Assembly: GCA_029210205.1 (NCBI GenBank)
Contig: JARGOD010000015.1
Coordinates: 1-64,000 of the forward strand
DNA length: 64,000 nucleotides
Direction of reading: 5' to 3'
DNA from: Verrucomicrobiales bacterium
GTDB lineage: Bacteria > Verrucomicrobiota > Verrucomicrobiia > Verrucomicrobiales > DEV007
A program made the position numbers and the translations under genes. The notes beneath the pieces are model-generated. The model had not been told where the DNA came from. It worked only from the letters and a program-made list of their open reading frames with translations, and did not search any database. Shown in pieces: positions 1 to 64,000 of the stretch (positions are counted from its first letter, which is position 1; each line of letters opens with the position of its first letter).

Positions 1-1
1 T

Positions 2-109
2 AAGGTGTCTTTTACCTTGTTTCCGACGCAAAACCCGACCGCTTCCAGTCACCTTAAATCTTTTGGCGACTCCTTTTCGTGTTTTTGCTTTTCCAGCAGT
101 ACGTGCCAT
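2..109 (-). CDS. rpmI: 50S ribosomal protein L35 (3' end beyond window)
   Basis: Reading leftwards from the ATG at 109, 36 codons are visible before the window ends. The peptide starts MARTAGKAKTRKG and contains KRFKVTGSGRV followed by RRKQGKRHL. This is the hallmark basic sequence of ribosomal protein L35, a small (about 65 residue) protein of the large subunit. In most bacteria rpmI lies between infC and rplT; here the gene upstream is a broken thioredoxin-like lipoprotein, so any link to infC is not visible, and rplT would lie outside the window. The upstream gap is about 60 bases and shows no clear Shine-Dalgarno sequence. Confidence 0.93.
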   Translation of the reverse strand, partial: MARTAGKAKTRKGVAKRFKVTGSGRVLRRKQGKRHL

Positions 110-171
110 AGCGGGGCGAGTTTAAGCGGAAAATGGCGAAATGCAAAACGGAAATGCAGAGAGCAGGCAAC

Positions 172-1107
172 TCAATGCTTCTCAGCCATGAGCGGACCAA
201 GCAGCTTTACCATTTCCCTCACATAAATTGCAGGCCCTTTTCTATCGTATCCGACGATCGATTCCAAAAACTTTCCCTCGGGAGAAGCGATGACAACCGT
301 TGGAAATTCCTGCACCACAAACTTCTTTCTCAGCTCCTCATAGGTCTCTTCGTTCGGATACCCGAGGTTGGAGCGGTTCTTCTTGGAAAGATTAATCAGG
401 ACAGGCTCAAAGTGATCGTTCGCGAAAAAGCGGAAGGTGCCACTCTTTACAATTCCATTGTTGAAACTTTAACTCACTGCGACCGCAGCGGAAATCTTCG
501 GCTGTCAGGTACTCCCTGAAGAAACGTTAGTGGAATCCAAATCCTCAAGAGCCTGATTACTATCCCCCAGAAAAACCAGCATGATGTTCTTACCCGAGAT
601 CTCGGATTTCTGAAGCGCCGCCTCATAATCATCCGAGAAATCCGCTCCCAGCAGTGGCCGGGAGGGTGTCCGACTCGCGACCTTGCTGTTGGAAGCTTTG
701 AACTGAATCAGCTTCTCTTCCTCCGCGTTTGAAAACGCATTCATTTCTTCGCGACTTTCGCTGCTGAGTGCCTCGAGATTGAGCAAGAAGAGCCGCTCAT
801 CAGATGATCGACGAATTACGATTTCCTCCCCCTTTTTCGCGAGGAGTATACCGGCAAGAGCCTTTCCGTCAGTACTTTCAACAACGACTTCACTGGGGAT
901 CGATTTCGCAGAAGCACCCCACGCGGCCCGAACCGGAGGCATTTTCTGGTCATCAGCAGGTCCCCGAACGTCGGAACTCTCGGCCTCGCTAGCCTCACCG
1001 GCCAGCTTCGGATCGTCGCAGGAAACGAAAGTGAATAAAACCGCTACCTGAAATATCGCGGCGATGCGGCGACAGAGGCATGAAAATGAGAGTGGCGTCC
1101 TTTTCAT
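172..1107 (-). pseudogene. Lipoprotein with SHD1-like domain and thioredoxin-like tail, reading frame disrupted
   Basis: The ATG at 1107 opens a 200-residue frame with a lipoprotein signal ending at Cys30 (TFVSC). A segment near residues 70-120 resembles the SHD1 domain common in PVC proteins. A thioredoxin-like start follows (GKNIMLVFLGDSN). The frame stops at TGA 505-507. Below it the same frame has a TAA at 469-471, then reads convincingly again: FANDHFEPVLINL, then EFPTVVIASPEGKF with the cis-Pro strand of thioredoxin folds, ending at TGA 172-174. Between about 525 and 461 the most protein-like reading is in another frame (FFREYLTAEDFRCG). The simplest account is two compensating frameshifts, caused by mutation or by sequencing error. 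The family's redox CxxC is not recognisable. It could also be two genes, but no good start precedes the second part. Confidence 0.6.
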
Positions 1108-1181
1108 TGAAAAAAATTAAACAGGTTTGGGATACCTATTTCCACCAAAAAAATAGATTTCATCATGGGTAGATCCTCGTA

Positions 1182-2249
1182 ATGTTCCCCACGATGAGCG
1201 ACTCACTCTCCCCCGACCCCGCAAAGGCTAGCAGCGATGTAAATGCCGAACTCGAAGTCATCGACACCGAGCAGGAAATGGTGGAAAAGCTCGCTCAGGC
1301 ACGAGAAGTCATCGGAGCGGAACTTCGGAAAGTCATCATCGGCCAGGACGCAGTCGTTGATCAGTTGTTGATTGCCCTGCTCTCCGGCGGCCACTGTCTC
1401 ATTACCGGAGCGCCGGGACTGGCGAAAACACTTCTTGTGAGCACTCTTTCAAAGGTGTTCGACCTTTCCTTTAATCGCATCCAGTTTACGCCCGATTTAA
1501 TGCCGTCTGACATCACCGGGACCGAGATTCTCGAGGACACCGCCGAGGGGGGGCGCGAGCTGGTTTTCAATAAGGGACCGATCTTTGCGAATCTCATTCT
1601 CGCGGATGAAATTAACCGAACCCCGCCGAAGACTCAGGCTGCGCTGCTCGAAGCAATGCAGGAAAAGCAGGTTTCAGTCGCAGGAAAGAGTCTCCAACTC
1701 GACAAACCATTTTTTGTCCTCGCGACCCAGAACCCCATCGAAATGGAAGGCACCTATCCTCTACCCGAGGCCCAGCTCGATCGCTTCATGTTTAACATCG
1801 TGATCGACTACCTCACCGAAGACGAGGAAGTCATGGTCGTTTCTCAAACCACCGGAGTCGGAGCCGAAGAGGTGAAGCCCGTCTTTTCAGGCGAAGACCT
1901 GCTCAAATGCCACGAAGTTGTGCGAAGTGTCCCCATCGCCGAAGAGGTCATCCGATACGCGGTCCGCATCGCCGCCAATTCACGCCCCGGTCAGGAAAGC
2001 ACGGTTGATTACATCAATGAGTGGGTTAACTGGGGTGCCGGGACACGAGCCGGGCAAAGCCTCGTCCTTGGCGCGAAGACCAAAGCACTCCTCGATGGTC
2101 GCTCTCATGTCAGCTATGAAGATATCCGCGCGATGGCGGGACCGGTCCTTCGACACCGTATTTTGACGAATTACCGCGCGGAAGCCGAGGGTATCACGAT
2201 TGATCAAGTGATTGAAAAGCTGATCGAACTCACTCCGGATAAAGTATAA
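1182..2249 (+). CDS. MoxR-family AAA+ ATPase
   Basis: AAA+ ATPase of the MoxR group, chaperone-like proteins thought to act with VWA/DUF58 partners in envelope or metalloenzyme maturation. Walker A is GAPGLAKT (about residues 76-83), Walker B is LILADEIN (about 138-144), and the sensor stretch ATQNPIEMEGTYPLPEAQ is typical of MoxR. The length of 355 residues fits the family once a short N-terminal extension is allowed. The ATG at 1194 is an equally good start; neither has a Shine-Dalgarno sequence. The next gene, DUF58, is the usual MoxR partner. The VWA and transglutaminase genes that often follow are absent. Confidence 0.93.
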   Translation: MFPTMSDSLSPDPAKASSDVNAELEVIDTEQEMVEKLAQAREVIGAELRKVIIGQDAVVDQLLIALLSGGHCLITGAPGLAKTLLVSTLSKVFDLSFNRIQFTPDLMPSDITGTEILEDTAEGGRELVFNKGPIFANLILADEINRTPPKTQAALLEAMQEKQVSVAGKSLQLDKPFFVLATQNPIEMEGTYPLPEAQLDRFMFNIVIDYLTEDEEVMVVSQTTGVGAEEVKPVFSGEDLLKCHEVVRSVPIAEEVIRYAVRIAANSRPGQESTVDYINEWVNWGAGTRAGQSLVLGAKTKALLDGRSHVSYEDIRAMAGPVLRHRILTNYRAEAEGITIDQVIEKLIELTPDKV

Positions 2250-2314
2250 AACACAATAAATGACCGACGGTTTCTTATTTTGATCTATTTTGGAGAAAAG
2301 AAAAAGTCTTTCCA

Positions 2315-3202
2315 ATGACCGGCGCGACGAAGTTTATCGATCCAGCCACCCTGATGCGGGTGAAATCGCTGGAGCTGCGCGCCCGGATGGTCATGGAGGG
2401 GTTTTGGAAGGGGCTCCACAAATCGCCCTTCCACGGTTTCTCAGTCGAGTTCAGTGAATACCGGCCCTACACACGCGGCGATGACCCCCGTTTTATCGAC
2501 TGGAAAGTGATGGCCCGCAGCGACCGTGCTTTCATCAAGAAGTTTGAAGACGAGACTAACCTGCGCGCGCATCTCCTTGTCGATCGCAGCAAGTCGATGG
2601 AGTATGGCTCTGGCGATGTCACCAAAGCCGACTATGCCGCGACTTTCGCCGCGACCCTTGCTTATTTCCTCATGGGCCAACAGGATGCTGTCGGCCTAAC
2701 GACTTTCGACGAGCACGTTGATCAGCATATCCCGGCTCGAAACAGGACCGGTCAGTTACGCCGACTCATGCTGCAACTGGAACGGGCTCCTTCAGGCCAC
2801 GGAACCGATCTTGGGGCCGCGATGAAAGGGCTCCACGAACTGATCCGGAAGCGAAGTTTTATCGCACTCCTCTCCGATCTCCTCGCTCCGCTTGAGGAGT
2901 TGGAAAAACAGATCGGATACCTCGCTGCGGGGAGACACGATCTCGCGATTTTCCAAATCATGGATCCCCGCGAATTGGATTTTGATTTCACAAAAGCAAC
3001 GCACTACCGCGACACCGAAACAGGAAACGATCTGTTCGTCGACCCCACCGTCGCGCGATCTGATTATCTCGAAAAATTTAACTCCCATCAGGCGGCAGTT
3101 CGAAAAATGTGTGGCCGCCACGGAGTGACCTATCGCCTCGTCTCCACTGAAGAACCCCTCGAAAGCGTCCTTTTCGAATTTGTCTCCGGACGCTCCCACT
3201 GA
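2315..3202 (+). CDS. DUF58 domain protein (VWA-like)
   Basis: This 295-residue protein has the DUF58 signature: SEYRPYTRGDDPRFIDWKVMAR followed by KKFEDETNLRAHLLVDRSKSM. The DxSxS element (DRSKS, near residue 90) is the metal-ion-dependent adhesion site of a VWA fold. No membrane segment is seen, as in the short soluble DUF58 class. It lies 65 bases behind moxR, and the pair is expected to work together, with the ATPase remodelling a VWA-bound client. Its TGA overlaps the next ATG by one base (TGATG), which suggests translational coupling to the beta-propeller gene. The actual client is unknown. Confidence 0.9.
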   Translation: MTGATKFIDPATLMRVKSLELRARMVMEGFWKGLHKSPFHGFSVEFSEYRPYTRGDDPRFIDWKVMARSDRAFIKKFEDETNLRAHLLVDRSKSMEYGSGDVTKADYAATFAATLAYFLMGQQDAVGLTTFDEHVDQHIPARNRTGQLRRLMLQLERAPSGHGTDLGAAMKGLHELIRKRSFIALLSDLLAPLEELEKQIGYLAAGRHDLAIFQIMDPRELDFDFTKATHYRDTETGNDLFVDPTVARSDYLEKFNSHQAAVRKMCGRHGVTYRLVSTEEPLESVLFEFVSGRSH

Positions 3203-4323
3203 TGTCTCTCATGAACCTGACCCCCGACCAACAAAGCAAACTAACCACTCTCGCGAGTGAACTCATCAATCAGGAAGCAGCCCGCATTCTTGTCGAGCCG
3301 CAGGACCCGAGCACAGGCTACTGGTTCGGTGGCGGCAACGTCATTCAGGACCACGACGGATCAATTCTCGTTTGTGGTCGCTACCGAAACTACGGAGACT
3401 CACGAACCGGCGTCGGAGCAGGAGCCCGTGGCCTCGAACTGGCAATTTTCCGATCACCTGATGTTCACGGTGAATTCGAGAAAATTGTCTCGTTTAGTAA
3501 AGCCGATCTGGCACACAGCGGGATGGATGTCGTCTCGATCGAAGGCGTTGCCCTTCATCTTTGCGAAGAAGGGATCGAACTCTTTATCTCCACCGAAAAG
3601 GATGCAAAGTATCCGGAGCGCGTCGCCGACTTCCAAAAGCCCGGTGCCGGCGTCTGGAGCATCGACCGAATCCACGCCGCAAAAGTCGAAGACCTCAGCC
3701 CCGTCAACATTGAGGAAATCATTCCGTTTGGCAGCGAAAACATCGGGCAACTACACTGCAAAGATCCATGGGTATTTGATCTCCCAAACGGAGATCTTGT
3801 CCTCGGCTACTGCACCCACCCATTCACCTGGTCGAGCAGCGGGACCGCGCTCATGGTTCGGACGGCAGGTTCATCCAACTACGATAAAATCACCGATGAT
3901 CTCCTCCGTCGCGGCCCCGTTTGGGACATCGCCGCAGCTCGTGTTACAGAGCGGCTCGCGATCCCTCAATTCGGTGCTTTTGCCGACAGCCCTGACCTTT
4001 CTCTCTACTTTTACGACAGCTGCGAGAGCCTTCGCCAGCTCGATGAAAACCCAAAAGCCTCCTCCCGTCCACGTGGCTGGTCCTGCGAGGAAATCGGTGG
4101 TATCGCCATTGGCGATGACAACCATCTAAACCAAATCGAGAGCCTATCTAAAGAGGCGGCGCTGTTTGTCTCACCAACCGGCACCGGGTGCTCCCGCTAC
4201 ATCGCCACCCTCGTTACTGAAGAAGGCATTTTCGCCAATTGGCAGCAGAGTCAAGAAAACCTCTCCCAGCCACTTGTCGGAAACTTCCTTCCTATGGATC
4301 GAGTCAAAGAAATTCTCAGCTAG
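3202..4323 (+). CDS. Five-bladed beta-propeller, GH43/GH32-like hydrolase
   Basis: 373 residues with no signal peptide. Features such as GYWFGGGNVIQDHDGSILV, GLELAIFRSPD, an HCKDPWVFDLPNG strand and TWSSSGTALMVR resemble the blades of clan GH-F/J five-bladed propeller glycosidases, where acidic residues near the start of blades I, III and IV act in catalysis (candidates: D in IQDHDG and D in CKDPW). I cannot assign a family with confidence. Its start overlaps the DUF58 stop, and only six bases separate its stop from the TIM-barrel isomerase gene, so it is likely part of a carbohydrate-handling operon. It is probably cytoplasmic. Confidence 0.6.
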   Translation: MSLMNLTPDQQSKLTTLASELINQEAARILVEPQDPSTGYWFGGGNVIQDHDGSILVCGRYRNYGDSRTGVGAGARGLELAIFRSPDVHGEFEKIVSFSKADLAHSGMDVVSIEGVALHLCEEGIELFISTEKDAKYPERVADFQKPGAGVWSIDRIHAAKVEDLSPVNIEEIIPFGSENIGQLHCKDPWVFDLPNGDLVLGYCTHPFTWSSSGTALMVRTAGSSNYDKITDDLLRRGPVWDIAAARVTERLAIPQFGAFADSPDLSLYFYDSCESLRQLDENPKASSRPRGWSCEEIGGIAIGDDNHLNQIESLSKEAALFVSPTGTGCSRYIATLVTEEGIFANWQQSQENLSQPLVGNFLPMDRVKEILS

Positions 4324-4329
4324 TTCCCG

Positions 4330-5154
4330 ATGAAGCTTTCCCTCAACTCTTCAACGATCAAACCCACCCCTCTTCTCGACAAGATTCGAGTCGCGGGAGA
4401 AGCCGGATACAAAGGCATCGAACTCTGGGCGGTCGAACTCTACGAGCACGTCGGTCGCGGCGGAGAAATATCAGACGTTGAGAAAGCGCTCTCAGACCAG
4501 GGACTCGAAGTTCCCTGTTTTATTGCAGTCCGAAACTGGGGCGAATCTGAAGGCTGGGAATACAAGCTGTCGATGGATGAAGCGAAGCGCCGCTTCGAAC
4601 TCGCGGCCCGCCTCAACTCTCCGCTTATGGTCTGTACGCCACCAATCGAGCGTCCGGGTCTTGACGGTCTTCATGAAGGCTACACTGACCTCCTTAAAAT
4701 CGGCCGCGAAACCGGCGTCCAGGCCGTTCTCGAATACATCAGTTTCTTTGCGAGCCTCAACAATGTTCCTGACACAGTCACCGTTATGGATCGCTGTGAC
4801 CCGGACTTGAATCCCGTCACTATTCTCGATGCCTTCCACAACTGGAACAACAAAACCACCCTCGAAGACATCGCCGCACTTCCACTTGAGCAGATCGCGC
4901 ACTATCACATAGACGACGCGGCAAATGACATTCCCGCCGGACAGCAAAAAGACCCCGACCGGGTCATGATCGGAGACGGCGCGATCGATCTAGCTTCCGA
5001 GCTCACCTTGCTCAAAAATAAAGGCTACGACAAATGGCTCAGCCTGGAACTTTTCAGCGAAGCCTGGTGGGCGAAAGATCCGCTCGAGTGCGCGAAGATC
5101 GGCCTTGAGCGAATGGAGACACTCTGTGCCGAGGTGGGAATCACGTTAGAATGA
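4330..5154 (+). CDS. Sugar phosphate isomerase/epimerase-like TIM barrel (AP endonuclease family 2 fold)
   Basis: This 274-residue protein has the Xylose isomerase-like TIM barrel layout: MKLSLNSSTIKPTPLLDKIRVAGEAGYKGIELW at the start, a middle PLMVCTPP strand, LEYISFFASLNN, ILDAFHNWN, HYHIDDAAND and a C-terminal WLSLELFSEAWW. The conserved acidic and His residues at strand ends (E in LELF, H in DAFHNW, H in HYHIDD) would bind a divalent metal. Members interconvert ketoses and aldoses or epimerise sugars such as hydroxypyruvate, inosose or tagatose, and the substrate cannot be read from sequence. It sits six bases after the glycosidase-like gene, which fits intracellular sugar catabolism. Confidence 0.82.
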   Translation: MKLSLNSSTIKPTPLLDKIRVAGEAGYKGIELWAVELYEHVGRGGEISDVEKALSDQGLEVPCFIAVRNWGESEGWEYKLSMDEAKRRFELAARLNSPLMVCTPPIERPGLDGLHEGYTDLLKIGRETGVQAVLEYISFFASLNNVPDTVTVMDRCDPDLNPVTILDAFHNWNNKTTLEDIAALPLEQIAHYHIDDAANDIPAGQQKDPDRVMIGDGAIDLASELTLLKNKGYDKWLSLELFSEAWWAKDPLECAKIGLERMETLCAEVGITLE

Positions 5155-5215
5155 TTTCACCTCGATTTCCTTTTCGTTTCATCAGCTCTTCACAATCCGT
5201 CGCGAAATTTCCCTC

Positions 5216-6040
5216 ATGAAAACATCGCGCCGTGATTGGCTGCTTCGACTCGCCTTCTACGGAACCCCGGTTGCTGGATTCAGCTATGGGAGTCTCATTG
5301 AAAAAAACTTTCTGACCGTCAACCGAACCGATATCCCCGTCTCGGGAGATCACTCCGGATTGCGTGGAATTAAAGTCGCTTTGATGGCGGACTTTCATCA
5401 TGACGACTACGGAAACGAGGCTCTAATCCGTCGAGCCGTCCAAACTATTAACAAAGAGGGCGTCGATGTTGTCATGCTCGCCGGGGACTACATCTCCGAC
5501 AAAACCGAGGCGATGGAATCTCTCTGCAGCGTTCTGAGCGAACTGCGCCCCAGGCTTGGAAGTTTTGGAGTTCTCGGAAACCATGATGGCTGGCATTTCG
5601 ACGAATCGATCCCGCGTCTTCTCGAACAAGCCGGAGTGCGACTCCTCATTAATGACACCGTTGAATTTGATGAATTTGCCGTCGGGGGAATGGACAGCTA
5701 TTGGGCCGGCAGACCTGACATGAACTTCGGATTGCGTTCGATCAGTAAGGACAAACCGGTCATTCTCGGCTGGCATGAACCAGACACCTTCGACTACTAC
5801 CAGGACCCGAGAGTCGCCCTCCAGGTTTCCGGGCACACCCACGGCGGTCAAATCTGTGCTCCTCTCTACGGTCCGATCCTTCTCCCCCGCTACGGAAGGA
5901 ACTATCCGTTCGGTCACTATCAAAAGCACAATCGCTCTCTCTACGTGACTAGGGGCATGGGGACGCTCGACATTCCCGCCCGCTTTCTCTGCACGCCGGA
6001 ACTTGCGATTCTGACGCTACGAGACAGTTCAATCACGTAG
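5216..6040 (+). CDS. Tat-exported calcineurin-like metallophosphoesterase (YkuE-like)
   Basis: All metallophosphoesterase motifs are present in order: MADFHHDDYG (D-x-H), LAGDYI (GD), LGNHDGW (GNHD), LGWHEPD (H) and VSGHTHGGQI (GHxH). The N-terminus carries twin arginines (TSRRDWLLRL) before a short hydrophobic stretch, which suggests Tat export. YkuE-like proteins of 270-290 residues act on phosphoesters at the membrane or in the periplasm and are loosely linked to UDP-diacylglucosamine or nucleotide hydrolysis; the substrate here is unknown. It stands alone with about 60 bases in front and is convergent with the Gfo/Idh gene. Confidence 0.9.
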   Translation: MKTSRRDWLLRLAFYGTPVAGFSYGSLIEKNFLTVNRTDIPVSGDHSGLRGIKVALMADFHHDDYGNEALIRRAVQTINKEGVDVVMLAGDYISDKTEAMESLCSVLSELRPRLGSFGVLGNHDGWHFDESIPRLLEQAGVRLLINDTVEFDEFAVGGMDSYWAGRPDMNFGLRSISKDKPVILGWHEPDTFDYYQDPRVALQVSGHTHGGQICAPLYGPILLPRYGRNYPFGHYQKHNRSLYVTRGMGTLDIPARFLCTPELAILTLRDSSIT

Positions 6041-6080
6041 CAGAATTAGAGACAAGGCAGACCATTGCCAGCAACTGATA

Positions 6081-7151
6081 TTACTCCATCAAAGCCAACG
6101 CCCGCCCCTGCTCCGCACTCGCGAAAGCCGTATCGACAATCTGCTGCCCGATACGCGAGGTCTCGACGCTGAGGGGTCCCTCGATAGGACTCCCGGACTG
6201 CAGAGAATCAATCATGTACTCAACCGGGTTTGACTTCGGGGCGAACAACTCGGGCGCTTCGACCCGCTCGCCTTCAGGCCAGCCTGCCGTTTGCACCGTG
6301 ATAAATTCATCATAGTCGTAGCTGGAAACGGTCCCCTCAGTTCCTTTCACCACAAAACCACATTTCGGCTGCGGCTGATGCGTCCAGGGATCAGAGAAAG
6401 TCCCCCATCGAGTCTCAAATTTCGACAATCCCGCCGCATAGCGCGCCACCGTGATGCTGTGCTCATCGACTTCGAGGCTCGACTTCCCGACGTCCCACAT
6501 CGCCATGACTTCGATCGGTTTCTGCCCGCCGTTGAACCAAGTCCCGAGGGTCGTGCCGTAGCCGAGGTAATCCTGCAGGCTGCCGCCTCCCTCTTCAGCG
6601 CTGTAAAACCAGCTCGCATCCTTTTCCGCCTCGGTCGGCTCTTTTTCGATCTTGTCCGCTCCGTGCCAAAGCGGTCCACGATTGCCGTCGTAAAAATGCA
6701 CCTCAGCAACGTCGCCGATCGTCCCCGCTCGAATTACCTCGTAAGCCTTACGGTGAGAACGACACCAAAAAAGCGGCCAGTTGATTGCGAGCTGCTTTCC
6801 CGTTGTCTTCATCGCCGCAACCATCCGATCCGCCTCGGCGAGGGAAGCCGCGAAAGGTTTCTCCATGATGACATGGACTCCAAAAGCTGCCACTTTCTCG
6901 ACCCACTCAGCATGACGCGCCGCCGCCGGGCAAAGAAATACCAGATCAGGTTTCGTCGTTTCGAGGCACGCCTCAAAATCTGTGAAGACCTGTTCCGGAC
7001 TCAGATCAAAATTAGACCGCGCTGAAAACATTCGCGAAATCTCCTCATCAGCGATTCCGACGATCTCCGCTTCCGGATGATCATGCGCCATCCGGAGAAG
7101 ATCCCCCATGTGAAAGTGATCAAAATTGATCCCTGCGATTCGCAACGCCAT
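6081..7151 (-). CDS. Gfo/Idh/MocA family NAD(P)-dependent oxidoreductase
   Basis: 356 residues in two domains: an N-terminal Rossmann fold (ALRIAGINFDHFHMGDLLRM, with AEIVGIADEE as the second strand) and a C-terminal beta domain. The family marker EKP lies in MEKPFAASLAEADRMV. The GxGxxG loop is replaced by GINFDHFHMGD, a form seen in several PVC members. Such enzymes oxidise sugars, inositols or sugar acids. It follows the nucleoside-type MFS transporter on the same strand, separated by a hairpin repeat at 7166-7190, so import and oxidation of one substrate is a plausible link but is inference. Confidence 0.9.
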   Translation of the reverse strand: MALRIAGINFDHFHMGDLLRMAHDHPEAEIVGIADEEISRMFSARSNFDLSPEQVFTDFEACLETTKPDLVFLCPAAARHAEWVEKVAAFGVHVIMEKPFAASLAEADRMVAAMKTTGKQLAINWPLFWCRSHRKAYEVIRAGTIGDVAEVHFYDGNRGPLWHGADKIEKEPTEAEKDASWFYSAEEGGGSLQDYLGYGTTLGTWFNGGQKPIEVMAMWDVGKSSLEVDEHSITVARYAAGLSKFETRWGTFSDPWTHQPQPKCGFVVKGTEGTVSSYDYDEFITVQTAGWPEGERVEAPELFAPKSNPVEYMIDSLQSGSPIEGPLSVETSRIGQQIVDTAFASAEQGRALALME

Positions 7152-7165
7152 GACAAAGAGCCAAC

Positions 7166-7190
7166 AGGGTTAGGTCGATGACTTAACCCT
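7166..7190. terminator. Hairpin repeat, copy 1, downstream of MFS gene
   Basis: AGGGTTAGGTC (7166-7176), a GAT loop and GACTTAACCCT (7180-7190) form an 11-pair stem with one mismatch. The hairpin lies 11 bases beyond the MFS stop. Nearly the same sequence recurs at 32719-32750 behind another gene. No T-run follows, so it may be a weak terminator, a transcript-stabilising end or a dispersed palindromic repeat. Confidence 0.55.
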
Positions 7191-7201
7191 CTTAGGTCAG
7201 T

Positions 7202-8545
7202 CTAAAGATCTTCGAGATCCTCTTCAGTGACCTTTGTCTTGTCCCAAAAGGAAACGAAAAACAGCACTGTAATCGCCGCGGCAAGAATGGCAGGGAAGAT
7301 CCAGAATTCCTTCCACTGTTCCATCGTTTTTGCAATCAAGTCAGCGTCGACGGCGGCCGGCATATCGACCGAGAAGAGCTTTGATAATTTCTCGCCGAAA
7401 CTCAAATCCACGGCCGGCCTTGCTTCTTTGATCGCCGAATCGAGTGCCGAATAACTTTCTACGGTGCCGAACTTTGCAGCAGCCACCTTAAAGCCTACCA
7501 GCATCCCGATGCCTTGAGTCACAAACACGAGCAGGCTCTGTGCCTGTCCGCTGACTGCTTTCGGTGCAACTTTGTCGGTATACATGAAGCCCGTCACAAA
7601 GAAGAAATCGTAGCAGATTCCGTGAAGCGCGATTCCCATGAAGAGCATCCAGACAACTTGATCCGGTGCTCCGAACGCAAAGAGAAGATACCGCGCGACC
7701 CAAGCTAACATTCCCACCAAGATCATGTATTTCACGCCAAGGCGTCGAAAGAAAAACGGGATGAGGAGCATGAAAACAATCTCCGACATCTGACCAATCG
7801 TCATCGCTGACCCTGCCTGCTCGAACCCGGAGGTGGCGAGGAAATTAGAAGTGAGCGCGTAGTAGTAAGCGAGTGGGATGCAAATGAGTCCCGAACAAAT
7901 CATAAAGACGAGAAAGCCCGGGTTCTTAAAGAGCTTCCAGGCATCGAGCATGAGGAGGGCCCGCAAATTAATCGGCTCCCCTTTCGCTGGAGGTGGTGTG
8001 TGAGGAAGAAAAAACGCAAAAACGCCAAGAAGAATCGAACTCGCCGCTCCCAATTTGAAGATGTTCAGGCTCGAGGTCCACCCGAGAAAGCCAATGAGAA
8101 GTCCGGCCACGATCCAGCCTATCGTCCCCCAAACCCGCACTTTTGGAAATTGGACGCGTTCGATATTGGCGAAGGCGATAGTGTTACCAAGGCCAAGCGT
8201 TGGCATGTAACAGAGCATGTGAGCGATACAGTAGACCACCACCATTTCCCCGTCCCCGGCGAGACCGGCATTACCGGCAAGGAAGAGGAAGACCCCTCCG
8301 ATGAGAAATAGAACAGCAAACACATACTGAGACGGAAAGAACCGATCGGCGATGATTCCGAGGAAGAGCGGTGCAAAAATCGCGCCGTAGGGCGCCGAGT
8401 CGTAGGCCCTGCCAATAACATCGACGAGATCATTCGATCCCAAGGCCTGGCCCAGTGTCGCAAACCACGCCCCCCAGGTGAAGAACTGCAGGAACATCAT
8501 GACGCTCAGCGAGGTCAAAGGAGAACGTTTCGTATCGGTAGCCAT
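7202..8545 (-). CDS. MFS transporter, nucleoside:H+ symporter-like (NupG/XapB type)
   Basis: This 447-residue, twelve-helix protein begins with LSVMMFLQFFTWGAWFATLG, the hallmark first helix of the nucleoside:H+ symporter family and of related PVC sugar permeases. APYGAIFAPLFLGIIADRFF follows as loop 2-3. Helices are spread through to AAITVLFFVSFW at the C-terminus. It would sit in the inner membrane and import a nucleoside or sugar with protons. The neighbouring Gfo/Idh gene downstream suggests a metabolisable sugar. The bases AGATCCCGC just before the start also precede the second MFS gene at 11617. Confidence 0.88.
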   Translation of the reverse strand: MATDTKRSPLTSLSVMMFLQFFTWGAWFATLGQALGSNDLVDVIGRAYDSAPYGAIFAPLFLGIIADRFFPSQYVFAVLFLIGGVFLFLAGNAGLAGDGEMVVVYCIAHMLCYMPTLGLGNTIAFANIERVQFPKVRVWGTIGWIVAGLLIGFLGWTSSLNIFKLGAASSILLGVFAFFLPHTPPPAKGEPINLRALLMLDAWKLFKNPGFLVFMICSGLICIPLAYYYALTSNFLATSGFEQAGSAMTIGQMSEIVFMLLIPFFFRRLGVKYMILVGMLAWVARYLLFAFGAPDQVVWMLFMGIALHGICYDFFFVTGFMYTDKVAPKAVSGQAQSLLVFVTQGIGMLVGFKVAAAKFGTVESYSALDSAIKEARPAVDLSFGEKLSKLFSVDMPAAVDADLIAKTMEQWKEFWIFPAILAAAITVLFFVSFWDKTKVTEEDLEDL

Positions 8546-8706
8546 AGTGGCGGGATCTTGTCGGAAAATGATGGAAGGAGCAACGGCGAAATTGCGGATG
8601 ACGAATTTCCCGTAACCACATCATTAAATTCGAGAGAATTCAGACCGGTAGCCCATCCACGAAAACACAGTTCCGGCGGCCCCGAACCGAGGATTCGCCC
8701 CTCCAA

Positions 8707-9396
8707 CTACGTTGTCCCGTAATCCCGCTTTCCGAAAATAGACGAACCGACACGAACGAGGCTTGCGCCCTCTTCTATCGCAACGGCAAAATCATGGCTC
8801 ATGCCCATGGAGAGCTCAGGTAAAGTCGCGCCAAACTCCACAACGAGGGCATCGCGCAGTTCCCGAAGACGGGCAAAGTCAGGACGAACCACTTCCGGAT
8901 CAGGATTGAAAGCCGGAACGGTCATGAGGCCTCCAATTTTCAGATGTTCAAGTCCGAGCAGGCTTTCCCAATGCTCGCGAGCGGCTTCCGGTGAAAAGCC
9001 GAACTTTGCCTCGTCACCGGAGACATTCACTTGCACAAGAACCTTTGCCTTCATTTCCAGCTCTCCGGCAATGCGATTCATCTGCTGAGCAAGCTCGATC
9101 GAATCAAGGCTGTGGATCGAAGCACAGAGCGGTAGAATTTTTCTCGTCTTGTTCTTCTGCAAATGTCCGATGAGATGCCATTCAAGGTCGTCTACCATCG
9201 CCGGAACCTTGGCGAGAATTTCCTGCACTTTGTTCTCTCCGAACACTTTCTGCCCCGCCGCTACTGCCTCCTGGATCACCTCGACAGGCCAAGTCTTGCT
9301 GACAGCAACGAGAGTGGCAGACCCCGGCTCACGACCGGATACCTTCTCAGCGTCGGCGATACGGGAATGGACCGCTTCGAGGTTTTCTTGAATGCT
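8707..9396 (-). CDS. yggS: YggS/PROSC family PLP homeostasis protein
   Basis: The ATG at 9399 starts a 230-residue single-domain PLP-binding barrel that ends at 8707 (this entry stops just short of the bases shared with the GNAT gene). Markers are LVAVSKTWPVEVIQEA with the PLP lysine, FGENKVQE, WHLIGHLQKNK, LVQVNVSGDEAKFGF and GLMTVPAF, and SMGMSHDFAVAIEEGASLVRVGSSIFG at the end. Proteins of this family buffer pyridoxal phosphate and affect amino-acid balance; no catalytic activity is known. The start overlaps the stop of the upstream acetyltransferase (ATGA), so the two are translationally coupled. Confidence 0.95.
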   Translation of the reverse strand, partial: SIQENLEAVHSRIADAEKVSGREPGSATLVAVSKTWPVEVIQEAVAAGQKVFGENKVQEILAKVPAMVDDLEWHLIGHLQKNKTRKILPLCASIHSLDSIELAQQMNRIAGELEMKAKVLVQVNVSGDEAKFGFSPEAAREHWESLLGLEHLKIGGLMTVPAFNPDPEVVRPDFARLRELRDALVVEFGATLPELSMGMSHDFAVAIEEGASLVRVGSSIFGKRDYGTT

Positions 9397-9893
9397 CATT
9401 TTTCCGGAAGGGCTTCGATACCGTTACGATCGAGCCTTACAATGCGCCATTCCTTCATAATCTTTCCACCCATTTGCTCGTAGAGATCGATCGCGTGATG
9501 ATTCCAGTCGAGGACACACCATTCATAGCGACCCGCGTTCCGCTCTTCCGCAATGGTTCCAACCGCCTTCAGGAGTTTTTTCCCGATTCCCTGTTTTCGG
9601 AACGATTGCTTCACATAGAGATCTTCCAACCAGATACCGGCACGCCCAACGAATGTGGAAAAAGTCGAAAAGAAGATCGCATAGCCAAATAATCCACCGT
9701 CAAATTCGGCAATGAGCGCCTCGGCGACCGGTTTTTCACCGAAGAGACTTTCCTGATAATCCGCCTCGGTCGCAATCATTTCATCGCCAAGCTTCTCAAA
9801 GTCAGCGAGTTCCTGAACCATCTCCAGAATCGCAACGACGTCGCCGGAACAAGCTTTCCGAATCGTCAGTTTGTTTTTTTCGAATTTCTCCAT
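9396..9893 (-). CDS. GNAT family N-acetyltransferase
   Basis: 165 residues with the GNAT fold: RKACSGDVVAILEMVQELADFEKL at the N-terminus, YAIFFSTFSTFVGRAGIWLEDLYVK as strands 3-4, and the acetyl-CoA loop RKQGIGKKLLKAV (the Q/RxxGxG/A motif). The segment WCVLDWNHHAIDLYEQMGGKI is the usual C-terminal half. It resembles diamine/thialysine acetyltransferases (SSAT-like), whose substrates are small amines. Its stop overlaps yggS by four bases. Upstream, 9894-10096, is a non-coding stretch with two large inverted repeats. Confidence 0.9.
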   Translation of the reverse strand: MEKFEKNKLTIRKACSGDVVAILEMVQELADFEKLGDEMIATEADYQESLFGEKPVAEALIAEFDGGLFGYAIFFSTFSTFVGRAGIWLEDLYVKQSFRKQGIGKKLLKAVGTIAEERNAGRYEWCVLDWNHHAIDLYEQMGGKIMKEWRIVRLDRNGIEALPEK

Positions 9894-9946
9894 TTCTTAC
9901 GGCTTTCAAATAGGACTTGGCACGGGGGGTGCTCTTACAGGTTGTC

Positions 9947-10060
9947 GTCAGAAGGCCAACGGCCAACTGACAAAGGGTTGAAACCAGACGGCAACCCGGT
10001 TGACTACAAGTCTTTTGCAGGTTTTACGGGGGTTTTTCCTGCGCTTGTCAACCGGGTTGC
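9947..10060. repeat. Nested inverted repeats between GNAT and MFS genes
   Basis: A perfect 14-base inverted repeat, GCAACCCGGTTGAC at 9991-10004 and GTCAACCGGGTTGC at 10047-10060, encloses 42 bases. Inside is a second pair, GCAGG 10017-10021 and CCTGC 10038-10042. A separate hairpin, GTCAG/CTGAC around two GGCC boxes, spans 9947-9971. The block lies downstream of the MFS stop (10097) and upstream of the GNAT start (9893). It may be the MFS transcript end, a palindromic repeat element or a structured leader. Confidence 0.55.
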
Positions 10061-10096
10061 TTGTTTCATCTCAGGGGAAGGCCCCCGGAGAAAAAC

Positions 10097-11617
10097 CTAA
10101 TGAGCGTTACCGCTTTCTCCATCGAGGAGTTCCACCGGCTTATAGCCGCCTTTCGACCTGAAGTAGAAGAATAGGATCAGGTAACAAATGAGCATGAAGG
10201 TCGGAAGAACCGCGACCTGAAGGAAAGCTGCTTTTTTGTTAGGATACTTCACTTCTTGCAGTGTTTGCTTTTCCTCATCGCTCAGCTCTTGAACCTTATC
10301 AGCATCGATCCCGGGCGTTGCTCCGAGGAAAGGAAGCTCGCGAGGCTCGCTCACCACTTTTTCATAAATCGCCGGATGATTAGCGCTGAGATCCCGGTCG
10401 ATCCCGCGGTCTTGTAGACCACCCATGATCGGTGCACCAAGAATTCCCATTCCAAGAACCCCAACAGCGGAAACTCCATTGAGCGTCAGGGCACCGCCTT
10501 TAGGGAATTGCTCGGCAACGAGTCCCAGTGTCGTCGACCAGAGAAAGGTTTTACCGAGGGCATAGACCGTTGCCGCGACAATGATAACCATTCCTGCAGC
10601 TTTTGAGAGAAAGAGAAGGCCAATGATTGCGATGATCGCACTGATAACGAGTAGCCCGATCGCCGAAAACTTGTGAACGATGGGACCAGCGTAAAAACGA
10701 AGGATCGTCATGATCGTGGAAATATAGATAAAGATCCAACCTGCTTGTGCAGCGGTAAAATCTGCCTGCAGCAAATCAGGCATCCAGCTGTCGGTCCCGA
10801 GCTCGGTTGTTGCGAGCGGTCCCATTGTGAGGAGGACGAGAAGGAACATCCAGTGACCGGGAGTCTTCGTGTAGATCCAGGCAGCAGCACCTGCCACGGC
10901 AGCAATGATTAGAGCCACAGTACCCGACACAACCAGATCAGGATTCAGACTCGAGAGAATCTGCGAGGTCCCGAGAACGAGCAACCAGGTAATGATGAAG
11001 AATCCGATGCCACCGACCTGGCTCAACATCTCTCGGTAGGAAACATTCGCCTCGACCCGCTCGTTCACCGGGAACTTGCGAGGAATAATCATGACCGCAT
11101 AGATCACGACGGGGATGAAGCACATCACATACTTGAGCTGCCAGGAGGCTTCTCCAAGAAGAATTGCCGTGAGCGCACCAAGTGCAAGCCCTGCCGGCCA
11201 ACCCGCGTGCAGGATATTCAGCCACTTTGCTTTCTCCTTATTATAAATCGTGGCGACCACCGGATTAATAAATGCCTCGACCGTTCCGTTGGCAATCGCG
11301 ATGAGAAAGACACTCCAATAGAGAGCGGTCGCCCCATCAGCGAAAAGAGTCAGCAACAAGGAAGCGACATGACAGCCCATCGCAAAATACGCGGCTGTTT
11401 TGTAGCCAATGTAATCAATGATGAGACTGAAGACGATAATACTAATCGCAAAAGGCCAAAGCCCCACTCCGAGGATGGTGCCCTTGTCAGCCTCCGAGAG
11501 CCCAAAGTCTTTCTGCCAATCACCAATAATATTGGCGCGAAGGCCAAAGACAAACGAGGTGGCGACGAGGGCAATGAAGCAGGCCCAAAACAATTTTTTC
11601 TTTTCAGTATCAGTCAT
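10097..11617 (-). CDS. MFS transporter with long C-terminal loop
   Basis: The ATG at 11617 gives a 506-residue protein starting MTDTEKKKLFWACFIALVAT; a longer frame exists but begins with TTG at 11671. About twelve hydrophobic helices are visible. The loop after helix 2 (IDYIGYKTAAYF) matches the MFS A-motif position. A polar insertion of about 60 residues (PAIYEKVVSEPRELPFLG to QTLQEVKYPNKKA) precedes the last helix. Substrate is unknown; sugar-type porters of the NarK/NNP or FHS sort are possible. It is divergent from the DUF1549/1553 gene across about 130 bases, which should hold both promoters. Confidence 0.88.
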   Translation of the reverse strand: MTDTEKKKLFWACFIALVATSFVFGLRANIIGDWQKDFGLSEADKGTILGVGLWPFAISIIVFSLIIDYIGYKTAAYFAMGCHVASLLLTLFADGATALYWSVFLIAIANGTVEAFINPVVATIYNKEKAKWLNILHAGWPAGLALGALTAILLGEASWQLKYVMCFIPVVIYAVMIIPRKFPVNERVEANVSYREMLSQVGGIGFFIITWLLVLGTSQILSSLNPDLVVSGTVALIIAAVAGAAAWIYTKTPGHWMFLLVLLTMGPLATTELGTDSWMPDLLQADFTAAQAGWIFIYISTIMTILRFYAGPIVHKFSAIGLLVISAIIAIIGLLFLSKAAGMVIIVAATVYALGKTFLWSTTLGLVAEQFPKGGALTLNGVSAVGVLGMGILGAPIMGGLQDRGIDRDLSANHPAIYEKVVSEPRELPFLGATPGIDADKVQELSDEEKQTLQEVKYPNKKAAFLQVAVLPTFMLICYLILFFYFRSKGGYKPVELLDGESGNAH

Positions 11618-11749
11618 AGCGGGATCTAAAAGTTCCGGCGCGAAGTGTGAGGAATTCGTAGCGAAATTCAACCACCAATTCAGCTCCCCTGATCGCGTTA
11701 TCGCTCCAAAGGCTGCGTATTCCCGCCGATTGCGTAACGTCGACGAGAG

Positions 11750-14641
11750 ATGACATTTTCGAATCAGTTCATGCCATTAACTTTCCAATCATTCTCGGTA
11801 GCGGGTATTATCGCCCTGGCTTTGGCGTGTCCGTACGGAAACGCGGAAGGCGAGGAGTCTCCTGCCCCTGTCTTTGAGGCCTCTCAGATCGCTTTTTTTG
11901 AAAGCGAGATCCGACCGCTTCTTCTTGCGAACTGCCTCGAGTGTCATTCCGGCGTGAAGGCAAAGACCGGATTGCAGCTGGACTCTCGTCAGGGATGGCT
12001 GCGGGGATCTGACTATCGAAAGGTCATCGATCTCGATAATCCAGTGGACAGCGTTCTCATTCACGCAGTTCGGCAGAGTGGTAAGAAGGGGATTCCTTCG
12101 ATGCCGAAGGATGGAACCAAACTCGGCGAAGATGAAGTGAATGCGCTTCTCAACTGGATCGGCATGGGACTTCCCTGGCCCGAGGAAGAAGTCGAGAGCT
12201 CTGACGATCCTGCCGAACATTGGTCTTTTCAGCCCGTTGCTCCTCCGGAGATGCCCGCAAACCCGGGTCATCCTATCGATCACTTCATTCGCGAGGCGCA
12301 GGAGAAAGCCGGAGTCATCGCTGCACCGAAAGCTGACCGTGCCACACTCTACCGGAGAGTTCACTTCGACCTCCTCGGTCTTCCTCCAAAGTTCGAAGCC
12401 CTTCAGGAGTTCGTTAACGACCCACGACCCGATGAGGTCGTATGGTCGGAGCTATTGGAAGAACTGATGGCCTCGCCTCACTACGGCGAACGCTGGGCGC
12501 GACACTGGATGGACGTCGCCCGCTACTCAGACACGAAGGGATATGAAGCCGGCGGGCGTGAGCGCCGTTTCGTCTACAGCTACACCTATCGCGACTGGCT
12601 CATCAAAGCTTTCAATGAGGACATTCCCTACGATCAATTCATCCTCTATCAACTTGCCGCAGAGCAGCTTGTCGATTGGAAAGGAAAAGACAAACATCAT
12701 CTCGCTGCCCTGGGATTCATCAGTCTTTCGAAAAACGGACGCGAGGAGCTCATCGTCGACGATCGTCTCGACACCACCTTCCGCGGTATGATGGCTCTCA
12801 CGGTTGCCTGCGCCCGGTGCCACGATCACAAGTTTGACCCGATTCCAACGAAGGAATACTACGGACTCTACAGCGTCTTTAAGAACTCGCTAAAAAAGGA
12901 CCAGCCGATTATCGGTAAGCCCGTCGAAGGAAAAGCCTACGAGAAATACCTTAAAGATTTGGCCGAGAAGCAGAAAGTCATCGATGACTTTCTTGAGCCG
13001 AAGCTGGCGAAGGTCGCGGAAGAATTCCCCGACATCGCAAACCGCCGCATCCAACTCATCGCGAAGCTGGAACGTGCTGACCGACGTGAGCTTCAGAACA
13101 AGCAGCGCGTCGTCGACCGATTTGTCGCAGACGCCGAGATGGAGCCTGACAAAGCTCTCATCGTCACCGATACAAAGCCGCCTCGTCCGCAGAATGTGTT
13201 CATCCGGGGCAATCCAGCACGAAAGGGAGATCTCGCCCCTGCTCAGTTTCTATCGATCGCTTCAGCGGGAGAACCGAAACAGTTTACCCAGGGCAGTGGC
13301 CGCCTCGAGATGGCACAGGAAATCGTAAACCCCAACAATCCCCTCACTGCAAGGAACATCGTGAACCGCGTCTGGATGTGGCACTTTGGGGAAGGGATCG
13401 TGCGGTCGATCGATGACTTCGGAATCACAGGAGAGAAACCCGATCATCCGGAGTTACTTGACTGGCTTTCCCATTGGTTCGTCGAAAACGGGTGGTCCAT
13501 CAAAAAACTCCACCACCTCATTCTCACGTCCGCAACGTGGCAACAACAGTCTCGAAATGAGCAGCACGATGAAAACTTAGTCAAAGACCCCGAGAACAGG
13601 CTCCTTTGGACCTTTCCCCGAAAGCGTCTCGAGCTCGAACAGCTTCGTGACTCCATTCTCGACGTGTCAGGAAGTCTGAGTGGCAAAATGTATGGACGCG
13701 CCGTTAAAATCCTCGAGCCTCCTTATTCGGATCGCCGTTCCGTCTACGCCTTTATTGACCGGCAAAATTTGAATCCTGTCTTCCGCAATTTCGACTTTTC
13801 AAATCCCCAGGAAACAAGCGCAAAACGCCCGTCGACGACCATCCCGATGCAGGCGCTCTTCACCTTGAATAGCGAATTCATTCAGAGCCAGTCCAAGCAA
13901 CTTGCGGAGAAAGCGAAAGACGCAAATGACAGCATCGCCTACCTTCACGAACAAGTCTTCGGACAAACCCCGAGTGAGAATGACCGCCTCCTCGCCGACA
14001 GCTTTCTCACCGCTTTCGCATCGGATTCGAAAGGACGGACAAAGCAAACGAACACGGAGTGGAGCTACGGCTACGGAGAAATAGACGAAGCTAACAAAGT
14101 CACTTTCACCCCCCTTCCCCACTGGACCGGAGAAGCGTGGCAAATGGCGAAAGAGCGTCCGCTCAAGAACGATCCACGAAGCTATCTCTACGCAGATGAG
14201 GGCGCGCTACATCCGGGGCACACGTCAAAAGAGAGCTTCATCTATCAATGGGAATCACCCGACGATCTTACGGTCAGTGTTCGCGGGGCCGTCGAGCGCG
14301 CTGCGGTAGGCAAGGGCAACGGAGTCCGCGTTAAAATTGCGAACAGCCGAGGAGAGTTGCTTCGGGACCAGATCATGGATCCAGGCAGAAAGACAATGCA
14401 CATCGGCGTCGAAGCCGTCGAGGTCAGTAAAAATGACAGGCTCTATCTCATCGTGGAGCCACACGAAAACAATTCGAGCCATGACACTGTCCGATGGAGC
14501 CCTCAGATCATCGACCTTTCCGGTACCTGGCCGAAGTGGGGGTTGACCGAGAATTTCTCCGGGCCGGCAACGCCCGCCACGCCGATGAGCGCTTACGCGC
14601 ACGCGCTGCTGAACACAAACCGGTTTCTCTTTGTCGACTAG
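11750..14641 (+). CDS. PSCyt1-DUF1549-DUF1553 secreted cytochrome-type protein
   Basis: 963 residues with a signal peptide (PLTFQSFSVAGIIALALACPYGNAEG). A planctomycete cytochrome C domain follows, with haem motif CLECH near residue 63 and MPKDGTKLGEDEVNALLNWI. DUF1549 then holds WARHWMDVARYSDTKG and a second CxxCH (CARCH). DUF1553 carries NPLTARNIVNRVWMWHFGEGIV and KKLHHLILTSATWQQQS. This architecture is typical of Planctomycetota and Verrucomicrobiota, is found next to DUF1501 proteins, and is thought to act in periplasmic breakdown of complex sugars or other substrates; the reaction is unproven. The DUF1501 start lies 8 bases past its stop. Confidence 0.93.
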   Translation: MTFSNQFMPLTFQSFSVAGIIALALACPYGNAEGEESPAPVFEASQIAFFESEIRPLLLANCLECHSGVKAKTGLQLDSRQGWLRGSDYRKVIDLDNPVDSVLIHAVRQSGKKGIPSMPKDGTKLGEDEVNALLNWIGMGLPWPEEEVESSDDPAEHWSFQPVAPPEMPANPGHPIDHFIREAQEKAGVIAAPKADRATLYRRVHFDLLGLPPKFEALQEFVNDPRPDEVVWSELLEELMASPHYGERWARHWMDVARYSDTKGYEAGGRERRFVYSYTYRDWLIKAFNEDIPYDQFILYQLAAEQLVDWKGKDKHHLAALGFISLSKNGREELIVDDRLDTTFRGMMALTVACARCHDHKFDPIPTKEYYGLYSVFKNSLKKDQPIIGKPVEGKAYEKYLKDLAEKQKVIDDFLEPKLAKVAEEFPDIANRRIQLIAKLERADRRELQNKQRVVDRFVADAEMEPDKALIVTDTKPPRPQNVFIRGNPARKGDLAPAQFLSIASAGEPKQFTQGSGRLEMAQEIVNPNNPLTARNIVNRVWMWHFGEGIVRSIDDFGITGEKPDHPELLDWLSHWFVENGWSIKKLHHLILTSATWQQQSRNEQHDENLVKDPENRLLWTFPRKRLELEQLRDSILDVSGSLSGKMYGRAVKILEPPYSDRRSVYAFIDRQNLNPVFRNFDFSNPQETSAKRPSTTIPMQALFTLNSEFIQSQSKQLAEKAKDANDSIAYLHEQVFGQTPSENDRLLADSFLTAFASDSKGRTKQTNTEWSYGYGEIDEANKVTFTPLPHWTGEAWQMAKERPLKNDPRSYLYADEGALHPGHTSKESFIYQWESPDDLTVSVRGAVERAAVGKGNGVRVKIANSRGELLRDQIMDPGRKTMHIGVEAVEVSKNDRLYLIVEPHENNSSHDTVRWSPQIIDLSGTWPKWGLTENFSGPATPATPMSAYAHALLNTNRFLFVD

Positions 14642-14649
14642 ATAACTTT

Positions 14650-16074
14650 ATGACGCCCCCTCTTTCATCACGCCGTCAATTTCTCCATCGCTCTGGAATG
14701 GGGATGGGATCGCTCGGGCTTGGATCTCTTCTTGGCGATCTCAACGCCGGGGACCGCAGTCTCAATCCTCTCGCTCCCGGGAAAACGCATTTTCCTGCGA
14801 GGGCGAAGCGGGTCATCCACATTTTTGCCAATGGCGGTCCATCGCAAGTCGACTCCTTTGACTACAAGCCAGCGTTAGCAAAGTATCACGGCAAAGAAGT
14901 GCCGGGCGGTGGTCTACGCACCGAAAGAAAAACCGGGACCTTGATGGCATCGCCCTTCAATTTCTCGCAGCACGGTGAGTGTGGACTCTGGGCAAGCGAC
15001 TTATTCCCCAAAGTCTCTGCGATGGCGGATGATCTCTGCGTCATTAATTCGATGTATGCGAACGTTCCGAACCACGAGCCTTCGCTGATGCTCATGAACA
15101 CGGGAGCGGAACGTGCCAGCCTCGTTCGCCCAAGTATGGGCAGTTGGGTGACCTATGGACTTGGAACGGAGAACCAGAACCTACCCGGTTTCGTTTCACT
15201 TTGTCCGGGTGGTGTCCCCATCGTTGAAACTCAAAACTGGCGCTCGGCTTTTCTGCCCGGCGCCTTTCAAGGCACTCACATTGACACTAAAAACACAACT
15301 ATCGCCAAGCTGATTCCAGACATCAAGAATGCGCGAATGCCTCGTGACCTCCAGCGGAAGCAACTCGATTTGATTCAGGAAATGAATCGTCAAGATGCCG
15401 AAGCAAACGGCCTTGACCCAACGATGGAAGCAAGGATTCACTCTCTCGAACTCGCCTACAAGATGCAAATCGAAGCGACCGATGCTTTCAATGTCGAGCG
15501 CGAACCTAAGAACATCCGCGAACTCTATGGCGATACGCTTCACGGCCGTCAGATGCTGATTGCGCGGCGACTCGTCGAGCGGGGCGTTCGTTTCGTGCAG
15601 GTCTGGCACGGCGCCGGCCAACCATGGGACAGTCATTCAAAAATTGCAGAAAATCACGGCAAGCTTGGGAATGAGGCTGACCAGCCAATTGCCGCTCTCC
15701 TGCAAGACCTAAAACAACGCGGACTTCTTGAAGACACTCTCGTTGTCTGGGGTGGAGAATTTGGGCGGACTCCAACCGTTGAACTGCCAACGCCAGGCGC
15801 TAACGCGGCGAACACAATGCTCGGGCGGGACCACAACCATCATGGCTTCACAATGTGGATGGCCGGTGGCGGAACAAAAGGCGGCATGCAATACGGCAAG
15901 ACCGATGAATTCGGATTTCAAGCCGTTGAAAACAAAATGCATGTTCATGACCTGCATGCCACGATTCTACATCTGTTAGGTTTCGATCACGAGAAGCTGA
16001 CCTACCGATACGCGGGCCGCGACTTCCGTCTCACCGATGTACACGGCGAAGTATTTCACGATCTACTCACCTGA
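14650..16074 (+). CDS. DUF1501 Tat-exported protein (sulfatase-like fold)
   Basis: The ATG at 14650 gives 474 residues beginning MTPPLSSRRQFLHRSGMGMGSLGLGSLLG, a clear twin-arginine signal; the longer frame from 14494 overlaps the previous gene and is rejected. DUF1501 markers are KRVIHIFANGGPSQVDSFDYKP, WASDLFPKVSAMADDLCVI, MLIARRLVERGVRFVQVWHG and DTLVVWGGEFGRTP, followed by DHNHHGFTMWMAGGG. The fold is related to alkaline phosphatase/sulfatase enzymes. It is the usual partner of the upstream DUF1549/1553 protein. Its 3' end overlaps the convergent histidine kinase gene by 12 bases. Confidence 0.94.
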   Translation: MTPPLSSRRQFLHRSGMGMGSLGLGSLLGDLNAGDRSLNPLAPGKTHFPARAKRVIHIFANGGPSQVDSFDYKPALAKYHGKEVPGGGLRTERKTGTLMASPFNFSQHGECGLWASDLFPKVSAMADDLCVINSMYANVPNHEPSLMLMNTGAERASLVRPSMGSWVTYGLGTENQNLPGFVSLCPGGVPIVETQNWRSAFLPGAFQGTHIDTKNTTIAKLIPDIKNARMPRDLQRKQLDLIQEMNRQDAEANGLDPTMEARIHSLELAYKMQIEATDAFNVEREPKNIRELYGDTLHGRQMLIARRLVERGVRFVQVWHGAGQPWDSHSKIAENHGKLGNEADQPIAALLQDLKQRGLLEDTLVVWGGEFGRTPTVELPTPGANAANTMLGRDHNHHGFTMWMAGGGTKGGMQYGKTDEFGFQAVENKMHVHDLHATILHLLGFDHEKLTYRYAGRDFRLTDVHGEVFHDLLT

Positions 16075-17628
16075 TAAACCCGGCAAAGTGACTACAAACT
16101 TTGTTAGGTTCTCCTCAGTTCCTACCAGTTGTATGCTCCCTCCGTGCCCCTCTACGATCGCCTGAGTGAGGCTCAACCCGAGACCGTAGCCATCGAGATT
16201 ACGGGAACGTGATCCATCAGCGCGGTAAAATCGTTCGAAGACTTTTGCTCGTGACTCTTTCGGAATTCCCGGGCCGGAATTTTCCACCTCAATCTTGGCT
16301 CCCTTTTCGACATGTTGAAGCGAAAGACTAACAAAGCCACCTTCTTCGTTATATTTTATCGCATTGTTGATCAAGTTAAGAATTGCCTGACGTATCAGGG
16401 TGACATCACCCATCACTGAAACTCCTTGTCCGATTTCAGAGCGAATCACGACCTCACTTTCCTCCGAGAGAACCTTTGCGTCTTCCACCAGCTCCTGAAG
16501 TTCTCCAGACAAATCGATCAACTCGCGCTTTTGGATTAATTCGCCCACGTCGGCCTGGGATAGGAGCATGAGACTTCGGGTGATCGACTTGAGACGGTTT
16601 GTTTCATCTCGCAGGAGGAGGAGCCGGTCTTCCTCACCGGTTCCCGGTTCGCATTCTCGAAGCGCAGATTCAATCTCCCCCTGCATCACCGTGATTGGTG
16701 TTTTAAGTTCGTGAGAAACGTCAGCGCTGAAGCGATTTGCATGGGAAAAACCTACTTCCAGTCTCTCCATCATCCCGTTCAAGACATCGACAAGATGCTC
16801 AAACTCAGGGTCCGAATTTCGTGTCTCTTCAATTCTCGCACTCAAATCACGGGCCGTGATGTGTGCCGCCGCTTCAGAAATCTCCCGAACCGGACGCATT
16901 GCCCGGTCAACCACTAGCCATCCTCCCAGACCAATCAAAGCAATCGCGATGGGAATCCCGACGAGGAACCCGCGTTCCAACGATTTCAAATCGGCAATAG
17001 CCTCAGTCAAGTCAACCGCCGCGAGAACAAAATAGCCTCTTTCATGAGAGACAATAACCCTCCATTCCTTCCCAAATGCCGGCACCGTTGCATATTGCTG
17101 ATCAATCGGTCCGGAACCAGATAGTCCCTCACCTTTGGGAGGCCCCATTCTCCCTGAAGGCCCCTTCGGCCCCCTTATCACTTCGTCGGGTCCTTCAGAC
17201 CGCGGCCCTTTTCCCTTTTCATGCGGTGGACGCGCAGGAGGTTCCATCGCCCAGTCCGGTCGCGGGCGGGATTCAGCCGGTTTTTGTGGAAATCCCTCCG
17301 GAAATCTGGAGAAAAACTGCTCAGCGTCACCGAGCGAAGAATAGACAACTCCATCGTTAATACTGTCGCGAAGATGCAAGATCAATTCAGATTCTTCGAT
17401 CTCATCTCCGTGTGTAATCTCGATGCGCCTTTGCATCACAGTTTGGTTCATACGCGGATGCATATCGCGGATGAGGCGGCCGCTGATTCCCTCCAATTGC
17501 AAGTCAACGCTTTCACGGGCTGAACGAACGAGAAAAGTCCATGCAACAACGCTCACGCCAATGATCACCATTCCTGAAACAAGAGTCGAGATCAGCACCA
17601 AACGAGTTCTGAGTGAGCGTACAATCAT
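16063..17628 (-). CDS. Sensor histidine kinase with Pro/Gly-rich periplasmic domain
   Basis: This 521-residue inner-membrane kinase has a first helix at about residues 10-32, a periplasmic part to about 220, a second helix (GIPIAIALIGLGGWLVV), a HAMP linker, then HisKA (DVSHELKTPITVMQGE) and HATPase_c (NLINNAIKYNEEGG, NSGPGIPKESRAKVFERFYR, GYGLGLSLTQAIVEGHGG). The periplasmic part contains about 55 residues rich in Pro, Gly and charged residues (such as PPARPPHEKGKGPRSEG), an unusual low-complexity sensor insert. Its start overlaps the response regulator stop (ATGA), so it is coupled to its partner. The haem peroxidase upstream also carries P/G-rich tails, hinting at a shared signal. Confidence 0.94.
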   Translation of the reverse strand: MIVRSLRTRLVLISTLVSGMVIIGVSVVAWTFLVRSARESVDLQLEGISGRLIRDMHPRMNQTVMQRRIEITHGDEIEESELILHLRDSINDGVVYSSLGDAEQFFSRFPEGFPQKPAESRPRPDWAMEPPARPPHEKGKGPRSEGPDEVIRGPKGPSGRMGPPKGEGLSGSGPIDQQYATVPAFGKEWRVIVSHERGYFVLAAVDLTEAIADLKSLERGFLVGIPIAIALIGLGGWLVVDRAMRPVREISEAAAHITARDLSARIEETRNSDPEFEHLVDVLNGMMERLEVGFSHANRFSADVSHELKTPITVMQGEIESALRECEPGTGEEDRLLLLRDETNRLKSITRSLMLLSQADVGELIQKRELIDLSGELQELVEDAKVLSEESEVVIRSEIGQGVSVMGDVTLIRQAILNLINNAIKYNEEGGFVSLSLQHVEKGAKIEVENSGPGIPKESRAKVFERFYRADGSRSRNLDGYGLGLSLTQAIVEGHGGSIQLVGTEENLTKFVVTLPGLSGE

Positions 17629-18299
17629 TGAGGCTTTCCGATTCGATACCCCACCCCTCGAACGGTCTCGATCAGTTTCTCAGAAAAGCCTTGATCAGCT
17701 TTTTTTCGTAATCTCTGAATATAGACATCAACCAGATTTGTGTCTGGATCGAAAGTGTAATTCCAAACGTGCTCGCAGATTTGCATTCGACTCATAACCC
17801 GACCAGGTGAACGCATTAAAAATTCAAGGAGAGAAAACTCCCTCATCGTTAGACGAATTTCCTCATCTCCCCGCATCACAACGCGGTTCACCATGTCCAT
17901 AGTTAGATCTCCGACCTTGAGGATATGCGTCGCTTCACCAGTCGATCTTCGCACGATTGTGTGCAGCCTCGCAATCAGCTCTTCGATATAGAAGGGCTTT
18001 GTCATGTAATCGTCGGCCCCGAGATTGAGACCCTCCAAACGCTCATCCAATTCACTCCGTGCGGTGAGCAGCAACACGGGAACACCAAAGCCCTTCTTTC
18101 TCAAGTTCTTCAAAATGCTGAGCCCGTCACGTCCCGGCAACATGATGTCGAGCACAATCGCATCGTAGGGCTCGGTCATCGCAAGCGCGTAGCCGTCATC
18201 GCCGTTGTCTGACATATCAACAACAAAGCCCTGCTCTTTCAGCCCCTTTTCGACAAAGGAAGCGATTCTTTCCTGATCTTCTACGACGAGTATCCTCAT
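17625..18299 (-). CDS. OmpR/PhoB-family response regulator
   Basis: 224 residues: receiver domain 1-115 with acidic pair E7/D8, phospho-acceptor D51 (VLDIMLPGRDG), T79 and K101 (TKPF), followed by a winged-helix trans_reg_C domain (RVVMRGDEEIRLTMREFSLLEFL to DVYIQRLRKKAD). It resembles CusR/QseB-type regulators that pair with the type of kinase encoded next, with which it shares four bases. Its targets are unknown; the neighbouring peroxidase and autotransporter are candidates, and a palindrome at 20309-20324 upstream of the peroxidase could be a binding site. Confidence 0.95.
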   Translation of the reverse strand: MRILVVEDQERIASFVEKGLKEQGFVVDMSDNGDDGYALAMTEPYDAIVLDIMLPGRDGLSILKNLRKKGFGVPVLLLTARSELDERLEGLNLGADDYMTKPFYIEELIARLHTIVRRSTGEATHILKVGDLTMDMVNRVVMRGDEEIRLTMREFSLLEFLMRSPGRVMSRMQICEHVWNYTFDPDTNLVDVYIQRLRKKADQGFSEKLIETVRGVGYRIGKPQ

Positions 18300-18345
18300 A
18301 GACTGATTCTGGTCACTGAATTCATTGGTTCTTTATAAGAGTGAA

Positions 18346-18381
18346 GGCAGAGCCCCGATAAGTCACTACCGGAACTCTGCC
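18346..18381 (-). terminator. Hairpin downstream of haem peroxidase gene
   Basis: GGCAGAG at 18346-18352 pairs with CTCTGCC at 18375-18381, with further pairing inside the 22-base loop. It lies about 30 bases beyond the peroxidase stop, between it and the response regulator. No long T-run follows on the minus strand, so termination may be weak. Confidence 0.5.
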
Positions 18382-18409
18382 TATCCACCAACCACATAGT
18401 GAGGGGAAA

Positions 18410-20260
18410 TTATCTTGGCCGCCCCATCGGAGGGCGCATCCCCGGACCGCGTCCTCCGGGGCGATCACCCTTTCCGCTCGAATTCAGAGTCGGAGCATGA
18501 CGTCCCACCAGAAAGGGATTGTCTTCGACCTCTTTTAAAATCTCTGTGTTACGGCGAATGATCTTGGCAAGGGTTTGCTGTTCGACAAGTCGCTGCAGTT
18601 CCTTGTCGAGGTGGTTCTGATACCAGAATCGATCTCCATCTCTTAAGCGAAGAAACTGATCGCGGAGAATTGCGTGGATCGTCTCCCCAACCATGGCACC
18701 ACGAACTGGTCGCTCAGCAAGACCGCCGACCCAGACGTCGATCTCTTCAACGCTGTCATAAACGCTCTCGAATCCATCTTCAAGGTCGTCATCCTTGGTG
18801 AGATCATGAAAATCATCGATAGGTTTAAGCCCGAAGTTTCTCCGGACTTCGTTCAACCCCGGCAACCCATGATCTCTGCCGCGCTGTATATTGAGTGAAG
18901 CTAGATCAAAGCCGCCGGACCCCGGAGGGCCAAATAGGAAGTTACGAACATCGTCGACTAAGAGTGTATCAATTTCCTGCGCCGGCTGCCGCGAAAGCCC
19001 GCGAAGAAGGGGCTCAATTCCGCCTTCATCGGTAATCAATGCCGGATTAAAAAATGCCGACGCAAGATCGAGATGCCCCTCGTCGACTTCACGCATGCGG
19101 CGGTCAAGACGCAGCAACTGCGAGGAGAGCATTGTGTGCCCAAAGCGGTAGGAAGCCGTCGCAAAAACATTCGTAATCCCGGGGTTCGTGTTTTCACGAT
19201 AACCGCGATAGCGGGGAATCGCGCCCTCCCCGAGAAGGAGCGGAAGAAATTCCTGATAAGTGATCACCTGCATTTCCGCTCCGACAATCGAGCGAGCCAC
19301 TTCATAAATCTCATCCCCCTCCAATTCGTCATTCGAACGATTGATGACTGCGGCCCAATAGTTGTGCTCACGAACGAAGAGGGTATGCAGCGCTGTCAGT
19401 CCAGCTTGCTCATTCGCACGAAAATCTCCGGCGAGAAAAAAGTTTGGCGCCTCCGCACTGGGAGCGTTGGGCAAGCCATCAACATTGAAGGGAAGCAAAT
19501 TGCCATCACTCACTTTGAGCCTTCCCGTTCCATCAAGCATCCTCAGTGCTTCAGCACGCTCTTCGTCTGAGCCGTAAACGTTTGAGGCATCGATAAAAGC
19601 GGTGATTTCATTCACCTGCTCACGAACCCCGTTCACTGTTTCACTGAAAGACCGGTCGAGAGAAATCTCAGCCGTGCCTGATCCGGTCGGATCAAAGAAA
19701 GGATCACCCGCTGGCACTTCAATATTGAAGGGTTCAATGAAATCATTGGTCGGGGTTAGGGTGATGTCATGATCCAAAAATTGTCCCCACTGCCATAGGT
19801 AGTCTGAGGCCATACGGCGATTATAGATCGACTCTTCCTGAGCACAGACAGCATTGCTGACGGCTCGCGCACTGGGCCGGTCTGAGCCGGAAGGTGCATC
19901 CACTCCATCGGCGTAATCTACCGTCGTGCGTCGGAGAAAAGGGATGTCGGCCGCTCCCCATTCAGGATGATTCAGATTGTTTCCAAATCCGCTGATGGTT
20001 CGAAATTCCGTCGGGAACTCAATGGTTCTCATTCCCATTTTGACGTCACCCGGCTTCTTCATATTCGGCCCCGACTCATCCGGTCCCTGCCGATTTGATT
20101 TTCGAAAATCATTCGGAGAACCGTCACGCGGACCATTCTGAGCGGTAGCCGAAAGAACGAAAAACGCAGAAATAAAAGCGATGAGAATAAGCACGAGGTC
20201 GAAACGGGAAGCACGACGATGACTCGAAGAGAAGGTGGGGTTTTGATCGATGATTTTCAT
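18410..20260 (-). CDS. Secreted animal-type haem peroxidase
   Basis: 616 residues with a signal peptide (FDLVLILIAFISAFFVLSATAQ). The animal haem peroxidase domain has the distal His loop WGQFLDHDITLTP, the FREHNYWA-like stretch LFVREHNYWAAVI, the proximal His segment ASYRFGHTMLSSQLLRL and the NIQRGRDHGLPGLNEVRR marker. Such enzymes oxidise halides or organic substrates with hydrogen peroxide outside the cell. The N-terminal linker and the C-terminus (GDRPGGRGPGMRPPMGRPR) are Gly/Pro/Arg-rich. An AAGGGGGAAG stretch lies 11-20 bases before the ATG as a possible ribosome-binding site. A two-component system lies directly downstream. Confidence 0.93.
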   Translation of the reverse strand: MKIIDQNPTFSSSHRRASRFDLVLILIAFISAFFVLSATAQNGPRDGSPNDFRKSNRQGPDESGPNMKKPGDVKMGMRTIEFPTEFRTISGFGNNLNHPEWGAADIPFLRRTTVDYADGVDAPSGSDRPSARAVSNAVCAQEESIYNRRMASDYLWQWGQFLDHDITLTPTNDFIEPFNIEVPAGDPFFDPTGSGTAEISLDRSFSETVNGVREQVNEITAFIDASNVYGSDEERAEALRMLDGTGRLKVSDGNLLPFNVDGLPNAPSAEAPNFFLAGDFRANEQAGLTALHTLFVREHNYWAAVINRSNDELEGDEIYEVARSIVGAEMQVITYQEFLPLLLGEGAIPRYRGYRENTNPGITNVFATASYRFGHTMLSSQLLRLDRRMREVDEGHLDLASAFFNPALITDEGGIEPLLRGLSRQPAQEIDTLLVDDVRNFLFGPPGSGGFDLASLNIQRGRDHGLPGLNEVRRNFGLKPIDDFHDLTKDDDLEDGFESVYDSVEEIDVWVGGLAERPVRGAMVGETIHAILRDQFLRLRDGDRFWYQNHLDKELQRLVEQQTLAKIIRRNTEILKEVEDNPFLVGRHAPTLNSSGKGDRPGGRGPGMRPPMGRPR

Positions 20261-20308
20261 GACATTATCATCTTCCCCCTTAAAAATGACACTTTCGGAG
20301 ATGCGACG

Positions 20309-20324
20309 ATGACAAAGTTGTCAT
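20309..20324. promoter_or_regulatory. Palindrome upstream of peroxidase gene, possible operator
   Basis: ATGACAA (20309-20315), a two-base centre and TTGTCAT (20318-20324) form a perfect 7-base dyad, about 49 bases before the peroxidase ATG. A second dyad, CTGAAA/TTTCAG, lies at 20338-20353 and is closer to the autotransporter stop. The first would suit a dimeric regulator such as the adjacent response regulator, though no direct evidence links them. Confidence 0.35.
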
Positions 20325-20371
20325 GTTCCAACATTTACTGAAACCAGTTTCAGGAGCGCCTTTCTAAGAGA

Positions 20372-22441
20372 TCAAAAATCGATCTTTACTCCAAACATTC
20401 CGCCATGCGAGGAATAGCCATCATCTCCAAAGCTCCCAAAATAGCCGGCATTGAAGATCCAGTTAGGCATGGCATCGAATGAAAAGTCAGCGCCAATCTG
20501 CAAAACTGCACGACTCGCATCCGCCCCTTCCGTAGAAATACTGTAGGGGTTCAGGAGACCGGAGTTCGCCAGAGAAACGGTGCTGCTTTCCGCCCCGTCA
20601 AGAGCCTGCCAGAAAGCGACGTCAAGACGCGGCTTTACCCAACCCGGCCGAGTCTCCTGATGACCTGTCACGGTGAGACCGAGCACAGATTGAACCGAGG
20701 TCATGGTCTCATCACTAAAACGCAGACTGGTCGCAGAAGGTCCGGATTCCGAAAATGCATCCAGCGACGTCAAACTTAAGGCCATGCCCAGGTAAGGAGT
20801 TACCCGACCTCTCCCTTCGTCTCCGAAAGAATGATCCCACCCAGTCTGGAAGTAAAACAGTCCCTGATGGCCATTGCGATTTCCTGTCATTTGATTACCC
20901 AGAAAGTCCCGGCGATCTGAGTCCGAATCGAGAAACCCATAGCCTGCGAGAAGATTGGTGAAAAATGAACCATGTGAATACTGAGCGTTCACTCCCGCAT
21001 AAGCAGATCGCGTTTCCAACTCACTACCGAACTGATCCACCCTCGCTTCATTCCGGCCATATCCACCAAATACTCCCAGATTCCAGTATTCTGAAATTTG
21101 CCGTCCAACACCGAATACTACCGTCGTCGAGTCGAACTGCGCATCTGCACGATTCAGCGATGGGTCTTGATCACCACTTCCAACATATCCTGACACAAAT
21201 ACATTTGGATCCTGCGCCGGCACGTCCCAGGCACCGCCTGCCGGAACTTCATTGACGAATAATCCACTCGAAGTCCCCCTTGACGCACTGCCACTTTCCC
21301 GACCTGATACACTGCCTCGGAAACTGGAGAACTGAGCTCCAAAAAGAGAAAACATACGACTGCTCTGCTCCTGCCCAAAGCTGTCCCATCCACTGATCAA
21401 GGTCTGTCCGGAAGTATTTGCCGTGACGGCATTGAGATCTGCAGCTTCGACCTCGTTCAACGCCTTCATGAAATTTCGAAACTCCTCGTTGAGTCCTTTC
21501 GCATTGTCCAATGCCCGGGCATACCCCGTCAAACCGGGAGCTGAAATCAGATTCCCATAGGAATTGAGGCTTTCGAGGTCCACTTCAATAGACTCAAAAT
21601 TTTTCCACTCGATGATTTCTCCATAGAGCGTAATCGAACCCGCGCCCGTATTAGAATTGGCAAGATCGAGTAATTCAGTTCGTTTGCCTTCGCTAACCCC
21701 ACGTATGTTCTCGAACCGAAGCGTGTCTTGATCAGCTCCGCCATCAATTCCCCCCACTATTTGCGAAGGGCCTGACAAAACGACTTTTCCATTCCCCGGA
21801 CCAAGATAAATCGCGCTTTTTCCTCCGATGATGCGCCCTCCTTCGTTTCGCACAACGCCACCGTTTCCCTGCATTAAGTGAACACCGTATTGATTCGTCC
21901 CCTCAACTGTTCCCCGGTTGAGAATAGATCCTTCGAACGAACCGGTTACAAACACGCCATCATTACCCCCGATAATATCCCCGGAATTCGTAAGCTCGCC
22001 GGAGAATGTGCCCGCGCCGAACATAACGCCAATTTGCTCTGCCTTCACCTGCCCGCTGTTGATCGCCATCCCCGAGAAAGTGTGAACAAAGGTGATGCCG
22101 GAAAAAGAACTCATCGCGGTTCCCGCGTGGACAAAAGTGCCGTCAAAAGGGCTCCCAACAAGAATCGCTGTCGACGCACGATCCGTCGCCACGGTAGACG
22201 ATTCGGCAGAAAATCGTAACTCCAGTCCAGATGGAACCGGAGCTATCATCACTCCCATGTGATCGGCCTCAATCCTGCCTTGAAAGAGAACCGTGTCTCC
22301 GGCGTTCAAACCAGAGGGAGAAATCGTGAGATTCGAAACGGTATTGTTTCGGTCTTCAACAACGAACTCTTCCGACCACAGCGGCGTCAAGGCTATAAGA
22401 CAGAGGCAAATGAGATGCCATTTAAGAGGTAAGCCATGCAT
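20372..22441 (-). CDS. Autotransporter with C-terminal beta-barrel
   Basis: 689 residues. A signal peptide (LKWHLICLCLIALTPLWS) is followed by a passenger of degenerate beta-helix repeats around N-x-G and G-x-I motifs (LTNSGDIIGGNDGVFV, ILNRGTVEG, VRNEGGRIIGG). From about residue 400 the C-terminal barrel shows alternating aromatic strands (VFVSGYVGSG, WNLGVFGGYGRNEARV, GSFFTNLLAGYGF, MFGVKIDF) and ends in Phe, as outer-membrane barrels do. It is a type V secretion protein, probably surface-exposed; the passenger is short and shows no protease triad. The upstream 205 bases to glgX are AT-rich and presumably hold divergent promoters. Confidence 0.9.
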   Translation of the reverse strand: MHGLPLKWHLICLCLIALTPLWSEEFVVEDRNNTVSNLTISPSGLNAGDTVLFQGRIEADHMGVMIAPVPSGLELRFSAESSTVATDRASTAILVGSPFDGTFVHAGTAMSSFSGITFVHTFSGMAINSGQVKAEQIGVMFGAGTFSGELTNSGDIIGGNDGVFVTGSFEGSILNRGTVEGTNQYGVHLMQGNGGVVRNEGGRIIGGKSAIYLGPGNGKVVLSGPSQIVGGIDGGADQDTLRFENIRGVSEGKRTELLDLANSNTGAGSITLYGEIIEWKNFESIEVDLESLNSYGNLISAPGLTGYARALDNAKGLNEEFRNFMKALNEVEAADLNAVTANTSGQTLISGWDSFGQEQSSRMFSLFGAQFSSFRGSVSGRESGSASRGTSSGLFVNEVPAGGAWDVPAQDPNVFVSGYVGSGDQDPSLNRADAQFDSTTVVFGVGRQISEYWNLGVFGGYGRNEARVDQFGSELETRSAYAGVNAQYSHGSFFTNLLAGYGFLDSDSDRRDFLGNQMTGNRNGHQGLFYFQTGWDHSFGDEGRGRVTPYLGMALSLTSLDAFSESGPSATSLRFSDETMTSVQSVLGLTVTGHQETRPGWVKPRLDVAFWQALDGAESSTVSLANSGLLNPYSISTEGADASRAVLQIGADFSFDAMPNWIFNAGYFGSFGDDGYSSHGGMFGVKIDF

Positions 22442-22647
22442 TAATTTTAATTTAATTTGAATATCAGGAAGATCAAATTAGATAATTTTAAAATTTTTGA
22501 CTCTTATTTTTGAGTTTCGGCCTGCAAAACTGATTTTTTTGCGCTGAAACTGCTTCTTCCTGAACCGCTTAGGAAAGGGCCGGGCGTATCCGCTCCGTTG
22601 GCGCTGGCAAGAATGCTAAAGCTGACTATCTTGGCCGATTTTCACCT

Positions 22648-24735
22648 GTGACAACTCCACTACCAGAACCAGTCGCCCTCCCCGGCCAGCCCTTCCCGCT
22701 CGGCGCCACGCCGCTCGAAGAAGGTGGGGTCAATTTTGCAGTCTCGTCTCAATACGCCGAAACAGTCACGCTCTGCCTCTTCTCAGACCCTGAGGCACCG
22801 TGGCGGGAAACCCATCGAATAGTTCTGAACGGGCGCCGCGGAGACACACATTTTATTGCCGTCAGTGGGATTCCGGAAGGCACTCGTTACGGGTATCGTG
22901 CGTCAGGTCCGTGGAAACCCGAGCAGGGCCATTTCTTCAACTCTGCAAAGCTTCTGCTCGACCCCTATGCGAAGCACATTGATGGCGCCTCCCGATATTC
23001 CCCATCGATGAAGGCCGTGAGGAAAGACCTTTCGCCCAACACCGCTGACAGTGGACACCATGCTCCCGTTGCTTTCGTTCCAGCGCCCGACCCGTTTGAC
23101 TGGGAAGAAGACACTCCTCCGGGAATACCCATGACTGACTCGGTTATTTGCGAGCTTCACGTGAAAGGGTTTTCGAAACTTAATCCAGCCGTCCCCGATG
23201 CTCTCCGCGGCAGCTACGCAGGCCTCGCCGACCAGGCCAGTATACAGTATCTGAAAGAGCTTGGTATCACTACTGTTCAGCTCCTTCCTATTCATCAACA
23301 CCTTGACGACGGATTTCTGATTGAGCGCGGACTGGTCAACTACTGGGGCTACAACACGATCGGATTCTTCGCGCCTGAAGCTCGCTATGCTTCCAGTGGC
23401 GACCCTGTGAAAGAGTTTCGTGATATGGTGAAAGCTTTCCACCGAGAGGGCATGGAGGTCATCCTTGATGTCGTCTACAACCATACCTGTGAAGCTGGAA
23501 TCGACGGTCCTACCTGTCTCCTTCGCGGCTTCGACAATCTTTGCTACTACCACAATGTCCCCGGCAAGCCCGGTCTCTACTGGGACTCGACCGGTTGCGG
23601 AAACTCTGTCGATGCCTCCCACCCGCGAGCTCTGCGCCTCATCATGGACAGCCTCCGCTACTGGGTCGAGGAAATGCACGTCGATGGCTTTCGTTTCGAT
23701 CTTGCGGTCGAGCTGGGACGCAGCCCTCTCAGCTTTGATCGCCGCGCTGCTTTCTTTCAAGCTATCCACCAGGATCCCGTTCTATCCCGTGCCAAAATGA
23801 TCGCTGAACCCTGGGATTTGGGACCTGATGGTTATCAGATCGGAAATTTTCCCACACATTGGGCGGAGCTCAACGGCCGTTTCCGGGACGACGCCCGCCG
23901 CTTCTGGAGAGGAGAGCCAAAAGTGATGGGGGAATTTGCATCCCGAATCACCGGCAGCGAGAGTCTTTTTGCCCACAATCGAAGAACTCCGGGCCACAGC
24001 GTTAACCTCATCACATCGCACGATGGTTTTACCCTGAATGATCTCGTCAGCTATGAGGAAAAGCACAACCTTGCCAATGGCGAACGAAACAGGGACGGTG
24101 ATTCGCACAATCTTTCCTGGAACCATGGTGTCGAAGGCCCTACGGATGATCCTGACATTAACACCCTCCGGCTTCGTCAGATTAGAAATTTTCTAACTAC
24201 GCTGATCTGCTCTCAGGGCGTCCCCTTTCTTCTTGCCGGCGATGAGAGACTCCGTACTCAAAACGGAAACAACAATACCTACTGCCAGGACAATGAGTTA
24301 AGCTGGATCTCCTGGGACGAATCCAGCGAAGCGAAAGCGATGCGGGAATTCACTGCTTCGATTTTTAAATTTCGACAGACTCATCCCAAGCTTCGCCGGA
24401 TAGAATTTTTTACCGGAGCGATCGATGGAGATACTCACCTACCAGATGTTTGCTGGCTCCGCCCCGACGGAGAAATCAAAAAAGCGGTCGACTGGAATGG
24501 AAAAAAACCGGGCGCTTTCGCAATGCTTATTCACTCGCAGGACAATGGGAAATCGCTTCTCTTTTTCTTCAATGCGAAGCCTGAAGCCGTCACTTTTCAG
24601 TTTCCTAAGAAACCTGTTTGCCAGTGGGCGTCCGTGATCAATACCGAAGCACCCGACAAAATTGGCGAGAAGAGAAAACCGGAAAGCTCGATCGATTTGT
24701 GCGCCCACTCTCTTCAGGTCTGGGAAGAATCTTGA
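22648..24735 (+). CDS. glgX: Glycogen debranching enzyme
   Basis: 695 residues of GH13. An N-terminal CBM48 (LGATPLEEGGVNFAVSSQYAETVTLCLF, with GYRASGPWKPEQGHFFN and KLLLDPYAK typical of GlgX) precedes the catalytic barrel: DVVYNHT near 274-280, nucleophile D351 in DGFRFDLAVELG, acid E387 in AEPWDLG, and D459 in TSHDGFTLNDLV. QNGNNNTYCQDNELSWISWD is a GlgX marker. It hydrolyses alpha-1,6 branches of phosphorylase-limit glycogen in the cytoplasm. The start is GTG at 22648; no upstream ATG fits. It ends exactly where the convergent ABC permease ends, with no base between. No other glg gene is in the window. Confidence 0.96.
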   Translation: MTTPLPEPVALPGQPFPLGATPLEEGGVNFAVSSQYAETVTLCLFSDPEAPWRETHRIVLNGRRGDTHFIAVSGIPEGTRYGYRASGPWKPEQGHFFNSAKLLLDPYAKHIDGASRYSPSMKAVRKDLSPNTADSGHHAPVAFVPAPDPFDWEEDTPPGIPMTDSVICELHVKGFSKLNPAVPDALRGSYAGLADQASIQYLKELGITTVQLLPIHQHLDDGFLIERGLVNYWGYNTIGFFAPEARYASSGDPVKEFRDMVKAFHREGMEVILDVVYNHTCEAGIDGPTCLLRGFDNLCYYHNVPGKPGLYWDSTGCGNSVDASHPRALRLIMDSLRYWVEEMHVDGFRFDLAVELGRSPLSFDRRAAFFQAIHQDPVLSRAKMIAEPWDLGPDGYQIGNFPTHWAELNGRFRDDARRFWRGEPKVMGEFASRITGSESLFAHNRRTPGHSVNLITSHDGFTLNDLVSYEEKHNLANGERNRDGDSHNLSWNHGVEGPTDDPDINTLRLRQIRNFLTTLICSQGVPFLLAGDERLRTQNGNNNTYCQDNELSWISWDESSEAKAMREFTASIFKFRQTHPKLRRIEFFTGAIDGDTHLPDVCWLRPDGEIKKAVDWNGKKPGAFAMLIHSQDNGKSLLFFFNAKPEAVTFQFPKKPVCQWASVINTEAPDKIGEKRKPESSIDLCAHSLQVWEES

Positions 24736-25590
24736 TCAGGATTTGATATCACGGCGCTCAAAGACGAGCCAACCGATGAGAAATCCCGTCAGCCCGATCC
24801 CGAGGAGCCACGCACTTTCTTCCCAGAACTGCGCCCACGGAACATCCTGATAAAGCAGGAGAAGCCACGCATCCATCCGCGAAGTGATAAAAAACTCGCG
24901 ATACGGGTCAAAGGCCGGAAGCGGAATCGAGGAAAGAACTCGATCAGCAACACAAATCGCGACCGTCACAATCGTCGCTGCCGCTGGCTTGATCCGAAAA
25001 CAACCAAGCATGAAGGCGATGCCGGTGACGGGCAGATAGATCACGGAGAATCCCAGGATCGCGAGAAAGTAGCGGCTCATCCCCTCGCCCCAATCGAAAA
25101 GAACGACCCTCGGCAGATCCGGCGTCCACACGAGCATCCCACCTCCCCAACCTTGCCCTAACACACCCACCGCGAGAGCAGAGACGCCCACGAACAGAAA
25201 CAAGACAGTCGTGTAAACCTGGCAGGAAATAAACTTGAGAAGAAGAAGCCGGAAGCGTGAGATCGGACGGATCAGAATGAGCCGCAGATTTCCGTCCTCT
25301 GTTTCCTTCGCGAGAATATCCCCGGCAATAAGAGAAACAAAGACTACCCCGAGGAGCAGCATCGTGAAGGCGACGATGAGAAAAGCGAGAGTCAGCGCGG
25401 AAAAGTATTCATCGAAGCCGCCGGCAACCCGTCCGATAAATTCCTGCATCCGCGCCTCGGATCGCTCACGCGTCCAGAGGAAGTAGAAGAGGATTTCGAC
25501 GGCGAGGAAAAGGCCGAAGCCAATGTAGGTGCGCCGCCGTGCAAAGAGTCGGAAGAGCTCCCACCCCAGTTGTCGGAAGAACAAGCTCAT
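24736..25590 (-). CDS. ABC transporter permease (ABC-2 type)
   Basis: 284 residues with about six membrane helices, for example FGLFLAVEILFYFLW, LAFLIVAFTMLLLGVVFVSLIAG, VYTTVLFLFVGVSALAVGV and LLGIGLTGFLIGWLVF. The cytoplasmic DILAKETEDGNLRLILIRPISRFRLLLLKF stretch is the standard ABC-2 coupling segment. Its ATG overlaps the stop of the ATPase gene, with a GGAGG five bases ahead, one of the few clear ribosome-binding sites in the window. The cargo is unknown. It is the last gene of a chain with an LRR lipoprotein, MurJ and a pseudopilin. Confidence 0.9.
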   Translation of the reverse strand: MSLFFRQLGWELFRLFARRRTYIGFGLFLAVEILFYFLWTRERSEARMQEFIGRVAGGFDEYFSALTLAFLIVAFTMLLLGVVFVSLIAGDILAKETEDGNLRLILIRPISRFRLLLLKFISCQVYTTVLFLFVGVSALAVGVLGQGWGGGMLVWTPDLPRVVLFDWGEGMSRYFLAILGFSVIYLPVTGIAFMLGCFRIKPAAATIVTVAICVADRVLSSIPLPAFDPYREFFITSRMDAWLLLLYQDVPWAQFWEESAWLLGIGLTGFLIGWLVFERRDIKS

Positions 25591-26492
25591 ATATCCTCCT
25601 TTTGCTTCGACTGACTGAAGCGAAGGTAGAGCGACTCCAGCGAATCTTCTTCCTGCGAAAAATGACGCAGACCAACATCACCGGAAACGAGAGCCGCCAA
25701 AAGTTCATCCGCCTTCCGCCCCGGGGGGAAAAGAAAACGGCTTTCCCCCTCCGCCGATCCACCCTCTTCGATCACCAACTTCTCCAGCCCCGAAGGTTTC
25801 TCCGCCTCAATTCGAAACCTTACCATCTCTGTTTCCACTTCACGAACCGCACCCGAGTAGACCTTTCTCCCCGCCTGAAGAATTACGACCTCATCACAGA
25901 CCTGCTCAACCTCACCAAGGAGATGAGAACTCAAGAGCACCGTCAAGCCAAGCCGGTCACGCAGTTCAAACAACTGCTCGCGAAACTCGACGATACCCTC
26001 AGGATCGAGGCCGTCCGTCGGCTCATCCAGAATAAGCAGTTCCGGTCGCGGCAGGAGCGCCTGCGCGAGAGCGAGCCTCTGCCGCATTCCGTGACTGTAT
26101 TTCGAGACCCGGTCTCCGATACGTTCTTCGAGCCCGACCCAAGCCACTGTTTCGCGCATCAGTTTTTCGGTGACGCCCCCCGAATAAGCGCTGAAGATTT
26201 TCAGGTTATGCCAACCCGAAAGATACTCGTAAAAAGACGGTGTCTCGAAGATCGCCCCAACTTTGGAAATTGCTTTCTCACGATTTTGTTGCACCACGAC
26301 ACCATCGATCGAAACTTCTCCAAGGTCCGGATACACCATTCCGAGAATGATGCCTAACGCAGTACTTTTTCCCGCTCCGTTGTGACCTAACAACCCGCAA
26401 ATATTCCCGCGATCCACTGCAAACGAAACATCATCGAGTGCAGGAAGACGACCACGATCAAAGGTTTTGCTAAGTTTGTCGACTTTCAGCAT
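25587..26492 (-). CDS. ABC transporter ATP-binding protein
   Basis: 301 residues from the ATG at 26492, which overlaps the upstream stop by one base (TGATG); a GTG one codon earlier is less likely. Walker A is GHNGAGKST (about residues 36-44), the signature is YSHGMRQRLALAQALL, and Walker B is LLILDEPTDGLDPEG followed by LSSHLLGEVEQ. The C-terminal 80 residues form the accessory domain usual in CcmA/NatA-type ATPases of ABC-2 exporters. It powers the permease encoded next, with which it shares four bases. Confidence 0.95.
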   Translation of the reverse strand: MLKVDKLSKTFDRGRLPALDDVSFAVDRGNICGLLGHNGAGKSTALGIILGMVYPDLGEVSIDGVVVQQNREKAISKVGAIFETPSFYEYLSGWHNLKIFSAYSGGVTEKLMRETVAWVGLEERIGDRVSKYSHGMRQRLALAQALLPRPELLILDEPTDGLDPEGIVEFREQLFELRDRLGLTVLLSSHLLGEVEQVCDEVVILQAGRKVYSGAVREVETEMVRFRIEAEKPSGLEKLVIEEGGSAEGESRFLFPPGRKADELLAALVSGDVGLRHFSQEEDSLESLYLRFSQSKQKEDI

Positions 26493-27034
26493 CACTGTTG
26501 TTCGACCACAAATTGAAGCCGCCGCGTGACATGGCCATCAGCGTAAAGGACATTCACCCCATCGCCAACATGCTGATGAAAATTTTCTTTATCGGAAGCA
26601 ATTGGAATTCCCGACTCTCGCCGAATTACCCCTAACAAATCCATATTCCCCATGCGTTGACCATTGATGAGACTGTTCCAGAAATAGCTCGATCCGGTCT
26701 CTTCAAAAATACCTTCATGGTCCGCCGGACACTCAAAGGCGAATTCATCGCCAACGTATTCGAGCAGCACTGTGTCGATCGCAGGAACGTCATCACTCCG
26801 GCTCTCACGCGCCGCCACCATCGTCGGAAATATCATTCCACGATCCGCAAAATACTGATTCAAGCCGATCCCAATGTCACGGAGTTTACCCATGCATTGC
26901 ACCGATTGAGCAGTCGCTTTGGCTCGTGTCATCGTCGGCACCAGTATCGCAGCGACCGTGGCAATGATCGCAACGACAACAAAGATCTCGATCAAAGTCA
27001 TACCACGCTCACGAGATCGCGACCGTAATCTCAT
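26492..27034 (-). CDS. Prepilin-like secreted protein with N-terminal methylation motif
   Basis: 180 residues. The N-terminus RERGMTLIEIFVVVAIIATVAAIL is a type IV prepilin leader with cleavage expected between Gly and Met and the conserved Glu at +5. A region like the G-H/DUF1559 pseudopilins of PVC bacteria follows, with QCMGKLRDIGIGLNQYFADRG and the C-terminal NVLYADGHVTRR motif characteristic of that group. These are abundant type II secretion-like proteins in Verrucomicrobiota and Planctomycetota of unknown role. It overlaps the upstream hypothetical gene (ATGA) and the ABC ATPase gene (TGATG), an odd partner for a pseudopilin. Confidence 0.88.
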   Translation of the reverse strand: MRLRSRSRERGMTLIEIFVVVAIIATVAAILVPTMTRAKATAQSVQCMGKLRDIGIGLNQYFADRGMIFPTMVAARESRSDDVPAIDTVLLEYVGDEFAFECPADHEGIFEETGSSYFWNSLINGQRMGNMDLLGVIRRESGIPIASDKENFHQHVGDGVNVLYADGHVTRRLQFVVEQQ

Positions 27035-27633
27035 CGGGGCGGCCCTCCCATTCGACCCATCGTCCGCTGCATTTCTTCGAGGAGTGGCGCGAGGTCGATC
27101 TTCGTCTCGACCGAGGCATCTGAGTAATAGGCCTTCAGCCCTGCATCAGCAATTTTCCCAGCCAACTCCGGATCCTCCCCGACCGATCCACCTCGGGGGC
27201 CTCCGTCCGAGTTTTCCTTCATCCGCTTCAAAGTCCGCTCCACGATTCGCTGTCGCTCATCGCGCTCCATCTCATTAAAGGAAACCATCATCTGCTGAAA
27301 GGCTCGACCGACGCGTCGTTCGAGAAAAAAGAGCTGCTCATCAGGAGTCAGCTCCCGCATGAGACTGCGCCGTGGATCACTTTCCTCCCGCCCTCTTAAC
27401 AGAGATACTTCCGATGGCTCCATCTCGTTGAGCATGTCAACCATTTGCCCGATGACCTGTTTCCTCTCTTCAGCATCCTCGATTTCTGAGAGAGGATTTT
27501 TTTCGGTAAAAGCTTCCAGCTTCTCGACCGTTGGCTTCATCGCTCCTGCGACTTTCACTACCGCGAGGACGACCACCCAGAGAACAACCAAAGAGGCGAG
27601 TCCTTTCACTAGAAGTCGATTACGGATACTCAT
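27031..27633 (-). CDS. Hypothetical single-pass membrane protein
   Basis: 200 residues, function not recognised. One membrane helix near residues 9-28 (KGLASLVVLWVVVLAVVKVAGA), then a polar, largely helical body rich in Glu, Arg and Met (for example QMVDMLNEMEPSEV, RAFQQMMVSFNEMERDERQRIVERTLKRM) that could form coiled coils. It ends RTMGRMGGPPR. The topology suggests a short cytoplasmic N-terminus and a periplasmic domain. It is wedged between murJ (34 bases) and the pseudopilin (four-base overlap). Its place suggests a role with one of these, but this is inference only. Confidence 0.8.
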   Translation of the reverse strand: MSIRNRLLVKGLASLVVLWVVVLAVVKVAGAMKPTVEKLEAFTEKNPLSEIEDAEERKQVIGQMVDMLNEMEPSEVSLLRGREESDPRRSLMRELTPDEQLFFLERRVGRAFQQMMVSFNEMERDERQRIVERTLKRMKENSDGGPRGGSVGEDPELAGKIADAGLKAYYSDASVETKIDLAPLLEEMQRTMGRMGGPPR

Positions 27634-27667
27634 GCTTTTAGAGAAGACGCCGGATACGCGAGCGAAG

Positions 27668-29218
27668 TTACGCGCGCGGCGTCCTCCGAAGTCGGGATTT
27701 TAATTCACTGACCGTGTAAACCCGTGTCGCGAAGACAGATGCAAAGTAGAGAAATGCTCCTGCAACGACAAGAGCAAGCAGCACGGTAACCCTTCTCATG
27801 AAAAACCCATCGGTCATGATCCACGGCTTCACCCACTCGGCGGCATACCAAATCCCTACACCCATCATAACTGAAGCAAAAACAATCCTCGCGACGCGAC
27901 TAAGAAATCCGGGCATCATTTGCATAAAGTCCGCCCCGCGCAGTCCACCCCAGAGCAAGGTCACATTGACCCAACCCGCGATCGAAGTCGCAAGCGCACA
28001 GCCCATCGGCCCAAGCCAGCGGAACATCGGATAAACAAGGATCAAATTCACGACCGTCGAAATCACCGTGAAACGCATCGGGGTTTTCGTGTCCTCACGG
28101 GCAAAAAAAGCCGGCTGCAAGACCTTCGCAAGAACGTAAGCCGGGGTACCCAGCGCAAAAGCAGCAAGGACCCATCCAGCCTCTCTTGCGGCCTCAGCTG
28201 TGAACTCACCTCCTACGAAAAGCGCGTGCATGATCGGAACCGGGATGACGAGCATCGCGGCGACGGCGGGCATCGAAAAGAGGATCCCGATTTCCATCCC
28301 CTGATACATCGTCGCGCGGGCGTTATCGGGGTTTTTCCCCTTCAATTGTCTCGTCACCTCCGGCAGCAACACCGTTCCCAGGGCAATCCCGAGCAGGCCG
28401 AGTGGGAGCTGATTGATGCGATCCGCGAAATAAATCAAAGAGACGCCACCGATCTGAAACGACGCCACCGACTGGCCGATGAGGAGGTTCAATTGCTGGA
28501 CGCCTGCACTGACAAGGCCGGGCCCCATGAGCTGGCCGACACGCTTTACGTCCTGATCCACTTTCGGCGCTCTCGGGGACAGCTTGACCCTTCTTTTCAA
28601 ACAGGCTCCGACCACGACCGACAACTGCAGGACTCCACTCACGAGAACAGCCCAGCACAACACTGTGAGCGGCTCACCGGTTCGGGGAATCACGAAAAGC
28701 AACGCGACGAGGAAAACCAAATTGAGAACGACATAAGAAAAAGCAGGTGCTTTGAACTCGCGACGGCTGTTCAGGATCCCGCTCAAGGCGGCGACGAGAC
28801 AGATGAAGACGAGATAGCCAATTGTGATTCGACCGGCAGGAACCGCAAGGGCAAGACGCCCGTCATCCGGTTCGAATCCCAGGTTTGTTACCTGCATCAA
28901 CGGCTCCATGAAAATGAAGGAAAGCGCAAACAGCACGAGCAGGATCACTCCCATCACCGATATGACTCTTCGCGCAAACTTGTCCGCGACCTCTTCTCCT
29001 TTTTCCTCAAGCCGACCACTGTACATCGGCACGAACGCAGCATTGAAAGCTCCCTCACCAAAGATGCGACGAAACAGATTCGGCAAACGAAAAGCTGCCA
29101 CCCAGACGTCGGAGGTAACTCCGGCCCCGAGGTATCTCGCAATCAACACATCCCGGACAAAACCAAGAATACGGCTCAACAGTGTGAAGCCGCTGACGGT
29201 AAAAATGGAGCGAATCAT
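27668..29218 (-). CDS. murJ: Lipid II flippase MurJ (MviN)
   Basis: 516 residues from the ATG at 29218 (MIRSIFTVSGFTLLSRILGFVRDVLIARYLG); the TTG at 29284 would overlap the LRR gene and is rejected. MviN markers are FVRDVLIARYLGAG, DVWVAAFRLPNLFRRIFGEGAFNAAFVPMYS, LMGPGLVSAGVQQLNLLIGQ and PAFFAREDTKTPMRFT. About fourteen helices are visible. MurJ flips lipid II across the inner membrane for peptidoglycan synthesis. It lies in an operon with an LRR lipoprotein and a pseudopilin. A 464-residue open frame on the opposite strand is a codon-bias shadow. Confidence 0.97.
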   Translation of the reverse strand: MIRSIFTVSGFTLLSRILGFVRDVLIARYLGAGVTSDVWVAAFRLPNLFRRIFGEGAFNAAFVPMYSGRLEEKGEEVADKFARRVISVMGVILLVLFALSFIFMEPLMQVTNLGFEPDDGRLALAVPAGRITIGYLVFICLVAALSGILNSRREFKAPAFSYVVLNLVFLVALLFVIPRTGEPLTVLCWAVLVSGVLQLSVVVGACLKRRVKLSPRAPKVDQDVKRVGQLMGPGLVSAGVQQLNLLIGQSVASFQIGGVSLIYFADRINQLPLGLLGIALGTVLLPEVTRQLKGKNPDNARATMYQGMEIGILFSMPAVAAMLVIPVPIMHALFVGGEFTAEAAREAGWVLAAFALGTPAYVLAKVLQPAFFAREDTKTPMRFTVISTVVNLILVYPMFRWLGPMGCALATSIAGWVNVTLLWGGLRGADFMQMMPGFLSRVARIVFASVMMGVGIWYAAEWVKPWIMTDGFFMRRVTVLLALVVAGAFLYFASVFATRVYTVSELKSRLRRTPRA

Positions 29219-29265
29219 GAACGGCGGAGAGAACGGGAGAACAACCGTCAATCTTTCAGAATCAT

Positions 29266-30162
29266 TCAACCGCGCTCCTGCCAAAACACAGCCGCCGGCT
29301 TGAGATCATTTTGACCGTCCTCGAACTTTGTCCCTATCTCGGTGATCGTCGGAATCGCTTTCACCGCATCCATCCCCATCTTGATGTCTTCAGGATCAAA
29401 AACGAGGCGGGTGAGGCGAAGCCCTTTCAAAGGACTTAAGTCGCTCACATCTGTTTCGCCAATATGGAGCCGCTGGAGATTAGTGTTCGCGAGCGCTGAA
29501 ATATCCTGCACCGGAGTTCGATGAAGAGTCAGGCTAACAAGCGGTGAATCTGAAAGTGGAGAAATATCCGACACCGACGTGTCAGTGAGCCAAAGCATCC
29601 CAAGCGGCATTCCATTCAGAGGGGACAAATCCTTAACCGGCGTTTTCACAAGATTCATTTCGACGATTCCGAGCCCCTTCAGTGGGGACAAATCCTCCAC
29701 TGAGGTACCGCTGAGATAGAGCTTTTTCAGTGAGACCATTCCTTTCAAGGCGCTGAGATCTTTCACCGCAGTGTCTTCCAGATACAACTCAACGAGCGGC
29801 ATCCCCTCGAGTGGGCTGATGTCCGGCACATCGCAACCAAGAAGATAAAGCGCCATCAACTTCATTCCTTTGAAAGGAGAGAGGTCAGACATTCCGCAAT
29901 TGTCCAAAGCGATTGCCTGGACCTGCCCCTGCTCATCTATTTGAAACTGACCATTTCCGCTGTAGCCGGGATTGGCAGCCCGGATAACCTCATGCAATTT
30001 CACTTCGCTCCAGTAGCTCGGTGCCTCTGGCTTGGGTTTCGGCGCCGGCGCCTGTGCCTCTGCGGGCGGAGCTTCGCCTGCGGGGGGGACTTCTTCAGCC
30101 TTTTCGCACGAAACAGAAAGAAATACTGCTGCCACAAGGCAAACGGGGGAATAATATCGCAT
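29266..30162 (-). CDS. Lipoprotein with leucine-rich repeats
   Basis: 298 residues. The signal ends in a lipobox, LSVSC (Cys19). A Pro/Ala-rich linker (APPAEAQAPAPKPKPEA) leads to about seven tandem repeats of 21-22 residues with the pattern MPLxxLxLxxTxVxDLSPLKG, starting near residue 105: units include LYLEDTAVKDLSALKG, LYLSGTSVEDLSPLKG and LWLTDTSVSDISPLSD. This is the internalin-like short LRR solenoid used for protein binding. It should be anchored in the periplasm or outer membrane. It opens the murJ-pseudopilin-ABC operon and may scaffold an envelope complex. The promoter should lie in the 170 bases shared with the divergent M15 gene. Confidence 0.9.
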   Translation of the reverse strand: MRYYSPVCLVAAVFLSVSCEKAEEVPPAGEAPPAEAQAPAPKPKPEAPSYWSEVKLHEVIRAANPGYSGNGQFQIDEQGQVQAIALDNCGMSDLSPFKGMKLMALYLLGCDVPDISPLEGMPLVELYLEDTAVKDLSALKGMVSLKKLYLSGTSVEDLSPLKGLGIVEMNLVKTPVKDLSPLNGMPLGMLWLTDTSVSDISPLSDSPLVSLTLHRTPVQDISALANTNLQRLHIGETDVSDLSPLKGLRLTRLVFDPEDIKMGMDAVKAIPTITEIGTKFEDGQNDLKPAAVFWQERG

Positions 30163-30335
30163 CTCCGAGCTTCCACGATTCTAATCCTGCAATCAAGGAG
30201 CGACTTGAACACGATAGGCGTTTTGATTTCCCGTTTGCTTTGTCTATTTAGCAGCACGATCTGGACATGAAAATTCAAAATAATTGAAAGCCTTCACCGG
30301 TTCATCCGTATGTGAATGCGACCCCACCCCTTGCC

Positions 30336-31007
30336 ATGTCTGAAGACGCACATCACTCAAATGACGAAGTGTCGCCAACGCGATACTTCTCGCGTCGAAA
30401 AATCATCACTGGTTTTGCCCTCGCAGGCACCGCTGCAGGGGCAGCTCTTTATGCTGGAAGGGATTCCGCGGGCGAACTGATCGCCAAAGCTCGCATCACG
30501 GGCGACCGCCTTTATGACCAAATCAAAGGCGATTGGAACGACCGGAGTCTCACAAAACGCAACGTGCTAAAAGACGAATCTGAATACCGGGTATTTCTCG
30601 ACGAGATCGCGCTCCGCTACGTCACCTCAGACGATGTGATCCGTCCGCATCGCAATGTCCGGGGAGGAGTCGCCAACAACCTGCCTCCCCGTCATATGTG
30701 GCCCCGTCTCGTACCCACCTTGAAAATTGCCGACGAAATTCGTCATCGGCTCGGGACACCACTGAACCTTATCAGTTCCGCATATCGCAGTCCGGAATAC
30801 AACCTCGCCTGCTCCGGAGCGAAACATTCCTATCACATGCAGAATCGCGCACTTGATCTCAGTTTCACCGGAGGATCTGATGCCGCTGCCACAGTCGCGA
30901 AAGAGCTTCAAAAAGAAGGATTCTTCAAAGGCGGCATAGGTGTTTACCCCACCTTCATCCACGTCGACACCCGTGGCTTCACGGCATCATGGAGCGTAGG
31001 CGCATGA
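30336..31007 (+). CDS. M15/DUF882-type peptidase with Tat signal (YcbK-like)
   Basis: The ATG at 30336 gives 223 residues (a GTG at 30312 would add eight). SRRKIITGFALAGTAAGAALYAG is a Tat-like signal. The C-terminal domain has the zinc-site pattern of M15/VanY-type peptidases: SAYRSPEYNLACSGAKHSYHMQNRALDLSF, with His and Asp ligands in SYHMQNRALD, and FIHVDTRG with the third His. These enzymes cleave peptidoglycan peptides or are zinc-binding murein-associated proteins. It is divergent from the LRR lipoprotein operon that contains murJ. Confidence 0.88.
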   Translation: MSEDAHHSNDEVSPTRYFSRRKIITGFALAGTAAGAALYAGRDSAGELIAKARITGDRLYDQIKGDWNDRSLTKRNVLKDESEYRVFLDEIALRYVTSDDVIRPHRNVRGGVANNLPPRHMWPRLVPTLKIADEIRHRLGTPLNLISSAYRSPEYNLACSGAKHSYHMQNRALDLSFTGGSDAAATVAKELQKEGFFKGGIGVYPTFIHVDTRGFTASWSVGA

Positions 31008-31067
31008 AGACGTGACGACTCAAGCTTGGCGAACAGGCAAACTAAATCCATAGTGCGGGATACATTT

Positions 31068-31757
31068 ATGCCCAACCATTCCCCCTCCCCCTACGGCGTC
31101 GTCTTTGATCTCGATGGGGTGATCATTGACTCACACGATCAACACGAGCGAAGCTGGTTCCAGCTCGCCGAAAAACTTGGTTTACCGCTGACAAAAGCGC
31201 AGTTCAAAAAGTCTTTCGGCATGAGAAATGAGATGTGCATTCCTCATGTGTTCGGCTGGGCGACAAAAGAGGAAGAAGACAAAATAGCGAAACTTGGTGA
31301 CGAGAAAGAGGAACTCTATCGCACCCTTCTTGCTGAGGGCGGTCTCTCGCCGCTGCCCGGGGTCGTCGCTCTCGTCAGTGGTCTCGCCGCAGCGGAAATG
31401 CCCATCTCGCTCGGCTCTTCCACCTCGCGTAAAAACATCGAGGTTTGTTTCAAAACGACTGGCCTCGACCGATTTTTCGAATCGAACTACACTGGCGCAG
31501 AAGACGTTTCCCGCGGCAAACCAGCTCCGGATGTTTTTCTTGAGGCAGCCAGAAAAATCGACCGATCGCCAGACGATTGCGTCGTCATCGAAGATGCTCA
31601 TGTCGGTGTTGAAGCAGCTCTCGCAGCAGGAATGAAAGTCATTGCCGTGACAACAACTCATCCACGCGACACTTTCACCGACTCCGGAGCTGATCTCATC
31701 GTCGACTCTCTCGAAGAGGTCTCTCCGGGGAAAATCGTAAATCTGTTAAGCCTCTGA
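31068..31757 (+). CDS. HAD superfamily phosphatase/phosphomutase (beta-phosphoglucomutase-like)
   Basis: The ATG at 31068 gives 229 residues; the frame extends back only to a TTG. HAD motifs: VFDLDGVIIDSHDQ (nucleophile Asp and D+2), LGSSTSRKN (motif II), RGKPAPDVFLEAA (Lys, motif III) and VVIEDAHVGVEAALAAGM (motif IV). A helical cap follows motif I, as in beta-phosphoglucomutase and phosphoglycolate phosphatase. It is a cytoplasmic enzyme acting on a phosphorylated sugar or glycolate. It lies 12 bases before the isomerase gene, with which it is probably co-transcribed. Confidence 0.92.
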   Translation: MPNHSPSPYGVVFDLDGVIIDSHDQHERSWFQLAEKLGLPLTKAQFKKSFGMRNEMCIPHVFGWATKEEEDKIAKLGDEKEELYRTLLAEGGLSPLPGVVALVSGLAAAEMPISLGSSTSRKNIEVCFKTTGLDRFFESNYTGAEDVSRGKPAPDVFLEAARKIDRSPDDCVVIEDAHVGVEAALAAGMKVIAVTTTHPRDTFTDSGADLIVDSLEEVSPGKIVNLLSL

Positions 31758-31769
31758 ATCCAAACCACT

Positions 31770-32708
31770 ATGAATCGAAGAAACCTTCTTGCCTCAGCCA
31801 CCGGAATCGCCGCTGTCGGCGCCGTCGCCCAGCAATCATCTGCCCAGAGTGAGGCAATGACAAAGCACGATTTCAAACTGAAATACGCGCCACACTTCAA
31901 CACCTTTTCGCCAGTCGCGGGAAAGTCATTTTCCGATGAGCTGAAATACGCCCACGACCGCGGATTCACAGCCTGGGAAGACAACCGCTTCCTCCTGCGA
32001 ACTCCTGAAGAGCAGAAAGAGATCGCGGAGACCATGGAAAAACTCGAGATGTCCATGGGAGTATTTGTCGTCACCGGAAGCGCCGGGGCAACAGAGCCAA
32101 CCTTCACCGTGCAAAACGATGACGCTTGGAACCTCGTCCTCGAGGACATCAAAAAGGGCATCGAAGGCGCGAAGCGCTGCAACGCGACCTGGATGACGGT
32201 CGTTCCCGGAGCGTACGACCTCAAGAGTGACTGGAACTACCAGACTGCAAACTGCATCGAACTCCTCAAGCGCTGCAGCGAACTCCTTGAGCCGCACGGA
32301 CTCGTCATGGTGCTGGAACCCCTTAATCAACATGCGAACCATCCCACGATGTTTCTTCGCGAGTCACCTCAGGCCTACCAGATTTGTAAGGCCGTCGACA
32401 GTCCTGCCTGTAAGATTCTTTTCGACGTCTATCACCAGCAGATTACGGAAGGAAATTTGATCCCGAATATCGAGAAAAGCTGGAGCGAAATCGGCTACTT
32501 CCAGGCAGGCGACAACCCGGGCCGCAAGGAACCGGGAACCGGTGAAATTAACTACCGGAACATCTTCAAATACATCTATGATCGCCAAACCGAGGAAGGT
32601 CTCGACTTCATCGTTGGGATGGAGCACGGCAACTCGATCAAGGGACCGGAAGGCTGCGAAGCAGTGATCCAGGCCTATGTCGATGCCGACAATTTCGAGG
32701 TCTCCTGA
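31770..32708 (+). CDS. Hydroxypyruvate isomerase-like TIM barrel with Tat-type leader
   Basis: 312 residues. The N-terminus MNRRNLLASATGIAAVGAVAQQSSAQ is a twin-arginine leader, common on this family in PVC bacteria. The barrel shows KYAPHFNTFSP, KYAHDRGFTAWEDN, MGVFVVTGSAG, MVLEPLNQHANHPTMF, ILFDVYHQQITEGN and YFQAGDNPGRKEPGTGEINY, close to hydroxypyruvate isomerase and related sugar isomerases. Metal ligands would be the Glu in LEPLNQ, the Asp in FDVYHQ and the Glu in VGMEHG. The HAD phosphatase upstream suggests glycolate/hydroxypyruvate or sugar metabolism, but export to the periplasm makes the natural substrate uncertain. Confidence 0.88.
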   Translation: MNRRNLLASATGIAAVGAVAQQSSAQSEAMTKHDFKLKYAPHFNTFSPVAGKSFSDELKYAHDRGFTAWEDNRFLLRTPEEQKEIAETMEKLEMSMGVFVVTGSAGATEPTFTVQNDDAWNLVLEDIKKGIEGAKRCNATWMTVVPGAYDLKSDWNYQTANCIELLKRCSELLEPHGLVMVLEPLNQHANHPTMFLRESPQAYQICKAVDSPACKILFDVYHQQITEGNLIPNIEKSWSEIGYFQAGDNPGRKEPGTGEINYRNIFKYIYDRQTEEGLDFIVGMEHGNSIKGPEGCEAVIQAYVDADNFEVS

Positions 32709-32718
32709 TTTGGGACTC

Positions 32719-32750
32719 AACAGGGTTAGGTCAGTGACTTAACCCTGTTA
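32719..32750. terminator. Hairpin repeat, copy 2, between convergent genes
   Basis: AACAGGGTTAGGTCA at 32719-32733 pairs with TGACTTAACCCTGTT at 32735-32749, with a single mismatch and a very short loop. It sits between the isomerase (+) and sulfatase (-) stops, where a bidirectional terminator is expected. It differs from the copy at 7166-7190 at only a few bases. Confidence 0.6.
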
Positions 32751-32771
32751 TGCGGCTGGTATTGGGCCCAA

Positions 32772-34439
32772 CTACTTCTTCTTTTTAACGGCACGGTCAG
32801 CGAGTTCCTTTTCCCGAACCGCTTTATACGCAGCCGAAAGCTCAATTGCCTTGGCCTGATCCTCGCCGTCGTAGTCCCAGAATTCCTGGATCACCTTTTC
32901 AGCTTCGGGAAAATCTTCACCGGTATCGCCCACTTTCTGGCGCAGTTGAGCGAGACGGCCTTTCAGCTCGTTCATTACCTCACTATACGCAGGGTCATCG
33001 TAGACATTGACATTTTCATGCGGATCACTTTCCAAGTCATAAAGCTCCCACGCTGGCGGCGTCTGATAACCTCCCTCATAGTTGCAACCATAGTAGAATA
33101 TTAGCTTGTGCGTCTTGGTGCGAATCCCGACATGAGCTGGATTGTCATGATGGGCCATATGCATCCAGTAGCGGTAGTAAGCTTCCTGCTTCCAGCCCTC
33201 CGGCTCAGCCCCGGTTTCACAGACTTCTTTGAAACTCACTCCTTGCATGTAGTCCGGCGTTTCGACGCCGGCGAAGTCAAGAAGGGTCGGAGCGAAATCA
33301 ACATTCTCGATGATGGCGTCGGTTCTCTGTCCTGCTTTAATCGTTTCAGGGTAGCGAATGAGGAAGGGCATCCGCATCGACTCTTCATACATCCAGCGTT
33401 TGTCCTGGTAATCGTGTTCCCCTAACATGAATCCCTGATCGCCAGTGTAGACGATCACGGTGTTATCCATCTGGCCGGTTTCTTCAAGGTAGGCAAAGAG
33501 TCGGGCAAGGTTATCGTCGATCCCTTTGACGCATCGAAGAAAATTCTTCAGATAGGCATTGTAGGACATCCGCTTAATCTCCTCTTTGGTGTAGTTGGCA
33601 GGATCATAATCCGCGGGAAAGTCCTTCGGGAAGCGGGGGGGAAGATCCACGGCGTAGGAGCGGCGAGGATTCCGGATTCCAATCGAGGTGCCGATGTGCG
33701 GGACCAATTCACCTTCGTATCCAAGAGTTGCGATGGATCCAAACTTCGGCTGATTCTCGAGCCAAAGATTCTCAGGCTCAGGAATGTCGATATCTTTCAA
33801 ATAATCGTTGTAGCGTTCGGCATGCTCAAAGTAGTCATGCGGTGCCTTGTAGTGATGCATCAGAAAGAAGGGTTGATCCGTTTTGCGACCCTCCTTGAGC
33901 CATTCCAACGTGATGTCAGTGATTGCGTCGGAAGAGTGAGTGTCATCGATTTTAATCGTATCTTTCGGCCATCCTTTTTCTCCCTGAACCCGGAAAGTGG
34001 GATTGTGATAGTCCCCCTGGCCAGGCAGAACAGTGTAGTAATCAAAAGCAGCCGGCTCTTCCTTTAAGTGCCACTTTCCCACCATCGCGGTTTCGTAACC
34101 CGCTTTCTTCATCTCGATCGCAAGAAACTGGCGACCGCCTTCAATTCCTCCGCCGAGATCATAGACACCGTTTGTATGTGGATACTGCCCCGTGATCACC
34201 GATGCACGGCTCGGCGCACAAATCGCGTTAGTGCAGAAGGCATTCTCGAAAACCATTCCTTCCTTCGCAAGACGATCAATTGTCGGCGTTGGGTCTAGTT
34301 CAGCAAGGCGGCTCCCATACGCGCCGACAGCATGCGCCGCGTGATCGTCGGACATGATGTATAAAATATTTGGTCGGTCAGCTGCCCCGGAGAGTGAGAT
34401 AGTCGCCGCCGAAAAAAGAGAAAGAAGCTTTTTCATCAT
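32772..34439 (-). CDS. Secreted sulfatase
   Basis: About 555 residues from the ATG at 34439 (MMKKLLSLFSAATISLSGAADRPNIL), which gives a clean signal peptide; the TTG at 34481 is less likely. Type I sulfatase motifs: metal-binding IMSDDHAAHAVG, the formylglycine site CAPSRASVITG with the modified Cys near residue 74, GKWHLK, and TGDQGFMLGEHDYQDK. It hydrolyses sulfate esters, probably of algal polysaccharides, in the periplasm. It needs a formylglycine-generating enzyme; the two FGE-fold proteins of this window lack the catalytic cysteines. It is divergent from an AraC-type regulator 70 bases away, its likely controller. It ends in KKKK. Confidence 0.95.
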   Translation of the reverse strand: MMKKLLSLFSAATISLSGAADRPNILYIMSDDHAAHAVGAYGSRLAELDPTPTIDRLAKEGMVFENAFCTNAICAPSRASVITGQYPHTNGVYDLGGGIEGGRQFLAIEMKKAGYETAMVGKWHLKEEPAAFDYYTVLPGQGDYHNPTFRVQGEKGWPKDTIKIDDTHSSDAITDITLEWLKEGRKTDQPFFLMHHYKAPHDYFEHAERYNDYLKDIDIPEPENLWLENQPKFGSIATLGYEGELVPHIGTSIGIRNPRRSYAVDLPPRFPKDFPADYDPANYTKEEIKRMSYNAYLKNFLRCVKGIDDNLARLFAYLEETGQMDNTVIVYTGDQGFMLGEHDYQDKRWMYEESMRMPFLIRYPETIKAGQRTDAIIENVDFAPTLLDFAGVETPDYMQGVSFKEVCETGAEPEGWKQEAYYRYWMHMAHHDNPAHVGIRTKTHKLIFYYGCNYEGGYQTPPAWELYDLESDPHENVNVYDDPAYSEVMNELKGRLAQLRQKVGDTGEDFPEAEKVIQEFWDYDGEDQAKAIELSAAYKAVREKELADRAVKKKK

Positions 34440-34508
34440 GGAGAGAGCGTGGCGCATCAAACTCAATACGTCTTGTGACAAGCTGACATTTTTTGGTATT
34501 TTTCAGAC

Positions 34509-35246
34509 ATGGCTGAAAATAGCGATCAAATCGATACCCTGCTGAGAGAGCCTCTCGTCAGGCAGATGAGCGAACTCTTTGATCGCCTGCCCGATACGTA
34601 TTTTTTTGTCAAAAACGAACGAAGCGAGTTTGTCCATGTGAATCGGGCGCTTCTCCATCGACTCGGCCTGACCCGGATATCTCAAATCGTAGGGACGACG
34701 GATCACGACCGCTACCCGAAACAAATCGCAGATCAGTTGCTCGAAGGAGACCGGCAATTGATGGAGTCCGGCGAAGGCCTCATCGATCATGCTGAAGTTC
34801 TTTTTGACGAAGCAGGCCGCCTCGAGTGGTATTCAACGACAAAGCTTCCGATCATGACTTCGTCAGACATTCCGATTGGCGTTATCGGGATCACGCGAAG
34901 TTATTCCGGACGAAATCCATCCCAGCCAATTCACTCGGCAGCGGAGCGAGTCATTGAGACAATCAGCAGATCGCCGTCGTCGCCGCACCGGGTCGCAGCA
35001 CTTGCTCGCGAGGTGGGGATCTCTGAGCGGCAGCTTCATCGACAATTTCTTCAGCTCGTCAAAATGAGTCCGCGCGAGTTCATCCTGCGGTCAAGGATTC
35101 AAGCATCAGCTGCTGATTTGAGAAATACCGGAGAATCGATTGCCTCTCTTTCAGACAAATATGGATTTTGCGATCAGAGTGCTTTCACGCGACAGTTTCG
35201 ATCCGTCCTCGGCATGACCCCGGGACAATACCGACGTACAATTTAG
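34509..35246 (+). CDS. PAS-AraC family transcription regulator
   Basis: 245 residues. The N-terminal PAS domain (ELFDRLPDTYFFVKNERSEFVHVNRALLHRLGL to PIMTSSDIPIGVIGITRSYSG) is of the sort that senses small ligands. The C-terminal AraC/XylS domain has two helix-turn-helix units: VAALAREVGISERQLHRQFLQLVKMSPREFI and IASLSDKYGFCDQSAFTRQFRSVLGMTPGQYRR. It is transcribed away from the sulfatase gene, and the shared 70-base region probably holds its operator. This layout is common in PVC sulfatase loci, so it probably responds to a sulfated sugar, an inference. Confidence 0.93.
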   Translation: MAENSDQIDTLLREPLVRQMSELFDRLPDTYFFVKNERSEFVHVNRALLHRLGLTRISQIVGTTDHDRYPKQIADQLLEGDRQLMESGEGLIDHAEVLFDEAGRLEWYSTTKLPIMTSSDIPIGVIGITRSYSGRNPSQPIHSAAERVIETISRSPSSPHRVAALAREVGISERQLHRQFLQLVKMSPREFILRSRIQASAADLRNTGESIASLSDKYGFCDQSAFTRQFRSVLGMTPGQYRRTI

Positions 35247-35262
35247 ACACTTTCCTCTACGA

Positions 35263-35727
35263 ATGGACAAAGCTACTCTCGTCAAATCCCTCAAAGCACT
35301 GGTCAAATCCCAATATGACCGAGCCATTTCTGCTCTTGCCGGAGCTGCTGAAGCCGCTACCGGCGATGACACCAAAGCAGAGGGCAAATATGACACCCGC
35401 GGACTCGAGGCATCCTACCTCGCTGCAGGTCAGGCGGAGCAGGCCGATGAACTCGCTCAGGCGGTCGCGCAACTTGAGGCCGCTGAGTTTCCGAATTTTG
35501 ACTTCGATGATCCAATCGGTGCCGGGGCACTGGTCGAAGCGGAGCGGGATGGCGAACTCGTTTATTACCTTCTTGCTCCTGCCGGAGGAGGACTCTCGCT
35601 GGAAACCGAAGAGGGAGAACAAGTTACCGTTCTCGGTGCGGGGGCACCACTACGTTCCCGGCTTATGGGACAATCAAGTGGTACTATCCTCGAAGATATC
35701 GACCTCACGATCCTGGAAGTCATGTAG
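35263..35727 (+). CDS. GreA/GreB-like (Rnk-type) small protein
   Basis: 154 residues. The N-terminal half is helical, with KAEGKYDTRGLEASYLAAGQAEQADELAQAVAQL, and KYDTRGLEASYLA is a hallmark of a small family related to the C-terminal FKBP-like part of transcription elongation factors GreA/GreB. The C-terminal half is beta-rich: GALVEAERDGELVYYLLAPAGGGL and VTVLGAGAPLRSRLMGQSSG matches the Gre C-terminal fold. The acidic finger that inserts into the polymerase is not evident, so it may bind RNA polymerase or act elsewhere without cleavage-factor activity. It follows the regulator by 16 bases and is convergent with yqgE; a perfect 12-base palindrome lies at 35746-35757. Confidence 0.78.
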   Translation: MDKATLVKSLKALVKSQYDRAISALAGAAEAATGDDTKAEGKYDTRGLEASYLAAGQAEQADELAQAVAQLEAAEFPNFDFDDPIGAGALVEAERDGELVYYLLAPAGGGLSLETEEGEQVTVLGAGAPLRSRLMGQSSGTILEDIDLTILEVM

Positions 35728-35757
35728 GGGGAGTCAGCTAACTACGACTTCGAAGTC

Positions 35758-36330
35758 TCAGTTCAGCCCTGGATTTTCCGGCTCATCGGCGATGAACTTG
35801 TAGTAAGGGCTCATCTCCCGAAGAATCACCTTCCACAACTCTTCGACATTGGAGAGGTCAATAATTTCGCGCTCGGGTTGATGAGAGATCCACGAATTCC
35901 TCTCCATTTCATCCTCAAGCTGTCCCTCCGACCAGCCTGAGTAGCCAACAAAGGCACGAATGTGGAATCCTTCCATCTCATACATGACCGCTTCAGCGGC
36001 AGAGAGATGGGTCGAGAACTGAAGCGCTTCGTCCTGCTCTGACCAACCCAGAGCTGCAAAAGTGAGATGTTCAGTATTCACGGGGCCACCCATGAAGACA
36101 GGGACATCAACTAACCTGTTTCGCTGTTCCGGCGGAAGAATATCCTCGCTCAAAAGATCGCCCACGTTCCTCCCAATAGGTCGATTCAGAATATATCCGA
36201 GCGCTCCATTTTCTCCGGAATGTTCCGTGAGAAGAAGCACGCTTTGAAAAAAAGTCGGCTCCTTCAGACTGGGGTCAGCGAGGATAAGGCTTCCCTTCAG
36301 GGAATCTTTAACTGGATCTTCGGAGGACAT
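35758..36330 (-). CDS. YqgE/AlgH family protein
   Basis: 190 residues from the ATG at 36330, which matches the usual 185-190 residue size; an upstream TTG extension is rejected. Family markers: SLKGSLILADPSLKEPTFFQSVLLLTEHSGENGALGYILNRP, VFMGGPVNTEHLTFAAL, RAFVGYSGWSEGQLEDEMERNSWI. Its biochemical function is unknown; homologues are linked to alginate regulation and redox-related phenotypes. It is convergent with the Gre-like gene. The ATG of trpD lies 90 bases away on the opposite strand. Confidence 0.92.
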   Translation of the reverse strand: MSSEDPVKDSLKGSLILADPSLKEPTFFQSVLLLTEHSGENGALGYILNRPIGRNVGDLLSEDILPPEQRNRLVDVPVFMGGPVNTEHLTFAALGWSEQDEALQFSTHLSAAEAVMYEMEGFHIRAFVGYSGWSEGQLEDEMERNSWISHQPEREIIDLSNVEELWKVILREMSPYYKFIADEPENPGLN

Positions 36331-36420
36331 GAAAAGGAGGAACGAAATGCATCGCCCTAAATAATTCTCAGACAGAATTTCTCCGTTGGCAACTATGAAG
36401 GCTGGGTGTTCACTCTCAGG

Positions 36421-37458
36421 ATGGAGTCCCTCACTCAAAAAGTAGCCGAAGGTCAGGATCTCGACGCCGATGACGTGCGCCGCGCCACGGAGATGATTCT
36501 CGATGACTCACTCTCCGAATCTTCGAAAGCAGATTTTCTCGCTGCCTTGGCGAAGAAAGGCGAAACGGCCTCCGAGATCGCTGCATTTGCGGAACAGTTT
36601 CTGAACCACGCCGTGGAACCGAAACTCGATCGTGCTGAAATCAACAAGCCACTTCTCGATGTCTGTGGCACGGGCGGCGATAAGCTGAACCTTTTTAACG
36701 TCTCGACGACGAGCGTTTTTCTTCTCGCTGCCGCTGGCGTCGCCGTCATCAAGCACGGAAATCGAGGCATCACCTCAAAGAGCGGCGGAGCTGACGCCCT
36801 TGAAGCACTCGGAATCCGCATCGACCTGCCAGCGGAGGAATTTGGACGTTGCGTTAATGAAGTCGGTGCTGGTTTTCTCTTTGCCCCTCTCTATCACCCG
36901 GCATTTAAAGCTGTCGTCCCTGTCCGCAAGCTTCTCGCAGAGCGCGGACAACGCACCATTTTCAATATTCTCGGGCCACTTCTGAATCCCGCAAAGCCCG
37001 ACTTCCAGCTAGTTGGCGTTTTCGATGGAGGCTTGGGATCGATCTACGCTGATATCCTGCAACACCTTGGTCGCAAGCGTGCCTGGGCAGTTCATGGGTC
37101 CGCGGGCGAGGCCGGGGGAATGGATGAGCTATCTACACTTGGGGAAACCCGGATATGGGAAACAGCCGAAGGGAGTCGGAATGATTTTTCGTTCGACCCG
37201 GTATCGGTAAGCTTGAAACAACCATCGCTCGATGAACTGACCGGAGGTGAGGCGACCGAAAACGCCGCCATCATCACTGGAATCCTCGATCGCACGATTC
37301 AAGGTCCGAAGCGCGACCTCGTCACGCTCAACAGCGCCGCGGGCTTAGTCGTCACCGGCAAAGCAGGAAACCTCGAGGAGGGCCTCGAATTGGCGCGCGA
37401 ACAAATCGATTCCGGAGCGGCTCTCGATATTTTGAAACGCTGGAGAGACTTTCGCTGA
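36421..37458 (+). CDS. trpD: Anthranilate phosphoribosyltransferase
   Basis: 345 residues from the ATG at 36421; a GTG at 36406 is the alternative. TrpD markers: LDVCGTGGDKLNLFNVSTTSVFLLAAAG, KHGNRGITSKSGGADALEALG, FLFAPLYHPAFKAVVPVRKLLAERGQRTIFNILGPLLNP, and WAVHGSAGEAGGMDELS. It transfers phosphoribosyl from PRPP to anthranilate, step two of tryptophan synthesis, in the cytoplasm. No other trp gene is in the window, so the pathway genes are scattered, as in many PVC genomes. It is followed after 45 bases by an FG-GAP protein. Confidence 0.97.
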   Translation: MESLTQKVAEGQDLDADDVRRATEMILDDSLSESSKADFLAALAKKGETASEIAAFAEQFLNHAVEPKLDRAEINKPLLDVCGTGGDKLNLFNVSTTSVFLLAAAGVAVIKHGNRGITSKSGGADALEALGIRIDLPAEEFGRCVNEVGAGFLFAPLYHPAFKAVVPVRKLLAERGQRTIFNILGPLLNPAKPDFQLVGVFDGGLGSIYADILQHLGRKRAWAVHGSAGEAGGMDELSTLGETRIWETAEGSRNDFSFDPVSVSLKQPSLDELTGGEATENAAIITGILDRTIQGPKRDLVTLNSAAGLVVTGKAGNLEEGLELAREQIDSGAALDILKRWRDFR

Positions 37459-37503
37459 ATTGGCAACTGTCCATTAACTGGAGAACGGATATACTGACGC
37501 CCC

Positions 37504-39381
37504 ATGTCAAAAAAGGTCATCATCTTCATCCTAGTCGCCCTAGTCCTCGTGGCCGCGTTGGTGATTACGAATTTTGGGAAGAATCTTCCGTTCGCTCGAT
37601 TTCGAACCCCGGCCTACACCGCAGAAATTCCTGAAATCCGTCCCAAACGCCTCGATCAGCGACTGCTTGAGCGCTTCGAAGGAGAGAATATGGCGGACAT
37701 TCTCGCTATTCTCGCCGCCGAGAAAGCGGCCTCGATGGCAAAAGAAGGGCCGAAGGAGAAGAGACCTACTCCTGATCAACTCTACGATAGTCTCCCTAAA
37801 GGCCCATTTCCCTTCGACAATAGTGCAACCCCTCGGGACAAGGAGTGGCTCACTCAATATGTCACTTCAATGAAGCGGGACGAAAATTCAAAACCGTCGC
37901 CGTCCGAAATTTGGCGCTTCAACCTTGCCTTGTCGGCACTCCAAATCAGTCCCGACAAACTCCCCGCATCACTGAAATTGAACGTGGCCATTACCCCTGA
38001 GTCGGACACGATGCCGGTGATCCTCTCAGAGCGAGAGTCCGGATTCACTCCTCCATTCACTATCGGAAACTTTGACTCAACTCCTGACATCGAAGTCATC
38101 GACGAGGGTGGCACTCGCTTAAACAAAATTTCCGAAACAGGATCAGTCGTCCCAATCGAAGGTCATGGCATCATATTTGCCGGGTCACGCCTCTATCCGG
38201 CTGATTTCGACAGCGACGGCGATACAGATCTATTCCTGATCAGGCCGGAGGGTTTTCCCAACTCTCTCCTACAAAATGACGGAAACGGGAGCTTCGAAGA
38301 CGTGACAATTGGTTTGGGCCTCCTCTCATTCAACGACACCACCGCCGCGACTTGGGTCGATTACGATAACGATGGACGACTCGATCTTCTGGAGGGGAGC
38401 GCCGATCATCCGTTGAAACTTTACCATCAGACTGCGGGAGGCGCTTTTCAGCCTATCGCCTGGGACTTGAAGCTCTGGGTTCATCGCGGCGTTCGTGAGC
38501 TCAAATGTGCCGACGTCTCCGGTGACGGAATTGCCGATATTTTTGTCGGGATCGATGATCAACCTGATCGCCTTCTCATTCCCATCCCTGCCGCGACTTG
38601 GGACGAGTGGCGCTTTGAGAATATTCTCGCTTCGCAGGGCCTCGCGCGGGCTGACGATCATGAAGCAAAATTTCTCGACTTCAATCACGATGGCGCAATC
38701 GATCTCGCCTTCTTCGGACAAAATGCAGGCGGCAAAAGCTTTTTCAGTATTGCCGTCAACGAGGGTGACGGCAGATTCAGCGACGCCACAGAGGAACTTG
38801 GCTTTATCGGCAACGAATCAGTGAGTGCTCTCGGATTAATTGATTTCGATCAAGATGGATTTGATGATCTTTACCTTGGCACTCCACGGATGGAACTGAA
38901 TCGTGCTTTCTGGAACCGGTCCGGAATGAGCTTTCGGGAAATCTCTATCGCAATCCGGGGAACTTTTCTTGATGAACCGGATAAAATCTTCACCAGTGAC
39001 CTCGACCAGAACGGCCTCAACGATCTCCTCTATTTGACTGACGAAGGCAAAATCCGATGGCTGGAACCGGGGGGCAGCACCTCATCGACCCTGCAAATTT
39101 CGCTTTCAAAGCCTCTCCGCGGTGGAAAAATCGTGACCACGGTAAGGGACCTCGATTGGATTCTGCAATCACTGACCTACACGATCGAAAATCAGACTTC
39201 ATTGAGTCTCGGCATCGGAGAGGCGGAAATCATCGAGAAGCTAACCGTTCTTTCTGCTGATGGGAACGCAACCCTCTTCGAGGGTGAACAACTTGCTCCC
39301 AACGATACCGTGATTATTCCCCTTTCTGACACTGCGCCCCGTCCTGCAGTTGGCAAAGGCGAAGCTGAAAATTCCAAGTGA
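37504..39381 (+). CDS. FG-GAP/VCBS repeat protein with N-terminal membrane anchor
   Basis: 625 residues. A hydrophobic helix at 5-24 (VIIFILVALVLVAALVITNFG) anchors it in the inner membrane. The mid and C-terminal parts contain integrin-like FG-GAP blades with DxDxDG-type calcium loops: DFDSDGDTDLFL, DYDNDGRLDLLEG, DVSGDGIADIFVG, DFNHDGAIDLAFFG, DFDQDGFDDLYLG and DLDQNGLNDLLYL. The C-terminal stretch (SLSLGIGEAEIIEKLTVLSADGNATLFEGEQLAPNDTVII) resembles the ASPIC/UnbV domain. Such proteins are common and numerous in PVC genomes, with unknown ligands. It probably stands alone behind trpD. Confidence 0.9.
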   Translation: MSKKVIIFILVALVLVAALVITNFGKNLPFARFRTPAYTAEIPEIRPKRLDQRLLERFEGENMADILAILAAEKAASMAKEGPKEKRPTPDQLYDSLPKGPFPFDNSATPRDKEWLTQYVTSMKRDENSKPSPSEIWRFNLALSALQISPDKLPASLKLNVAITPESDTMPVILSERESGFTPPFTIGNFDSTPDIEVIDEGGTRLNKISETGSVVPIEGHGIIFAGSRLYPADFDSDGDTDLFLIRPEGFPNSLLQNDGNGSFEDVTIGLGLLSFNDTTAATWVDYDNDGRLDLLEGSADHPLKLYHQTAGGAFQPIAWDLKLWVHRGVRELKCADVSGDGIADIFVGIDDQPDRLLIPIPAATWDEWRFENILASQGLARADDHEAKFLDFNHDGAIDLAFFGQNAGGKSFFSIAVNEGDGRFSDATEELGFIGNESVSALGLIDFDQDGFDDLYLGTPRMELNRAFWNRSGMSFREISIAIRGTFLDEPDKIFTSDLDQNGLNDLLYLTDEGKIRWLEPGGSTSSTLQISLSKPLRGGKIVTTVRDLDWILQSLTYTIENQTSLSLGIGEAEIIEKLTVLSADGNATLFEGEQLAPNDTVIIPLSDTAPRPAVGKGEAENSK

Positions 39382-39551
39382 TTCACTTACGCACCCGGCT
39401 TTTCATGGAAAAGTCCGCGAATTCAAAAAAGTCTGAGGACTGTGGTTTTTCACTGAGCTTTATTTTCTACAGCCCTTGTGTAAAATGGACAACGACCCCA
39501 TGATATCGGGGTTTGCCGAACTTGGCACCCGCTCTGCTGTTGACTCAAAAG

Positions 39552-40463
39552 ATGATAGTCCCCGTCCAAAAAGACGAAGCCTTTCTCGAAGACTTCACCG
39601 AAGCCGACAAAGTAACGGGTGCCATTCATGTCTGGTGGATGGGGCAAAGCGGATTTCTTCTGAAGTGGAACGGAAAGGGGCTTCTCATTGACCCTTATCT
39701 CTCCGATTCGATCACGCGGGCGCACAGCGGCACAAACACACCAATGAATCGTGTCTCAGAACGAGTCATTGATCCACTCAAACTAACTGGAGTAGATCTC
39801 CTCGCAATCACCGGAGACAGCCCGGATCGTCTCGATCCGGAAACGATCATGCCTCTTCGAGCAGCAAATCCGAAGTTAAGAATGGTTGTCCCTGCCGGCA
39901 TCGCCCAGAAGGCTGACGATTTGCTGGGGAGTTCTTCTCCGCCCATGCACCGGGTCAATGCAGGCACTTTCACGAGCATGGAAGGATTTGATTTCCACGG
40001 GATCGATTCTGCGAATCCAAAGATGCGGCGGGACGAAGAAGGCAATTCTAAAGACCTCGGTTATGTCATCCTCTTTGGGCCGTTTGCCATCTTTCACAGT
40101 GGAGAAACGATTTGGCATACTCATCTCGTCAAACAAGTCCGTCGCTGGACAATCAACCTGTCCTTTCTCCCCATCAACGGTAACGTGAAAACCGGGGAAC
40201 GCGGCGATACTCTGAATGGCTTCGAAGCCGCTGCGCTCGCGAAGTCTATTAGCACCAGCATTGTCATTCCCTGCCAATTTGATCTCTTCGATCAGGGCAA
40301 TGTCACTACTGAAGAGTTCTCAACCTGCTGTGATCGCCTCGGTCAGCGCTCGCGAATTCTGAAACTCGGTCAGCGCATGACAATGGGGCCGATCACCGAA
40401 GCCAGCGCCGGGAAGGCACTCCCAAGCGAGCCTCACCGCAACGACTGGGGCCTCGGATACTGA
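39552..40463 (+). CDS. Metallo-beta-lactamase fold protein (UlaG-like), metal motif lost
   Basis: The ATG at 39552 gives 303 residues (the frame starts further up at TTG). HVWWMGQSGFLLKWNGKGLLIDPYLSD and GTNTPMNRV are characteristic of UlaG-type lactonases in the MBL superfamily. However, the zinc motif HxHxDH is replaced: LLAITGDSPDRLDPETI stands where THDHxDHLDPETL is normal. FHSGETIWHTHLV (usually GDTxxH) and LPINGN (usually LPIN-G) remain. The enzyme therefore probably cannot bind two zinc ions as usual. It could be inactive or use other chemistry. A hairpin terminator follows at 40500-40515. Confidence 0.8.
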   Translation: MIVPVQKDEAFLEDFTEADKVTGAIHVWWMGQSGFLLKWNGKGLLIDPYLSDSITRAHSGTNTPMNRVSERVIDPLKLTGVDLLAITGDSPDRLDPETIMPLRAANPKLRMVVPAGIAQKADDLLGSSSPPMHRVNAGTFTSMEGFDFHGIDSANPKMRRDEEGNSKDLGYVILFGPFAIFHSGETIWHTHLVKQVRRWTINLSFLPINGNVKTGERGDTLNGFEAAALAKSISTSIVIPCQFDLFDQGNVTTEEFSTCCDRLGQRSRILKLGQRMTMGPITEASAGKALPSEPHRNDWGLGY

Positions 40464-40499
40464 TCTTTGCGGGCTATTTCAGCGTCTTTTCTTGAAAAA

Positions 40500-40520
40500 G
40501 CGGAGAAAACTCCGCGTATT
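40500..40520 (+). terminator. Terminator-like hairpin behind MBL-fold gene
   Basis: GCGGAG (40500-40505), loop AAAA, CTCCGC (40510-40515), followed by the T-rich GTATTTATT. It is a stable 6-bp GC stem 37 bases beyond the stop at 40463. Confidence 0.6.
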
Positions 40521-40860
40521 TATTCCTTGTGAATCCACTTAAAATTTCATAAATGTTAATAGAACCCGCATTTTAGTGAACTTTTAGTTGATTTTTTATT
40601 GAACAGATCTACCAACCGAGGCACAAAGGTATCTCAGTTGAAGGAAACTTTCGGGCAATTTTCAGGCGACCTGCACGTTACTAATAGATAAGAGAGAGCC
40701 GGCCACGGTTTATCCTCTCTCACATGGGCCGAAATTGACGATTCCTTCCTTTCTGAAAAGATCAGCGATCTGAGCGTGCTTAGCGGAACACTTCCTGCTT
40801 TCTCATTCTGTATCTCTGTTCCCGTTCCGATTCGGCACCCCAACAACCCACTCAACACTC
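40521..40860 (+). promoter_or_regulatory. Long leader region of the sigma factor gene
   Basis: About 340 non-coding bases precede the sigma factor ATG. The left part (40521-40620) is AT-rich, the usual place for promoters, though no confident -35/-10 pair was found. GAGAGAG at 40692-40698 can pair with CTCTCTC at 40715-40721 across a 16-base loop. The part next to the gene is C/T-rich with no AG-rich ribosome-binding site. I see no open frame of note in it. Confidence 0.35.
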
Positions 40861-41769
40861 ATGGCAAATTTAGAAATGGATGGCGGCATCAAGATCTACC
40901 TTCGGGAGATCGGAAAAACGCCTCTACTCACTCGCGAAGAAGAGGTCCAACTCGCTGACCGTATCAAGAACGGCGACAAGGAAGCTCGCGCTCACATGAT
41001 CAAAGCTAACCTTCGCCTCGTCGTGAAGATTGCGCAGGATTACGCGAACTACGGCCTTCCTCTTCTTGACCTTATCTCAGAAGGAAACATCGGCCTCATG
41101 AAGGCGGTCGAACGATTTGACCCCAACAAAGGTGGTAAGCTCTCTACCTACGCAGCATGGTGGATCAAGCAATCCATCAAGCGAGCTCTTGCGAACCAAA
41201 GTAAAACGATTCGTCTTCCCGTCCACATGGTGGACAAAATTTCAAAGATGCGCCGTGTCGCCATGGTCCTCAGCGAAGAGCTCGGTCGCGAGCCAACCGA
41301 CGAAGAACTCGCCGAAGAGATTGGAATAGATCGCGCCAAGCTCTCCCACCTCAAGTCTGCGGCGCTGCGCCCGGCCTCACTTGATGCGCCGATCAGCGAC
41401 GACGACAACACAGAGTTTGGTGAAATCATTGGTGACGAGAAAGCCCAGACACCTCTTGAGCTTCTCAGCCACAAGAACATGCACATGCAGCTCGATGACC
41501 TCCTCGAGGTCCTCGACGAGCGTGAGCGGAAGATTATCGACGCCCGCTTCGGCCTCGCCGGCCAAAAGCCCAAGACGCTCGAAGAAGTTGGTCAGGAGTT
41601 CGGAGTCACCCGCGAGCGTATTCGCCAGCTGCAAAACATTGCCCTGAAGAAACTGCGCCGCGCCCTTCAGAAGAAAGAGGATCCAGGACCCCGTCCGCTT
41701 CGCAAAGCAGGTGAGCCGGACGACGACGATTTCTTTTCGGACCACGAAGAGACCGCTCTGGCGATGTAA
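40861..41769 (+). CDS. rpoD: RNA polymerase sigma-70 factor, principal type (RpoD/SigA)
   Basis: 302 residues; lacks region 1.1, as in PVC principal factors. Region 1.2 (GGIKIYLREIGKTPLLTREEE), region 2 (LISEGNIGLMKAVERFDPNKGGKLSTYAAWWIKQSIKRALANQSKTIRLPVHM), region 3 (about 120-195) and region 4 (LEEVGQEFGVTRERIRQLQNIALKKLRRAL) are all intact, so it recognises -35/-10 promoters and starts transcription. An acidic tail (EPDDDDFFSDHEETALAM) follows. It could instead be the related stationary-type factor, but the region 2.4/4.2 sequences are of the housekeeping kind. A clear terminator lies downstream. Confidence 0.93.
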   Translation: MANLEMDGGIKIYLREIGKTPLLTREEEVQLADRIKNGDKEARAHMIKANLRLVVKIAQDYANYGLPLLDLISEGNIGLMKAVERFDPNKGGKLSTYAAWWIKQSIKRALANQSKTIRLPVHMVDKISKMRRVAMVLSEELGREPTDEELAEEIGIDRAKLSHLKSAALRPASLDAPISDDDNTEFGEIIGDEKAQTPLELLSHKNMHMQLDDLLEVLDERERKIIDARFGLAGQKPKTLEEVGQEFGVTRERIRQLQNIALKKLRRALQKKEDPGPRPLRKAGEPDDDDFFSDHEETALAM

Positions 41770-41793
41770 TTTCGCTGCTAAGCGAGTCCGAAT

Positions 41794-41832
41794 AAAAGCC
41801 GTTTTTCCTCAGCAGAGGGAAACGGCTTTTTT
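41794..41832 (+). terminator. Rho-independent terminator of sigma factor gene
   Basis: AAGCCGTTTTTCCTC at 41796-41810 pairs with GAGGGAAACGGCTTTT at 41815-41830 around AGCA, followed by a T-run. The A-run before it also gives function in the opposite direction, where fabF ends. Confidence 0.85.
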
Positions 41833-41906
41833 CGTGGCCATGAAACGAAGAAATCCCCCTGTTCTGGCTTTTCTCCGATGAAGTGCACCGATTGAACAAG
41901 AGAGGA

Positions 41907-43154
41907 CTAATCCTCAAACCGCTCAACCAGAAGCGAGGCATTGTGTCCGCCGAATCCAAAGGAATTCGTAAGGGCTTTGTCCACTTTGACCTCGCGGGCC
42001 ACGTTCGGAACGTAGTCGAGATCGCACTGAGGGTCCTGCTCGTCGAGGTTGATCGTTGGGGGAATCACTCCTTCATTGATCGCTTTGACACAGGCGGCCA
42101 GCTCAACACCGCCAGCGGCTCCGAGAAGGTGACCGGTCATAGACTTCGTTGAACTCACGATAAGGCCATCTTTCGCGTAGTCGCCAAAGACACCCTTGAT
42201 TGCTTTAGTCTCGCAGACGTCACCGAGGCCCGTAGAAGTGCCGTGAGCGTTTACGTAGTCTACCTCTTCAGGATTCAGCTTCGCGTGCTTGAGAGCCATG
42301 TCCATGCAGCGACGGGCACCATCGCCTTCAGGATGAGGGGAAGTGAGGTGGTGGGCATCGGCAGATACCCCATAACCGGTCAGTTCGGCATAAATGTGAG
42401 CACCGCGCTTTTTCGCATGCTCAAGTTCTTCGATCACGGCGACACCGGCTCCTTCGCCCATGACAAATCCGTCGCGACCGACGTCAAAAGGACGAGAGGC
42501 AGCCTCTGGATCATCATTGCGCATACTGAGCGCTTTCATATTTCCAAATCCGGCAAGCCCCATAGGACAAATCGTTGATTCAGAGCCACCTGCGACAAAG
42601 ATATCGGCATCACCGAACTTAATCATGCGCCAGGCCTCACCAATGTTGTGGTTCGACGTCGCGCAAGCCGTGACGATACACATGTTCGGTCCACGAAGAT
42701 TGTACTCCATGGAAACCATCCCGCTCGAAATGTTCGCGATCATCATGGGGATCGTGAAGGGGGAAACGCGGCTTGGAGATTTCTCAAGAAGGTTCACGTG
42801 CTGTCCTTCGAGCGTCATGAGACCGCCTATGCCACTGCCGACCATGCAACCGAATCGATCAAGATCGACGGCCTCAAGATCAACGCCACAGTCTTTCATC
42901 GCCATCACCGATGCAGCCATTCCAAGCTGGGCAAATCGGTCCGCGCGACGAGCATCTTTTGGATTCGTGAAAAATCCTTTGGGGTCAAAATCGCGAACTT
43001 CTCCGGCAATCTTGCAATCATAGTCGGCCAGAGAAGGGTCGGCAATACGTCCGATTCCACTTTTTCCTGCGACGAGATTCGACCAGAAAGCATCCAGATC
43101 GTTACCGACCGGAGACACTAAACCCATTCCTGTGATGACGACGCGACGTTCCAT
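41907..43154 (-). CDS. fabF: 3-oxoacyl-[acyl-carrier-protein] synthase II
   Basis: 415 residues. Catalytic triad: Cys164 in VTACATSNHN, His304 in VNAHGTSTGLGD and His342 in SMTGHLLGAAGG. N-terminal MERRVVITGMGLVSPVGND and the C-terminal TNSFGFGGHNASLLVERF are typical. It condenses malonyl-ACP with acyl-ACP in fatty acid elongation in the cytoplasm. The acyl carrier protein gene usually next to it is not here. It starts 86 bases from the small zinc-ribbon membrane protein gene on the same strand and may be read by its own promoter. Confidence 0.97.
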   Translation of the reverse strand: MERRVVITGMGLVSPVGNDLDAFWSNLVAGKSGIGRIADPSLADYDCKIAGEVRDFDPKGFFTNPKDARRADRFAQLGMAASVMAMKDCGVDLEAVDLDRFGCMVGSGIGGLMTLEGQHVNLLEKSPSRVSPFTIPMMIANISSGMVSMEYNLRGPNMCIVTACATSNHNIGEAWRMIKFGDADIFVAGGSESTICPMGLAGFGNMKALSMRNDDPEAASRPFDVGRDGFVMGEGAGVAVIEELEHAKKRGAHIYAELTGYGVSADAHHLTSPHPEGDGARRCMDMALKHAKLNPEEVDYVNAHGTSTGLGDVCETKAIKGVFGDYAKDGLIVSSTKSMTGHLLGAAGGVELAACVKAINEGVIPPTINLDEQDPQCDLDYVPNVAREVKVDKALTNSFGFGGHNASLLVERFED

Positions 43155-43240
43155 GTTTGAGACTCAAATTGGCGGCTAAACTGCGCTCGCTTAGGGTCCA
43201 ATGCAAGACGATTTCTCGGTCCCGCGAGGGCTCCTACCCT

Positions 43241-43480
43241 CTAAATTTCGATCACTTTTTCACGCTCATTCATTGCCCCGCAACGCGGGCATTCGGCGAG
43301 ATCATGATCGGAGGGGTCTTCGAAGACATGGTCACAAATGCCACAGATCACAAAAAATTTTCTACGACGGTTTTCGCGACCTTTCTGAAATATCTCGGCA
43401 GCGACCCACGCGAAAAATACGGAGCAAAGGATGATGGCCAGAAATACGGCAATCATGCCGTCGAGAGTGACGCGAAACAT
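43241..43480 (-). CDS. Small membrane protein with zinc ribbon
   Basis: 79 residues from the ATG at 43480, two bases after the stop of the TonB-like gene; a longer frame starts within that gene and is not favoured. A membrane helix (MIAVFLAIILCSVFFAWVAAEIF) near residues 9-31 is followed by an RRRK motif and a cytoplasmic zinc ribbon, CGICDHVFEDPSDHDLAECPRCG (two CxxC pairs, with the second as CPRC). Function unknown. Its tight spacing makes it the last member of the GTPase-Exb operon. Confidence 0.82.
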   Translation of the reverse strand: MFRVTLDGMIAVFLAIILCSVFFAWVAAEIFQKGRENRRRKFFVICGICDHVFEDPSDHDLAECPRCGAMNEREKVIEI

Positions 43481-43482
43481 GA

Positions 43483-44226
43483 TCAGTCTTTTGTTCGAAT
43501 TGCCAGCCAACCGGAGCTGGATCGTGCCTCAGGAAGATAACGCAGAGTGGATTCCACGACCTGCTTAATTTCTCCCTCCGCCTGAGAGTCGAGCTCACTC
43601 TCTACTTCTTCCACTTTCACCATACCCTCTTCGTCGACGACGAGCTTAAGCCTCATTGCAGGGATCTGCTCAGCAAGGCCGAGGTAATCCTCGAGGATAG
43701 ACCACGGCGCGACCTCACGGTGCATCAGTTCGCCCTGGGCAGTTAAAATCACAGGGTTCTCGAAAGTTTTCTCAGAAGTAGAAAAACCAGCCCCAATCAC
43801 AGCCTCTGAGGGAGGCATCGTCCATGAAAACGCGAGTTCTTCCGGACTCATTTCAGTAGTTTGGAAAGAAGGCGTAAATCTCACGGGCAACTCATCGATC
43901 GAAATTTGAACTCCTGTGGCCTCGGAGGGAGGGAGAAGAAAGGTCATCCGATCGCTAACACGTTGCAATAATGATCTGATATTGGGATCAGCAGGATCCA
44001 TCAAAGAAATCGTGTCTGCTCTTGGTTTCTCGCGCGTCGGTGATGGATAGACAACCTGAAAGAGATAAAATCCGGAACCGTGAATAACCACAGAGAAAAC
44101 AAGGAAAGCAGTCAAATGAACCCATGACCGCCGATTTTTCACCCAGTTGAATATGGTCGGATTTGGATCTTCCTCCTCATCAAAAATTGATGGAGAAGTC
44201 TCGGCTCTCTGAAAACCTTTCCACAT
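43483..44226 (-). CDS. TonB-like energy transducer, divergent
   Basis: 247 residues. A cytoplasmic head (residues 1-35) precedes a single helix, VHLTAFLVFSVVIHGSGFYLFQVV, as in TonB/TolA, then a periplasmic part. The C-terminal stretch MRLKLVVDEEGMVKVEEVESELDSQAEGEIKQVVESTLRYLPEARS resembles the TonB C-terminal fold by eye (beta-alpha-beta with a small linker). The Pro-rich spacer usual in TonB is not present. It is six bases behind exbD, so a proton-driven trimer of ExbB/ExbD/TonB-like is likely. It is the candidate output arm of the complex. Confidence 0.72.
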   Translation of the reverse strand: MWKGFQRAETSPSIFDEEEDPNPTIFNWVKNRRSWVHLTAFLVFSVVIHGSGFYLFQVVYPSPTREKPRADTISLMDPADPNIRSLLQRVSDRMTFLLPPSEATGVQISIDELPVRFTPSFQTTEMSPEELAFSWTMPPSEAVIGAGFSTSEKTFENPVILTAQGELMHREVAPWSILEDYLGLAEQIPAMRLKLVVDEEGMVKVEEVESELDSQAEGEIKQVVESTLRYLPEARSSSGWLAIRTKD

Positions 44227-44232
44227 CTTTTC

Positions 44233-44637
44233 TCAGCTGGTTTCCTGTTGAGTCGCGAACGACAGTTCAAATCCCCGCTGCAAAATGAAGCGCGATATGT
44301 TCATCACCGTTCCGTAGCTGACGGACTCATCGCCGAGAAGAATCACTTCCTTCGATCGTTCTGAGCCTTTATCCAGCTTCATCCCCAGCTGCTCCAAATT
44401 TATTCTTTCATCATTAAAATAAATCTCCGAGGTCTTTCCGGGAATTAAGGTGATGATGTGAGCATCCTCCGCAGACGGGAGCGCAGAACTGGATCGGGGT
44501 AGCGAAACATCGACTCCTGATTTGAGGACAAGGTTTGAACCAAACAGGAAAAAGATAAGGAGGAGCAAGACCACATCGACCAGCGGCGAAGTGTAAAGCA
44601 TCCCGGAACGATCGCTCAATGTAGATTCCAGTTTCAA
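44233..44637 (-). CDS. exbD: ExbD/TolR biopolymer transport protein
   Basis: 134 residues. N-terminal cytoplasmic stub, single helix SPLVDVVLLLLIFFLFGSNLVL with the conserved Asp (D in LVDVV) that carries protons, and the periplasmic domain (DVSLPRSSSALP to VILLGDESVSYGTVMNISRFILQRGFELSFATQQ) typical of ExbD/TolR. It forms the dimer inside the ExbB pentamer and couples proton flow to the TonB-like arm. It is 12 bases behind exbB and 6 before the TonB-like gene. Confidence 0.93.
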   Translation of the reverse strand: MKLESTLSDRSGMLYTSPLVDVVLLLLIFFLFGSNLVLKSGVDVSLPRSSSALPSAEDAHIITLIPGKTSEIYFNDERINLEQLGMKLDKGSERSKEVILLGDESVSYGTVMNISRFILQRGFELSFATQQETS

Positions 44638-44649
44638 AGCATCAGCGAC

Positions 44650-45363
44650 TTACTCTTTCGATGAAGACGGGTCTTCCTCATCGACTTCAGGAAGCTCGAT
44701 TTCTTCGACCTGCTCAAGCGGCTTATCAGGCCTGATTGAAATGATGTCGGTCGGTTGCGTTCGAAGATCACATATCGTGTTCACGATTTCGATCCCGGCG
44801 CTCTCCATATCATAGATGATGCTTTTCGCGTAAGCCCGAAGGTGTGAGTAGAAAACGAAAGCTGGCACAGCAACCATGAGACCGGCTGCAGATGTGATCA
44901 ACGCTTCGTAAACGCCCTGCGAGATTTCGGCAACCGTGGCAAAACCACCAATGGCATTAATCTGGACAAATGTATCGATAAGACCCAGGACGGAGCCAAG
45001 CAATCCTATGAGCGGAGCGATGTAAGCCACCGTAAGGAGAACCGAAAGATGCTTTTCTAACTTCGGGACTTCAAGTTGCCCGCTTTCCTGAACAACCTCT
45101 TTCAACTCAGATCGCGAAGCTGAGTAGCGGCGGATCGCAGAATGAATCACTCTTGCAACAGGCCCGGGAGTGGAGGCACATTCGGAAAGAGCCTCAGCAT
45201 ACGCCTTGTTCTTGATTAGGTTCCTCAAACCAAAAAGAAGATCGCCTACATCGATTCTTGCACGATGAAAATAGAACAGCCTCTCTAGAAAAATCGCAAT
45301 CGCAATGATGGAGCAGCCCAGAAGCAGCCACATCAAAGGTCCGCCTTTCGTGATTAAATCCAT
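44650..45363 (-). CDS. exbB: ExbB/TolQ/MotA proton channel family protein
   Basis: 237 residues with three membrane helices: GPLMWLLLGCSIIAIAIFLERLFYF near residues 7-30, LLTVAYIAPLIGLLGSVLGLIDTFVQ near 107-132 and ALITSAAGLMVAVPAFVFYSHLRAYA near 155-180. The MotA_TolQ_ExbB signature GLLGSVLGLIDTF is intact. The C-terminus is acidic (EQVEEIELPEVDEEDPSSSKE). It forms the inner-membrane pentamer that moves protons. The stop of the frameshift-extended roadblock gene is 9 bases upstream. Confidence 0.95.
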   Translation of the reverse strand: MDLITKGGPLMWLLLGCSIIAIAIFLERLFYFHRARIDVGDLLFGLRNLIKNKAYAEALSECASTPGPVARVIHSAIRRYSASRSELKEVVQESGQLEVPKLEKHLSVLLTVAYIAPLIGLLGSVLGLIDTFVQINAIGGFATVAEISQGVYEALITSAAGLMVAVPAFVFYSHLRAYAKSIIYDMESAGIEIVNTICDLRTQPTDIISIRPDKPLEQVEEIELPEVDEEDPSSSKE

Positions 45364-45372
45364 GGTGATAAA

Positions 45373-45469
45373 TTACTCAAACAATTCGCGGGAGGGAAAG
45401 ACCATTAACATACCTTCCCGCACCGGCAAAGCGTCTATTTTGAAGGTCATTTCAGGACCAGTTCCCGGC
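45373..45469 (-). other. Out-of-frame continuation of the roadblock gene (frameshift tail)
   Basis: In the frame one base forward of the roadblock gene, the sequence reads on past its stop: GPFYF/EPGTGPEMTFKIDAL, then VREGMLMVFPSRELFE, ending at TAA 45373-45375, 9 bases before the exbB ATG. The join lies in two T4 runs on the minus strand (45478-45481 and 45472-45475) just before TGA 45470-45472. Deleting one T, or a +1 slip at TTT-TGA, joins the frames. This makes the gene spacing match the tight operon. Confidence 0.55.
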
Positions 45470-46621
45470 TCAAAAGTAAAACGGTCCTGAGCTGGAAGCC
45501 TCTTCCTCTTCAGCTTCACTTTCAGCACCGACTGATCTGGGATCAGTCCCTTCGCCCTCATCGTCGTCAAAATCGTCAAAATCTAATTCGAAGGCGGATG
45601 AGTCTTCATCAATCTCAAAGACTGTCGGACTTTTTCCACTCTCTTCACTGACTTCCTCCTCATCAATTTCAAAGACAACTTCAGACTCCTTCTCGCCCCC
45701 ATTGTCGTTGATTGCCCCGGCTGCAGCGATGGTCTCAGAGGAATTTGCCTCATCTTCGTCCTCTAATTCAAAGATGGATTCATTGAGCGTAGCCTCATCT
45801 TCAAATTCCGAATCCTCACTCTCTTCTTCTGTTTCAAATGGCGAATCAATCACGGCACCAGTCGAATCTTCAATCACAACTTCCGGACTACCGTCATCGA
45901 GAAACTCGATGACTTCCTTTGGCTGTTCCAATTCGGACTCTGCGCCCGTTTCAGTCACTTGCTCAGAACTATCTTCCTCGAAAATCATCTCGGGATAGTC
46001 ATCGTCGAGATTACCCTTTTCCACCTCAGTTCCAGACGCTGCGCTTTCATCAGTATGAGAAGGAACATCTACATCCTGAGCGTAAGTGCTCGCGTCAGGA
46101 GCAGGAGAGATACTGTCCCCGGTAAGGCTCCGGAGCGATTGAGGATGGACATGATGCTCTTCGAGAGGAGGAACAACCTTGATTCCCTCAAGCAACTTAG
46201 CTAACCCGGGACGGACTTGGCGTGCTTTTTCACGAACGACTCCGACAGGCACTGGCACCGTCGAAACTCCAACGAGAACAAAACGGTCCATAACCTCGGC
46301 GAGATAGACGGCCCTCTCGTTGCTCTGATGAAAACTTTCAATATTTCCCGTGCTTCCCAACTCTCTAACGAGTGCATTCATGGCTGCGCTGGCGCCGGCA
46401 ACGAGTGCTGAGATGATATCGACCATCACCTCAGCCTCCGATGAAATGCCACTCACGAGAGCACCACTTCTCTCAACCACAAGAGCTGTCTCCAATTCCG
46501 CTCCCTCTGCAAAATCTTGCAAAATTGCATCCACACGGACCGCCAGATCGGCACTGATCTCCAACGGGATCGCTGGAGACACATCCGGGTGTTCGTTTGG
46601 ATTCTGTTCTTGAGGGTCCAT
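45470..46621 (-). CDS. Roadblock/LC7 domain protein with long acidic tail
   Basis: 383 residues from the ATG at 46621 (MDPQEQNPNE). Residues about 20-150 form a roadblock/LC7 domain (AVRVDAILQDFAEGAELETALVVERSGALVSG, DIISALVAGASAAMNALVRELG, DRFVLVGVSTVPVPVG), similar to MglB-type partners of small GTPases. The rest is an acidic, Ser-rich disordered tail (runs of Glu, Asp and Ser). It starts 22 bases after the GTPase gene. The 3' end may be frameshifted (see 45373-45469), adding about 33 residues. It is likely a GTPase-activating or targeting factor for the MglA-like protein, by analogy. Confidence 0.82.
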   Translation of the reverse strand: MDPQEQNPNEHPDVSPAIPLEISADLAVRVDAILQDFAEGAELETALVVERSGALVSGISSEAEVMVDIISALVAGASAAMNALVRELGSTGNIESFHQSNERAVYLAEVMDRFVLVGVSTVPVPVGVVREKARQVRPGLAKLLEGIKVVPPLEEHHVHPQSLRSLTGDSISPAPDASTYAQDVDVPSHTDESAASGTEVEKGNLDDDYPEMIFEEDSSEQVTETGAESELEQPKEVIEFLDDGSPEVVIEDSTGAVIDSPFETEEESEDSEFEDEATLNESIFELEDEDEANSSETIAAAGAINDNGGEKESEVVFEIDEEEVSEESGKSPTVFEIDEDSSAFELDFDDFDDDEGEGTDPRSVGAESEAEEEEASSSGPFYF

Positions 46622-46643
46622 GGAAATAAAAGAGTTAGACTGA

Positions 46644-47303
46644 CTAGCCCTGCGTCGCAGTGATACGTTCAGAAGAGGTCCGTTTCGCGGCAAGTGCTGC
46701 CGGGTGCCCCTCCCTTCTAACGGTCTCGCCGGAAAATCCTTTGAGAATCATTCGTGTTACGTAGTCCAGCGTCGCAAAAACCTGATAACCAGAAGCGGCA
46801 CTGGCGAGAAAAGAAGCCTTCGATACCTTGAGCATTTCGTCCAACTCCTGAGGAGGAATTGCGCCAGGGATATCCCGTTTGTTGAACTGAAAAATAAATG
46901 GGATCGACTTCGGTGAAATTCGGTTCTCTTCCAGACACTGAAAACAATCCTCCAAAGCCTCCACATTCGCCTCCCGCCGCACCGGATCAGAATCGGCTAC
47001 AAAAACCACCGCATCAGCCCCCGCAAGAACGGAGCGGCGAGTCTCTCTCATGACCCGCTGACCAGGAACAGTATACAGCTGAAACTTCACCTCATGCCCT
47101 GCAATTTTCGTCGAATTAATCGGCAGAAAATCGAAGGATATGGTGCGGTTCTGCTCAGTCTCTACCGAAATCATATCTCCCCGCCAACGAGGGTCGAGTC
47201 TTCGGTGAATGTATTGAAGGTTTGTTGTTTTGCCGCCGCGCGGAGGGCCGCAATAGACCACTTTAAACTGAACTTCTCCACTTTCCTTCCGAATGAGAGC
47301 CAT
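46644..47303 (-). CDS. MglA-type small Ras-like GTPase
   Basis: 219 residues from the ATG at 47303 (MALIRKESGEVQFKVVYCG); the longer frame has no good start. G1 is GPPRGGKT (19-26), G3 is LYTVPGQR (77-83), G4 is NKRD (141-144), and ASFLASAASG is G5. TVPGQ instead of DTAGQ is typical of MglA. Such GTPases set cell polarity and drive motility or secretion machinery by switching between GTP and GDP, with roadblock proteins as partners. Both flanking genes encode roadblock-domain proteins, so the trio is a complete module. The Exb genes follow downstream. Confidence 0.93.
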   Translation of the reverse strand: MALIRKESGEVQFKVVYCGPPRGGKTTNLQYIHRRLDPRWRGDMISVETEQNRTISFDFLPINSTKIAGHEVKFQLYTVPGQRVMRETRRSVLAGADAVVFVADSDPVRREANVEALEDCFQCLEENRISPKSIPFIFQFNKRDIPGAIPPQELDEMLKVSKASFLASAASGYQVFATLDYVTRMILKGFSGETVRREGHPAALAAKRTSSERITATQG

Positions 47304-47308
47304 CGCAA

Positions 47309-48943
47309 TTACTCGTTTAATTTGTATATATTTCGAGCGACAAGGATGAGCTTCTCTCGCACTCCAGGGCCAAAATTCGATGACTGATGGTTCACCGTGA
47401 CGCAACAATCACCTTCAAGGAAAAGGCTAACGGTTCCACGGTCAGTCTGCAGGGTGAACGCCCGAGCCTCGGGAAGTCCCGTCAGTTTCGCTAAATTTCG
47501 AATCGCATCGACCATCTCGCGGGCTTCGTCACCGAGGCGGCTTTGTTCGTTTCTTGAAGCTTGAACAAGCTTAACCGGAGTTGCCAGAGCGCAGGCGCAA
47601 ACACCGTCAAAGGCAACCACTTGTCTCGCCACCTTGGCCAAAGTGAAAGAATCGTCGGAGGAAAAAATGGCACGGAACTCCAGATCCTTAAAATTCACCT
47701 CCATTTCACCCGGCATTGCGGAGTTTGAGGAATTGGGTGCCAATTCTTCTTCTTCAACCTTGAGTGATGGCTCACTAAGCGGTGCAGACGAGGAATCGCG
47801 AAGCGAATTGAATTCCTTTGCCCCGGTATCGGCCGGAGGAACTGGAGTCCTGAAATCTGATGGCTTTTCAACGGAGAAACTAATTGCCGGCGTCTTCGGG
47901 GATACCTCGTTAGCAGGAGTGGGCTCCGGCGGAATTTCTTTAGATGAATCTGCAGCAGACCGCTTCGATTCTGCTTCGTTCACAGAGTCGGTAGCCACCT
48001 TCTTGTTAGTGCTGGCGTCATTCTTCTTGAGCATGTCGCCCAGGCCGGCGACTTCACCCGTTATTGCTTCTGAGCTGGTCTCGGAGTCAGCGTCAAACAA
48101 CGCACCCCAGGCTGATTCATCTCCTTCAGACTCTGGAAAAGGAATCTCTGAATCTTCTTCTGCCTTCGTGGAAAATAATGTCGAGAAACTTTCATCGCTG
48201 TCGAATGGGTTTTCCTTAAAGGGAGAAGACTTGGACTCAGCAGCGGCTGCGGTCATATCTCCAAACGGATTTTCCGCCTTAGGCTCTTTAGAAGGCATCG
48301 CCGCAGCTTTATCTTCACGTGAAGGATCCCCAAAAGCACCTCCTTCGTCTTTCTGAGAGATCTTTGGAGGCAGGGAATCAGCAAACCCTCCGGAGAATCC
48401 AGTATCTGCTTCAGGGACTTTTTGTGCCTTCGTTTCAATCTCATCGGACTCAGGAGACCAAAAGGGATTGTCCTCACTTTCGTTGACCGCAACCTCGGAA
48501 CCGGCAGATTCCGGCATACCGAAACCCGGCGCGCCAAAGGGAGTACCGGGGGCATCAAAAATCGAGCTCCCCACTTTTGCAGCCGGCTGGGCTTTACCAA
48601 GTTTCATTGGAAGCGTCACCGTTGAATCGTTAAGCGGCGTAATTTCTGCATCGAAGAGCTCCGGACATTGCTGAAAGATCGCTGAAAGTCGCACATCAGT
48701 CGATCCGTCTTTTCCCATGAGAATGCGTATCTCTTTCTCCATTGGAAGGCTTCCACTTGCCACAATCGCCGGAGGTATGAAAGGCAGTAACTCACTCACT
48801 AAATAAGCCTGACCTTCCTCGGTGGCTTTGGTCTGCCCAAGAGGAGAGTTCGCACGCTCCCCTGCCTCACCTTCGTGCTCAACCCAATCAGCAGCGGGAT
48901 CACCGTCTTCTTCAGAAAAAAGGTTTCTCAAAGTAAAGGACAT
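47309..48943 (-). CDS. Long acidic protein with C-terminal roadblock-like domain
   Basis: 544 residues. The first 100 residues (VSELLPFIPPAIVASGSLPMEKEIRILMGKDG, LSAIFQQCPELFDAEI) form an unfamiliar folded segment. Residues about 120-430 are low-complexity, rich in Glu, Ser, Asp, Pro and Lys, with repeated EENPF/FSTLF-like short motifs, probably disordered. The C-terminal 110 residues (DSFTLAKVARQVVAFDGVCACALATPVKLVQ to VREKLILVARNIYKLNE) read like a roadblock/LC7 domain. It starts the GTPase operon and lies five bases before the mglA-like gene. Its folded ends joined by a long acidic linker suggest a scaffold. Confidence 0.78.
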   Translation of the reverse strand: MSFTLRNLFSEEDGDPAADWVEHEGEAGERANSPLGQTKATEEGQAYLVSELLPFIPPAIVASGSLPMEKEIRILMGKDGSTDVRLSAIFQQCPELFDAEITPLNDSTVTLPMKLGKAQPAAKVGSSIFDAPGTPFGAPGFGMPESAGSEVAVNESEDNPFWSPESDEIETKAQKVPEADTGFSGGFADSLPPKISQKDEGGAFGDPSREDKAAAMPSKEPKAENPFGDMTAAAAESKSSPFKENPFDSDESFSTLFSTKAEEDSEIPFPESEGDESAWGALFDADSETSSEAITGEVAGLGDMLKKNDASTNKKVATDSVNEAESKRSAADSSKEIPPEPTPANEVSPKTPAISFSVEKPSDFRTPVPPADTGAKEFNSLRDSSSAPLSEPSLKVEEEELAPNSSNSAMPGEMEVNFKDLEFRAIFSSDDSFTLAKVARQVVAFDGVCACALATPVKLVQASRNEQSRLGDEAREMVDAIRNLAKLTGLPEARAFTLQTDRGTVSLFLEGDCCVTVNHQSSNFGPGVREKLILVARNIYKLNE

Positions 48944-49292
48944 GGCAATGGAACGTTAAATGTCAGCATTCTGCTGTTTCTCTCGCAATTACCAAAACTT
49001 ACCAGATCTCATGCGAGTTATGAATATTTTAATAAATCCAGATTAGAATGATGAAGTTGATTTATCAAGGTATTTTTAATATTAAGAAATATTAAATAAA
49101 AACAGAGATCATGTCAGAAGACTTCAGACATGTGTGCATTCCAATAAGAAGGCTGATTGGATTGCTGAATTAAATTTTCGTAAGCGAAAGCTTCAAGCAG
49201 AGTCAACGCCGTCGCGTCGTGGCGATCCGCAACGCATCCGTAAATAGAGGTCACACCAATCGCGAAACATCACTCCTCACCGCTCAAACACA
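48944..49292. promoter_or_regulatory. AT-rich upstream region of the GTPase operon
   Basis: About 350 bases between the operon and the CPBP gene, without a convincing open frame. On the minus strand TTGATA (49063-49068) and TAATCT (49040-49045) with a 17-base spacer form a plausible sigma-70 promoter about 97 bases before the operon ATG. The right part (49200-49290) is GC-richer and featureless. Confidence 0.4.
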
Positions 49293-49308
49293 CCGGCGCG
49301 TGCGCCGG
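49293..49308 (-). terminator. GC-rich hairpin after CPBP gene
   Basis: CCGGCG (49293-49298), loop CGTG and CGCCGG (49303-49308) lie 7 bases beyond the CPBP stop. No clear T-run follows on the minus strand, so termination efficiency is uncertain. Confidence 0.5.
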
Positions 49309-49315
49309 CGAATTA

Positions 49316-50695
49316 TTAGAGGGCGATGCAGAGCATCGTCACGAGGACTCCATTGTTGATGGAATGAGCGACCATAGGAGCAATCAATGAATCGCGGGAT
49401 TCGCGAAGGAGCGAGAATCCCACCCCAATCGCTGCTAACGCAGGGATTCCCAACCAGCCCTGTGGATGAAGAGCAGCGAAAATTGCTCCCGTCAGCAGCG
49501 CAGAAGCAAGAAATCCAAACCTTCCTCTCAACCAACGATGTAAAGCCCCCCGAAAGAACAACTCTTCGAAAACCGGCGCGAATACTGCTGCGAGGAAAAA
49601 ACAAAGTAGCCTTTCCCTCAAGTCCCCAAGATATATCCAGCCAACAATCGGGTGCGTCTGAGGACCCACCGGAGCGCCAGCCTCTCCCGCCTCTCCTGCC
49701 GCGGCGAGGCTTCCGACGATTGCGCTCAAAATCACAGTTATCGCGATACCAATCGAGGCTATCGCCATCACCTTTAGATATCCAACACATCCGGCCCCTA
49801 TCTCCCGCCACACCCCGTCTCCCCGGTGCCAACCAATTGATCGGCGAAAGTGGCGCCACTCGATACCACGAAAAAATGGCCAGAGAAATGGAAGGATGAC
49901 AGCAACGATGTAGCTCGCGTAGCTAATTCCGGGATGCACAAACTGACCTCCCAGATCACCCAGCGCCATGATTCCCAAGTAGAGAGCAAAACTCTCCAAC
50001 ATAACCCCGCGTGGAAGAGCCGTCGGGGAGAAGCGATTCTTAAGTTGGCGCATCTTTTCCGCTCGCAATTGCAGGATCAAGAGAACAGCGCCGACGGTCA
50101 CACCAAGTGCCACTCCTACAAAGAGCAAGCTCGCCAACACGAGAAAGATCATCGAATGAAGCCGAATTTTCTTCTCTGCTGGTGGAGCTTTTCCTTCAAC
50201 TTCGCGAGCTAACTCAGCGAACCATCCCAGTTCCCCTTCGAGGTTCTTACGCTCTTCTGTCGTAAGTCCCAATCTGATCGATTTCTCGATCAATGCTTTG
50301 GTATCAGGAGTCGCTTCTGCCGATAGGGAATCAAGAGTTTCGAGGGGCTTCAAACTCTCTATCCCGAGAAAATCCTCTAGCAGAGCGAGCGCCATGACCA
50401 AGGCATCGTTCTGGGCATACGAGCGAAGTTCATCGAGCGAACCAAGCGCATCTGTTTCACTCAGGGGAGCTGCCGCAATAATAACCCGGCTTTGAATCTT
50501 GAAGAGGGCGAGATCACCCGCATCAATCATCCCCTGCTCTTCTTTGATCTCCTCCATCGCCTTCGGCGCAAAGAGATTCACCGACCAACCGATAAAAAAA
50601 ACGGCGAGAATTATGACGGGCCAGCTCCACCATGCGGCAGGTCGATCTGCCTCGTCAGAAAGCGGAAGAGGGGGCGGGGAAGACTGCTCTGTCAT
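49316..50695 (-). CDS. CPBP family intramembrane metalloprotease
   Basis: 459 residues from the ATG at 50695. An N-terminal helix near 25-45, a soluble cytoplasmic or periplasmic segment, then about seven helices. The C-terminal CPBP (Abi) domain is complete: FAPVFEELFFRGALHRWL (EExxxR), FAALHPQGW (FxxxH) and APMVAHSINN (HxxxN). Such glutamic-type intramembrane proteases process prenylated or lipoprotein substrates; many act in peptide immunity. The long N-terminal extension (about 240 residues) is unusual. It stands alone. Confidence 0.92.
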   Translation of the reverse strand: MTEQSSPPPLPLSDEADRPAAWWSWPVIILAVFFIGWSVNLFAPKAMEEIKEEQGMIDAGDLALFKIQSRVIIAAAPLSETDALGSLDELRSYAQNDALVMALALLEDFLGIESLKPLETLDSLSAEATPDTKALIEKSIRLGLTTEERKNLEGELGWFAELAREVEGKAPPAEKKIRLHSMIFLVLASLLFVGVALGVTVGAVLLILQLRAEKMRQLKNRFSPTALPRGVMLESFALYLGIMALGDLGGQFVHPGISYASYIVAVILPFLWPFFRGIEWRHFRRSIGWHRGDGVWREIGAGCVGYLKVMAIASIGIAITVILSAIVGSLAAAGEAGEAGAPVGPQTHPIVGWIYLGDLRERLLCFFLAAVFAPVFEELFFRGALHRWLRGRFGFLASALLTGAIFAALHPQGWLGIPALAAIGVGFSLLRESRDSLIAPMVAHSINNGVLVTMLCIAL

Positions 50696-50774
50696 GCTCA
50701 AAAGAAAAAGGCCGGGCTATACCCAGCCCCTAACCCGGTCGAGCCCCGAAGCTATCAAACCGGTGGAATAAGCC

Positions 50775-52226
50775 TCACTTGGCTTTAACATCGTAGGCGA
50801 TGATGTATTCCTGATCACGAAGAAAAAGTTTTCCACCGATCACAAGCGGATGCGTCCAGACTTTACCCTTAGGGCTACGATTTGGGCTTTGCGGATCGAG
50901 CTGAAACTGTCCTTTCTGCTCAAACCCTTCCGGGCTCGCGGCCGCAAGGATGAGTGTCCCATCCTCTTCATTCAGAGCATACAGATTGCCTTCGGCTACA
51001 TGGACTGACCCTTTCGATGTGAAACGGGCCTTCTCATTCCAGGTCATCTCACCAGTTGCCCATTCTTGGCACATCAAACCACCTCCGTCTGAAAATCCAT
51101 AGAGATGATCGCCCACCTTTACGACTCCACCGTGATGATTTTTCATCGTCGTATTAATCCAGAGATCCGACGCATTGCTAGATTCATCTACCGAAACGAG
51201 CTTCGATCCCACCCCGTATCCAGAGGTCACGTAAATTTCGTTCCCATCAACAATTGGCGTCGGGATGACCGCGGTTTTGCCACCCCACTCGGAACTCCAT
51301 ATCAGCGAGCCATCCTCAGCGGAAACCCCCACGATAATGCTTTCGAAAAGACGCACATACTGCTTCACCCCGTTGATTTCGGCGGGAACGATCATCGCGT
51401 ATTCCGCCTTCCCCGGTTTCACGTCGTCAGCCTTCCAAACCACCGAGCCACTCTTTTTATCGAGGCAAACAATACCGGCATCGTCACCTCCGGGGGCGAT
51501 CAAAAGATGGTCGCCATCAACAAGCGGAGACTCGGAAAAGCCCCATCCCCCTGATTTACCTTTGAAGTCATCGACAAGATGTTTGTCCCAGACCTTCTTT
51601 CCATCTTCAGCACTGAGACAAGCCAAGGTTCCTTTTGGGCCAAGCGCGTAAACATGGCCGTCGGACACAGTTGGTGTAGCACGGGGACCATGACCCCATC
51701 CAGCGTTGTAGCCATCTTGATCATCATTCCCGATCGTTGTTGACCAGACTTCGGCTCCCGTCTCTACATCGACACAAATCACAGTAACATCTTCATCGCG
51801 TGTTCCCATCGTGAATAGTTTTCCACCACTGATGGAAAAACCAGAGTATCCCATGCCGGCTTGATCGAATACCCAGAGCTTTTCAGGTCCTCCTTCAGGC
51901 CACGAGTCGAGAAGCCCCGTGTCAGTTGAGATACCATCGCCGTTCGGTCCACGAAAAGCAGGCCACTCCCCGCCCTGAACGTCACTATTAGCAGCGGAGG
52001 CACCAGCCTCACGCTCACGGATAAATTCCTGATCTTCGAGACTGAGAGACAGCACTTCAACCTGGCCTACACGACCATCGGCGAGTTTTAAGTGAGCCTT
52101 CCCATCTTCAACCTTGATCAACTCAGCGATGATCTCTTTTCCAGTCGCCGCCTGTTTCCAAGTACGAGCTGACAGTGAAAAGGTAGAGCATAAGCTTACC
52201 ACCAGCAGAATTAAAACACTTCTCAT
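50775..52226 (-). CDS. PQQ-like beta-propeller protein with SHD1-like domain
   Basis: 483 residues from the ATG at 52226 (MRSVLILLVVSLCSTFSLSA), with a signal peptide. Residues about 22-75 (RTWKQAATGKEIIAELIKVEDGKAHLKLADGRVGQVEVLSLSLEDQEFI) match the SHD1-like domain of PVC secreted proteins. WPAFRGPNGDGISTDTGLLDSWPEGGPEKLWVFD introduces a PQQ-type seven- or eight-bladed propeller with repeated GxVWxxx and VYALGPKGTLACLSAEDGKKVW blades. It resembles BamB/quinoprotein-like proteins without dehydrogenase residues; probably periplasmic, ligand unknown. Confidence 0.9.
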   Translation of the reverse strand: MRSVLILLVVSLCSTFSLSARTWKQAATGKEIIAELIKVEDGKAHLKLADGRVGQVEVLSLSLEDQEFIREREAGASAANSDVQGGEWPAFRGPNGDGISTDTGLLDSWPEGGPEKLWVFDQAGMGYSGFSISGGKLFTMGTRDEDVTVICVDVETGAEVWSTTIGNDDQDGYNAGWGHGPRATPTVSDGHVYALGPKGTLACLSAEDGKKVWDKHLVDDFKGKSGGWGFSESPLVDGDHLLIAPGGDDAGIVCLDKKSGSVVWKADDVKPGKAEYAMIVPAEINGVKQYVRLFESIIVGVSAEDGSLIWSSEWGGKTAVIPTPIVDGNEIYVTSGYGVGSKLVSVDESSNASDLWINTTMKNHHGGVVKVGDHLYGFSDGGGLMCQEWATGEMTWNEKARFTSKGSVHVAEGNLYALNEEDGTLILAAASPEGFEQKGQFQLDPQSPNRSPKGKVWTHPLVIGGKLFLRDQEYIIAYDVKAK

Positions 52227-52418
52227 GGGCGAAGGATCGCTTCTGCGAAGGAGTTTCGCAAGCTCTCTCGATTCCGCTATCATGCCTGACTACAGGTGGC
52301 CGATTTACCAAATTCAATAACTCAGGCATCTGATCTTACGATTACCCTGAAAGCAGAAAACTACACTGCTCTTACAGAAAGGTTCCCGGGAAATTGAAAA
52401 CTTATACGAAAGGTCCAA

Positions 52419-52760
52419 TCAATATTGAAAACGGGCGCCAAGGGACAGTGCGGTATCAAACTCGTTGATCTCAGCACCCGCTTTGAACGCAAGGACATCA
52501 TTTAAATGAAAGATCACGCCGGAAGTGAAGAGCCATCGATCCTGATCCACACCGCGGTGAACAGTGGTGTGATGACTGAGATATTCCCGGGTGTAGTCAC
52601 CCTCCGAACTCATGAAAAGAAGCTTTCCGTAGGCTTCAAAGCGTCCAGCGCGAGCTCGGATGCCGGGGCCGACATAGTAACTCCAAGAATCGTAGTTTCG
52701 GTCGGTATACCCTGCACCAAACTCGGCCTCAAGATGCTGCGCACCTCCCTCAAAGGTCAC
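52419..52760 (-). pseudogene. Outer-membrane beta-barrel fragment (C-terminal part)
   Basis: 113 residues with alternating polar/aromatic strands (EAEFGAGYTDRNYDSWSYYVGPGI, RFEAYGKLLFMS, RWLFTSGVIFHL, FKAGAEINEFDTALSLGARFQY) and a terminal Tyr, as in outer-membrane barrels. No signal peptide is present, and the only start is GTG ten bases after the GH16 stop. The N-terminal portion of a barrel protein seems lost; a deletion joining GH16 to the barrel end, or an undetected frameshift, is likely. It could be translated by coupling, but would have no export signal. No regulatory signal found in 52227-52418. Confidence 0.6.
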
Positions 52761-52769
52761 CTTTAGCAG

Positions 52770-53534
52770 TCACTTCTTTTCCCAAACTCTGACGTAATCG
52801 ATTTCAAAGTCGGCTGGGAACGTCGTGGACTCGTCCGGAGCCTCCGCCCAGCCTCCGACTGCCAGGTTCACAAGCATAAACATCGGAACATCGGGAACTT
52901 CGTCCGTGCTTTGATGACGCAGTTTCCCGTCAATCAACCATCGTATCTCCCCCGGTTCCCATTCCACCGCGAAAGTATGAAAGCCTTCAGAAAAATCAGG
53001 CCCTTTATATTCGCCGGTAACTGATTCTGAATTTCCCGTCGGATTATCAGGATTGACCCAGTGATTCGACATGTATACCCGATCTGTTTCGTGTCCCAGA
53101 ATTTCCAGAATATCGATTTCAGGCGGCCATGATTTCGGCTCCGGCAGGAGCCAGAATGCCGGCCAGAGCCCCTGGCCGCGCGGCACTCGGCAGCGGATCT
53201 CAAACTTACCGTATGCCTGGGAAAACTTGCGAGTCGTGGACATCATCCCGGAGCGATACTCTCGCTTCTTCCCGTCGTAGAATGTCGGCTTGTTCTCGCA
53301 ACGAATCCGTAAAATACCTTCTTTTTGATCAAACGCGTGGATCACATAACCCTGAAGCTCATTATTACGCTCTGCGCCCCATGGGTCTTCGGGTGTCCAT
53401 TTTGAATAGTCCAACTTCTCACCCTCGAACTCGTCTTCGAAAGTCAATACCCACTGACCCGGCACTTCCTGAGCAAAAAGGCCTTCACAAATTATCGCAA
53501 GTAACCAGAAAACAGCAGACCATTTTGCAACCAT
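52770..53534 (-). CDS. GH16 family glycoside hydrolase
   Basis: 254 residues with a signal peptide (WSAVFWLLAIICEGLFAQ). GH16 features: QWVLTFEDEFEGEKLDYSKW at the N-terminus, YGKFEIRCRVPRGQGLWPAFWLLP, and the catalytic EIDILEILG (E-I-D-x-x-E: nucleophile and acid/base). FHTFAVEWEPGEIRWLIDGK and the C-terminal FEIDYVRVWE complete the jelly roll. The enzyme hydrolyses beta-1,3-glucans such as laminarin, or related galactans, in the periplasm or outside. It is followed by the barrel fragment and preceded by the pseudo-esterase on the same strand. Confidence 0.94.
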   Translation of the reverse strand: MVAKWSAVFWLLAIICEGLFAQEVPGQWVLTFEDEFEGEKLDYSKWTPEDPWGAERNNELQGYVIHAFDQKEGILRIRCENKPTFYDGKKREYRSGMMSTTRKFSQAYGKFEIRCRVPRGQGLWPAFWLLPEPKSWPPEIDILEILGHETDRVYMSNHWVNPDNPTGNSESVTGEYKGPDFSEGFHTFAVEWEPGEIRWLIDGKLRHQSTDEVPDVPMFMLVNLAVGGWAEAPDESTTFPADFEIDYVRVWEKK

Positions 53535-53568
53535 CTTCTAAAATCCGGACGGAGTAGAGCAATCGCAA

Positions 53569-54450
53569 CTAAAAATCACTTTCGCGCCATGAAATCAGAC
53601 GCGGGCCATCATCGGTCTCTTGTTTTTCGAGAATGCCGTGTTCGTCGAGGAATACATCAACGTTGGAAAGCGCCGCTTCGTAGGAGACAGGGTCGGTATT
53701 CATGTTGAAGAAATTTTGGTCTCTTCCTTCAAATTCGATCAGCTTACACGGAGCGCGCTTGCGCTCCATTTTGTCAGCAAACTCACGAGCATCCCGGAAA
53801 GGAACAAAACGATCGGCAGTGCCATGAATCATTATCATCGGAGGTCCTCCGCCCGAAATGTAGCGAGATAGACTCATGCGCCGGGCGCTGCCACCGTCGG
53901 GAAAAACTTCAGATCCGAAGCTTCCTTTTTGAATGTCTATAATCGTGCTGAAAAGAACTGCCGCGTCAGGTCGGCGCTTTGACAAGTTGTAGGAACTTTC
54001 TTCGGTCGGAATATGAGCTTTCATCGCTGCACAGGCTGCAATATTGGCTCCTGCACCCGCTCCGAAAACAACGACCTTCTCAGGGTCGATGTGGAGGCTC
54101 TCTGCATGATGTCGTGAGAACTGAATAGAAAGCTGAGCATCCTTTGCGGCTTCGACAGGATTCACTCCCGGATGAGAAGCCTGATTGCGATATTCGACGA
54201 GACCACAAGCGGCCCCCCGCTCAACGTAGTAAAGGGCGTGGGGAGCAAATTGGATAATACTTCCGCGATCCCAAGCACCACTGTTGTAGAATAAAATAAG
54301 AGGTGCGGGATCCCTCTTCTTTAGGTCTTTCGGAAAATAAAAATGAATTGAGAGATCGGCTCCTTCCTCAACTTCACGATATTTAAGAGGCTGAGCACTC
54401 TCAAGCAACTGCTTCTCTCTTTCACCCAACAGTTTGATCGATCTCTGCAT
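53569..54450 (-). CDS. Alpha/beta hydrolase fold, esterase-like, catalytic residues missing
   Basis: 293 residues from the ATG at 54450. The fold matches BD-FAE/HSL-type esterases: DPAPLILFYNSGAWDRGSI (HGGxW region with Ser-Gly), CGLVEYRNQASHPG, EAAKDAQLSIQFSRHHAESL, MIMIHGTADRFVPFRDA (acid Asp present). But the nucleophile elbow reads VVFGAGAGANIAA where GxSAGG is expected, so the serine is absent, and FEGRDQNFFN replaces GxGHGFFN, so the histidine is lost too. No signal peptide is visible. It may bind rather than cut its ligand. It sits between GH16 and a divergent hypothetical gene. Confidence 0.8.
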   Translation of the reverse strand: MQRSIKLLGEREKQLLESAQPLKYREVEEGADLSIHFYFPKDLKKRDPAPLILFYNSGAWDRGSIIQFAPHALYYVERGAACGLVEYRNQASHPGVNPVEAAKDAQLSIQFSRHHAESLHIDPEKVVVFGAGAGANIAACAAMKAHIPTEESSYNLSKRRPDAAVLFSTIIDIQKGSFGSEVFPDGGSARRMSLSRYISGGGPPMIMIHGTADRFVPFRDAREFADKMERKRAPCKLIEFEGRDQNFFNMNTDPVSYEAALSNVDVFLDEHGILEKQETDDGPRLISWRESDF

Positions 54451-54573
54451 CTTGCCTCCCCTGACGAGAGTACAAGTAAGTGAAATCAATTCAAGCGTGA
54501 TATTTCTCCCGCGGAAGTTTTACGGGTTTTTAATCTGCTCTGTTCAATTCCACGCAGGATGATAGATTTAGGC

Positions 54574-55458
54574 ATGCCTCGTCGCTCTCTATTTTTCATC
54601 TTTCTGGCAGTGTCTCTCATCAACCTTACCGCCCCTGAATCTAAGGCGCAAAGCACAGCGCAGCCGGATCCTGCGCTTCGCCCTACTCTTGAGAGCGTCT
54701 TCAACAGTTGGAGCCTCGCGATCATGTCAGATAATTTGGAGCAATGGGAAGCTTCGACTGCTTACTCCCGCCAAATTGAAATCAGAAACCGAATTGTTTC
54801 TCAGCGACTGCCATTTCCTCAGGCACTCTTCGAAGATCCAATCGGCTCGCCAAGGCTCGAAGGACTCATCGGACTTGGCGTCATCAGCACTGGGGTAACT
54901 GCCACCTCAACCTATTTCGGTAAAGCGAACTTTGGCACCGCGAATGGCGTTGCGGTCACCGATAATCTCCTCGTCCTGCATTTCCTGAAAGAAGAAGGAA
55001 GCTGGAAGTTCGACAACCTTCGCATCGTTAAAATCGGGAACGACGCGGAATTGCTTCTCCAGATTCGAAACGGCGACTTTTCATTTTTGAATGGAATAGA
55101 ATTCCAACCGTCGCCAAAGCTGCCGCCAGTTCCTCAGCCGGTGAGCACCCCGGAATACATTGCCGAGGTCTGGGTCGATGCGACGGGATACGAAGTCACC
55201 GTAGAGGTCAACGGCCACCCTTCGGGATCTTTCAGCAATCTAAAAACGACCGAACTTGTGATGGGAGGGGTTCGGCCCGGAAGAAACACGATTCGCCTCA
55301 CGACGAAGCTTCTCGACAATCCTGCTGGAGCTACTCCAAAGGTTGAGATTGCGATTTATGCCGCACGTGATCCGGCCGTTCAAGCAAACCGCGTCTTCCA
55401 TTATCGTCCCGGAGCGGAAGTGCAACCCGAACTGCTTCAAGAGTTCAACGTCCAGTAG
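54574..55458 (+). CDS. Hypothetical exported protein
   Basis: About 294 residues from the ATG at 54574 (MPRRSLFFIFLAVSLINLTAPESKAQ), which gives a clean signal peptide; ATG at 54559 is an alternative. The N-terminal half (LRPTLESVFNSWSLAIMSDNLEQWEASTAYSRQIEIRN) is helical with a strand region after it, like a NTF2-type fold. The C-terminal half (YIAEVWVDATGYEVTVEVNGHPSGSF, ELVMGGVRPGRNTIRL) is beta-rich and immunoglobulin-like. I do not recognise the family. It is divergent from the pseudo-esterase; its 3' end overlaps the PEGA-FGE gene by 14 bases. Confidence 0.72.
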   Translation: MPRRSLFFIFLAVSLINLTAPESKAQSTAQPDPALRPTLESVFNSWSLAIMSDNLEQWEASTAYSRQIEIRNRIVSQRLPFPQALFEDPIGSPRLEGLIGLGVISTGVTATSTYFGKANFGTANGVAVTDNLLVLHFLKEEGSWKFDNLRIVKIGNDAELLLQIRNGDFSFLNGIEFQPSPKLPPVPQPVSTPEYIAEVWVDATGYEVTVEVNGHPSGSFSNLKTTELVMGGVRPGRNTIRLTTKLLDNPAGATPKVEIAIYAARDPAVQANRVFHYRPGAEVQPELLQEFNVQ

Positions 55459-57544
55459 ATCTCTCATCCGGCATCAAAACGACGCGAAAACCGACGTCGT
55501 AACGGTCTTCTGCAGAAGGACGGGCCGCCATTCGGTTTGCTACCTCAAGATCAAACTGTGAAGACCGGTTCCATGCTCCACCGCGGAGAACCTTCCGGTC
55601 AGTCCCGACCCATTCAGGGACCGGAGTGGCTCCTTCTTTCCTAATCCGATTGAGGATTGTCTGCGAATACCAGTCATTTACCCACTCCCAGACGTTGCCC
55701 CTCGCATCATAAATCCCATATTCGTTGGGGGCGAGTGAACCAACTGGCGCTGTCGACTTCTTCCTGTCAAAGAGACTGGATATAGCACCGTCCAGCTTTT
55801 GATTTCCTACATAGATCGACCACTCCTGATCAGTTGGGAGGCGATAACGAAAGCCAGGAGGAAGATTCCCGAGCGACTGCTCCTGAACGGTGAGGCCTTC
55901 GCAAAATTTTGCGGCCTCATACCAATTCACGCTGTCTACCGGATGGTTAGGCGCCGGGAAATAACTGGGATTGCTTCCTGTGAGGCGCTCATAATCTTTT
56001 TGCGTCGTTTCGTGAGCGGCAACCCAACCGCCCAGTTGGCCAACCCAGACAAACTGTTGGCCCAGTCCGTTTGTAAAATTTCGACTCGCTACCGGTGTGG
56101 AGTCATAGGTCAAAGTCGTTGAAAAGCTGAGCGCACCGCCTGCTTCTAAATTCCCCGACACTTCACTGCTGCGGTATTGATCTTTACGAAGTTCGTAGGC
56201 AAGCGCACCTGGTGGAACCACCGGCAAAGTTAGCGGTGTCTTCCCAATAGGGACACCTGCTGAAAGCACCGCAGCTCCAGTGGGTTCGCTTGTTAGAGTC
56301 ACTGATCCGTAGTCAAAGGCGAAATTCACGGCGTTGGTGCCTGCCTCCGCGTCAATATATTTCCCAACCTGCTTCCGCCCCAGCATGTCATGTTGCGCAG
56401 TGAATAGATAATCACCCTCGGGCAGTTCCATTTGAAACGGAGTGACTTCCCTTCCGTTTCCAAGTCGCTTGTTTTTCAGGAACACGACAGCTCCGGGGGG
56501 AGCACTCTCGAAAGAAACCAGCGACCTTTCCCACGAAAACTCAAAGACCTCAGTGACCCCGAGATTAACCTCTACACTGCGGGAGATAGGGTCCCAATCC
56601 TTGTAACGAAGCTCGAGACGATGCTGGCCCACAGGTAATTCCTCTAGATTCAATGGAGTTGTCCCGGCCTTCTTCTGTGCCTCATCCCCGGTTTGAATCC
56701 ATACTTCTGCACTGGAAGGATCGCTTTTAACCTGGATCCCTCCTTTAGCAAAAACCGCAGAAACTGAACTGTTTCGGTTATTTTCGACGCGCACTCTCTC
56801 CGAATACTGGGGCCAACCTTCAACAGCCATGAGTACTTCGTAGTCACCCGGATCGAGCTTCTCGATCAAGGCAGGAGTACTTCCAATCTCGACCAGCTTC
56901 TTCTGGTTATTCTCGATCGTCTTGAGCAACTTAAACTCGGCACCTTTCGGTTCGCTGACTACCTCCAGGTTACCCGCGGTTTTTGACAGGTTGATCGTTG
57001 CCATCTCAAGAGTCGCCTCTTCACGCAACTCGAATTCTTTCTCAACCCGCTCAAATCCGTTTTTCAGAATAGAGATCCGATGCTTACCAAGAGGAAGATT
57101 TTGAATCGTCACCGGGCTCTCGAATTTTCCGCCCCCCTCAATGACAACGCTCGCTCCAGCCGGTTTCGTCACGATGCGAACGCTTCCCAGAGCTTCGTCG
57201 AGCCGTCGATCAATCAATGGCAAAGAAGCCATCGCCACAGCATTGTCCGGTTCAATTTGGCGGACCTCCTCGAAAAGTCGCCGAGCCTCGAGCCAATCCC
57301 CTTCGTTCACCGCCGCTCTCGCCTCATCGATCTTGCGAGTCACTGCTTCCCGGTCAACGGCAGCAGCAGGGGCAACCACGACCGGTTCAGCCGCCGGCTC
57401 CTGCCCCATCCAGAGACCCACCCCTGCACCTATCGAGAGTGCAACCAGGATCATGACCACCCACACCCACGCGGGAATCCGCGGCGGTCGGTGTTTGATC
57501 ATTCTTGCCGGAGGCAAGTCTATTCTGGTGGTTTCCCGTTTCAT
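55445..57544 (-). CDS. PEGA-repeat membrane protein with FGE-sulfatase fold
   Basis: 699 residues. A helix near residues 24-46 (IPAWVWVVMILVALSIGAGVGLW) anchors it. A TPR-like stretch (KIDEARAAVNEGDWLEARRLFEEVRQIEPDN) follows, then about five PEGA domains (VRIVTKPAGASVVIEGG, LEVVSEPKGAEFKLL, IQVKSDPSSAEVWIQTG, VSFESAPPGAVVFLKN, VTLTSEPTGAAVLSAG). The C-terminal FGE-sulfatase fold shows NHPVDSVNWYEAAKFCEGLT and YRLPTDQEWSI, GIYDARGNVWEWVNDWY and VLRGGAWNRSSQFDLEVANR, but the two catalytic cysteines of the modifying enzyme are missing. It probably binds glycans or peptides. It is coded on the same strand as rpsA, about 230 bases behind it. Confidence 0.9.
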   Translation of the reverse strand: MKRETTRIDLPPARMIKHRPPRIPAWVWVVMILVALSIGAGVGLWMGQEPAAEPVVVAPAAAVDREAVTRKIDEARAAVNEGDWLEARRLFEEVRQIEPDNAVAMASLPLIDRRLDEALGSVRIVTKPAGASVVIEGGGKFESPVTIQNLPLGKHRISILKNGFERVEKEFELREEATLEMATINLSKTAGNLEVVSEPKGAEFKLLKTIENNQKKLVEIGSTPALIEKLDPGDYEVLMAVEGWPQYSERVRVENNRNSSVSAVFAKGGIQVKSDPSSAEVWIQTGDEAQKKAGTTPLNLEELPVGQHRLELRYKDWDPISRSVEVNLGVTEVFEFSWERSLVSFESAPPGAVVFLKNKRLGNGREVTPFQMELPEGDYLFTAQHDMLGRKQVGKYIDAEAGTNAVNFAFDYGSVTLTSEPTGAAVLSAGVPIGKTPLTLPVVPPGALAYELRKDQYRSSEVSGNLEAGGALSFSTTLTYDSTPVASRNFTNGLGQQFVWVGQLGGWVAAHETTQKDYERLTGSNPSYFPAPNHPVDSVNWYEAAKFCEGLTVQEQSLGNLPPGFRYRLPTDQEWSIYVGNQKLDGAISSLFDRKKSTAPVGSLAPNEYGIYDARGNVWEWVNDWYSQTILNRIRKEGATPVPEWVGTDRKVLRGGAWNRSSQFDLEVANRMAARPSAEDRYDVGFRVVLMPDERSTGR

Positions 57545-57701
57545 GCGACTGATTCTGCCATCCTTTCACTGATCGTTTCAGCGATACGAGAGTAAAAAGG
57601 GCAGACGAATGAGGTCCCGTCTAAAGGTGCCTCCAAAATGTATTTTCGCCAAGTCGCTTCCTGTGACTGTTTTTCGGAAGAATTCGAAACCTCTGGAAAC
57701 C

Positions 57702-57761
57702 AAAAAAGCAGGGCATTCGCCCTGCTTTTTCGGAAAAGTTTGGTTTCGGGTTCCCCCGAAA
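57702..57761 (-). terminator. Double hairpin terminator of rpsA
   Basis: Hairpin 1: TTTCGGG (57744-57750), loop TTCC, CCCGAAA (57755-57761). Hairpin 2: GCAGGGC (57708-57714), loop ATTC, GCCCTGC (57719-57725), flanked by A and T runs on both sides, a classic terminator in either direction. Both lie within 75 bases of the rpsA stop. Confidence 0.85.
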
Positions 57762-57773
57762 TCAGATCGAGGA

Positions 57774-59492
57774 TTAATCTTCGTCTTCGGCAGCTTCCTC
57801 TTCGCCACCTGGACGCCACTCCTCGCTCGCGAGGTTGAACGCCTGCTCCAGACCAACCAGGTCGGAACTTGGACGAAGGGCATCGAATGCCTGAGTCTCT
57901 TTCTTGAGCTGCTCTTCGTTGTATTCGGCTGCCTTGATAGAAAGACCGATACGACGCTCAACTTTGTCGACCTTAATCACCCGAGCCTCGACGTCGTCAC
58001 CGACCTTGATGACATCTTTCACCTTGGCAACGTGATCTTCGCTAAGCTGCGAGATATGGACAAGTCCGTCGATGTCGTCCTCGAGCTGGATGAAAGCTCC
58101 AAAGCTAGCGATCTTGGCGACCGTTCCTTTGACAAGATCGCCAACCTTGAACCGGCCGTCAATTTCGCTCCATGGATCGTTCTCAAGCTGCTTGACACCC
58201 AGGCTGATGCGCTGGTTCGTCTTGTCGATTTCGAGCACAGCGGCCTCGACTTCTTCGCCCTTCTTGAGGATTTCGGAAGGATGATTGATCTTGCGAGTCC
58301 AGCTGAGGTCGGATACGTGGATCATACCATCGATTCCATCTTCGAGCTCTACGAAAGCTCCGTAAGGAGTGAGGTTGCGAATCTCGCCTTTGATCGTTGT
58401 TCCGATCGGGTAGCGTGTCTCGACTTCGTCCCATGGATTTGGCTCGAGCTGGCGAACTCCGAGAGAGATCTTCTGCTCGTCGGTGTTGATCGCGAGAACA
58501 ACCGCTTTGACTTCCTGCTCGAGAGTAAGCACGTCGCTTGGGCGCGTGATGCGCTTTGTCCAGGAAAGCTCGGAAACGTGGATAAGGCCTTCGACGCCCT
58601 GCTCGATCTCCACGAATGCTCCGTAAGGAACGAGCTTGGTGATGCGACCGGCGACTTCGTGACCGATAGGGAACTTCGACTCGATCGCTTCCCAAGGGTT
58701 GCTCTGGAGTTGCTTGTAGCCAAGAGAGACACGCTCTTTCTCTTTGTCGACGTCGAGAATAACCACTTCGATCGGCTGACCGATGACAAGCATTTCGCTC
58801 GGATGGTTGATACGACCCCAGCTCATGTCGGTGATGTGAAGGAGACCGTCCATGCCCTGAAGGTCGATGAACGCACCGAAATCGGTGATGTTCTTGACGA
58901 GACCTTCGACCTGGTCGCCAATCTTGACGGAGTCGAGGAACTCGGCACGCTGCTCAGCACGCTCTGCTTCGATCACCTCACGGCGGCTCAGAACAATGTT
59001 CTTACGGATATCATTCACCTTAACGATCTTGAACTCGTAGACGTTGCCGACATACTCGTTGAGATCCTTCGGAGGGATGATGTCAATTTGAGATCCGGGG
59101 AGGAAAGCCTCAACACCAACGTTGACCATGAGACCACCTTTGACGACCGACTTGACTTTACCTTTAACAAGGCCGCCATCTTCGTAGACCTTGACGATCT
59201 TGTCCCAGTTCTGCTTGTGCGCAGCCTTCTCTTTCGAGAGGACGACCATGCCTTCGTCGTTCTCGAGCTTTTCGAGGAGAACTTCAATTTGATCGCCAAC
59301 GGCGAATTCTTCGTCTTCGAATTCCGAGACCGCGATAACGCCCTCAGACTTGGCACCGATATCAACAACCACTACTTGAGGTCGGATTTCGATAATGTTC
59401 CCGTTCACGATGGAATTCTCGCGATGGGAGTGAAAAGATTTTTCAATCTGAGCGAAGAGCTCAGGATTTTTAGGGGTGATTGTGGCTGCCAT
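57774..59492 (-). CDS. rpsA: 30S ribosomal protein S1
   Basis: 572 residues with six S1 domains. The first (SIVNGNIIEIRPQVVVVDIGAKSEGVI) and later ones (VEGLVKNITDFGAFIDLQGMDGLLHITDMSWGRINHPSEML, VAGRITKLVPYGAFVEIEQGVEGLIHVSELSW, IKGEIRNLTPYGAFVELEDGIDGMIHVSDLSW, VKGTVAKIASFGAFIQLEDDIDGLVHISQLS) are typical of the S1 OB fold that binds mRNA on the 30S subunit. The acidic tail is EEEAAEDED. The reading on the opposite strand is open for 629 codons but is a codon-bias shadow. Its leader lies in the AT-rich 59493-59600 region, shared with the CPXCG gene's upstream DNA. Confidence 0.97.
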   Translation of the reverse strand: MAATITPKNPELFAQIEKSFHSHRENSIVNGNIIEIRPQVVVVDIGAKSEGVIAVSEFEDEEFAVGDQIEVLLEKLENDEGMVVLSKEKAAHKQNWDKIVKVYEDGGLVKGKVKSVVKGGLMVNVGVEAFLPGSQIDIIPPKDLNEYVGNVYEFKIVKVNDIRKNIVLSRREVIEAERAEQRAEFLDSVKIGDQVEGLVKNITDFGAFIDLQGMDGLLHITDMSWGRINHPSEMLVIGQPIEVVILDVDKEKERVSLGYKQLQSNPWEAIESKFPIGHEVAGRITKLVPYGAFVEIEQGVEGLIHVSELSWTKRITRPSDVLTLEQEVKAVVLAINTDEQKISLGVRQLEPNPWDEVETRYPIGTTIKGEIRNLTPYGAFVELEDGIDGMIHVSDLSWTRKINHPSEILKKGEEVEAAVLEIDKTNQRISLGVKQLENDPWSEIDGRFKVGDLVKGTVAKIASFGAFIQLEDDIDGLVHISQLSEDHVAKVKDVIKVGDDVEARVIKVDKVERRIGLSIKAAEYNEEQLKKETQAFDALRPSSDLVGLEQAFNLASEEWRPGGEEEAAEDED

Positions 59493-59668
59493 GAGTGACG
59501 TTTAAGTTAGTTAATTGGTTAATTTGCCTTCCGATTTTGCTTCTCAATACTATTCCCCACCCCAACGAGAAGCGCCTTCCGGAGCGGGGGGCGGAAATTT
59601 AAGGGGTTTTGCTCATATCACAAGCGATTTTACGGGGCGGGAGAAAGCGTTTCATCGTAGTCTTTTCC

Positions 59669-59851
59669 ATGGATGTCTATCCGGTAACCTGCCCGACCTG
59701 CTTCGAACTCTTCGACGTGCCCCTGCCCGCTCCTGCAGAGACCCCCAGCGAAGTCGACTACGACTGTGAAGTTTGTTGCCGCCCCATGTTGATTCACTTC
59801 ACTGAAGAATTCGGAGAAGTCTGCGCTGACGCGCGCGGGATTCACGATTGA
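59669..59851 (+). CDS. Small cysteine-rich CPXCG-type protein
   Basis: 60 residues from the ATG at 59669 (MDVYPVTCPTCFELFDV), the family's usual length; a longer frame is rejected. The two cysteine pairs, CPTC at the N-terminus and CEVCCRPM in the middle, form a likely zinc ribbon; the family form is CPYCGE, so the Gly after the first pair is Phe here. Function unknown. It is divergent from rpsA, and its 3' end overlaps the convergent acyltransferase by about ten bases. Confidence 0.85.
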   Translation: MDVYPVTCPTCFELFDVPLPAPAETPSEVDYDCEVCCRPMLIHFTEEFGEVCADARGIHD

Positions 59852-60627
59852 GGCAATCTTCGAAGTTCATCGAGGATTACTCCATTCAAAACAGACTCCA
59901 GTTCTTCGAGTACCTCGGCAACAAACCAGCCATCCATGAGGCGATGGTCGTAATGCATCGTAACTCGGGATTTTCCAGCTTTATCGATTGGCCCATAGGT
60001 GATTGTCGAAGTCTGAATGCCCGGTGGAAACTGAATCTCGGCACCGCGACTGGAAATTGTTGTGATTCCGAAGGTTCCCATGCGCTTCACGCGCCTTTTC
60101 CCCAGCAGTCGAAACCAGGTCGCAATGACAAGGCGGCGAATCGGAGTCGGGAGAAAAGCGGATCGATACTGAGTTCTGAATACTTCTTCAACCGGCTCTA
60201 CCTGATAGGACTCAAGCCTGGCTTGCAATACAGCGAGGGACTGACTTTCAGGCCCGAAGAACGGAGCAAAGCACAGCCATTCCTCGTCTTCGTGTGTTCG
60301 TTTTACCGGGAGGTAGGCCACACTTTGTGAACTGAGATAGAGACGTGGCCAGGGAAATCGAATCCAGGACTGTCTCAGGACTGGCGAATCCCTCGCAATC
60401 AGAGAGAACGCCTTGATGAACAATACTGTCCACGACACTCGCGATGGTAAGCTTCTTCGGATCTCGTCGACCGCGGCTAAATCAATTTCCCGACAATGGG
60501 GAAATGTCGGAACTTCCCGCTCAAAATACAAGACATCGCAAACCATCGCCCGACTTTTCGGGACGGAGAACCATCTTTTCCCCGGGTTTTGTTTTTCCTC
60601 AGTGCGAAGTGACTCTACCCGGCGCAA
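59842..60627 (-). CDS. CAT-fold acyltransferase (2-oxoacid dehydrogenase acyltransferase-like)
   Basis: 261 residues from a TTG at 60627, two bases after the upstream stop; the first ATG (60546) would remove the conserved KRWFSVPKSRAMVCDVLYFE stretch, so the TTG is favoured. The catalytic motif HYDHRLMDGWFVAEVLEELE (H-x-x-x-D-G) matches the E2 acyltransferase/CAT family, and ITTISSRGAEIQFPPG is the usual strand before it. There is no lipoyl or E3-binding domain, so it is a free-standing version with an unknown acyl donor and acceptor. It ends the TPR-pseudokinase operon. Confidence 0.83.
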   Translation of the reverse strand: MRRVESLRTEEKQNPGKRWFSVPKSRAMVCDVLYFEREVPTFPHCREIDLAAVDEIRRSLPSRVSWTVLFIKAFSLIARDSPVLRQSWIRFPWPRLYLSSQSVAYLPVKRTHEDEEWLCFAPFFGPESQSLAVLQARLESYQVEPVEEVFRTQYRSAFLPTPIRRLVIATWFRLLGKRRVKRMGTFGITTISSRGAEIQFPPGIQTSTITYGPIDKAGKSRVTMHYDHRLMDGWFVAEVLEELESVLNGVILDELRRLPQS

Positions 60628-60629
60628 AA

Positions 60630-62750
60630 CTATTCCTCCTTCTCTACTGCCGGAGCCTTGCCGGAGGACATGACTTTGGGATTCTCTCGATCAGCTGCCA
60701 TGCGGAAACCGGTCCAGAAGTTTCGCTCATCAGCCGATTCAGCGGCGCGACGGGCTGTCAGTTCGAATCCTGATTTTGTGGCAAAGGAAGCCCCCCGCTT
60801 GATTGGAACCTGTTTGTCCGGTGAATCAGGATGGATATCCCTTGTCGCAGTCCATTCGCTCACATTACCCGCAAGGCCGATGACGCCATAGCGACTTTCA
60901 TCAGCCGGGATTGCATCCACTGGATTCCAAAAACGGTAACCGTCAACGGAAGCCTCACGGGTCATTTCCGTCGTCTCATGGTCGAGGCCGGAATTAAAAT
61001 TTTCCGGCTGAATCTCATTGCCCCAGGGAAACAAGTTGCCGGATCGACCGCGTGCCGCTTTTTCCCACTCCTGCTCGGTTGGAAGGCGACCTCCGCGCCA
61101 CTTTGCGTAGGCATTGGCGTCCCACCAATCAACGCCAATAACGGGACAGTTGGGGTCAATCTCACCACCGTAGAACTTCCCGCCCTTTTGAGCTTTTTCG
61201 TAAATCTCGTCCCACTTCTCAGGCTTATAAGTGACCTTGGAATCGGGCTCATCGGGATGAGCGAGCTTTTTCTCTTTGCCGGGATTTTTCGACAGATCAG
61301 CGAGAAAGGCGGCATACTCGGCAATCGTCACTTCATGCTGGCCGATCCAGAACTCGGAAGTTTCGACCTCTTCCCCGCTCTGATACGGAAACATCCCTGC
61401 CGGAATCTTTGAAAGCGCACTGAGATCCCGGACCTCAGGCTTCCCGCCGAGGAAAATGTAGGCAAGCGCAAATCCCGCGAGCATCAACAATCCGAATCCA
61501 CTCCCAACGAGAATCGCAGTGCGGTCGGTTTTTTGCTCATTCAGCTTTGCAATCTCGGCACCGGTAAGATCATCTTCGGGGTCACCGGGAGAAAGCACCC
61601 GCGTGAGACCGTCCATGGAATTCACCGCATCAATACGGTCAGACCCGAGGCGCTCAACAAGAAGATGCAATTGCGGGTCGCCACCACTGCTCTTCAGAAA
61701 CGGGGCGATTGCATCGGCGAGGAGTTCCATTTGCTGACGCTCTTCTTCGACCGTGAGCGATGCTCCGCGGCCACGAACCGGATTTGCGATCCGTGGCTGC
61801 CCTCCACGGAGCATGAGAATACTTTGATCAGAAATAAGGCGGTGAGACATTCCGTTATCCCGCAGATAAATGAGCGCTCCGGCACTGGCTTCGAGAATTT
61901 TCCAGAGGACTGATTCATCGAGTTCACTGCGGCGACGGGCGAGATCGGAAAGACTCGGCGCATCGACAAGTTCCAGCGTGTAAAAGTTCACGCCCAGCTC
62001 CTGATCACATTCATACACGAGCGAAATCGAGGGGTGGTTCACCGAGGCACGCGCACTGGCCTCATTCACAAATCCCTGCACCCATCGGATGTCTTTACGA
62101 TGCTTCCGATACAGGGTTTTCAGCGCTACTTTTCGCCCTATCGAAGTCTGTTCCGCCTCGTAGAGCGCAAAATTAGCGTCCTGCTGAATTTCACGAAGCA
62201 GTTTGTAGTCGCCCAACCGCGTTCCGACTGGCAAAGCCTCTTCGGGCAACTGGACTGGAGCCGTCTCATGCGGCTCGATTGTCATTTCGGTTTCTTCTGT
62301 TGCCGGAGCTGTTTCTATTTCGGGAGGGGGGGCACTAACCGGACCGGGCTCCGTATGCTGCGTCACTTCTTCTGGCACACTCGCTGGTTGGATCGCCGAC
62401 TCGAACCACTCCAGCAGCACGCCGCGGTTCACTGGTTTAAAAAAGAGACGATCAACCTCCATGACCCTCGGGTAAAAAGCCGTCATATCCTCACGACTGC
62501 ACATCATAGAAGGAAAGAGACCAATTTCGATGTGGAGATGGTCGCGAAGATCGAGAATCTCTTCGCCGGTCGCCGCATCGATCCCTGCAATCATCATCGT
62601 CAACCTTCGAAGCTCTTTCACTTTATCCCAGGCTTCAGGGGCACTGGCGGCTTCAATAACCGTGGTCGCACGTTCTTTCAGTATCGAAAGAATCGCAGCC
62701 CGGTCTTCGGCAGCCGGATCGATCAGTAAAATGGTGACTTCCTGTGACAT
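60630..62750 (-). CDS. Pseudo-receiver, pseudokinase and FGE-fold membrane protein
   Basis: 706 residues. Residues 1-115 are receiver-like (VTILLIDPAAEDRAAILSIL), but where the phospho-acceptor Asp belongs stands Ile (MMIAGIDAATGEE); a Lys is kept in KPVN. A Pro/Glu-rich linker follows, then a protein kinase fold from about 170 (LGDYKLLREIQQDANFALYEAEQTSIGRKVALKTLY): the Lys is kept, but the Gly-rich loop, HRD Asp (MSHRLISDQSIL) and DFG (RIANPVRG) are lost. A helix (AILVGSGFGLLMLAGFALAYIFLG) leads to an FGE-type periplasmic domain (PVIGVDWWDANAYAKWRGGRLPTEQEWEKAARG, IGLAGNVSEWTATRD) with no catalytic Cys. It is 12 bases after the TPR gene. Confidence 0.88.
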   Translation of the reverse strand: MSQEVTILLIDPAAEDRAAILSILKERATTVIEAASAPEAWDKVKELRRLTMMIAGIDAATGEEILDLRDHLHIEIGLFPSMMCSREDMTAFYPRVMEVDRLFFKPVNRGVLLEWFESAIQPASVPEEVTQHTEPGPVSAPPPEIETAPATEETEMTIEPHETAPVQLPEEALPVGTRLGDYKLLREIQQDANFALYEAEQTSIGRKVALKTLYRKHRKDIRWVQGFVNEASARASVNHPSISLVYECDQELGVNFYTLELVDAPSLSDLARRRSELDESVLWKILEASAGALIYLRDNGMSHRLISDQSILMLRGGQPRIANPVRGRGASLTVEEERQQMELLADAIAPFLKSSGGDPQLHLLVERLGSDRIDAVNSMDGLTRVLSPGDPEDDLTGAEIAKLNEQKTDRTAILVGSGFGLLMLAGFALAYIFLGGKPEVRDLSALSKIPAGMFPYQSGEEVETSEFWIGQHEVTIAEYAAFLADLSKNPGKEKKLAHPDEPDSKVTYKPEKWDEIYEKAQKGGKFYGGEIDPNCPVIGVDWWDANAYAKWRGGRLPTEQEWEKAARGRSGNLFPWGNEIQPENFNSGLDHETTEMTREASVDGYRFWNPVDAIPADESRYGVIGLAGNVSEWTATRDIHPDSPDKQVPIKRGASFATKSGFELTARRAAESADERNFWTGFRMAADRENPKVMSSGKAPAVEKEE

Positions 62751-62762
62751 GAACTAACGATT

Positions 62763-64000
62763 CTAAAAATTGGGCGTCTCCGGGAAGAGTGCGTTCTCAG
62801 GCGCGATCAATGCCGGCTCTTCCGGTGCCTCCATACGAAAACGGCTCAACTCCTCAGGCATCTCTATTCTATCCTGCAACCGGTCCTGATAATACAGCTC
62901 AATCACGTATCCGTAGTATCTTCTCACCCCGAGTTCACGCGATTCCTCCTCGGAAAATACAGGTTGCTGATAACCAACCACGATTTCTTCTTTTCCTCCG
63001 TCAAGCCAATCATACTCCTTCGTTGGGTAGTCATAGGAAGTATCTGCCGTTGAAGGATCAATTATCTCTCCATCGACAATATCGTAGAAGTAAACAAGGA
63101 GTGACATATCCGAGCCGATCAATTGATTCGCCGGGTCAGCATCAACAACAATCCGAAGTGACACTTTCTGCCCGGCATCATCCGGAGGCCGCTCTGTCAC
63201 TTTCACTTCCCCGATTTTCATGATCTGACCGGTCGCACCTGAAGACGGGGCTTGCTCCCCCCGCAACTGACGCGCCGCAAGCTCATAGTAGCCACCACCG
63301 CGGATCGCTCCCAGCGAAAGAATTCGATCCCAGTAGACTGTCGCTTTCTCATCCAATCCCATTTGACTGAACGTCGCCGCCATTTCACCGAGAATTCGAG
63401 GATGCTCGGGAAGGGCCGACTCTGCTTCGCGAAGAGCCTGAAGAGCTCCCGGCATATTACCGGCAGCGCGAAGCTCTTCACCCGCTGAAACAAGGCGCTC
63501 CAGAATAGGGTCTTGAATCGTCTTTGTGTCGGATGCTGCCGTCGCAAGTGATTCAGACAAACTCGGTCCCGCAGTGTCTGACGGACCGAAAAAGGTCGGC
63601 CCGGGTAGAGGATTGCTCGAATCCGGGGAAACAGGCGCCCTTGCAGCTTTCATGTCTCGGGAAATCTGTAAAGACTCTGCTGAAGCCGACGGCTGTGTCG
63701 TTGAAACAGGAGGAACTTCCACTTCCCCGCTCACGATTGAATTACCGGTCGATGGGATGGATCGGGGGACTCCCTGATCTTGAGAAATTCCGGCCGGCTT
63801 CGGGATTTCAGTCCGGGGCGGCATGCCCTGAGGCGGTCTCGGAGGAAGACTGGCAACGATATCTGTCCTTTGGATTTCGGCCCCGCCGGGACGTGTCATC
63901 ACGGCGCGAATCACCGCGAATAGCTGTGCCGCCGCTACCATACCGATTACCCACATCGCGGTGTGAAAGGTACGACCATAGACCGGTCGATTAGATAACA
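62763..64000 (-). CDS. Membrane-anchored TPR-like protein (5' end may lie beyond window)
   Basis: The ATG at 63956 starts 397 residues with a helix MWVIGMVAAAQLFAVIRAV. The frame stays open to the window end and reads NRPVYGRTFHTA just before that ATG, so the true start may be further upstream and this entry is given as running to the edge. After the helix comes a Pro/Ser-rich linker (residues 30-120), a TPR-like helical part (AAGNMPGALQALREAESALPEHPRILGEMAATFSQMG) and a C-terminal beta domain (GEVKVTERPPDDAGQKVSLRIVVDADPANQLIG). Function unknown. It heads the operon with the pseudokinase-FGE protein, 12 bases apart. Confidence 0.78.
   Translation of the reverse strand, partial: LSNRPVYGRTFHTAMWVIGMVAAAQLFAVIRAVMTRPGGAEIQRTDIVASLPPRPPQGMPPRTEIPKPAGISQDQGVPRSIPSTGNSIVSGEVEVPPVSTTQPSASAESLQISRDMKAARAPVSPDSSNPLPGPTFFGPSDTAGPSLSESLATAASDTKTIQDPILERLVSAGEELRAAGNMPGALQALREAESALPEHPRILGEMAATFSQMGLDEKATVYWDRILSLGAIRGGGYYELAARQLRGEQAPSSGATGQIMKIGEVKVTERPPDDAGQKVSLRIVVDADPANQLIGSDMSLLVYFYDIVDGEIIDPSTADTSYDYPTKEYDWLDGGKEEIVVGYQQPVFSEEESRELGVRRYYGYVIELYYQDRLQDRIEMPEELSRFRMEAPEEPALIAPENALFPETPNF

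Follow-up and report, generated by a model that had tools for sequence, protein, structure and literature searches.

The closest described relatives of the locus considered here are the MglA-MglB polarity modules of Myxococcus xanthus and Thermus thermophilus, the Agl-Glt system of Myxococcus gliding, and the ExbBD-TonB and TolQR-TolA energisers. Group 1 of the MglA proteins is defined by an arginine finger adjacent to the G2 threonine and by TVPGQ in G3; a few members of this group combine one GTPase with two roadblock proteins, and the 2014 survey of Wuichet and Sogaard-Andersen placed Verrucomicrobia in group 5 and not in group 1 (PMC4316618). The effectors of M. xanthus MglA include AglR and GltJ (PMC12288465). 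In the literature searched, no published cluster of MglA with ExbB/ExbD genes in Verrucomicrobia was found.

The window, a stretch of 64,000 nucleotides from a Verrucomicrobiales bacterium, carries seven intact genes on the minus strand, namely RB1, MglA, RB2, ExbB, ExbD, a TonB-like gene and a zinc-ribbon gene, in the order given by the original prediction. The gaps had been described as mostly of 2-22 bases. From RB1 onward they are 5, 22, 106, 12, 6 and 2 nt, and the description fits all of them except that between RB2 and exbB, which had been put at 9 nt by accepting a frameshifted tail of RB2. The tail is not real: the relatives share the stop after (S)GPFYF, and the sequence downstream of it is not conserved as protein, so the gap is 106 nt. 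A further 86 nt separate the zinc-ribbon gene from fabF (41907..43154, minus strand), which in most relatives directly follows the exb cluster.

The MglA gene (46644..47303, minus strand) codes for a small Ras-like GTPase of 219 aa with a P-loop, R53-T54, TVPGQ (Q82) and NKxD. It matches the Arf, Roc and Ras families of Pfam (Arf/Ras-type GTPases), and its best profile matches, with E of about 1e-73 to 1e-68, are the MglA structures of M. xanthus and T. thermophilus. In an alignment of 22 sequences all four GTPase motifs, G1-G4, are present, and G24, K25, T26, R53, T54, P80, G81, Q82, N141, K142 and D144 are invariant. The arginine finger R53 thus adjoins the G2 threonine T54, and G3 reads TVPGQ in the window sequence. 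The genome has one copy of mglA, flanked by the RB1 and RB2 genes; an RB2-like neighbour was found at 56 of 80 loci. By its motifs, its coupling to roadblock genes and its profile matches we assign this putative active GTPase to the group-1 type.

RB1 (47309..48943, minus strand; 544 aa) is conserved at both ends. A conserved N-terminal region of about 120 aa is followed by a long middle part, acidic and of low complexity, in which NPF/FWSP-type motifs occur, and then by a roadblock (MglB-like) domain, which forms the last ~130 aa. Pfam did not recognise RB1 as a roadblock protein, and profile-profile comparison of RB1 with RB2 gave no match. The profile search of PDB found the Robl_LC7 chain 7f8f (E 2e-5), and the model of the C-terminal domain (pLDDT 86) had M. 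xanthus MglB as its top PDB match in Foldseek with probability 1.00. Search and model together assign a predicted roadblock/MglB fold to the C-terminus.

RB2 (45470..46621, minus strand; 383 aa) has an N-terminal Roadblock/LC7 domain, which exceeds the Pfam cut-off for Robl_LC7 (PF03259; 24.5 bits vs 23) and matches the MglB model NF052242 (E 4e-11). Its acidic tail of ~230 aa contains repeated (S/T)(P/I/V)FE(I/L/T) motifs and then the conserved C-terminal (S)GPFYF. In relatives with a complete RB2 gene this ending and the stop stand at the same place across the genus, with L038 as the sole exception, and in two loci of other families (L042 and L043) RB2 is tailless. Between G010 and G021, two genomes that have lost mglA, the gene is under purifying selection, with dN/dS of about 0.2-0.3. 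Both roadblock proteins are candidates for GAP activity on MglA, and RB1-MglA-RB2 is probably a cell-polarity switch.

The second group of genes begins with a proton-channel subunit of the ExbB/TolQ type (44650..45363, minus strand; 237 aa; PF01618, E 2e-27), 80-92% identical within the genus. The ExbD/TolR-type subunit (44233..44637, minus strand; 134 aa, TTG start; PF02472, E 3e-19) keeps the proton-carrying Asp within PLVDVV in the alignment. The TonB/TolA-like transducer (43483..44226, minus strand; 247 aa) has a short cytoplasmic N-terminus, one TM helix and a periplasmic linker. The SxxxH of its helix (S45, H49) is invariant in the genus and lost in family f4 and in Akkermansia. The C-terminal domain is predicted as beta-beta-alpha-beta; its matches are weak, chiefly to the C-terminal domains of HasB, TonB and TolA, and the best have E 0.14 (fold) and E 0.27 (sequence). 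The full-length model, of low confidence overall, is too uncertain except in the TM helix and this domain. The last gene (43241..43480, minus strand) codes for a small membrane protein of 79 aa with a C-terminal zinc ribbon (CxxC...CxxC) and about 91% column identity in the genus. The cluster contains no tolB or pal and stands beside fabF and a sigma factor gene.

How far does this gene order extend? The full seven-gene order occurs in at least eight other species of the genus, whose MglA proteins are only 49-70% identical. A lack of conservation outside close relatives, which the original prediction had named as a refutation, was not what the search found. The MglA module is linked to exbB-exbD-tonB-zinc-ribbon in families f1, f4, f10, f18 and f129 and in lineages L100 and L118, that is, in five families of the class and two further lineages, and in two orientations (convergent in f10; same strand in f1, f18 and f129). 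The linkage is far above chance (Poisson P about 4e-6, family level), and in G633 (L191) and in L118 mglA lies directly beside exbB without RB2. The neighbourhood of MglA and exb is real and ancient, and part of it is conserved. Chance within one genus was considered as the source of the linkage and is ruled out by its recurrence in further families.

Such a neighbourhood might be inherited by slow rearrangement and have no functional meaning. The PQQ/CPBP genes upstream and fabF and the sigma factor gene downstream are also kept within the genus, and in other families fabF and a guaB-like gene lie inside the same block. However, the linkage has outlasted both divergence at the level of the class and a switch of orientation, beyond what is usual for neutral gene order, and we consider this explanation very improbable. 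Recurrent linkage above chance is also expected from a functional tie, and we counted it against a reading of the locus as two modules.

The functional tie in the original prediction was a joint GTPase-motor device. Here MglA-GTP would recruit or activate ExbBD and so drive the TonB-like rod, by analogy with AglRQS/GltJ in Myxococcus gliding. The myxobacterial effectors named above are a precedent, and the recurrent linkage, the adjacency of mglA and exbB without RB2, and the ExbD Asp and TonB SxxxH retained in the window all fit such gating. However, fabF is linked equally often, and in G264 the linkage has outlived the motor residues: ExbD there has no proton Asp and the TonB-like protein no SxxxH.

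The distribution of the genes also speaks against a dedicated joint device. In 37 relatives ExbB is present in 35, the zinc ribbon in 33, the TonB-like protein in 30 and MglA in 24, and the exb cluster is kept in MglA-less genomes such as Akkermansia and at least three species of the genus. In one clade (G001, G009, G014, G019 and relatives) the locus is split exactly between the modules, and G016, from a neighbouring lineage, has a scar of the RB2 C-terminus upstream of exbB. In G013 mglA has decayed to a pseudogene and in G010 it has been deleted; RB1, RB2 and exb are retained in both. Because exb occurs in almost all relatives, with or without MglA, and the losses of mglA spare exb and the roadblock genes, inheritance argues against the joint device, although the linkage behind it is real and old and the Agl-Glt precedent stands. 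Overall, we regard gating of the motor by MglA as unlikely.

The losses of mglA raise another question: could the roadblock proteins themselves be the link? RB1 and RB2 might be MglA-independent scaffolds which position the Exb motor, with MglA as an optional regulator. After the loss of mglA both remain beside exb in G010 and G015, as does RB2 in G021, and the purifying selection on RB2 and its conserved GPFYF end would suit this role. On the other side, the roadblock genes of the split clade travel with MglA and not with exb, RB2 can be tailless, and a recent loss of mglA may simply precede a later loss of the roadblock genes. Such scaffolding seems to us improbable, more so than gating by MglA.

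The original prediction had named a promoter and terminator between the roadblock and exbB genes as evidence against it, and this came true in part. On the minus strand no terminator was found between RB2 and exbB; a conserved promoter element is present (45403..45429, minus strand), with TTGCCG and an extended -10 TG(T)TAATGG, and its position is conserved across the genus. The gap element TTG(G/C)C...TG(T)GnTA also precedes exbB where the upstream neighbours are unrelated. Its strict form occurs in 9 of 23 aligned upstream regions, against 0.005 expected from shuffles, and a looser form in 16 of 23 against 0.3; the copy of the window fits the looser form only and is not flagged by a single-sequence scan. 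By this conservation exbB has its own predicted promoter, which is a further point against gating. Upstream of RB1 lies a second predicted promoter (49018..49068, minus strand), TTGATA-17-TAATCT with a conserved downstream element (TTATTAAAATATTCATAA), and both parts are kept in 17 aligned upstream regions. Separate promoters and separate inheritance make neighbours likelier than one machine.

What could then be the output of the polarity switch? In families f10 and f18 and in L104 an MshEN+T2SSE ATPase gene of the type IV pilus/T2SS kind lies immediately upstream of RB1-MglA. Of the 23 relatives with intact mglA, 15 have a PilB-like ATPase in a pseudopilin locus, and of the 14 without it none does. 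This co-occurrence holds only within the order, and shared descent, genome size and completeness are confounders. No pilus gene adjoins mglA in the window's own genus. A universal partnership of MglA with the PilB-like ATPase at class level was rejected, since 14 genomes outside the order have a related PilB-like ATPase but gave no match to MglA.

We therefore favour, with a probability of about 0.6, two neighbouring modules, an MglA polarity switch, whose target is probably a pilus-like machine, and a core ExbBD-TonB energiser. This reading is supported by the motifs and folds of MglA, RB1 and RB2, the exbB promoter, the wider distribution of exb, the place at which the split clade is broken, the losses of mglA, the links to MshEN+T2SSE and PilB-like ATPases, and G264. 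MglA-GTP would mark one cell pole. The roadblock proteins, both of MglB type, would act as homodimers or heterodimers which stimulate GTP hydrolysis and confine MglA-GTP in space. The long acidic tails, that of RB2 ending in GPFYF, may anchor them to other polar proteins, and the output would most likely be a type IV pilus/T2SS-like machine. ExbB, ExbD, the TonB-like protein and the zinc ribbon would form a core proton-driven inner-membrane energiser, in which the TonB-like rod pulls an outer-membrane partner. The two modules share an ancient neighbourhood which includes fabF and, in some lineages, the guaB-like gene, and read-through co-transcription is possible.

These loci would supply MglA polarity modules from across the class, and cell polarity has received little study in this phylum. 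They offer unusually large roadblock partners, natural losses of mglA can serve as controls, and the two candidate outputs, pilus-like machine and Exb motor, are separable in straightforward experiments. Should the motor link prove real, GTPase control of proton-driven envelope motors would be a recurring principle and not a myxobacterial speciality.

Which of the known systems does the locus resemble? With M. xanthus MglA-MglB(-MglC) and T. thermophilus MglAB it shares the single-domain GTPase, the arginine beside the G2 threonine, TVPGQ and the coupling to roadblock genes. In contrast to both, the locus has large roadblock proteins of 383 and 544 aa with long acidic linkers; the RB1 of relatives reaches about 900-990 aa, and its N-terminal region is conserved.

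With ExbBD-TonB and TolQR-TolA the exb cluster shares the subunit types, the ExbD Asp and the TonB SxxxH; a C-terminal beta-beta-alpha-beta domain of their kind is predicted, with weak matches. Unlike in these systems, the TonB-like protein is below Pfam recognition, an extra zinc-ribbon protein is present, and no TolB/Pal or receptor gene is adjacent.

GltJ of Myxococcus carries a zinc ribbon. The Agl-Glt system (AglRQS, GltG, GltJ, MglA) has in common with our locus an ExbB/ExbD-type motor, a TonB-like transducer, the MglA GTPase and a zinc-ribbon element. Two of its features, a second TolR-like subunit and a fused zinc finger/TonB protein, are absent here, which is again at odds with gating: Agl-Glt combines one TolQ-like with two TolR-like subunits, having AglQ plus AglS, whereas this cluster has a single ExbD, and its zinc ribbon belongs to a small membrane protein of its own. 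The envelope complex GltA-K is also absent from the cluster. It is doubtful, slightly more so than gating in general, that a GTPase-roadblock switch of Verrucomicrobiota gates an ExbBD-TonB force transducer as a second, compact and linked motor which evolved apart from Agl-Glt. In Myxococcus mglA lies outside the agl/glt clusters, whereas here it stands in one run with the exb genes.

All seven genes of the predicted run are present on the minus strand of the window, in the order RB1, mglA, RB2, exbB, exbD, a tonB-like gene and a zinc-ribbon gene, where RB1 and RB2 are the roadblock proteins on either side of MglA. The gaps along the run measure 5, 22, 106, 12, 6 and 2 nt, and fabF lies 86 nt beyond the zinc-ribbon gene. 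Inside the run only the 106-nt gap between RB2 and exbB is roomy enough for a promoter. Pfam matched the GTPase, RB2, ExbB and ExbD and recognised neither RB1 nor the TonB-like protein. The frameshifted tail that the original prediction placed after RB2 does not exist: the RB2 stop after (S)GPFYF is kept genus-wide, even where the next gene is not exbB. Elsewhere in the window, the protein at 18410-20260 aligns along most of its length with the animal haem peroxidase family (E 1e-158) and adjoins an autotransporter-domain protein (20372-22441), and another protein (60630-62750) combines a kinase-like domain with a sulfatase-modifying-factor domain.

The RB1 C-terminal domain gave a confident predicted model (pLDDT 86), whose closest solved fold is Myxococcus MglB, and its profile matches a Robl_LC7 chain (E 2e-5). 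MglA has an Arg adjoining the G2 Thr together with TVPGQ, the marks of MglA group 1 (PMC4316618); among solved structures it is most closely related to MglA of Myxococcus and Thermus. Judging from the family, MglA would switch between GTP and GDP forms, roadblock dimers would act as GAPs and position it, like MglB in Myxococcus, and MglA-GTP would stimulate a pilus-like machine. In RB2 (45470-46621) and its relatives the conserved C-terminal (S)GPFYF comes after a long acidic tail in which PFE/IFEL/VFEI motifs recur, and which looks like a docking tail.

The MglA module has a further frequent kind of neighbour: an MshEN+T2SSE ATPase gene stands immediately upstream of it in families f10 and f18 and at locus L104, and PilB/PilT-like genes follow MglA-RB2 at two Zixibacteria loci. 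The window's own genome has a locus (L183, contig C36, 747-9773) with a response regulator, a 719-aa PilB-like ATPase, a T2SSF protein and several N-methylated pilin-like proteins. Counting this genome and its order, such a PilB-like locus occurs in 15 of the 23 genomes with intact mglA versus none of the 14 without it, a co-occurrence that breaks down outside the order and for which shared descent and genome size are confounders.

As its family suggests, ExbBD would power movement of the TonB-like rod from the proton gradient. The TonB-like C-terminus is predicted to be beta-beta-alpha-beta, with weak HasB/TonB/TolA domain matches, and SxxxH in the membrane helix is invariant within the genus. 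The proton-carrying Asp of ExbD is replaced by Asn in family f4 (L094, L179), by C in G287 (L180, f18) and by E in L118, and SxxxH is missing in f4 and Akkermansia. Where these residues are gone the exb genes persist, though the chemistry of the motor may be altered or in decay.

How is this arrangement distributed within the genus? Sampling 37 genomes among relatives turned up MglA in 24. The order CPBP-RB1-MglA-RB2-ExbB-ExbD-TonB-Zn recurs in G004, G006, G007, G008, G011, G018, G022 and G023. G013 shows it too, except that its mglA is broken; in others contig edges conceal parts of it. The exb cluster is located elsewhere in a clade (support 99) that contains G001, G003, G009, G012, G014 and G019, and the MglA module is separate from it in G001, G009, G012, G014 and G019; MglA was not found in G003, which is 53% complete. 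Genome G016 joins this clade at low support (65) and retains the last RB2 codons directly upstream of exbB, a scar indicating that the adjacency of MglA module and exb cluster is probably ancestral in the genus. Natural losses of mglA include a deletion in G010, which has left a remnant between RB1 and RB2 (L079:4514-4678), and a frameshifted pseudogene in G013 (L045:9226-10000), both roadblock genes being retained in each; G021 and G015 likewise have no mglA. Between G010 and G021, RB2 is still under purifying selection (dN/dS 0.2-0.3) and exbB is almost frozen.

Alignment of 23 loci upstream of exbB revealed the element TTG(G/C)C, 13-16 nt, TGTGnTA. Its strict form occurs at 9 loci (0.005 expected from shuffles) and a looser form, to which the window's own copy belongs, at 16 (0.3 expected). 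Since the element also precedes exbB behind unrelated upstream genes (L059, L063, L064, L065, L067, L069), it belongs to exbB. RB1 has a separate, conserved and different promoter, directly downstream of which lies a conserved AT-rich element, TTATTAAAATATTCATAA (49018-49039), possibly an operator. Of the promoter and terminator that would divide the run, a conserved promoter element is present, and no terminator was found between the modules on this strand, so read-through is possible.

Conservation of the linkage beyond close relatives was upheld. Across the class the MglA module was found in 97 of 384 genomes. It lies within ~6 kb of the exb cluster in G264 (f4), seven f10 genomes, G287 (f18) and G633 (f129), and likewise at L100 and L118. 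Under a uniform-placement model that ignores shared descent, 10 linked genomes were seen versus 0.24 expected and 4 families versus 0.1, counts in which the best ExbB match is possibly not the orthologue in many families. The exb genes follow the module on the same strand in f4, f18, f129 and L118, and converge on it in f10 and L100 with fabF between, plus a guaB-like gene in f10.

Does this linkage reflect one machine? The exb cluster is spread across the order, including Akkermansia, where no MglA match was found, and by this distribution is old. That it does without MglA, and MglA without its proximity, argues against a single machine, as does the tie of fabF to the exb cluster about as often as MglA. 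The linkage in G264, which persists despite Asn in place of the ExbD Asp and a TonB-like protein lacking SxxxH, points the same way.

One MglA accompanied by two roadblock genes is an arrangement already on record (PMC4316618). Here the roadblock partners are large and tailed and MglA is of group-1 type in this phylum, which makes the module a variant of that kind. The nearest precedent for the GTPase-controlled envelope motor of the original prediction is Agl-Glt, the Myxococcus gliding motor, in which AglR and GltJ are among the effectors of MglA (PMC12288465; PMC3169522); one of its defining features, a pair of TolR-like subunits, is lacking from the window cluster, which has a single ExbD. 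We file the run as a variant MglA module beside an ExbBD-TonB energiser rather than an Agl-Glt machine.
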